Shown here: positions 1-34,473 of the stretch, one piece after another
How the letters are laid out: each line of letters opens with the position of its first letter
Position numbering within the stretch: the first letter of the stretch is position 1
Assembly (NCBI GenBank): GCA_017450695.1
Contig: JAFSTA010000084.1
Location: forward strand, 1-34,473
Length of the DNA stretch: 34,473 nt
Reading direction: 5' to 3'
DNA from: Kiritimatiellia bacterium
GTDB taxonomy: Bacteria; Verrucomicrobiota; Kiritimatiellia; RFP12; UBA1067
The notes under the pieces: model-generated
Seen by the model: the letters and a program-made list of their open reading frames with translations, nothing else
Told to the model about the DNA's origin: nothing
Database searches by the model: none
Made by a program: the position numbers and the translations under genes

Positions 1-361
1 CGGAAACCGCGAAATAGCCGGATTCGGGACAAGGAAGCGGAAAACCCAAGAAATGAGCGCGGACCTGCGTCCGCGCAGCCACCGCTTTATCCGGGAAACA
101 TCCTCACGTCAGCAAATTTTTCCGGATTTTCTACTTGACGGCATACTTGTCGCTTTTGCGGGGCGACAGAACGGAATGAAGCGGCAGGAGTGCCGCTTCC
201 CCGAATGCCTCGCGCAGAACTCGGAACTCTCTCTGCCGTCGGTTTTACCTGTCGCCTATCGCGTCCGTCCCTTATGTCCCGTCCGTCGCATCCGTCCCTT
301 CCCGCCGCCACTTGCCCGCTCCCCAAGGTGGCGTCAGCCCGAATTTTTTCAAATTTTCCTC

Positions 362-390
362 TTGTTACCGGCTTGGATTTATGGTAAAGT
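362..390 (+). promoter_or_regulatory. Sigma-70-type promoter for rplK operon
   Basis: TTGTTA at 362-367 and TAAAGT at 385-390 are separated by 17 bases. TGG directly before the -10 box gives an extended -10 (TGnTAAAGT). Expected transcription start is near 397, leaving a leader of about 130 bases before rplK. Position and quality make it the likely main promoter of the rplK-rpoC block. Confidence 0.65.
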
Positions 391-475
391 AACCGTTCCC
401 TTTCGTGTAGAAGTGTCATCTCGGATGGATGGCGCGGGGGGCGGGGTTTCCGTCTCCGCACGGAATGAATGAGGC

Positions 476-517
476 TGTGTTTTCGTTCGTACCGCTAGGG
501 AAAGCGGAAGAAACACA
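476..517 (+). promoter_or_regulatory. Leader stem-loop upstream of rplK
   Basis: TGTGTTT (476-482) can pair with AAACACA (511-517), and CCGCT (492-496) with AGCGG (503-507), giving a long imperfect hairpin that ends 13 bases before the rplK start. Ribosomal protein leaders in many bacteria carry autoregulatory structures. Whether this one binds L1, L10 or anything else cannot be told from the sequence. Confidence 0.35.
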
Positions 518-530
518 CAGAAAGGTACAC

Positions 531-962
531 ATGGCAAAAAAAGTCAAAGGCACCATTAAGTTGCAGATTCCCGCCGGCAAGGCGAATCCTGCACCTCCGG
601 TCGGTCCTGCATTGGGCGGCCAGGGCGTAAACATCATGCAGTTCTGCAAGGAGTTCAACGCCAAGACGTCGGGACCGGACAAGGCCGGTCTGGTCATCCC
701 CGTGATCATCACGGTTTACGCGGACCGCAGTTTCTCCCTCCAGTTCAAGAGCCCGCCGGCGTCGGTGCTGCTCAAGAAGATGGCTGGCGTGGAAAAGGGT
801 TCGGGTGTTCCGAACAAGACGAAGGTCGGCAAGGTCACGAGGGCCCAGCTGGAAGAGATCGTCAAGATTAAGAAAGCCGATTTGAACACCTCCGACGTGG
901 AAGCGGCGATCCGAATGCTCGCCGGCACCGCGCGGAACATGGGTATCGACATCGTCGATTAA
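531..962 (+). CDS. rplK: Large ribosomal subunit protein L11
   Basis: Cytoplasmic 50S protein that binds 23S rRNA in the GTPase-associated centre and contacts elongation factors. The 143-residue product has the usual family length (about 140) and the near-invariant N-terminal stretch [20 protein letters not shown] (residues 18-37). The C-terminal RNA-binding half includes the [15 protein letters not shown] region and the AGTARNMGI end. An in-frame extension to 429 exists but lies in the leader and looks non-coding; ATG 531 matches the family start MAKKVKG. It is first in the block, 15 bases before rplA, in the standard rplK-rplA-rplJ-rplL order. Confidence 0.98.
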
Positions 963-977
963 TCAGGAGAACGGATC

Positions 978-1673
978 ATGATTAAACGTAGCAAGAAGTA
1001 TGTTGACACCCTGAAAAAGGCGCCGAAGAGCCCCGTGAGCCTCGAAGAGGCGATCAACTTCATCAAGGCGAACCCGGGCGCGAAGTTCGACGAGTCCGTC
1101 GATATTTCCCTCCGTCTCGGAGTCGATATCTCGAAAAGCGACCAGACGGTCCGCGGTTCCGTCAGCCTGCCGAACGGCACGGGCAAGACGGTGCGCGTGA
1201 TCGTGTTCGCCGCCGGCGACAAGGCCGACCAGGCCCAGGGCGCGGGCGCGGACGCGGTCGGGTACGAAGACCTGATCGAGAAGATCAAGGGCGGATGGCT
1301 GGATTTCGACGTCGCCATCGCGACACCGGACGCGATGAAGGAAGTCCGCAAGATCGCCCGCGTGCTCGGCCCCCGCGGCCTGATGCCGAACCCCAAGACG
1401 GGGACGGTGACGGACGACACGGCCGGCGCGGTCAAGGCCGCGAAGGCCGGTAAGGTCGATTTCCGCATGGACCGCACGGGCAACCTGTGCGTGATGTGCG
1501 GCAAGCGCAGCTTCGAGACGGGCAAGCTGGTCGAGAACATCCTCGCGATCGTCGAGGCGGTCAAGGCCGAGCGTCCGGCCTCCGCGAAGGGAACGTTCAT
1601 CCGTGCCGCGACCGTCAGTTCCACGATGGGCGTGGGCATCCAGGTCGTTCTCAAGGATGAGAAGGCGAAGTAA
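978..1673 (+). CDS. rplA: Large ribosomal subunit protein L1
   Basis: 50S protein of the L1 stalk, involved in release of deacylated tRNA; in E. coli it also represses its own operon by binding the leader mRNA. The 231-residue product has the normal length. The signature GPRGLMPNPKTGTVT lies near residues 130-145, and the C-terminal half carries FRMDRTGNLCVMCGKRSF. An AGGAGA ribosome-binding site precedes ATG 978. It follows rplK by 15 bases and precedes rplJ by 17, so the three are almost certainly cotranscribed. Confidence 0.98.
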   Translation: MIKRSKKYVDTLKKAPKSPVSLEEAINFIKANPGAKFDESVDISLRLGVDISKSDQTVRGSVSLPNGTGKTVRVIVFAAGDKADQAQGAGADAVGYEDLIEKIKGGWLDFDVAIATPDAMKEVRKIARVLGPRGLMPNPKTGTVTDDTAGAVKAAKAGKVDFRMDRTGNLCVMCGKRSFETGKLVENILAIVEAVKAERPASAKGTFIRAATVSSTMGVGIQVVLKDEKAK

Positions 1674-1690
1674 CGGAAGGAGACCAAACC

Positions 1691-2236
1691 ATGTCTGAAG
1701 AGAAAAAGATGGGCGCACAGAAAATGAGGAGCGAGAAGGTCTCTATCCTCGGCGAGATCATCGACCGGGTGAAGAACTCCGAGTTCTGTTTCGTGTTGAA
1801 TTACGGCGGCCTGAAGGTCGATGTGCTGACCGCCCTGCGCAAGGCGCTGAACGAGCAGCAGTCCCACCTGACGATCGTCAAGAACACCATTCTCGGCAAG
1901 GTCGCCAAGGAGCAGGGCTGGGATGACATCTCGGCAATGCTGACCGGACCGACCGCGATCGTGACCGGCAAGGGAGACGTCTCCGCCGTGGCGAAGATTC
2001 TCGTCGATTTCGACAAGAACAACGAGCAGGCGGGCGTCAAGGGCGCGAGCTTCGAGCAGAAGATCCTGTCCACGGAAGAGATCGTCGATCTCTCCAAACT
2101 CCCCGACAAGGACACGATGCGCGCCACGTTGCTCGGTACGCTCAATGCGCCGGCGCAGCAGTTCGTGCGTGTTCTCAACGCCTCCCTCCTCCAGGTCCTC
2201 TACGTCCTGCAGGCGAAGGCGGACAAGGAGCAGTAG
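1691..2236 (+). CDS. rplJ: Large ribosomal subunit protein L10
   Basis: Stalk base protein: the N-terminal domain binds 23S rRNA and L11, and the C-terminal helix anchors L7/L12 dimers. The product has 181 residues, slightly longer than the E. coli protein (about 165). Family features include the N-terminal KMRSEKVSILGEIIDRVKNS segment, KNTILGKVAKEQG, and LTGPTAIVTGKGDVSAVAKIL in the middle. The C-terminal tail FVRVLNASLLQVLYVLQAKAD is the amphipathic L7/L12-binding helix. AAGGAG precedes ATG 1691. A hairpin at 2249-2270 separates it from rplL, where the gap widens to 95 bases. Confidence 0.97.
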   Translation: MSEEKKMGAQKMRSEKVSILGEIIDRVKNSEFCFVLNYGGLKVDVLTALRKALNEQQSHLTIVKNTILGKVAKEQGWDDISAMLTGPTAIVTGKGDVSAVAKILVDFDKNNEQAGVKGASFEQKILSTEEIVDLSKLPDKDTMRATLLGTLNAPAQQFVRVLNASLLQVLYVLQAKADKEQ

Positions 2237-2247
2237 CCGTATGGATT

Positions 2248-2271
2248 TGCGCGGCATGAGTGTGCCGCGCA
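2248..2271 (+). promoter_or_regulatory. Hairpin between rplJ and rplL
   Basis: GCGCGGCA (2249-2256), loop TGAGTG, TGCCGCGC (2263-2270), plus a closing T-A pair, form a perfect 9-bp stem. No T-run follows, so it does not look like an intrinsic terminator. It may protect or process the message at the point where L7/L12 must be made in several-fold excess over L10. The core GCGGCA...TGCCGC recurs at 12171-12190. Confidence 0.5.
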
Positions 2272-2331
2272 TGTGTAAAACAACCCCCGCCGTGCGCAGG
2301 ACGCCGGCGGTTGCAAACAAGGATGCATGAA

Positions 2332-2703
2332 ATGACACAAGAAGAAGTGATTGAGTATCTGAGCGGATTGACCGTTCTCGACATCTCCAAACTCGTGAAG
2401 GCTCTCGAAGAGAAGTGGGGCGTTTCCGCCGCCGCTCCTGTGGCCGTCGCCGCCGCCGGCGCCGCCGCCGCTGCCCCCGCAGCGGAAGAGAAGACCGAGT
2501 TCGACGTCATCCTCGCCAGCTTCGGCGCGAACAAGATCGATGTGATCAAGGTCGTCCGCGCGATCACCGGCCTGGGACTGAAGGATGCCAAGGATCTGGT
2601 AGAAGGCGCTCCGAAACCGATCAAGCAGGGCGTCAGCAAGGAAGAGGCCGAGAAGGTCAAGGCCGATCTCGAAAAGGCCGGCGCCAAGGTCGAACTCAAG
2701 TAG
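2332..2703 (+). CDS. rplL: Large ribosomal subunit protein L7/L12
   Basis: Multicopy stalk protein that recruits translational GTPases. The product has 123 residues, typical for the family. The N-terminal dimerisation region ([19 protein letters not shown]) is followed by an Ala-rich hinge (residues about 35-52). The C-terminal factor-binding domain contains [32 protein letters not shown] and [24 protein letters not shown] chose ATG 2332 because AAGGA ends 8 bases upstream. ATG 2323 in the same frame would add only three residues and overlaps that ribosome-binding site. Confidence 0.97.
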
Positions 2704-2969
2704 TTCACCCTGTGTTCAGACGCAGCGAGCCGGGCGGGAGCAGTCCCGTCCGGCTTGGTACGCCTGAACGACCCGACACAACCCTGCGGACGGTAGTCCG
2801 CAAGTTCCGAAGTATGAACCAGTTAACAAAGTGGCCGCTTACCACACTTCCGTTCACAACCGGGACAGGAACCCTTGCGGTTCACCTTTAATTCTCACGG
2901 GGACGCCGCGTCCCCTACTCATCAAACACAGGCGTGCCAAAGGCACCGCCGAAAAAAGGTAGGCATCGA
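2704..2969 (+). other. rplL-rpoB spacer with three strong hairpins
   Basis: No gene is visible. (1) AGCCGGGCGGGA (2728-2739), loop GCAG, TCCCGTCCGGCT (2744-2755) is a 12-bp stem with one G-U pair; GTTCAG (2714-2719) and CTGAAC (2764-2769) can close an outer stem. (2) TGCGGAC (2785-2791), loop GGTA, GTCCGCA (2796-2802). (3) GGGGACG (2899-2905), loop CCG, CGTCCCC (2909-2915). None has a following T-run. In E. coli the same spacer holds a partial terminator and an RNase III site that set the ratio of ribosomal protein to RNAP subunits; a similar role here is inferred from position. Confidence 0.6.
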
Positions 2970-6893
<3,924 letters not shown>

Positions 6894-6920
6894 AAACAAC
6901 CTTTTGCAATAGGAGAAAAA

Positions 6921-9900
6921 ATGGTTAATCCTTACGCAGTCAAAGAAATGATGGGCATGCGCCCTGACGTCGGTTCTCAGTATGACGTCGTCAGCATCAA
7001 GCTGGCGGCGCCGGAGACCATCCGCGCTTGGTCGAAGGGCGAAGTCAAGAACCCGGAGACGATCAACTACCGGACCTACCGCCCCGAGCGCGACGGGTTG
7101 TTCTGCGAACGCATTTTCGGACCGACCCACGACTGGGAATGCGCCTGCGGCAAGTACAAGCGCATCAAGCACAAGGGCGTGATCTGCGACCGTTGCGGCG
7201 TCGAGGTGACGGTTTCCCGCGTGCGCCGTCAGCGCATGGGACACATCGAACTGGCCGTTCCGGTTTCGCACATCTGGTTCTTCAAATGCACACCGACCCG
7301 GATCGGTCTTGTGCTGGACAAGACCGCCGCCGACCTGGAACGCGTCCTGTACTACGAGGACTACATGGTCATCGAGCCGGGCGACACCCCGCTGCAGTAC
7401 ATGCAGCTGCTCACCGAGCAGGAGTATCGCGATGCGCTGGAGAAGTACGGCGAGAATTTCGAGGCGAAGATGGGCGCGGAGGCCGTTAAGTTCTGCCTCG
7501 CCCATGTCGATCTGGAACAGCTCAAGCAGGATCTCGAAGAGGAGATCGAGAACACGCGCAGCAAGCAGACGCGCAAAAAGATCACCAAGCGCATGAAGGT
7601 GTGCGAGGGATTCCGCCTGAGCGGCGCCAAGCCCGAATGGATGATTCTCGACTGCCTGCCCGTGATCCCGCCGGAACTTCGTCCGCTCGTTCCGCTGGAA
7701 GGCGGCAAGTTCGCGACCTCGGACCTGAACGACCTCTACCGCCGCGTGATCAACCGCAACAACCGCCTGAAGAACCTGCTCTCGCTGAAGACGCCGGATG
7801 TGATCATCCGCAACGAGAAGCGCATGCTGCAGGAAGCGGTCGATGCGGTCTTCGACAACGGCCGCCACGGCCGCGCGGTGGCTGGCGCCGGAAACCGTCC
7901 GCTCAAGTCCCTCAGCGACATGCTCAAGGGCAAGACCGGCCGTTTCCGCCAGAACCTGCTCGGAAAACGCGTCGATTACTCGGGACGCTCCGTGATCGTC
8001 GTCGGGCCGAACCTGAAGATCTACCAGTGCGGTTTGCCGAAGAAGATGGCGATGGTGCTCTTCGAGCCGTTCATCATCCGCCGCCTGAAGGAGAAGGGGC
8101 TGTGCCACACGGTCCGTACCGCGCGCAAGATGATCGAGCGTCACGACGAACAGGTCTGGGACATTCTGGAAGAGGTGACCAAGGGTAAGACCGTCATGCT
8201 CAACCGCGCCCCTACCCTGCACCGTCTGTCGATCCAGTCGTTCGAACCCGTCCTGATCGAGGGCGAGGCGATCCGCCTCCACCCGATGGTCTGCACGCCG
8301 TTCAACGCGGACTTCGACGGCGACCAGATGGCTGTACACGTGCCGCTGTCGGTGGAAGCCCAGCTGGAAAGCCGCTTGATGATGCTGGCGTCCAGCTCGA
8401 TCTTCTCTCCGGCCTCGGGTAACTCCATCGTCACGCCGACGCAGGACATCTGCCTGGGTATCTACTACCTGACGATGCCCAGCCAGCAGGACAAGATGAA
8501 CCACCGCGTTGCCGGGAAAGACCGCGCGACCAACGAGCACCTGCCGCTGTTCAACGACTACAACGACGTGAACTTCGCGTGGGATGACGGCTCCGTCAAT
8601 CTTCACACCCGCATCCGTTTCCGCAACCCCGACTACGGGATTCCGGGACGCAAGTGCGGCGATCCGACGGTGCGCGTGTTGGAAACGACCGTCGGCCGCG
8701 TGATCTTCAACGAGATCTGGCCGGAGGAACTCGGCTTCATCAACGAGAAGATTGACAAGTCCATGCTGGGCAAGCTCATCCTGCAGTGCCATGCGGCGGC
8801 GGGACACGCCCGCACGATCGTCACGCTGGACAAACTGAAGGATCTCGGCTACAAGCACGCCTGCATGGCGGGTGTCTCCATGGGCCTGAAGGACATGATC
8901 CGTCCGAAGACGAAGGAGGCGATCATCCGCCAGGCCAATGCGGAAGTCGCCAAGATCGACAGCCAGTTCCAGACCGGTGTCATCACCGAAGGCGAACGCC
9001 ACAACAAGATCGTCGATGTGTGGTCCGCCGCAACGGAAAAGGTTTCGGACGAACTCTACACGACCATCGACCAGAACGTCACCCCGGAAGTTCCCAACCC
9101 GACGGAAACGAACCCGGTGTACATGATGCTGGACGCGAAGGCTCGTGGTTCGAAACTGCAGATCCGTCAGCTCGCCGGTATGCGCGGACTGATGGCGAAC
9201 CCCAGCGGCGAAATTATCGAGCGCCCGATCACCGCATCCTTCCGCGAAGGCCTCTCCGTGTTGGAATACTTCATCTCCACGCACGGTGCCCGTAAAGGTT
9301 TGGCCGACACGGCTTTGAAGACGGCTGACGCGGGATACCTCACCCGTAAGCTGGTCGATGTCTCCCAGGACGTGATCATTACCATCCAGGACTGCAACAC
9401 CGTCAACGGCATCTGCGTCGAGGCGATCCAGGAAGGCGACGAAACGACCGTTTCGCTGCGTTCCCGCGTCTTGGGCCGTACCGCCCTGAACGACATTCTC
9501 GATCCCGCGAACGGCACACTGCTCGTCCGCGCGAATGACGAGATCGACGAGGCCGCCTGCGACAAGCTGGAGAGGGCGGGCATCGAATCGGTCTGGATTC
9601 GTTCCGGCCTGACCTGCGACGCCCCGCACGGCATGTGTGCGAAATGCTACGGGCGCGACCTTTCGACCGGTCATACGGTCGAGATCGGAACCGCCGTCGG
9701 CATCATCGCCGCGCAGTCCATCGGCGAACCCGGCACTCAGTTGACGATGCGTACCTTCCACATCGGCGGTACCGCCAACGCGGCAGCGAAGGTTCCGGAA
9801 ATCGTCCTGCGCAAGCTCCAGAACGAAGACGAGAAGAAACCGATCAAGCGCTTCATGAAGTACGTCGATCTCCGTGTCGTCGTGAACGAGGAAGGCAACA

Positions 9901-11234
9901 CGGTCGTGCTGAACAAGAATGGCCAGTTGCAGATCGTGGACAACGCCGGCAACGAGCTGGAATCCTTCTCGCTGCAGATCGGCACGAACCTCCTCTTCGG
10001 CGAAGGGCAGGAAGTCCATATCGGCGACAAGGTCGCGGTTTGGGACCCGCACTCCATCCCGGTCCTCACGGAAAATCCCGGTCTCGTCAAGTTCGACGAC
10101 TTCGTGGAAGACGTTTCCGTGCGCAGCGACCAGGATCTGGACACCGGCGTTACCACGCTGATCGTTCTGGAAACCAAGGAAGACCTCCACCCGCAAATCA
10201 GTATCGTGGATCCCTCCGACCAGAAGAAGGTCTTGGGCATGTACCTGATTCCTGCCGGCGCGGTCGTCATGGTGAAGGAAGGCCAGAAGGTCACCCAGGG
10301 CATGATGCTCGCGAAGACGCCGCGTAAAGAAGCGAAGACCCGTGACATCACGGGCGGTCTGCCGCGCGTCTCCGAACTCTTCGAAGCCCGCACGCCGAAA
10401 GATCCCGCCGAAATCTCGCGGATTGACGGTGTGGTCAGCTTCGGCGAACGCCAGCATGGCCGTCGCAGCGTCATCATCAAGGATCCGGCCTCCAATTCCG
10501 AGGACGTCCACCTGATTCCGATGAGCAAGCAGGTTGTCGTCTTCCCCGGTGACCAGGTCAAGAAGGGACAGCAGCTGACGGAAGGCTCGATCATCCCGCA
10601 GGAGATTCTCTCCGTCTGCGGACCGCAGGAATTGCAGAACTACCTCGTCAACGAGGTGCAGCAAGTCTATCGTCTGCAGGGTGTGAATATCAACGATAAG
10701 CACATCGAGATCATCGTGCGCCAGATGCTCCGCAAAGTCACGATCACCAATCCCGGTGACACGGAATTCCTGTGGGGCGAGCAGATCACGCGCCAGAAGT
10801 TCCTCGAAGTCAACGAGGAGATCACCGCCGAAGGAAAACGCCCGGCAGAAGCGCAACCCGCCCTGCTCGGTATCACCAAGGCCGCGTTGGAGACGGACAG
10901 CTTCATCTCCGCCGCATCCTTCCAGGATACGACGCGTGTGTTGACGGACGCCGCCACGACGGGCCGCGTGGACGAACTGCGTGGATTCAAAGAGAACGTC
11001 ATTCTCGGTCACCTGATTCCCGGTGGAACCGGTTTCCCGCTCCATCGCCATATCAAGCTCGTCCCGTTGGCCGAGCCGATCAGCGAAGAGGAGATGGAGA
11101 AGCTGCGTCAGGAGGCGAATGCCTCCGACGAGTTGTCCGGCAACAGCCTCAGCAACATTCAGGATCCGATTGACGAAAAGGATAATGAACCGGAAGAGGC
11201 GTTCCCGATTGTCGTGTCCTCCGACGAAGAATAA
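6921..11234 (+). CDS. rpoC: RNA polymerase beta' subunit
   Basis: Partner of beta; carries the active-site magnesium loop. The 1437-residue product is close to the E. coli length (1407). The N-terminal zinc finger uses C74, C76, C89 and C92 ([19 protein letters not shown]). The catalytic loop [10 protein letters not shown] is at residues 462-471, with D464, D466 and D468. The second zinc site uses C825 (IQDCNT), C899, C906 and C909 ([11 protein letters not shown]). [14 protein letters not shown] and the bridge/trigger-helix region ([17 protein letters not shown]) are intact. AGGAGA precedes ATG 6921. The acidic C-terminus ends 21 bases before a strong terminator that closes the operon. Confidence 0.98.
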
Positions 11235-11255
11235 CCGGCGGCATCCCGACAATGC

Positions 11256-11297
11256 AAAGAGGGGCTTTGCTTTGGCAAAGCCCCTCTTTTTGTTTTT
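11256..11297 (+). terminator. Intrinsic terminator of rpoC
   Basis: AAAGAGGGGCTTTGC (11256-11270), loop TTTG, and GCAAAGCCCCTCTTT (11275-11289) form a perfect 15-bp stem followed by TTGTTTTT. This is a textbook rho-independent terminator for the rplK-rpoC transcript. It is the only strong one found in the window. Confidence 0.93.
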
Positions 11298-11313
11298 CAT
11301 GTTGCCCCAATTC

Positions 11314-11322
11314 TGATACAAT
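11314..11322 (+). promoter_or_regulatory. Extended -10 promoter for the GDPD gene
   Basis: TGATACAAT is an extended -10 element (TGn followed by TACAAT at 11317-11322). The -35 position holds only a weak TTTTCA (11294-11299, 17-base spacing). It lies directly after the rpoC terminator and about 40 bases before the start codon. Confidence 0.5.
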
Positions 11323-11362
11323 GTCAACCGATTTGTTCACTTCCCACTACGAGGTATCTGTC

Positions 11363-12154
11363 ATGAAAGTCGCTTCACTCATTTTGTCTCTTCTCTGTTC
11401 AACCGTCCCCTTGCTTGCGGAAATGCCGACTCGCGGCATCTGCGCACATCGGGGGGACAACGCCTGTTTCCCGGAAAACACCGTCCCCGCCTTTCTCTCG
11501 GCGGCCGAAAAACATGCCGCGATGGTCGAGATGGACGTCAAGCGTTGCAAAACAGGCGAATTGATCATCCTTCACGACGGAACCGTGGATCGGACAACCA
11601 ACGGAAAAGGGAAAGTCTCCGACCTGACATTTGACCAGCTCCGTTCCTTGGACGCGGGCGTGAAGAAAGACCCGAAATTTGCCGGAACCAAAATCCCGAC
11701 TTTCGATGAGGCGATCGACTGCCTTCCCAAGGATGGCATCTGGATCAATGTACATTGCTCCGCCGACGTGACAGTCGAAGTCGCCGAGAAAATCCGGCAG
11801 AAGGGACGCCTTCATCAAGCCTTTATCGCCAGTTCCCTTTCCGCCCTGGCAAAAGCGAAGAAAGCCGTCCCGGAACTCCTTACCTGCAACATGAGCCGTC
11901 CCGGCAAATGGGGAAAATCGTGGCCGGCCGAACTCAGCCTGAAGTACGCGACAGACACCGTGGAGAACAAGTGCGATTTCCTCCAGCTGATCGTTCCCTG
12001 CGAGGAATCCCATACCAAACTTCTGCACGATGCCAAAGTCAAGGTAAACTACTTCAAATGCGATGCACCAGACCGCATCCCGAAACTACGGAAAATGGGT
12101 GTCGATTTTATCCTGACCGATCAGCTGGACAGAATGATGGGCGCCGACCGCTAG
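11363..12154 (+). CDS. Secreted glycerophosphodiester phosphodiesterase family protein
   Basis: Probable exported GDPD-fold phosphodiesterase that hydrolyses glycerophosphodiesters to glycerol-3-phosphate and an alcohol. The 263-residue product starts with a signal peptide (MKVASLILSLLCSTVPLLAE). The catalytic set looks complete: H29-R30 in ICAHRGDNACFPENT, E56 and D58 in EMDVK, and H71-D72 in ILHDGTVDRTTNGKG. The C-terminal GVDFILTDQLD matches the usual family end. GAGGT sits 7 bases before ATG 11363; the frame extends upstream into the terminator and that part is not coding. It is a single-gene unit convergent with the metallophosphoesterase gene. Substrate is not known. Confidence 0.88.
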   Translation: MKVASLILSLLCSTVPLLAEMPTRGICAHRGDNACFPENTVPAFLSAAEKHAAMVEMDVKRCKTGELIILHDGTVDRTTNGKGKVSDLTFDQLRSLDAGVKKDPKFAGTKIPTFDEAIDCLPKDGIWINVHCSADVTVEVAEKIRQKGRLHQAFIASSLSALAKAKKAVPELLTCNMSRPGKWGKSWPAELSLKYATDTVENKCDFLQLIVPCEESHTKLLHDAKVKVNYFKCDAPDRIPKLRKMGVDFILTDQLDRMMGADR

Positions 12155-12170
12155 CGGCTGGCGGCTGGTT

Positions 12171-12190
12171 GTGCGGCATACATGCCGCAC
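12171..12190. repeat. Perfect 9-bp palindrome between convergent genes
   Basis: GTGCGGCAT (12171-12179), AC, ATGCCGCAC (12182-12190). It lies 16 bases after the GDPD stop and 38 bases before the end of the opposing gene, so it could limit read-through in both directions. No T-run follows on either strand, so a standard terminator is doubtful. Confidence 0.6.
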
Positions 12191-12228
12191 CACAAAAAAA
12201 CCGCAACGCCTCTCAGCTTCCCCGCATC

Positions 12229-13488
12229 TCAGCTCTTCCCCGCCACTTCCTTCTGCGCCAGCACCTTACCGTCGGGAGAAAGCAACTTCACGGTCAATGT
12301 ATTCCCCTGAATCGTGCAGTGCGTCAGCGTCGGAAGGGACCATTGGCGTGTCGTCGTCAGGTTATTGCCGCCGCCGATGACCATCGGATAGGGGCGTTCG
12401 GGACGCGCGTCGTCGCAAGCCCAGTTGTGCAGATGCGCACCCAGCAACAACGTGACGCCCGCGTTCTCCAAGACGGCGTGGAGTTTGCGCACTCTGGGCA
12501 ACCGCTGACTCCAAATCCTTCCGCTCCCGCAAACACCGTCGGGCGGGATGTGCATGAAAACGACGCGGAACTTCGCATCTTTCCATGCCGGCGAGGAGAC
12601 CTCCTCGGCCAGCCATTGCGTCTGGTGCGCAATGTAATGCTCGAAATCGACCAGGCCCGAATACTCCTTGTGGTCGTCGGCCTTGTCCTCGCCCGTATCG
12701 ACAAAGACGAACCGGGCGTTTCCCAGCGTGACCGCGCCGTAGTAATGCCCGTTCTGAAGGGCGACATAGTCGCGCAAATGGCGGGCGAACTTGCCGCGTG
12801 TCTCGTGATTCCCGCGCAGGTACCACATGGGCGCACGGGTCTGGCGCGCCACATACGCGAGCGGAGCCATCAGGCATTTGCAGACGCCCGGTTCGTCATC
12901 GATGTGGTTCATGATGTCTCCATTGAAAACCGTGAAGGAAAGCGCCCCCTCAAGACGCTTGCAGAGCGCCGGATAAATCTCCAGCTTGTTGTGTACATCG
13001 TTGAACATCGCGAAGGAAATCGTTCCATCGGCCGGCACCACCGCATTGATCTCTCCCTCGTAAACAGCCTCCTCGGCGGAACGGACCACGCGATACGGTC
13101 CAAAGGACGTGAACGCGCGGCTTCGCACCCGGTAACGAAACGGCTTCGCGGGCGAATATCCCGAAACGGTGATCTTGTGAATGCGGTCGCAAGCATCGAC
13201 CAGTAACCCGTCGCGTTCGTTCCAGGCGCGTTTCCAGGTCTCTCCGTCGTCCTGGCTCCATTCCACCCAACCTTCCGCCTCTTTCGAGGTCATCCAGACC
13301 AACCCCACTTCCGTCTCGCTGATCAACTGGACATGCGGTTTCACGCAGATCAAGTGATCCGGGTCCAGCATCTCTCCCACTTCGACTACGTCAGTCTTTT
13401 CAGCCGGAGGCGGCGTCTGCCCTTCCAGCTTGATCGTCGAAGCGATGGTTGCCCCCATCGAGGCCATCAAAAACTCACGTCTCTTCAT
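12229..13488 (-). CDS. Tat-type exported metallophosphoesterase with N-terminal FN3-like domain
   Basis: Calcineurin-like phosphoesterase of purple-acid-phosphatase type; 419 residues. The N-terminus MKRREFLMASMGATIAS has a twin-arginine look. Residues about 50-125 resemble the fibronectin-III-like domain often found ahead of such enzymes. Metal ligands are visible in order: D164 and H166 (FNDVH), G190-D191 (NGD), GNHE at 226-229, H313 (FMHIPPDG) and the GAHLH motif at 350-354. ATG 13488 is chosen because GGAGAGGAG precedes it; an in-frame upstream extension would mask the Tat-like signal. It is last in the ychF-led leftward run, 39 bases after the lipoprotein gene. Substrate unknown; a phosphate-ester or phosphoglycan role is inference. 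Confidence 0.88.
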   Translation of the reverse strand: MKRREFLMASMGATIASTIKLEGQTPPPAEKTDVVEVGEMLDPDHLICVKPHVQLISETEVGLVWMTSKEAEGWVEWSQDDGETWKRAWNERDGLLVDACDRIHKITVSGYSPAKPFRYRVRSRAFTSFGPYRVVRSAEEAVYEGEINAVVPADGTISFAMFNDVHNKLEIYPALCKRLEGALSFTVFNGDIMNHIDDEPGVCKCLMAPLAYVARQTRAPMWYLRGNHETRGKFARHLRDYVALQNGHYYGAVTLGNARFVFVDTGEDKADDHKEYSGLVDFEHYIAHQTQWLAEEVSSPAWKDAKFRVVFMHIPPDGVCGSGRIWSQRLPRVRKLHAVLENAGVTLLLGAHLHNWACDDARPERPYPMVIGGGNNLTTTRQWSLPTLTHCTIQGNTLTVKLLSPDGKVLAQKEVAGKS

Positions 13489-13527
13489 TTGAACTCCTCT
13501 CCATACCTGCCGCGACACGACCGCCCC

Positions 13528-14289
13528 CTAGCGGTAACTCTGTGTTTCCAGAAAGACCTTCAAGTCTTCCAGCGCGTCGTTCATCTCATTGCGGAAAAGC
13601 GGGGAAATCATCCGGTACACCTCGCGCGAGTTGTAATACAGCCCTTGCGCGATACGCTTGGTGTCGCGACCGCCCGGCGTCAGCCAGGACCAGACGACAC
13701 GGCCGTTTCGGTCGCGCAGAATCAACTGCATCTGGAGTACGGTCCGGGAACTGTTGATCGGCGCACCCAGCACCCACGCCACCACGCAAACTTTCATCAT
13801 GCAGTAAACCCAATAGGAACGCGCATAATCCATGCGCATCACCCGTCCCGTAAGCGTGTAATCGAACCGGTCAGTGGCTTCCCCCTCCTCGCACACGTGG
13901 ACATCGGAGAACAGGCGGCTGTGCGCAAGGCTGATGGCCGCCGCACGCGTTACGTCCCCTTCCATGCGCAACGGAAAGTAGTGCGGATAAAACGACTCGA
14001 TACGATCTGCATAACACCCACCGAATGGGACAAAAGGAATCCACGAGACCCAGAGCCAGTTCGACGCCTTGTACCCGCGCTCGTCGGTGAACTGGACCAC
14101 GCCCAGCGTGGGACGATTCGGCGGCACATCGTGGAAGACGACCATCTTGTCACTCCCGCTTGCGCGAGGCGGATAACTGAACACCGCCTGATTCGAGGTA
14201 CATCCCGAACCGCACAGAAGAATCGCCGCGAGCAACAGGCAGACCGCTGGACGAATCAGACGAAAAGCTCTGGCAAGATGGATTTGCAT
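13528..14289 (-). CDS. Putative lipoprotein of unknown function
   Basis: 253 residues; I do not recognise the family. The N-terminus has a long hydrophobic stretch ending LLCGSGCTSN, so C30 is the likely lipidated cysteine, although position -3 is Gly rather than Leu. The mature part has LGVVQFTDERGYKASNWLW near the front and LTGRVMRMDYARSYWVYC in the middle. This general layout (a periplasmic domain with LTGRV and LQMQLILRDRNG strands) resembles small outer-membrane-associated lipoproteins. Its start overlaps the end of the HAD gene by 34 bases, suggesting translational coupling; the upstream ribosome-binding signal is weak (only GGA next to the ATG). Confidence 0.8.
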   Translation of the reverse strand: MQIHLARAFRLIRPAVCLLLAAILLCGSGCTSNQAVFSYPPRASGSDKMVVFHDVPPNRPTLGVVQFTDERGYKASNWLWVSWIPFVPFGGCYADRIESFYPHYFPLRMEGDVTRAAAISLAHSRLFSDVHVCEEGEATDRFDYTLTGRVMRMDYARSYWVYCMMKVCVVAWVLGAPINSSRTVLQMQLILRDRNGRVVWSWLTPGGRDTKRIAQGLYYNSREVYRMISPLFRNEMNDALEDLKVFLETQSYR

Positions 14290-14906
14290 TCCGTGAACGA
14301 ATGGATCAGATGGGTTGGTTGATGGGGCAACAGTTCCGCTTCCGTGCAGGAGGTCGTGATCGCGATGACGCGCATCCCCGCCGCGCGTGCCGCATCGACC
14401 CCGGCGAGCGAGTCCTCAAAGACCACGCACTCGCTCGGATCAACACCGACCTGCCGCGCCGCCTCCAGATAGACATCCGGTGCGGGCTTGTGTCGTTTGA
14501 CCTGGGAATCATCGATGACTCGCGAAAAATAGGAGCGGATCTGCAATCCGTCCAGCACGAAATCCACGTTGGCGGGCGGGGCGGAAGTTGCCACCGCGCA
14601 AGGGGCGCCGCTTCGGCGGATCGCCTCCAACAACTCGTGAAGACCATCCGGCAAACGCAGATGCGGACGGCAAAACTCGCGGTACGCGGCCTCCTTGTTC
14701 ACCTCCGCGAACTTGGTCTCTTCGTCCGTCGGCTCCCGCTGCAGGACAACCCGCATGAACGCGCGGTTGCTGCGACCGAAGAGTCCCTTGATCTCCTCCA
14801 GGGAAAGTTCCCTTCCCCACTTGCGCGAACACTCGCGCCAAGCCTGGATGTGGTAACGCGCGTTATCCACCAACACGCCGTCCATGTCAAACAAATACGC
14901 GCTCAT
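14256..14906 (-). CDS. HAD-superfamily hydrolase, beta-phosphoglucomutase-like
   Basis: Cytoplasmic phosphatase or phosphomutase, 216 residues. Motif I is FDMDGVLVDN with nucleophile D7 and acid/base D9. Motif II is S108 in VATSAPP, motif III K140 in KRHKPAPDVY, and motif IV E164-D165 in VFEDSLAGV. The cap domain (about 15-85) is the small helical type of the beta-phosphoglucomutase/phosphatase group. KPAPDVYLEAA and EDSLAGVDAARAAGM are typical of this subfamily. It starts 3 bases after the ychF stop. Sugar phosphate is the likely substrate class, not resolved further. Confidence 0.9.
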   Translation of the reverse strand: MSAYLFDMDGVLVDNARYHIQAWRECSRKWGRELSLEEIKGLFGRSNRAFMRVVLQREPTDEETKFAEVNKEAAYREFCRPHLRLPDGLHELLEAIRRSGAPCAVATSAPPANVDFVLDGLQIRSYFSRVIDDSQVKRHKPAPDVYLEAARQVGVDPSECVVFEDSLAGVDAARAAGMRVIAITTSCTEAELLPHQPTHLIHSFTECKSILPELFV

Positions 14907-14909
14907 AGC

Positions 14910-16010
14910 TCACACATTGAAGAGGAAGTGCATAACGTCGCCGTCCTGGACAAGGTATTCCTTCCCTTCGACGCGCATCAGTCCCTTTTCCTTCGCGCCC
15001 TGTTCCCCGTGGTTATCCACGTAGTCCTGATACGAAATCACCTCCGCGCGGATGAACCCGCGCTCGAAATCGGAATGGATCACGCCCGCGCACTTCGGGG
15101 CCTTCCACCCGCGATGGAAGGTCCACGCCTTCACCTCCATCGGTCCCGCCGTGAAGTAACTCGCCAAACCCAGCGTGTGATAGGCGATACGCGCGGTCTG
15201 ATCCAGCCCGCTTTCCTTCAACCCGTAGGAGGAGAGGAACTCCGCCCGCTCCTCGTCGGAAAGCCCGGCCATCTCCGCTTCCATCTTCGCGGAAATCACG
15301 ATGACGTCGCACCCGCGCTGTTTCGCAAACTCACGCACCCGCCGCACGTTCTCACCTTCCTCCGCAAGATCCGCCTCGCCGACATTCGCCACGTAGATGA
15401 TCGGCTTGTCTGTCAGCAGCTTGATGCGGTTCAGGTCCTCGATGAGCGGGGAGGTCTCGCCACGCGGGAAGGTCAAGGCGGGATTGCCCGCATCCAAATG
15501 CGCTTCCAGTTCCTTCATCGCCTCCAGCGCGGGACGCGCTTTCGGATCGGAGTGGGCCTTGCGCGAAAGGTTGTCAATCTGCTTCGCCAACGTGTCAAGG
15601 TCGGCAAGAATCAACTCCGTCTCGATTGTCTGGATGTCGCGGATCGGATCGACGCTCCCATCGACATGCACGACATCGTCATCCGTGAAACAGCGCACCA
15701 CATGCAGAATCGCGTTCGTGTCGCGAATGTCGGAGAGGAAAGCGTTGCCGCGCCCCTCCCCCTTGCTCGCGCCCTTCACCAGTCCCGCGATGTCAATGAA
15801 ATCGACAGTCGCCTTTACGATCTGTTTCGGGTTCGCGATTTTCGCCAACTCGTTCAGTCGCTCATCACTCACGGGAACCATCGCCTTGTTCGGCTCGATG
15901 GTACAGAACGGATAGTTCTCGGCGGCCGCGTTCTGGGCGTGCGTCAAGGCGTTAAAAAAGGTGGATTTACCGACATTGGGCAATCCGACAATACCGACAG
16001 AAAGAGACAT
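14910..16010 (-). CDS. ychF: Ribosome-binding ATPase YchF
   Basis: Obg-family P-loop protein that prefers ATP and binds ribosomes; 366 residues against about 363 in E. coli. The Walker A motif GLPNVGKST is at residues 9-17. Switch and G3 region is DFIDIAGLVKGASKGEG (70-86). The NVGE at 209-212 replaces the GTPase NKxD motif, as is normal for YchF. The C-terminal TGS domain (about 282-366) ends with the conserved VEGKEYLVQDGDVMHFLFNV. ATG 16010 gives the standard MSLSVGIVGLPN start; a TTG three codons upstream is less likely. It heads the leftward group with the HAD, lipoprotein and metallophosphoesterase genes. Confidence 0.96.
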   Translation of the reverse strand: MSLSVGIVGLPNVGKSTFFNALTHAQNAAAENYPFCTIEPNKAMVPVSDERLNELAKIANPKQIVKATVDFIDIAGLVKGASKGEGRGNAFLSDIRDTNAILHVVRCFTDDDVVHVDGSVDPIRDIQTIETELILADLDTLAKQIDNLSRKAHSDPKARPALEAMKELEAHLDAGNPALTFPRGETSPLIEDLNRIKLLTDKPIIYVANVGEADLAEEGENVRRVREFAKQRGCDVIVISAKMEAEMAGLSDEERAEFLSSYGLKESGLDQTARIAYHTLGLASYFTAGPMEVKAWTFHRGWKAPKCAGVIHSDFERGFIRAEVISYQDYVDNHGEQGAKEKGLMRVEGKEYLVQDGDVMHFLFNV

Positions 16011-16045
16011 ATTCCACAATCCTCTAACGTAACGAAAACGAAGTT

Positions 16046-16074
16046 ATGGTAGCACACCCCAACCGATTCTCCAA
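16046..16074 (-). promoter_or_regulatory. Probable ychF promoter
   Basis: On the minus strand TTGGAG (16069-16074) and TACCAT (16046-16051) are spaced by 17 bases. The start of transcription would be near 16039, about 30 bases before ATG 16010. Moderate match only. Confidence 0.45.
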
Positions 16075-16391
16075 GCAAATTCGCTTGGCTATACATTCGA
16101 GGTTAGGTGGTTGGGTGGCTAGGTGGAGGGTGCGTAGCGCCAGCTGAGAAGCGAGTGGCGGATTGGGTGGTTACTTGGGGGGTTGGGATAAATGGTTCAA
16201 TCGTCGCTGGCGCGACTTGAAATCGGCAGTCCGGATGAACAAGGACGGTCGCTACAAGCCAACACCTACAAACCAACAACGTGCCGACAAGGTCCGAGTT
16301 TTGAACGGGTCGCGCCCCGTCGCGACCGCAACACGGAACACGCGAAACAGGACAACGCATAATCGGGTGACGGGTGGCCGGCAGTAAACGC

Positions 16392-16427
16392 AATCGACTG
16401 CTATCGAAGGTAATCGACTGCTATCGA
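16392..16427. repeat. Tandem 16-bp repeat, AATCGACTGCTATCGA x2
   Basis: Exact copies lie at 16392-16407 and 16412-16427, a 20-base period. The related word TCGACCGCTATCGATT is present on the minus strand at 33592-33607. Confidence 0.85.
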
Positions 16428-16457
16428 CCATCAACAAAGAACCCCTCCTACCCCGCA

Positions 16458-18083
16458 CTACTTTTCAAGCGGATCGTACTTCGCGGCGCGGAGGCGTTCG
16501 CCTTCCCAAAACTCCTGGAAGTTTTGCTGGAATTTGGGCAGGTCGATCTCGGCGAAGGCTTCGAGTGTCGCCTTGACCCCGTCGCGCGTACGTGCCAACG
16601 CCTCCGCGTATCGGGGAAGGATTTCCCGGTACCCCTCCGGCGCGACACCGGAAGGCACCCCTTTCTGCAGGTAGTAACAGAGTCCCCACGCAATCGCGTA
16701 GTTGAGTCGCCGTTCCCCATCCCACTGCGCGTAGAAGTCTTGGTATGACGCGGTCAGCAGTTCGGGCAATTTGGCGACGGCGGCACGAAGGTTGTCCTGC
16801 AGCAGATACGCCTTGTCCAGATCCTCGGTGAAGATGACCTTGCCGCGTCCGTTGAGCGAACCGGCCTCGAAGAAACAGGCGTGTCCCTCGTTGAACCAGG
16901 CGGCCGGCTGGATCATCGCGTAGGCATGGGAGATGTACTGGTGGAAGGCCTCGTGCTGAACGGTCGGCAACATCACCTCGATTCCCGCATTCTGGAAGAG
17001 TACCAGCTCGCGTCGCATCGGCATCCACACGGCGGCCGTCCAGGCACGGTCTTCCCCGACATACCGCTTGTAATCCTCCTGCATCTGGAAGACGCGGATC
17101 ACCGCGACATCCTGTCCCTGCGTGTCCAGCGGCGGCAACAAGGCGGCGTAGGCGCGGTGGAAAAGCGGCAGGAGCTTTTGCAATTCGCGCAGAAACGACT
17201 TGCCGATCTCCGAATAGACATCGGAGAGCATCACGTACCCTTCCGACTCGGCCACCCACCAGTCATCGTAGTTCTCGACACTTTTCCGCGCCGCCTCGCG
17301 GATCGGGCTGTAGGGAAACGTCTCGGCCTGTTTCTTTCCGTCCGGGAAAACCTCGGACGACGTGACGCCATCCGTTTCCGTCCTACCCGGCAGACGAATC
17401 TTCCCGATGAATTCTTCCTCGAAGCTTTCCTTCCACGCCTTGTAATCCGCAACCGCCGGCATCTCCGCCGTCACGCAGAACCAGTCGGGGGAATGGTTGT
17501 TGGCGGTATGACGCGGACGGAACGCATAAATCAGCCGGGAGGCATCGTTCGAGTAACAGAGTACTCTCTCCAGTACAAAACCGTTGATGTCCCGTCTCTC
17601 AGGCGGATAAACGGTCGCATCGACAAAGGTCGCCACCCATTCGTCCACCTGCGACTGCTTTTTGGGGTCGATCTGATAGCGCGTCTCCTCGATCTTGTGG
17701 AGGAAGGTGTCCCGCGTAACGGGCGCGAGTTCCCCGCTCTCTTCGTCTTCCGCGAATTCGGGGAACCGGCGGGTGATACGTCCCAGAATCAGGCGGTCGC
17801 CGTATTCATCGACCCAGCGCGCGCAGCACTCCCGTCCATACCACAGTTCATAGGGGGAGTAACGATCCTCGCGCAACAACGTGGAGGTGCGATTCACTGG
17901 AAGGAAGGTGTGCGTATCCGGCATCGGGAGCGGGTCTGCCTTCGCCCGCGAGAGACGCGGCAGAACCAGTCCGATGTGCGGGAAATGTTCCGCCCTCTCG
18001 AAGTGCATTTCCGCGTGGACGGCGGCAACCAAACAAGTCGCCGCCAAACACGCCGTTCCGATTTCTCTCCCGATCCGATTCAT
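16458..18083 (-). CDS. Exported HExxH metalloprotease-like protein (peptidase MA/DUF1570-like)
   Basis: 541 residues with an N-terminal signal (ACLAATCLVAAVHAE). The zincin motif HEAFH is at 377-381, followed about 18 residues later by WFNEGHACFFE, where E399 would be the third zinc ligand as in gluzincins of the peptidase-MA type. The N-terminal 270 residues match nothing I recognise. The preceding segment VIRVFQMQEDYKRYVG and the string LVLFQNAG are typical of DUF1570-like proteins. ATG 18083 is chosen for GAGGAG 6 bases upstream and for the signal peptide. It is last in the leftward group with the DUF3465 and DUF5107 genes; a 97-base gap precedes it. Substrate unknown. Confidence 0.8.
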   Translation of the reverse strand: MNRIGREIGTACLAATCLVAAVHAEMHFERAEHFPHIGLVLPRLSRAKADPLPMPDTHTFLPVNRTSTLLREDRYSPYELWYGRECCARWVDEYGDRLILGRITRRFPEFAEDEESGELAPVTRDTFLHKIEETRYQIDPKKQSQVDEWVATFVDATVYPPERRDINGFVLERVLCYSNDASRLIYAFRPRHTANNHSPDWFCVTAEMPAVADYKAWKESFEEEFIGKIRLPGRTETDGVTSSEVFPDGKKQAETFPYSPIREAARKSVENYDDWWVAESEGYVMLSDVYSEIGKSFLRELQKLLPLFHRAYAALLPPLDTQGQDVAVIRVFQMQEDYKRYVGEDRAWTAAVWMPMRRELVLFQNAGIEVMLPTVQHEAFHQYISHAYAMIQPAAWFNEGHACFFEAGSLNGRGKVIFTEDLDKAYLLQDNLRAAVAKLPELLTASYQDFYAQWDGERRLNYAIAWGLCYYLQKGVPSGVAPEGYREILPRYAEALARTRDGVKATLEAFAEIDLPKFQQNFQEFWEGERLRAAKYDPLEK

Positions 18084-18180
18084 CCTAGACTCCTCGCTTG
18101 GGTTTCCGCGCTGGGCCGCACAGCAACCGCGGCCGCAGCTCCGAGTTCTCACTCACCCGTTTTCTTCGTCCTTCCGCCTG

Positions 18181-20733
18181 CTAGAGCAATTCCTTCAGTT
18201 CGTCGGGGATCTGGCTCTTGATTTCCGAGTCGTACGGCTTCCCCTCGCCCAGGTTTTCGGGATATTCGGAAACCTGCAGAAGCGCCTTCTTCGCCTCGTC
18301 CTTCTTGCCCGCGCGGAATGCCTCGGTCGCCAGCCCGATCCAAGCCCGGCGCCAGATCGCGTGACCGCCGTTGTTGTTCTCGGACGGCAGGATGCGGATG
18401 CGGCGCATCAGCTCGACGCACTCGCGGAATGCCTTGTTCCGTACCAACGCCTCGGCGTGCGCAAGCTGGATGGGATTGTTCTCCGGATATTTGGCGAGGT
18501 ATTCCTTGGTAACCGCCAACGCCGCTTCCCACGAGGAGGCGGCAGCCTCCAGACGGTACTGCGCATAGCCGACACGCCACGAATCGCTCAACGCCTTGGC
18601 GTTCTTCAGGTCGGCGCGCGCCTCATCTCCCTTGAGGAACTTGGCGCGGTAGAGGTAGAAGGTAGCGGAATCGGGATTCGCGCAGGTTGTCAGCAACAGT
18701 TTCGCGCCCTCGGTATCCCCAAAGTACGCCTTGAGCACGGCGAACCAGTACCGGAACTTCCATCCCGTGTTGGTCTCGCACGCCCAGCGCAAGGCGGGAA
18801 TCGACTCACGCCGGAAGACGAGCGTATAATCAATCGGCAAAGAGGACGCCTTGCGCAACGCATCCTGCGCCTCGTCATCGCGTCCCAACCGGTGCAGCAC
18901 ATACGCCTTGCGGATCAGGGCGATCGGAGAATTTTCCGCCAGCCCGAAGATTTCCAGCGCCTCCTTCCAGCACGCAGCCTCCTCATACCAGCCGCCCAGC
19001 TCGATGCACGTCTGGTCGGGAAATTCGTTTCGTACCAGCGCGAAGAACTCCCTGCCTTTCTGCTCGTAGCGCGCCCCGTGGAAAAGCGGGAAGCGATCCA
19101 GCGACCACTCGGCCAGTTCCTGCGCTTTCTCGTTCAATCCAAGCTGGCGGTGGCAGACGAGACCGGCCAACTGCGCGTCGAGATTCATCGCGTTGGCGAG
19201 GAGGCTTCGTTTCACCGTCTCCAACGCCTCACTCCATTTGTTCTGCGCCATCAGGCACTTCGCGATCTTCGCGTAGGCCGCCGAACGGTAGAGCGGCGAA
19301 TAGGCGGCGAGTCCCAGCCGTTCCATCGCCGTGTCGCGATCTTCCTCCTCCATCGCCGCAAGGCCATCGACATAGTTGGCGAGCGCGTCGTAGGTGTCGA
19401 GGCTGAGCGCGTGCGCGGCGAGCTTGCGCGCCTCCGCGCAGTCGCCTCGCCGCAGGCGGAGTTCGGCGAGCAACCCCAGCGCGGGAACGAAGTGCGGCTC
19501 CTTCTCCAACACGGAGCGCAACAGTTTCTCCGCCTGTCCGTCGAGACGCTGGCGGTACTTCTGTTCGCCCTGGACGTAGAGACCGTATGCGGACTCCCAG
19601 TTGAAATCTGCAGGAATCTTGCCGGGACGGGCAACCGGCGGATGGTTGGTGGCGGCGGCATCCAACTCCGCGCGGGAGTGGACCGCCCCCCATTTCTCCT
19701 CGAAGAAATCGGTCGCGCCCGGCGCGAACGACGCGTGCTTGAAGGGCGTCTTCATCGAATTGTCGCCGGGCTGGTTGAAGCATCTGCCGGATTGCAGTTC
19801 CACATATTGTCCGTCCGCGTCGGTGAGAAGGTCTTCCCAGATGGCGCCGCTTCGGGAGAGCGCCCAAATCCAGACCTTGCGTCCGTACTTGTCGTACACT
19901 GCGTTCTCGTGGATCGAACCGAAGTTCTTCTCGGGCCACCAGACACCGTACATCCCCGTGTTCCCGTCAAGCACGTGGTAGGACTTCGAACCGCCAAACG
20001 CATTCTCCGCGTAGGTCGAAAGGTCGTGCCCCTCCTCGTCGATACTCCACGCGTGAATGTCGCCGCCATGCCCGATGTAGCTCTTGCCAGGAAAGACGAA
20101 GCGGGGATTCCCCTGCGCGGAGAACGCCGCGTTCATCCACTGGTAATACGGGCCCGACAGGTTCGCGCCGTTGAACCAGGTGGTGCGCGTCAGGAAGTAA
20201 TCCGCATCGGCGGGAAGCCGTACCTCCACCTGCCAAGTCGTGCGGTTGATCCACTCTGTCGCCGACGCGAAGTAGCTGACGCTGCCGTCGGCGTTCTCGC
20301 GCGTGAAGGTATCGACGGGCGTCGCGGAGGTCGGCGCGTGGCCGATGATCCCGAAGTTGAACTCGATGCCGCCCGAACTCCACGGCCCGCGCATCGCGAT
20401 GTCGCGGAACTTGGCCACATGGTTGAAGTAGATGAAATCGCAGCCGCTCTTTTTGTCGGTCGCGCCCCACACCTTGCCGCCGACTTCGGGAAGCATGACC
20501 ACGCGCACCTTGTCGTTCTCCAGCGTCACCGTCTTCCAGACGCGGTTCGATGCGGTCGCCGTCGATCCGTCAAACCGAAAATACGGATACATCGCGGAAT
20601 CCGTATTCGGCACGGGGTTGGGATCGGAGAAACCGTAGGTCGGCAGCTCCATCGTCCCCTCCGTCACGGTCGCCGCCGCCCACAGGCAGTTCGCCAATCC
20701 CATCGCCAACGCAGAAATCATCACTCGTTTCAT
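18181..20733 (-). CDS. Secreted DUF5107 domain protein with TPR array
   Basis: 850 residues. Signal peptide MKRVMISALAMGLANCLWAA. Residues about 60-340 match the DUF5107 pattern (VRVVMLPEVGGKVWGATDK, FIYFNHVAKFRDIAMRGPW, GGIEFNFGIIGHAPT, GNPRFVFPGKSYIGHGG), a galactose-mutarotase/GH-like beta-sandwich. From about 400 to 850 it consists of tetratricopeptide-like helix pairs, for example LLRSVLEKEPHFVPALGLLA and ARKLAAHALSLDTYDALANY. Proteins of this type are frequent in glycan-degrading bacteria, but their biochemical role is unproven. AAGGGG precedes ATG 20733; the in-frame upstream extension lacks a signal. It starts 29 bases after the DUF3465 gene, so likely the same transcript. Confidence 0.85.
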   Translation of the reverse strand: MKRVMISALAMGLANCLWAAATVTEGTMELPTYGFSDPNPVPNTDSAMYPYFRFDGSTATASNRVWKTVTLENDKVRVVMLPEVGGKVWGATDKKSGCDFIYFNHVAKFRDIAMRGPWSSGGIEFNFGIIGHAPTSATPVDTFTRENADGSVSYFASATEWINRTTWQVEVRLPADADYFLTRTTWFNGANLSGPYYQWMNAAFSAQGNPRFVFPGKSYIGHGGDIHAWSIDEEGHDLSTYAENAFGGSKSYHVLDGNTGMYGVWWPEKNFGSIHENAVYDKYGRKVWIWALSRSGAIWEDLLTDADGQYVELQSGRCFNQPGDNSMKTPFKHASFAPGATDFFEEKWGAVHSRAELDAAATNHPPVARPGKIPADFNWESAYGLYVQGEQKYRQRLDGQAEKLLRSVLEKEPHFVPALGLLAELRLRRGDCAEARKLAAHALSLDTYDALANYVDGLAAMEEEDRDTAMERLGLAAYSPLYRSAAYAKIAKCLMAQNKWSEALETVKRSLLANAMNLDAQLAGLVCHRQLGLNEKAQELAEWSLDRFPLFHGARYEQKGREFFALVRNEFPDQTCIELGGWYEEAACWKEALEIFGLAENSPIALIRKAYVLHRLGRDDEAQDALRKASSLPIDYTLVFRRESIPALRWACETNTGWKFRYWFAVLKAYFGDTEGAKLLLTTCANPDSATFYLYRAKFLKGDEARADLKNAKALSDSWRVGYAQYRLEAAASSWEAALAVTKEYLAKYPENNPIQLAHAEALVRNKAFRECVELMRRIRILPSENNNGGHAIWRRAWIGLATEAFRAGKKDEAKKALLQVSEYPENLGEGKPYDSEIKSQIPDELKELL

Positions 20734-20762
20734 CTCGAATCCCCTTTCCCACTTCAAAACGT

Positions 20763-21275
20763 TTACTGGTACACACGCCCCTTGTGCCGAAGCCATCCGG
20801 AGACATGGCGGCGGGCGGGATCCAGATGCGTCCAGTGGATCACGCCGCCCTTCTCGTTCTCCTGATACTCCCCGAAAAACTCCACGGTGTCACCGACCTG
20901 CAATCCCTCGATGCGCGGCGCCAGCGTGGTGTTGTGTGCCACGAGCAATGTCTTGCCGGCCGCATCGCGCAGTATGAACTTCTGGTGCCGAGTCCCTTGC
21001 GTGTCGTCATTCAACAACTTGATCACCACGCCCTTCCCCTCGACATTCTTTCCGACCACGTATGCAGGGACAGGCGCGTCCTTCTCGGACTTGCCACCGC
21101 GCGGTTGCGCGACCGGGTCCTCCGTCTTCCCGCCTGAACTCCCCGTCTGCGCGAGAACAGACTCGACCAGGCCGCGCAGCGGTTCCGGCAGCTTCTCCAC
21201 CTTCCCGTTCAGGGCGCACCAGGAACACACCGAAACGACAACAACAATTGCTATCGATATTATTCGTGTTTTCAT
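20763..21275 (-). CDS. Membrane-anchored or exported DUF3465 protein
   Basis: 170 residues. Residues 4-21 form one hydrophobic segment (signal or anchor), followed by a charged linker to about 70. Residues 71-170 match DUF3465: HQKFILRD (97-104), LLVAHNTTLAPRI (110-122), GDTVEFFGEYQENEKGG (128-144), VIHWTHLDP (145-153) and RRHVSGWLRHKGRVYQ at the end. Function of the domain is unknown; it has the size and strand pattern of a small beta-barrel. A TAGAAT box lies 7 bases before the ATG, with no Shine-Dalgarno sequence, so the message may be leaderless. It is the first gene of the leftward DUF3465-DUF5107-protease group. Confidence 0.85.
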   Translation of the reverse strand: MKTRIISIAIVVVVSVCSWCALNGKVEKLPEPLRGLVESVLAQTGSSGGKTEDPVAQPRGGKSEKDAPVPAYVVGKNVEGKGVVIKLLNDDTQGTRHQKFILRDAAGKTLLVAHNTTLAPRIEGLQVGDTVEFFGEYQENEKGGVIHWTHLDPARRHVSGWLRHKGRVYQ

Positions 21276-21282
21276 GTAAACT

Positions 21283-21288
21283 ATTCTA
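21283..21288 (-). promoter_or_regulatory. -10 box of the DUF3465 gene
   Basis: TAGAAT on the minus strand ends 7 bases before ATG 21275, which places the expected transcription start at or next to the initiation codon. No good -35 is seen at 16-18 bases. Confidence 0.4.
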
Positions 21289-21335
21289 CATTCTTTTTGT
21301 TCAATTGGCGATTCGAAAAATCAAGGCGGTGTGAA

Positions 21336-22658
21336 ATGGTTCAAAACGAGGTGATTACAGGCACGGTGGAAAAACTGGTGTACGGCGGCGACGGGCTCCT
21401 GCGCGTGGACGGCTACGTCGTCTTCGTGCCGCGTTGCGCGACCGGGGAAACGGTCGAGGCGCGCGTCGTACAAGTGAAAAAGAATTTCGCGAAGGCGGAA
21501 CTGATCCGTGTGGTCGGAGAACCTTCCGCTGACCGCGTGGCGGACGACCCGACGAGCGAGACGCCCGGATGCGTCTATGCGCACCTCTCGGAAGAAGCGG
21601 AGTTGCGTGAGAAGGAGGAGCAGCTGCGCCAGTTCCTCCGCCATCTCTCGGTTCCGAAGGTGGGCAAGGACGACAAACGTCTGCCGCACCCGCCCTACCC
21701 CATCCTGCCTTCTGTCGCCGCACCATCCGGCGTGAACTACCGGAACAAGATCACGTTGCGCGCGGATGTCGTGGATGGTGAGACGAAACCGATACTCGGG
21801 TACATGGAGGAAGGAACGCACACGGTCGTAGATATGCCGACCTGCCCGCTGGCGTGTCCCGCGATCAACGACGCGCTCGCCGAATTCCGCAAGACGGAGG
21901 CGTTCGCCCAGTTGCGGAAGGGCGAGCAGGTGGCCTTCCGCGCCACGGCGGAAGACGGCGTGACGATCTTGAAGTATGCGCCCGTCAAAGGATACCGTAA
22001 ACCCGGTCGGCCGTTGATCTGGGATGAGGAAACGAAGCAGTTCGTGAAGATGGACGAACTCCCGTGGCTATGGGAATCCATCGGCGAGAGCGGGTTCCTC
22101 GTGCCCGCCGACGGGTTCTTCCAGGTGAATCCCGCAATGGGCTGGAAGCTCGTGCAGACCGTCACCGACTGGTTCGGGGAGGACGCGGAACGCTATCCGG
22201 AAATCCTCGACCTCTACTGCGGTGTCGGCGTCTTCGGCATCGCCTGCATGCGGTGCGGCGGGGAAAGGCTGTACGGCGTCGAAGAGTCGCTCTCGTCAGT
22301 CGAAGCCGCCCGCGAGAACGCCAAGCACTGGTGCGGCAACTCGCACTTCACGTGCGTTTCTCTCGGCGGTGCCCGCCGGTTGCGGAGCAACTGGCTGCAC
22401 GACCCTTCGCGCACGACGGTCATTGTCGATCCGCCGCGTGGCGGACTCTCCGCCAATACGGTGGAATCGCTGGTTGCCGCCCGTCCTCCGCGCATCTTCT
22501 ACGTCTCGTGTGATCCCGCCACGCTGGCCCGCGACCTCCAGCTCTTCATCGATGGCGGATACCGGATCAGGCGTACGCAACTCTTCAACCTCTTCCCCCG
22601 CACGGCGCGTTTCGAGACCGTGGTCGAACTGCGCAGCCACCGCTGGAAGCTCTCGTAA
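21336..22658 (+). CDS. RlmD/TrmA-family RNA (uracil-C5) methyltransferase
   Basis: 440 residues. It probably methylates C5 of a uridine in 23S rRNA or tRNA using SAM. An N-terminal TRAM domain (about 3-58) is followed by a central domain with VNYRNKITLR (133-142). The FFQVNPAMG segment (261-269), SAM motif LDLYCGVGVFG (291-301) and IVDPPRGGLS (363-372) follow. The catalytic motif YVSCDPATLARD has nucleophile C392. The four-cysteine iron-sulfur cluster of RlmD-type enzymes is not present: the matching stretch (about 66-95) has only C79. ATG 21336 is chosen over upstream starts because AAGGCGG precedes it and it gives the normal TRAM start. Exact target position cannot be assigned. Confidence 0.92.
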   Translation: MVQNEVITGTVEKLVYGGDGLLRVDGYVVFVPRCATGETVEARVVQVKKNFAKAELIRVVGEPSADRVADDPTSETPGCVYAHLSEEAELREKEEQLRQFLRHLSVPKVGKDDKRLPHPPYPILPSVAAPSGVNYRNKITLRADVVDGETKPILGYMEEGTHTVVDMPTCPLACPAINDALAEFRKTEAFAQLRKGEQVAFRATAEDGVTILKYAPVKGYRKPGRPLIWDEETKQFVKMDELPWLWESIGESGFLVPADGFFQVNPAMGWKLVQTVTDWFGEDAERYPEILDLYCGVGVFGIACMRCGGERLYGVEESLSSVEAARENAKHWCGNSHFTCVSLGGARRLRSNWLHDPSRTTVIVDPPRGGLSANTVESLVAARPPRIFYVSCDPATLARDLQLFIDGGYRIRRTQLFNLFPRTARFETVVELRSHRWKLS

Positions 22659-22682
22659 GGATACCGGACACGACTGGTATCC
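22659..22682 (+). repeat. Hairpin after the methyltransferase gene
   Basis: GGATACC (22659-22665) and GGTATCC (22676-22682) pair perfectly around a 10-base loop, starting right after the stop codon. No T-run follows, so termination is uncertain; it lies 33 bases before the glycosyltransferase start. Confidence 0.5.
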
Positions 22683-22715
22683 GAAACGCACCGTTCGAAG
22701 TAGTCGGTAATTTCC

Positions 22716-23741
22716 GTGGAATGTCTCATGGATGAATCCTGTCGAAGAGAAGGGCCAACCGCCAGCGTAGTCGTCCCCTTCTGGAATGCGGAGGCGACGC
22801 TTGCCGATTGTCTCGAATCGGTGTTGCGCCAGAGCGAACGCGACTTTGAGTTGATTGCGGTGGATGACGGATCGACAGACGGATCGCTGGCGGTCGCCCG
22901 AGCCGTTGCCGCGCGAGACGCGCGCGTTCGGGTTGTCACGCACGACCGGAACCGCGGACTCTCCGCCGCTCGCAACTCCGGACTCGATTGCGTCTCAGGC
23001 ACCTTTCTGTTCTTCGTCGATTCCGACGATGTGGTGCTGGAACACTACCTCGCCTCTGGCATCGCCGCCCTGCGCGACGCCGGCGCGGATTACGGTATCG
23101 CGCCCTATCGTCTCAACAGCAGCGACGAACAACCACCTGCCGCCTCACCGATTATCCCCTTGAAGGGAGCGTACCGCTTTTCCAAGCCGGAGGAGATCGT
23201 GCGCGACTACCTGCCGAAAGTCATCGGCTATTCACTTTCCGACATTGGGAAATGGATCCGAACCGGTACGCACCCCTACTCCTACCGTGAATGCGCGGGA
23301 GTCTGGCGTTGCGTGTACAGGCGGGAGATTGTGGAACGGGAAAAGATACGATTCGACGAATCAGTACATCTGTTTGAGGATGCGATGTTCAACACCGATT
23401 ATCTGCTCGCCTCGAGCTCGATGACCGATTTTCCCGATGCGCAATATGTCTATCGGGTACGCGACACGGGTTTGGTGGGAACAAGCCACCAGCAACACTG
23501 GCTGATCCCCAACAAGCTGGCGTTGCTTCGGCACCGGAACCGGCTGGCGGCGAAATACGGTGGCGCGATTCGTCCGCTTTACAGAGGCTCGACCCTTCTC
23601 TCCCTCTGCGAAATCATTCGCGCGCTCCTCCTCCTGCGTAAGCCATTCGGACAAAACCTCCGCACTCTCCCCGCATTCCTCAAAGAAGCGACCTTCCCAA
23701 AAGCGGAAAGAGAGAAACCAATACGCGAACGCGCCAACTGA
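22716..23741 (+). CDS. Family 2 glycosyltransferase
   Basis: 341 residues, GT-A fold, probably transferring a sugar from a nucleotide sugar to a cell-surface glycan. The N-terminal domain has SVVVPFWNAEATLADCLESV (17-36), ELIAVDDGSTDGS (45-57), NRGLSAARNSGLD (79-91) and the metal-binding FFVDSDD (99-105). HLFEDAMFNTDYLLA further on resembles the catalytic ED region of bacterial GT2 enzymes. The Lys/Arg-rich C-terminus (about 300-341) may sit against the membrane. An alternative ATG at 22728 would shorten it by four residues. It is 57 bases after the methyltransferase gene, and no neighbouring polysaccharide gene helps to define a product. Confidence 0.88.
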   Translation: MECLMDESCRREGPTASVVVPFWNAEATLADCLESVLRQSERDFELIAVDDGSTDGSLAVARAVAARDARVRVVTHDRNRGLSAARNSGLDCVSGTFLFFVDSDDVVLEHYLASGIAALRDAGADYGIAPYRLNSSDEQPPAASPIIPLKGAYRFSKPEEIVRDYLPKVIGYSLSDIGKWIRTGTHPYSYRECAGVWRCVYRREIVEREKIRFDESVHLFEDAMFNTDYLLASSSMTDFPDAQYVYRVRDTGLVGTSHQQHWLIPNKLALLRHRNRLAAKYGGAIRPLYRGSTLLSLCEIIRALLLLRKPFGQNLRTLPAFLKEATFPKAEREKPIRERAN

Positions 23742-23852
23742 GAAGCGGAGAGGCAGAGATCGGGAGGGGCGCGCTCCGTCGCGACCGCAACACATTCCGT
23801 TTTCCGCGCTGGGACAGCGCGTGCATAAACCCAACCGCCTGATCCCTACCGC
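23742..23852. other. Convergent spacer with repeat word and hairpin
   Basis: Holds CCGTCGCGACCGCAACAC (23776-23793), an exact copy of 16317-16334, and a small stem CGCGCT (23805-23810)/AGCGCG (23816-23821). No intrinsic terminator with a T-run is visible for either the GT2 or the GH92 gene. Confidence 0.65.
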
Positions 23853-25769
23853 CTACTCGAAAACGAGTTCTCCGCCAGCCATGATTTCCGCGTGGCGAAG
23901 GAAGAGATCGTGCGGGGTACCGTTCAGTTTCACGGAACGGAAGGTATCTCCTTTGGAGCGGATGACGAATTTCTTTCCGCCCGGCAGCTCGATCTCGACT
24001 TTCGGATAGGCGCAACCATGCAGCACGTAGAGATCCTGTCCGGCAAGCGGGAAGAAACCGAGCTTTAGAAAGACGTAGAGGGAACTCATCGCCCCCGAAT
24101 CGTTGTCACCGGGCAGATCGTCACCGGCGAAAAGTTTCGCCACCTCCCGCGCCCATTTCGTCACGAGATCCCCTCGCCCGACGTAGGCGAACAACCAAGG
24201 GATCTGGAAGCTAGGCTCGTTTCCAAAATCGGCCAGATGGTTTTCAAGCGCATACGAGAGTCGTTCGCGGAAGGCATCCTTTCCGCCACAATATTCCATG
24301 AGATGCGGAATGTCATGCGGCACGAAGAACGAATACTCCCAACAGTTCGCCTCGTAGAAATCCGTGTTGAAGCCGCCTCGCGGATCGGTGTTGGAAAAGG
24401 TGCCGTCTTCACGTCTCGCACGAACAAAACCGCGCACGCCGCTCTGCTTGTCCACGGCGGTTGTGTCCCACACATTCGTCCAGTTGCCGGAACGCGCACG
24501 GAACTTCGCGGACAGTTCCGTCTCGCCCAATCCCGCCAGCACCTCCGCGCAACACCAGTCCTGGTAGGCGAAACTCATCGTCGCGGAACCTGACTTGAAC
24601 CGACCGCAGTAGTCCTCGCGTCCCACGGCGAATCCCCGTTCGCGGTAGGCGGGCGTGCGTCCGTTCCAGCGACTGCGCAGGAGAGGAGCGATACGTGCCC
24701 AATCGATTCCCGGTATCTTCTTCGCCCAGGCGTCCGCGATCACGTAATCGACCTCGTCACCGCCCTGCCCCGCCTTGAAGTCAATGCCGGAGGTGTACCC
24801 GGTTTCGCAACGCCCGTTCCGTTCGAAACGGTCCGCGAAGGAGTTCACGTTCGCGGCAAACGAATCGGGATCCACGATTCCCATGAGCGGGAAGAGCGTA
24901 CGCCACGTGTCCCAAAGCGTGTAGTGGTCATCCCAACCGATCCCGTCCGCAGTACGGTCGCGCGGCTGCACGAAAGTCTGGGCGAGCTGGGAGTAGAACC
25001 GGCGACGCTCGGCGGCATCGATGCCCTCTACGCGGACACGCGAAAGAACCTTGTCCCATTTCGCCTTGGCGGCAGCCGCGATGTCTTCCACGCTCCGTCC
25101 CGCAAGTTCCGCCTGGAAGTACGCCTTCGCCTGAGCCTCGTCCTTGAACGAAACGGCAATGCGGTGGATGCCCGTATCGGCATCCGTCTCCTCGTAAGCG
25201 TAACACCGGTACGGAGCGGGATTCCAGTTCCCCGTGAACTCACCGTTGCGGTTCACGCAATCGTCCTTGGCGAGCTTGCAACGACGATTCAGCGGGAATG
25301 CGCGCGGTTGCCCGTCGGCCGAACGCACACGGTACACAGCACCGTGCGCCGTCGCTGAGACATCCACATCCAGACCGTCCTTTGCGAGACGCACACGCAG
25401 GAGGTAGGGATGCGACTCCCGGATCTCCATATCCGACGGATCGCAGACATAACGGAAAATACCGTAACTCGGCGTACCGCCCGTCCCCTGCGCATGCAAC
25501 TGGGAGAACCCCACGACCTTATCGCCTGGCCACCAACCGCTCGTGGGAGGGCCGAATCCGTGTCGCGCCCCCTTGGGACGCTCGTGCGGTGACGGCCAGA
25601 GGGAATCGGGAGAAGGATGGGTCGAACCGTGCGGCACGCACGGTCCCAACACGTTGCTCCCATGAGAACGGTCGGTACCGATACGCATATCGACGAATTC
25701 CGACGGCGACGCGGCCGCCACGCTAGTTGCGAACGCAACCATGAGTGAAGACAACAGATTCCGACACAT
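23853..25769 (-). CDS. Secreted GH92 alpha-mannosidase-like enzyme
   Basis: 638 residues including a signal peptide (about 1-20). GH92 enzymes are calcium-dependent exo-alpha-mannosidases acting on N-glycans and mannans. Landmarks: FVDMRIGTDRSHGSNVLGPCVP near the N-terminus, VVGFSQLHAQGTGGTPSYG (85-103), LWDTWRTLFPLMG (285-297) and TDFYEANCWEYSFFVPHD (469-486), with E473 as likely catalytic acid. GDNDSGAMSSLYVF (554-567) and LNGTPHDLFLRHAEIMAGGELVFE at the end complete the family pattern. It is shorter than the usual 700-760 residues, and the common H-T-H-L motif reads Q-L-H-A here. ATG 25769 follows AAGGGAG; TATAAT lies 72 bases upstream. It is transcribed alone. Confidence 0.9.
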   Translation of the reverse strand: MCRNLLSSLMVAFATSVAAASPSEFVDMRIGTDRSHGSNVLGPCVPHGSTHPSPDSLWPSPHERPKGARHGFGPPTSGWWPGDKVVGFSQLHAQGTGGTPSYGIFRYVCDPSDMEIRESHPYLLRVRLAKDGLDVDVSATAHGAVYRVRSADGQPRAFPLNRRCKLAKDDCVNRNGEFTGNWNPAPYRCYAYEETDADTGIHRIAVSFKDEAQAKAYFQAELAGRSVEDIAAAAKAKWDKVLSRVRVEGIDAAERRRFYSQLAQTFVQPRDRTADGIGWDDHYTLWDTWRTLFPLMGIVDPDSFAANVNSFADRFERNGRCETGYTSGIDFKAGQGGDEVDYVIADAWAKKIPGIDWARIAPLLRSRWNGRTPAYRERGFAVGREDYCGRFKSGSATMSFAYQDWCCAEVLAGLGETELSAKFRARSGNWTNVWDTTAVDKQSGVRGFVRARREDGTFSNTDPRGGFNTDFYEANCWEYSFFVPHDIPHLMEYCGGKDAFRERLSYALENHLADFGNEPSFQIPWLFAYVGRGDLVTKWAREVAKLFAGDDLPGDNDSGAMSSLYVFLKLGFFPLAGQDLYVLHGCAYPKVEIELPGGKKFVIRSKGDTFRSVKLNGTPHDLFLRHAEIMAGGELVFE

Positions 25770-25840
25770 ACTTACACGCTCCCTTCTGGACGCATACGGA
25801 CACGGAGTCCGAACAGATGACATTACTGGCGAATGCAGGG

Positions 25841-25849
25841 ATTATAGCA
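25841..25849 (-). promoter_or_regulatory. Extended -10 promoter of the GH92 gene
   Basis: On the minus strand TGCTATAAT is a perfect extended -10 element (TATAAT at 25841-25846). No good -35 is found at 17 bases (TGGATT), as is common for extended -10 promoters. Expected transcript start is near 25834, giving a leader of about 65 bases. Confidence 0.65.
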
Positions 25850-26056
25850 AACAACAACTCAAGAATCCACCCAATTGTCGCGGGGTGTCGGGGAGCAGAA
25901 GGGACGGATGGGACAGAAATGAGAAAAGAGACGGAAAGGAGAGAAGGGACAAAAGAGACAGAAGAGATTCGCCCAACCCGGCAGCATAGGGCGTACCCCG
26001 TTGCGGCCGCAATGCTTCCCCGGCCTAACACGCTACGCCGCCGTCTTACTTTTGGC

Positions 26057-26086
26057 TTGCTTGCGGTGCGGGTAAGGTTGTAGAAT
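26057..26086 (+). promoter_or_regulatory. Probable promoter of the CesT-like gene
   Basis: TTGCTT (26057-26062) and TAGAAT (26081-26086) are spaced 18 bases apart, giving a leader of about 100 bases before ATG 26192. Confidence 0.5.
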
Positions 26087-26191
26087 GAAAGCCGTAATCT
26101 GATGTAGGTTTCCGAATGGCTTACACGTCCGCACCGGATGTGTAAACAGTTTGTTGAAGGCTTTGCCATCGGAAACAGAAAGGAGAACCAG

Positions 26192-26659
26192 ATGGAACTG
26201 AAGGAAATCGCAGACGGTCTAGTCGTCAAGTTTCACGTTGACGAACTCGCCGTTGAGGATGACGAGCTGGCAATCGAGATCGACGGGATGCCGATCCTGA
26301 TTTCGGAGGATCCAGGTGTCGCGATCATCCTGACGGGGTTCGTCGGCGACCCGCCGGCGGAAGGCGGGGAGACCTTCGCCAATCTCATGCTGGATAGCAC
26401 GATGGAACTCATGGATACGAAGTCCGCCGCCTTCGCACGCAATCCGGAAACGGGAGCGTACGCCCTCGTCCAGCGTGTGGCGCAAGAAGGTCTCTCACTC
26501 GACTCCTTCTGCGAGGAACTCTCCGACTTCGTGAACAGACTCGATTCGTGGCGCAAGATGCTCGAAGACTTCCGTCCTGCCGTCGCCGCCGCCAAGGCGG
26601 TCCAAGACGCGCAGCCCGGTACAGAGGATCTCGCCAGAAACGGGTTTATGCAGGTGTAA
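26192..26659 (+). CDS. CesT-like (type III secretion chaperone-type) protein
   Basis: 155 residues, acidic, no signal peptide. The pattern fits the CesT/Tir chaperone fold. An N-terminal helix and strands EIADGLVVKFHVDELAVED/DELAIEIDG are followed by VAIILTGFVGDPP, then ETFANLMLDSTMELMDTKSA, and AFARNPETGAYALVQRV (a hallmark strand pair). The closing helix LSLDSFCEELSDFVNRLDSWRKML (101-124) resembles the end of these chaperones. AGGAGA precedes ATG 26192. It is 38 bases upstream of the GH39-like gene, so cotranscription is possible. No secretion apparatus or effector is visible here. A YbjN-like or other small chaperone is the main alternative. Confidence 0.65.
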   Translation: MELKEIADGLVVKFHVDELAVEDDELAIEIDGMPILISEDPGVAIILTGFVGDPPAEGGETFANLMLDSTMELMDTKSAAFARNPETGAYALVQRVAQEGLSLDSFCEELSDFVNRLDSWRKMLEDFRPAVAAAKAVQDAQPGTEDLARNGFMQV

Positions 26660-26697
26660 AATCAAACTTAAACAACCAAGGAAACAGGAAACAGCCA

Positions 26698-28080
26698 ATG
26701 AAAAATCGGTTCCTAGTCATGTTGGTCGCAGTCGGTGCGTTGTGCGCACAGGCGGCGGAGATTCAGGTGGATTTCAACAAAACCGTCGGTCCCGTGAAGC
26801 GGGTCAACGGCGTGGGACAACCGCCTCTCGTCGGCAAGCTGGCGAATTATCCAATGTTCCACTACCTAAAAGAGGCTGGTATCCCTTACTCGCGACTTCA
26901 TGATGTGGGAGGTTGGCTCGGCGGCGGACTCTTCGTGGATATTCCGGTCCTCTTCCCAAACTTCGACGCGGATGAGAACGCGCCTGAATCGTACCGGTTT
27001 GTTTACACGGACTCACTCCTGAAAGCTCTCGATGCCAATGGCGTGGAACCGTTTTTCCGTCTGGGCGTGACCATCGAGAACTTCGTGTCGCACGGATACC
27101 CGCCGATGAACATCCTGCCCCCCAAAGACTACGCCAAGTGGGGTCGCATCTGCGAACACGTAATCCGGCACTACACCGAGTGCTGGGCAAACGGCTTCCA
27201 GATGAAAATCACCTACTGGGAGATCTGGAACGAACCGGAGAACCACCCGGACGACAACCAAAACCCGATGTGGCGTGGTCCGTTCTCCGAGTATATCAAA
27301 TTCTACGGCACGGTCGCACCTTACTTGAAGGCGAAGTTCCCGCACCTGAAGATTGGCGCCTACGGCAGCTGCGGCTACTATGCGGGCGTCGGTTCGGACC
27401 AGATCCCCGCCGCAAACTCCTCGCCGCGCACGGAACACTTCCTGTCGTGCTCGCACAAGTTCCTCGCGGCTGTCCGCGACAACAAGTGGCCGCTCGACTT
27501 CTTCTCCTACCATTCCTACTCCAATCCGTCCGAAGCCATGCGCCAGGTGCGTTTCGTCGATGAGCACCTCAACCAGTACGGATTCACAGCCGACAAGTGC
27601 GAACGTATCTACAACGAGTGGCTGCCGTACGTGAGTCACGCGAACCTCGGTTCCGCCCTTCAGGCAGCCGGCATCGCCACTGAGCTGATCGGATTGCAGA
27701 ACGGTCCATGCGATGTCGCGTGTATCTATGACGCGCGCTGCGGTGTGGGCAACTATTCGCCCCTCTTCAACCCCCTCACCTACAAGCCGCACAAGGCATA
27801 CTACGCGTTCACCGCATTCAACGAGTTGCGCAAACGCGGTACGGCCGTTTCCGCAAAGGCAACGGGCGACAAGAACCTGTGGGTAACAGCGGCAAAAGGG
27901 GAAACGGGTGCCGCCGTGATGATGGCCAACGATTCGGACAAGGCGGTTCCGATCTCCTGCGATTTCCAAGGTAAAACGGTTGATTCCTGCCGCATCACCG
28001 ACCAGGACCGCACAAATGAGACGATTCCCCTACCCACCGAACTGCCGCCCCGTTCGTTCCTCGTCGTCATCCTGCACTAG
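26698..28080 (+). CDS. Secreted GH39-like glycosidase (beta-xylosidase type)
   Basis: 460 residues. Signal peptide MKNRFLVMLVAVGALCAQAA. A clan GH-A (beta/alpha)8 barrel with acid/base E179 in YWEIWNEPENHPD (173-185) and nucleophile E307 in IYNEWLPYV (304-312). YSRLHDVGGWLGGG and LDFFSYHSYS are GH39-like strand ends, and the C-terminal 60 residues form the beta-sandwich typical of this clan. GH39 covers beta-xylosidase and alpha-L-iduronidase activities; the true substrate cannot be chosen here. AGGAAACAGG precedes ATG 26698. It is 108 bases ahead of the GH27 gene in the same direction. Confidence 0.83.
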   Translation: MKNRFLVMLVAVGALCAQAAEIQVDFNKTVGPVKRVNGVGQPPLVGKLANYPMFHYLKEAGIPYSRLHDVGGWLGGGLFVDIPVLFPNFDADENAPESYRFVYTDSLLKALDANGVEPFFRLGVTIENFVSHGYPPMNILPPKDYAKWGRICEHVIRHYTECWANGFQMKITYWEIWNEPENHPDDNQNPMWRGPFSEYIKFYGTVAPYLKAKFPHLKIGAYGSCGYYAGVGSDQIPAANSSPRTEHFLSCSHKFLAAVRDNKWPLDFFSYHSYSNPSEAMRQVRFVDEHLNQYGFTADKCERIYNEWLPYVSHANLGSALQAAGIATELIGLQNGPCDVACIYDARCGVGNYSPLFNPLTYKPHKAYYAFTAFNELRKRGTAVSAKATGDKNLWVTAAKGETGAAVMMANDSDKAVPISCDFQGKTVDSCRITDQDRTNETIPLPTELPPRSFLVVILH

Positions 28081-28188
28081 CGCCCGCGCAAAGGCGTGGC
28101 GAGCACGGGAAATCAATCATTCCCGTGTTCAGAACGATCACAACCGAAAGGTCTTGCACGTAACCCCATTACGAAGAAGGAGATTCTG

Positions 28189-30015
28189 ATGAAAAAAACA
28201 ACCTGCCTGATGTTTTTCGCCGCCGCATTTGCGGCTGTCGCCAATTCCGCCGATTCGCGCGTCGAGTTTCGGGAATGCCCGAAGTGTGACAAGCGTATCC
28301 GTATCGACCTTGCCGTCGGCAAGGCATACGTGAACCTGTCGCGACTGGAGGGTGCCGACCGCGACGAAGTTGCCGCACGTGCCGCGCGGTTGCTGGACAT
28401 GGCGAAGATTCCCCCCGCGCGCGACCCCAAACTCCGTCCGCTCATGGGGTGGTCGAGCTGGAACACCTTCGGCGTGGACATTTCGGAAACGATCATTCTG
28501 GAGACAGCCCGCGCCCTCGCGTCGAACGGGTTGAAGGACGCCGGCTACACGTACGTCAACATTGACGATGGCTTTTTCTGGGGACACGGCGAGGACGGTA
28601 TCCTCCGCTTCCATCCCGAACGTTTCCCCAACGGCATGAAACCCACGGTGGATGGAATCCATGCGCTCGGTCTGAAAGCCGGCATCTATTCGGACGCCGG
28701 TGCCGACACGTGCGGCAGCATCTGGGGCGGCAGCGGTTCGGGCGGCAAGGACAAGGGCGGCGTGGGCGGCGGCCTCTACGGCCACGACGCCGCCGACTGC
28801 AAACTGCACTTCAACGACCTGGGCTTCGACTTCATCAAGGTGGATTATTGCGGGGGCGGGAAGCTCAAGCTCGACGAGAAAGCCCGTTACACTGAAATCG
28901 CCAAAGCGATCCAGGCAACGGGGCGCACAGACGTCCGCCTCAACCTCTGCCGCTGGGCGTTCCCAGGCACGTGGGCGGCGGATATCGCCGAATCGTGGCG
29001 CACGACGGGCGACATCCGCGCGAACTGGAATTCGGTCAAGAAGATCATCGGCGAGAACCTCTACCTAAGCGCCTATGCGCGTCCAGGACATTACAACGAC
29101 ATGGACATGTTGGAGGTCGGACAGCTCAAAGGCGCTGTCAAATCGATTTTCGGCAAGCACGGCGATACAGGTCTCACGCCCGATGAGGAAATCACGCACT
29201 TCGGCATATGGTGCATGCTCTCCTCCCCGCTTCTAATCGGCTGCGATGTACGGACGATTCCCGCTTCCACAAAAGCGCTCATCACGAACCCCTACCTCCT
29301 TGCGATGAACCAGAACGACCTCGGGCTTCAGGGTTATGTCGCCGCCCGCGAAGGCGACGCATACATCCTGGTGAAGGACGCGGATCAAAAGTTCGGCCTC
29401 TCGCGCTACGTGGCCCTCTACAACGGCTCGGACGAGGAACACGAGTTCACCGTCCGAGCGGACGTGCTCGACGTGGCGGGCGAAGTGGATGCCTTCGATC
29501 TTCTGGAGATGGCGGACGTGGGCCGCTTCGAGAATCAAGTCTTCGTGAAGGTCGCGCCGCACGCGACAAAGTTCTACCGCATCGACGCCAAGAGGCGTCT
29601 CCAGCGCTCCATTTACGAGGCGGAAAGCGCCTTCCTCACCGACTACCAGGAACTGCGCGATGCGGTCAAGGCTGGAACGGCTTTCCCCGATTCGATGAAA
29701 GAGGCTTCCGGCGGCATGTACGTGCGCTATATCGGAAACCGCGCCTCCAACGACCTCATCTGGAAAGACGTGAAGATCGACGAGGCGGGCGAGTTCGTCC
29801 TCGCGTTCGACTATGCTTCTCCGGAGGATCGCGCGTTCGACCTCTCGATCAACGGCAGCACGGCAAAGCGTATCGCGACACCGGGAACGGGCGGGAAGAT
29901 CGGAACAGTTCAGGTAACGGTACCCCTTGCCGCAGGAGTACACACGATCCGTCTTTCCAATGCGACGGCCTGGATGCCCGACCTCGACCGCCTGGTTCTG
30001 CGCGCCCGCCCGTAA
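28189..30015 (+). CDS. Secreted GH27 alpha-galactosidase with C-terminal CBM35-like domain
   Basis: 608 residues. Signal peptide about 1-21. An N-terminal segment with a CPKC pair (30-33) precedes the GH27 barrel, which starts at LRPLMGWSSWNTFG (82-95). YTYVNIDDGFF (120-130), GLKAGIYSDAG (161-171), nucleophile D219 in FIKVDYCGG and acid/base D275 in WRTTGDIRANW are present, as is the GHYNDMDMLEVGQ motif (300-312). Residues 180-197 are Gly-rich (GGSGSGGKDKGGVGGG). The beta-sandwich at about 380-465 is followed by a carbohydrate-binding-like domain (about 474-608). AAGGAG sits 7 bases before ATG 28189. It would remove terminal alpha-galactose from oligosaccharides or glycans. Confidence 0.9.
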   Translation: MKKTTCLMFFAAAFAAVANSADSRVEFRECPKCDKRIRIDLAVGKAYVNLSRLEGADRDEVAARAARLLDMAKIPPARDPKLRPLMGWSSWNTFGVDISETIILETARALASNGLKDAGYTYVNIDDGFFWGHGEDGILRFHPERFPNGMKPTVDGIHALGLKAGIYSDAGADTCGSIWGGSGSGGKDKGGVGGGLYGHDAADCKLHFNDLGFDFIKVDYCGGGKLKLDEKARYTEIAKAIQATGRTDVRLNLCRWAFPGTWAADIAESWRTTGDIRANWNSVKKIIGENLYLSAYARPGHYNDMDMLEVGQLKGAVKSIFGKHGDTGLTPDEEITHFGIWCMLSSPLLIGCDVRTIPASTKALITNPYLLAMNQNDLGLQGYVAAREGDAYILVKDADQKFGLSRYVALYNGSDEEHEFTVRADVLDVAGEVDAFDLLEMADVGRFENQVFVKVAPHATKFYRIDAKRRLQRSIYEAESAFLTDYQELRDAVKAGTAFPDSMKEASGGMYVRYIGNRASNDLIWKDVKIDEAGEFVLAFDYASPEDRAFDLSINGSTAKRIATPGTGGKIGTVQVTVPLAAGVHTIRLSNATAWMPDLDRLVLRARP

Positions 30016-30251
30016 TCGCTGGCCTATAACTTGGCAGGTTAAGCGGGTTAGACGTGGTAAGCCGGGTTAGCCGGAAAAACCGGATATTCCGGATACGCAT
30101 GGCGGACAGGCGGAGACGTGAAACATGAGGCGTGAGACGAGTCCCCCACGCCGTTTCTCAGTTTCCCCGCCTCTCAGCTTCTCAGCCGCCCCGAAAGCCG
30201 ACGGCGAGAACGCCGTCGCTACGCAGCTGGCGCGAAACGCCACGCGCTAAC
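30016..30251. other. Convergent spacer between GH27 and nagA
   Basis: No gene. Contains GGTTA-type and CCGG-type repeated words (30037-30092), the words CTCAGTTTCCCCGCCTCTCAGCTTCTCAGC (split here as repeated TCTCAG units, 30156-30186), a perfect hairpin CGACGGCG-AGAA-CGCCGTCG (30199-30218) and CAGCTGGCGCGAA (30224-30236). The hairpin may act as a transcription barrier. Confidence 0.65.
30199..30218. repeat. 8-bp perfect hairpin with AGAA loop
   Basis: CGACGGCG (30199-30206), AGAA, CGCCGTCG (30211-30218) lies between the converging GH27 and nagA genes, without a T-run on either strand. Confidence 0.7.
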
Positions 30252-31406
30252 TTACAGACGCTTTTCGCCTTTGATGAACACGCCCTTGACATCAAACGAA
30301 GTCGGATCAAGAACGGTCAGGTCGGCGTCGAATCCGCACTCGATCTTTCCGAGCGAGTCACCGCGGCCCAGTTCGATCGCCTGGTTCCACGACGTGCAGC
30401 GGATGATCTCCGACAACGGCAATCCCGTCACCTCGAAGACATTCTTCAACGCCACATTCATGCGCAGCACGGAACCGGCCAACGCGCCGTTGGAGGCAAG
30501 GCGAGCCTGTCCATCCTTGACGATCACGTCGAGGCCGCCGAGCGACGACGGACCGTCGGGCAAATGGCTTGCCCGCATCGAATCGGTGATCATCAGGATG
30601 GATTCCAGCGGACGAACCGCGAAAATCAAGCGGATCATATCCGGGCAGAGATGGATCTTGTCGCAGATGATTTCCGTACGGACATCACCGTAGAGGAACC
30701 CCGCCCCGACGAGTCCGATCTCGCGATGGTGGAGAGCCGTCATCTGGTTGCAGAAATGCGTCAGATGGCGCAAGCCGTTCTGATAGGCGGCGCGGAACTG
30801 TTCCGCCGTCGCCTTGGAATGTCCGCAGGACGGCACGATCCCGTTCTCCAGACACCGGCGGGTGAACTCCGCGCCGCCGGGCATCTCCGCCGCGAACGTG
30901 ACCTGCAATACCGGCGAGATCGCGCTGTGGCGCAACACCTCGTCAATGTTCGGCTCCCGGACGAACGCGGGATTCTGAGCGCCCAGGCAGGCAGGATTGA
31001 TAAACGGCCCCTCCAGATGAACGCCCAGCACACGAGCGTACTTCTCGCCCGCCTCCCGGTAGGCCGCGACATGGGTGACGGACTGGGCGAGCGTCTCCTC
31101 ATCCAGCGTCAAGGTCGTGGGCGCAAAGGAGGTGCATCCCTCCTCCAGCTTCGCCTTCGCGACCGTCTCTACGGCGCTCTCCTCCGGATCGGTAATGTCC
31201 ATCCCGGCGGCGCCGTGCGTATGGATGTCGAGGAATCCGGGAACCACATAGTTCCCGCCCGCATCGATTGTTTCCTCGGCGGAGGGAATCGGCGAACCGG
31301 ACGGCAACACCGATGCGATTTTCCCGTCCTTCACGAGAATCGCGGCATCCGAAAGATCGGCGCCGGGTGTAATGACGTGTGCATGAATCATGGCTGTGTC
31401 AATCAT
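30252..31406 (-). CDS. nagA: N-acetylglucosamine-6-phosphate deacetylase
   Basis: Cytoplasmic amidohydrolase converting GlcNAc-6-phosphate to glucosamine-6-phosphate plus acetate; 384 residues, the usual length. Metal and catalytic residues: H62 and H64 in FLDIHTHG, E132 in GVHLEGPFINP, H196 in SCGHSKA, H217 in LTHFCNQM, and D275 in MITDSMRA. The C-terminus LGKIECGFDADLTVLD is typical. ATG 31406 is chosen because AGGAG sits 5 bases upstream; a longer in-frame start at 31424 overlaps this site. It follows purE by 45 bases. No nagB is present. Its substrate could come from host glycans or from recycling of cell-wall amino sugars. Confidence 0.95.
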   Translation of the reverse strand: MIDTAMIHAHVITPGADLSDAAILVKDGKIASVLPSGSPIPSAEETIDAGGNYVVPGFLDIHTHGAAGMDITDPEESAVETVAKAKLEEGCTSFAPTTLTLDEETLAQSVTHVAAYREAGEKYARVLGVHLEGPFINPACLGAQNPAFVREPNIDEVLRHSAISPVLQVTFAAEMPGGAEFTRRCLENGIVPSCGHSKATAEQFRAAYQNGLRHLTHFCNQMTALHHREIGLVGAGFLYGDVRTEIICDKIHLCPDMIRLIFAVRPLESILMITDSMRASHLPDGPSSLGGLDVIVKDGQARLASNGALAGSVLRMNVALKNVFEVTGLPLSEIIRCTSWNQAIELGRGDSLGKIECGFDADLTVLDPTSFDVKGVFIKGEKRL

Positions 31407-31451
31407 AGCTACTCCTTTTTCCACTTTCCTCGTTCGGCTTTCCTGCGCCGC

Positions 31452-31961
31452 TCACGAAAACAACTTCGAAACCTCGTCCTGGATTCTCGCATCAGCTCTC
31501 ACGACCTTCTCGCGGAGAGTCTTTTTGTGCGCCCTGAATTTCTCGCGAAGCTCCGGGTCCGCAGTTCCCAAAATCTGCACGGCGAGCAACGCCGCGTTGG
31601 AGGGACCCGCGCTTCCCACGGCAACTGTCGCGACCGGAACGCCGGACGGCATCTGCACCGTGGCATAGAGCGCGTCCAATCCGTTTAACGCCCCTCCAGC
31701 AACCGGGATCCCGATCACGGGAAGCACCGTATTCGCCGCCAGAACACCCGCCAAATGGGCGGCTCCACCCGCCGCCGCGAGAATCACCTGAATACCGTTG
31801 TCTTCCGCTTGCGCCGCATAGTTGCAAGCCTCGTCCGGTGTCCGGTGCGCGGAGATCACGCGCACCTCAAACTCCACACCGAACGAATGAAGCGTCTCCG
31901 CCGCCTTCTGCACGAGAGGCCAGTCCGAATCGCTTCCCATCACAATTCCCACTCGTTTCAT
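31452..31961 (-). CDS. purE: N5-carboxyaminoimidazole ribonucleotide mutase
   Basis: Purine biosynthesis; class I PurE moves the carboxyl group of N5-CAIR to give CAIR. 169 residues, normal length. GSDSDW at 9-14, the conserved SAHRTPDE (38-45) and [12 protein letters not shown] (63-74) form the active site. [22 protein letters not shown] is the next conserved block. AAAGGAG precedes ATG 31961. It lies 12 bases after purD, so the pair is certainly cotranscribed. purK is not in the window. Confidence 0.96.
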
Positions 31962-31973
31962 TCCATTCTCCTT

Positions 31974-33257
31974 TCAGCAAGAGGGCGCGCGGTCAAACGC
32001 GCGGTGCGCGATGTCGGTCCGATAGCGAGAACCCGCAATCTGGATTTTGCGCACACCGTCATACGCCTTATCCACGGCAGACCGCAAGTCGGCGCCGAGA
32101 CCGGTAACCGTCAAGATTCGGCCGCCCGATGTCACAACCGCGCCGTCCTTCACTTTGGTTCCCGCGTGGAAAACCGCATCCGCAGCGGCCTCGGCCTCGT
32201 CCAGGCCGTTGACCGCCATCCCCTTCTCATACGAACCGGGATACCCGGCGGCGGCCACCACGACCGTGACAGACGCCTCCGGACGAACCGTCACAAGCTC
32301 TTCGGAGAGGGTGCCGTCGATACACGCCTGCAATGCCGGAATCAGATCGCCACCGATACGCGGCAAGACCGCTTCCGTCTCGGGATCACCGAACCGGCAG
32401 TTGAATTCAAGCACGTTGATCTCGCCATTCCGCCCGATCATCAGCCCCGCATAAAGGACGCCCTTGTACACGATTCCGCGTTTCTTCAGTTCACGGACAA
32501 CAGGCAGGATCACCCTATCCCGGATCTTCGGCAACATCGCGTCCGTCACCACGGGAGCGGGCGAATAGGCCCCCATCCCCCCCGTATTAGGCCCCTGGTC
32601 GCCGTCAAACGCACGCTTGTGATCTTGCGACGAAGGCAACAGCACGGCGTGTTCACCATCGACCAAAGCCAGAATCGAAGCCTCTTCCCCATCGAGGAAG
32701 GTCTCGATCAGAACCTGGCTTCCCGCCTTGCCGAACTTGGCATCGACCAGCATCTCGCGGATGGCCTCCGTCGCCTCGTCGCGCGTCTGCGCAATCACGA
32801 CGCCCTTGCCGGCCGCCAGCCCGTCCGCCTTAATCACCACGGGGAGGGTGAAGTCACGAAGCGCAGACATGGCGGAATCGACGTCGGTACAAATCACCGC
32901 CTTCGCCGTCGGAACGCCCGCCGCCGTCATCACCTCTTTCGCAAAAGCCTTGCTCCCTTCCATCTGCGCACCCGCCTGACAGGGACCGAACACACGCAAT
33001 CCCTCCGCCACAAACGCATCGGCCACGCCTAGGCAAAGCGGGACTTCCGGACCGACAACCGTCAAGTCGGGACGATTCTGCTTCGCCCACGCGGTCAACG
33101 CAGGGACATCCTCGGCGGAAATGGCGACGTTGGTCGCGATCCGCGCCGTTCCCGCATTGCCGGGCGCACAAAAAATCTCAGGCTTCCCTGAATCACGGGC
33201 AAGACGCCACGCAATGGCATGTTCCCGTCCACCACTACCGATAACCAAAATTTTCAT
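31974..33257 (-). CDS. purD: Phosphoribosylamine-glycine ligase
   Basis: ATP-grasp enzyme of purine biosynthesis joining phosphoribosylamine and glycine to give GAR; 427 residues, the usual length. Starts MKILVIGSGGREHA. The ATP-grasp core shows GPCQAGAQMEGSKAFAKEVM, PVVIKADGLAAGKGVVIA, SQDHKRAFDGDQGPNTGGMG and LEFNCRFGDPETEAVLPR. ATG 33257 is chosen because it gives the family start; a TTG at 33278 in frame is unlikely. No Shine-Dalgarno sequence precedes the ATG, and the promoter places transcription start about 3 bases before it, so the message may be leaderless. First gene of purD-purE-nagA. Confidence 0.96.
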   Translation of the reverse strand: MKILVIGSGGREHAIAWRLARDSGKPEIFCAPGNAGTARIATNVAISAEDVPALTAWAKQNRPDLTVVGPEVPLCLGVADAFVAEGLRVFGPCQAGAQMEGSKAFAKEVMTAAGVPTAKAVICTDVDSAMSALRDFTLPVVIKADGLAAGKGVVIAQTRDEATEAIREMLVDAKFGKAGSQVLIETFLDGEEASILALVDGEHAVLLPSSQDHKRAFDGDQGPNTGGMGAYSPAPVVTDAMLPKIRDRVILPVVRELKKRGIVYKGVLYAGLMIGRNGEINVLEFNCRFGDPETEAVLPRIGGDLIPALQACIDGTLSEELVTVRPEASVTVVVAAAGYPGSYEKGMAVNGLDEAEAAADAVFHAGTKVKDGAVVTSGGRILTVTGLGADLRSAVDKAYDGVRKIQIAGSRYRTDIAHRAFDRAPSC

Positions 33258-33266
33258 AACGAAATG

Positions 33267-33295
33267 AGCATACTTCAAAACAACCGACTCCTCAA
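33267..33295 (-). promoter_or_regulatory. purD promoter
   Basis: On the minus strand TTGAGG (33290-33295) and TATGCT (33267-33272) have exactly 17-base spacing. The expected start near 33260 is only about 3 bases from ATG 33257. Confidence 0.55.
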
Positions 33296-33322
33296 GCCAA
33301 AAATCAAACGCTGAAATTGAAG

Positions 33323-33528
33323 GGGCGCATCTCCGTAATTCAACAAGAGCCCGTGGTACTCAAACACGGAAGTTTTCATGACATGGTCTCACGCAAAGTT
33401 CGCAAAGCCCGCGAAGTTGCCGATGATTCCCCCTTTGCGAACGTGGCGGACTTTGCGTGAGGTTGAATCTTCGCGTTTCGGTATCGCAGGCATCTACATG
33501 AATCACGGTGAAAAACGCAGATGCGCCC
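33323..33528. mobile_element. MITE-like insertion (206 bp) with terminal inverted repeats
   Basis: The ends are perfect 10-bp inverted repeats, GGGCGCATCT (33323-33332) and AGATGCGCCC (33519-33528); over 22 bases the arms match at 18 positions. A direct repeat AAATTGAAG flanks both sides (33314-33322 and 33529-33537). Inside, CTCACGCAAAGT (33388-33399) pairs with ACTTTGCGTGAG (33450-33461), and TTCGCAAAG (33399-33407) with CTTTGCGAA (33433-33441). No transposase is encoded, so movement would need one supplied elsewhere. The direct repeat with adjacent inverted repeats is the standard mark of transposition. Confidence 0.7.
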
Positions 33529-33673
33529 AAATTGAAGGGAGCCTTGGTGGTCTCATTTTACTTGGGTGGTTGGGTGTTTCCGCAGTTCGGCAATCGATAG
33601 CGGTCGATCGCCCTCGATAGCTATCGATAATTCCCGACTGCCTTCTTCTCAGCTTCCCAGCTAAGTCAACTTA

Positions 33674-33724
33674 GGGGCGCCAACCCCATTTAGGCCGCAA
33701 GGCCACTTAGGCGGCGCAGCCGCC
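33674..33724. repeat. Cluster of three small hairpins with shared spacer motif
   Basis: GGGG/CCCC (33674-33687), GGCC-GCAA-GGCC (33693-33704, a GNRA-type loop) and GGCGGC-GCA-GCCGCC (33710-33724). They are separated by related linkers (CTTAG, ATTTA, ACTTA). Function unknown. Confidence 0.65.
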
Positions 33725-33822
33725 ACTTATCAGCTTCCCAGCCTCTCAGCTTTTCAGCTTGTCAGCTGGCGCGAAGCCCCCCCGCTTCTCAGCTGGCGCG
33801 AAGCGCCCCCCCGATTTCACGA

Positions 33823-33851
33823 TTGTTTTCGAACGTCCGTTGTTGTAAAAT
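33823..33851 (+). promoter_or_regulatory. Promoter of the Minf_1886-family gene
   Basis: TTGTTT (33823-33828) and TAAAAT (33846-33851) are 17 bases apart. The expected transcript start near 33858 almost coincides with ATG 33860, and no Shine-Dalgarno sequence is seen. Confidence 0.6.
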
Positions 33852-33859
33852 GAGATGCG

Positions 33860-34252
33860 ATGAACGCAATTTTCCAAGAGACTGTTTTGGCGATCTGCAA
33901 GAAGGATCCTCGCTATTCGCCCGATGCCTATACCTTCATTATGGAAGGTCTTGACTATACGCTAAAGAACGTACTGAAACTCTCGCCGCGTTCCGTCCGT
34001 CATGTCAGCGGACAGGAACTCGCGTCGGGATTGCGCCAGTATGCGATCGAAACATTCGGTCCGCTCGCGCTCACCGTGTTGACGGAGTGGGGAATCCATA
34101 CCACGGACGACTTCGGCCATCTCGTGATGAATCTGGTCGATGCAAAACTCCTCTCCAAGCAGGAAAGCGATTCGATTCAAGATTTCCACAACCTGTTTGA
34201 TTTCGACCAGGCCTTCAACTGGCCAGACTTCGATTGCAACGACAAGCCATGA
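33860..34252 (+). CDS. Minf_1886 family protein (PVC-specific, unknown function)
   Basis: 130 residues, no signal peptide. Conserved features I recognise from this small Planctomycetes/Verrucomicrobia family: KKDPRYSPDAYTFIMEGLDYT (14-34), RHVSGQELASGLRQYAIETFGPLALTVL (47-74) and EWGIHTTDDFGHLVMNLVDAKLLSKQESD (76-104). A Phe/Asp-rich end (FHNLFDFDQAFNWPDF) completes it. Function is not known. It overlaps the next gene by ATGA (TGA at 34250-34252, ATG at 34249), suggesting coupled translation with the probable SWIM/SNF2 helicase. Confidence 0.88.
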   Translation: MNAIFQETVLAICKKDPRYSPDAYTFIMEGLDYTLKNVLKLSPRSVRHVSGQELASGLRQYAIETFGPLALTVLTEWGIHTTDDFGHLVMNLVDAKLLSKQESDSIQDFHNLFDFDQAFNWPDFDCNDKP

Positions 34253-34473
34253 CCCCCTCTCAATTATTCACGGAGAAGAACCTGATCGCATGGGGCGGAC
34301 AAGAGGTCTATTCCCAGGCTCAGAAAATCGCCATGCAGGGGCATGTGCTGAAGGCCGATTTAGAAGGAGCTTTGCTCAAAGGCGTAATCCGCCGTCCCGA
34401 ATCAAGCGAACTCTATACGAGTTGCCTGGTCCATCCGGACGGTTCCGTGGAATCGAAGTGCCCCTGTCCCACC
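34249..34473 (+). CDS. Start of a probable SWIM zinc-finger / SNF2-type helicase (partial)
   Basis: Only the first 75 codons are in the window; the frame is still open at the edge. The protein begins MTPSQLFTEKNLIAWGGQEV. Residues near YTSCLVHPDGSVESKCPCPT look like the opening of a SWIM zinc finger (CxC followed later by CxH), which in many SNF2-type helicases lies before the ATPase core. The helicase core itself lies outside the window, so the assignment is inferred. The start overlaps the stop of the preceding gene. Confidence 0.55.
   Translation, partial: MTPSQLFTEKNLIAWGGQEVYSQAQKIAMQGHVLKADLEGALLKGVIRRPESSELYTSCLVHPDGSVESKCPCPT

Follow-up and report, generated by a model that had tools for sequence, protein, structure and literature searches.

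Described systems and the element in the window

The insertion sequence (IS) families considered here have been grouped as p-MULT, the prokaryotic Mutator-like elements (Guerillot et al., PMC3942029). Members of the ISKra4 family have inverted repeats (IR) of 18–39 bp with a terminal C and direct repeats (DR) of 8–9 bp, and those with near-perfect IRs insert in both orientations (PMC3942029). Insertion 13–17 bp upstream of sigmaA promoters is reported for ISLre2, TnGBS and some ISKra4 elements (PMC3942029). Our literature search found no paper describing miniature transposons (MITEs) of ISKra4.

The window, a stretch of 34,473 nucleotides from a Kiritimatiellia bacterium, contains a short repeat-bounded unit between the divergent purD and Minf_1886-family genes (Table 1). 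The initial annotation had described it as a 206-bp MITE-like unit with perfect 10-bp terminal inverted repeats (TIRs), 9-bp flanking direct repeats, an internal inverted repeat and no transposase, and direct reading of the sequence bore out each of these features. The TIRs are identical over their first 10 bp and match at 18 of 22 positions over the longer arms, both copies of the target site duplication (TSD) are perfect, and the only ORF overlapping the unit is a chance one of 80 aa. The predicted single-stranded fold of the unit is a hairpin of nearly full length (−89.3 kcal/mol, z −6.8). An Rfam scan of the MITE gave chance-level matches only and no Rfam family.

Table 1. Features of the purD–Minf_1886 intergenic region, in window coordinates
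Feature	Coordinates	Strand	Basis or remark
purD, ATG at 33257, downstream of the predicted targeted promoter	31974..33257	-	TIGR00877, 521.7 bits
Predicted purD -10 box, TATGCT	33267..33272	-	TATGCT conserved in all three genomes
Predicted purD -35 box, TTGAGG, starting 27 bp outside the MITE end	33290..33295	-	Position and N17 spacer conserved in G002 and G003
Left TSD copy, AAATTGAAG	33314..33322	.	Sequence read directly
MITE, non-autonomous, 206 bp	33323..33528	.	Copies in own genome, TIRs and TSD, no transposase ORF
Left TIR, GGGCGCATCTCCGTAATTCAAC	33323..33344	+	20/22 against the parent IS TIR GGGCGCATCTGCGTAATTCACC
Internal inverted-repeat module, CTCACGCAAAGT...ACTTTGCGTGAG	33388..33461	.	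Arms 33388-33399 and 33450-33461
Right TIR, GGGCGCATCTGCGTTTTTCACC (minus-strand reading)	33507..33528	-	20/22 against the parent TIR
Right TSD copy, AAATTGAAG	33529..33537	.	Sequence read directly
Minf_1886-family gene, on the far side of the MITE from purD	33860..34252	+	TIGR04138, 143.8 bits

The internal module is also present, as CACGCAAAGT...ACTTTGCGTGAG and with 75–82% identity, in other genomes of the order (L049, L051, L052, L053 and L054), apparently without TIRs, and so appears to be a dispersed repeat in its own right that the MITE subfamily of the window has taken up. Between the MITE and the Minf_1886 gene lies a low-complexity stretch (33640-33830) built of CAGCTT / CTTCTCAGCTGGCGCGAAGC repeats, and at locus L115 another TIR is bordered by a similar motif.

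The genome that contains the window is a 5.0-Mb MAG in 287 contigs and, judged by its relatives, belongs to the gut Kiritimatiellae. It holds about 40 copies of the MITE, 82–95% identical and each at a different place, which disposes of the reservation in the initial annotation that the unit might have no second copy. The first 20 bases of the right TIR, with at most one mismatch allowed, occur 69 times in this genome and 62 times in a congener, and 16 of the 57 genomes sampled from the bacterial family contain them; the reversed sequence gave no matches in the genomes scanned. A laxer TIR pattern finds 126 ends in the own genome, a figure to be read as at least 126. In a collection of named genomes at least 84 stretches carry the pattern, and nearly all those listed come from gut MAGs labeled Kiritimatiellae, Lentisphaerae, Verrucomicrobia or uncultured bacterium. 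The TIR is absent from viral contigs, and matches in Herbaspirillum and a Deferribacterales MAG were set aside as within the number expected by chance for 257 Gb.

Pairs of convergent TIRs delimit 81 distinct elements across the full set of loci retrieved. In 40 of these, 8 or 9 of the 9 junction bases are identical, a result reached by 0.04% of random junction pairings. Half of the paired-TIR elements are without a clean TSD, for which decay, nesting or mispaired ends are offered as causes. Elements verified by their TSDs are 172–475 bp long, the parent described below (1,805 bp) excepted, and enclose several unrelated interiors between the same TIRs, so that they form a set of MITE subfamilies with one kind of end in common. 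Clean empty sites, of the kind that the initial annotation had called for, were found for two sister copies. A 223-bp element in L165 is missing from a UBA1200 contig (L155) that aligns ungapped over 291 bp with a single copy of the target (88.4% identity over 198 bp of BLAST match), and a 227-bp element in L085 has a clean empty site in L231. For the window insertion itself, no empty site could be read, because no purD match was found in genome G001 and the spacers at purD in G002 and G003 are too diverged.

Five copies in the own genome (L007, L010, L017, L018 and L019) have a common flank on one or both sides (GTTGCCCCGGCAGGCCCT / GCAGCCCCTTCGTACTGACCGATTAC), and the MITE therefore seems to sit there inside another dispersed repeat, which multiplied once the MITE had inserted. 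On contig C107 of the same genome, MITE-like ends about 2 kb apart surround a CpaF/VirB11-like ATPase gene (L107, 1040-3030). This region (C107:46539-48528) was rejected as a 2-kb autonomous element, the MITE-like ends around the gene being separate; they showed no TSD in common, and therefore the region need not be a composite transposon. Avoidance of genes by the MITEs is a weak trend only and is uninformative at the flank size used.

A transposase-bearing element with the same ends

Two observations revealed the parent element: several unpaired TIRs had right-end sequences that read as the ends of a coding element, and a weak UPF0236 match in genome G004 proved to be enclosed by the TIRs. 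It is 1,804–1,805 bp long, with perfect 22-bp TIRs (GGGCGCATCTGCGTAATTCACC) and a 9-bp TSD. A complete copy of 1,805 bp lies on one contig of G036 (L265, 111-1915), flanked by the TSD CCGCGTTTT and with TIRs identical at 22/22 positions. Contig ends split the G004 copies, whose left and right flanks pair by the TSDs GAGGGTGAA (L264/L287) and CGCGCCTGG (L192/L284). The 22-bp IR, ending in ...GCGCCC, and the 9-bp DR at three insertions agree with the ISKra4 description.

The element encodes a 438-aa DDE transposase and a small DUF6788 ORF. The best family match of the transposase is NF033572 ISKra4 (148.8 bits, E 2.5e-43), followed by ISLre2 (NF033529, 50.6 bits) and ISH6. Since the score lies under the NCBIfam cut-off of 205 bits, the element is named ISKra4-like and is not filed as a member. 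Residues D185, D274 and E393, shared by 16 of 17 aligned homologues, are assigned, by conservation and not by structure, as the DDE triad. The DUF6788 (PF20586) ORF, 110 aa long and on the strand opposite to the transposase (L233, 269-601, minus), may encode an accessory or regulatory protein. Homologues of the transposase at E below 1e-20 were found in 17 of 388 sampled genomes of the phylum, and plasmid homologues are 23–31% identical, some being annotated as ISKra4 or ISLre2.

The initial annotation had proposed that a transposase with matching ends would identify the parent, and the 22-bp ends of this 1.8-kb IS, found in related genomes, are almost those of the window MITE (20/22 at each end, not 22/22). 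The match extends beyond the ends to the TSD length and to the insertion register, all five parent insertions having a -35 box at 27 bp with a spacer of 17. The position of the parent at this register therefore ties the MITEs to the ISKra4-like transposase independently of the TIR match. No similarity was seen between the interiors of MITE and parent. The own genome yielded neither an intact parent nor a close homologue of the transposase, but only the remnant of an ISKra4 element on contig C13, decayed and with two stops; a parent may nevertheless be present, because identical IS copies may drop out of a MAG in 287 contigs.

Target duplications of 9 bp are not unique to ISKra4, and another DDE family with duplications of this length (IS4/IS5-type DDE_Tnp_1, ISLre2 or IS256) might move the MITE, in which case the ISKra4-like element would be a bystander whose ends agree by coincidence. 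DDE_Tnp_1 transposases are indeed present in the same genomes. However, none of their loci carries the TIR, and they were rejected as parents, whereas the ISKra4-like element is bounded by perfect TIRs, produces a TSD of the same length and keeps to the 27-bp register at every insertion. This alternative is strongly disfavored and we give it very little weight. At L218 a DDE_Tnp_1 gene has a near-match to the TIR on one side but no counterpart on the other, and the near-match, which lies in a flanking gene, is apparently fortuitous.

Position of the insertions relative to promoters

Promoters were scored in 261 distinct flanks of TIR ends, with pairwise ungapped identity below about 64% over 70 bp, as matches of at least 9/12 to TTGACA-N16..18-TATAAT reading away from the element and with the -35 box starting 24–29 bp out. 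Such a promoter is present in 73 of the 261 flanks, where about 2 are expected, and in 52 of the 73 it starts at exactly 27 bp. Shuffled flanks gave a mean of 1.9 and a maximum of 6 in 200 runs, and control windows gave 0–3 at other outward positions and 0–6 for inward-facing promoters. In the own genome alone, 22 of 85 flanks carry such a promoter. Both end types are used about equally (28/123 'AA' ends and 31/109 'TT' ends), as expected because the IRs are symmetric. When 42 verified elements were scored at the register with a threshold of 8/12, a promoter was found on one side only in 30, on both sides in 1 and on neither in 11. To our knowledge, so sharp a promoter-relative register is unusual among MITEs. 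The value of 27 bp is firm for the family to which the window MITE belongs.

Such a register might also arise by selection after random insertion, if insertions elsewhere were purged and the transposase made no choice of target, and intergenic insertions are generally better tolerated. However, the distances left by purging would be widely spread, whereas the observed peak is about one base wide, and most verified elements have the promoter on one side only. We regard selection as an improbable source of the register.

At the window copy, TTGAGG begins 27 bp outward from the left end of the MITE and, after a spacer of 17, TATGCT follows at 50 and the purD ATG at 65. Taken alone, these predicted boxes score only 8/12; the corresponding boxes upstream of purD are TTGCTG-N17-TATGCT in G002 and TTGATG-N17-TATGCT in G003, both without a MITE at that place. 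They are probably a working promoter from which purD is transcribed. The predicted -10 box and the ATG are 9 bp apart in the window (33257-33295) and 7 bp apart in two relatives, and this spacing would imply a purD transcript that is leaderless or nearly so.

Like several, but not all, of the published ISKra4 elements, the parent inserts upstream of promoters, but at a distance of 27, not 13–17. By the same measure, ISKra4 elements of these genomes with GGGTG ends lie at 17 (L294), 13 (L286) and 14 (L357), and further elements with GGGCGCAT ends lie at 27 (L266, L270, L271 and L356), although the boxes of two are weak (7/12). In the transposase tree the five 27-bp sequences fall within a supported group that does not include the three GGGTG sequences. 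The exception is the ISKra4-like element L273 (G024:C17), with a GGGTG-type TIR (GGGTGCACCGAG) and boxes at 27 on both sides (10/12 and 8/12). The split by TIR type (GGGCGCAT at 27, GGGTG at 11–17) holds for most readable single-copy elements, with several cases undecidable, and is a lead only, because single copies with weak promoters are noisy and because of L273. The GGGCGCAT-ended lineage appears to be shifted by about one helical turn (10–12 bases) from the published 13–17 bp.

Interpretation and comparison with known systems

The 206-bp unit is short and without a transposase, has TIRs and a TSD, is multicopy with empty sites for sister copies, and has TIRs in common with an autonomous element; it is confirmed as a real miniature transposon and was correctly read as a MITE. 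We assign a probability of roughly 0.88 to its being a MITE of an ISKra4-like (prokaryotic Mutator-like, p-MULT 4 type) IS with promoter-position targeting. Mobility, ends in common with a transposase-bearing element and a narrow common promoter register are established at the level of sequence comparison. The MITE would be mobilized in trans by the ISKra4-like DDE transposase, which would bind its ~22-bp TIRs, excise it and insert it at a 9-bp staggered cut. The transposition complex would select a site according to where a sigma70-type promoter lies, probably by recognizing the promoter or promoter-bound polymerase, and this recognition would give rise to the register: one end of the element, in either orientation, would come to lie 27 bp upstream of the -35 box, with promoter and gene left intact. 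The inserted element could then serve as the upstream sequence of the promoter.

A static functional repeat under selection (a REP-like structural element, an RNA gene or an attenuator) would fit the strong hairpin and the intergenic site adjoining promoters, but is refuted by the empty sites and by exact TSDs that differ from site to site, and agrees neither with several unrelated interiors between the same TIRs nor with the chance-level Rfam matches.

For the promoter-targeting ISKra4-like element and its MITEs, we lean somewhat towards a broader view, in which the clade with GGGCGCAT ends uses a promoter ruler (27 bp) different from that of TnGBS, ISLre2 and ISKra4 (13–17 bp), and its MITEs have spread this targeting across many gut Kiritimatiellae genera, marking promoters genome-wide and perhaps tuning them as upstream sequences. 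Promoter-targeting DDE transposition has been the subject of few studies, and its mechanism poses the question whether the complex reads DNA, the sigma factor or RNA polymerase. A lineage shifted by one turn and sharp to one base, with relatives of the usual register in the same host clade, provides a natural pair in which to look for the distance-setting residues. In an uncultivated gut lineage with hardly any promoter mapped, the MITEs also mark promoters without the need for an experiment, and their flanks indicate sigma70-type TTGACA-N17-TATAAT promoters in these gut Kiritimatiellae.

The window MITE resembles bacterial MITEs in general in being short, without a transposase and multicopy, with TIRs and a TSD in common with a full-length IS. 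The parent shares with ISLre2 and TnGBS (p-MULT 3) a fixed distance upstream of sigmaA promoters, an 8–9-bp TSD and a related transposase (NF033529, 50.6 bits); in contrast to the parent, their insertion is oriented and lies at 15–17 bp, their IRs are asymmetric, and they occur mostly in Firmicutes (PMC3942029). The closest likeness is to the ISKra4 group of p-MULT 4 IS (PMC3942029; NCBIfam NF033572), in which the Mutator-like DDE transposase, the near-perfect TIR with terminal C, the 8–9-bp TSD, insertion upstream of sigmaA-type promoters in both orientations and the occasional extra ORF of unknown function, here DUF6788, all have counterparts. Unlike that group, the parent has a transposase scoring 149 bits against a cut-off of 205, places the -35 box at 27 from its end and not at 13–17, carries specifically a DUF6788 ORF and has spawned many MITE subfamilies. 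The MITE as a kind is known; the parent lineage, the radiation of its MITEs in Kiritimatiellae and the shifted promoter ruler form a variant of it.
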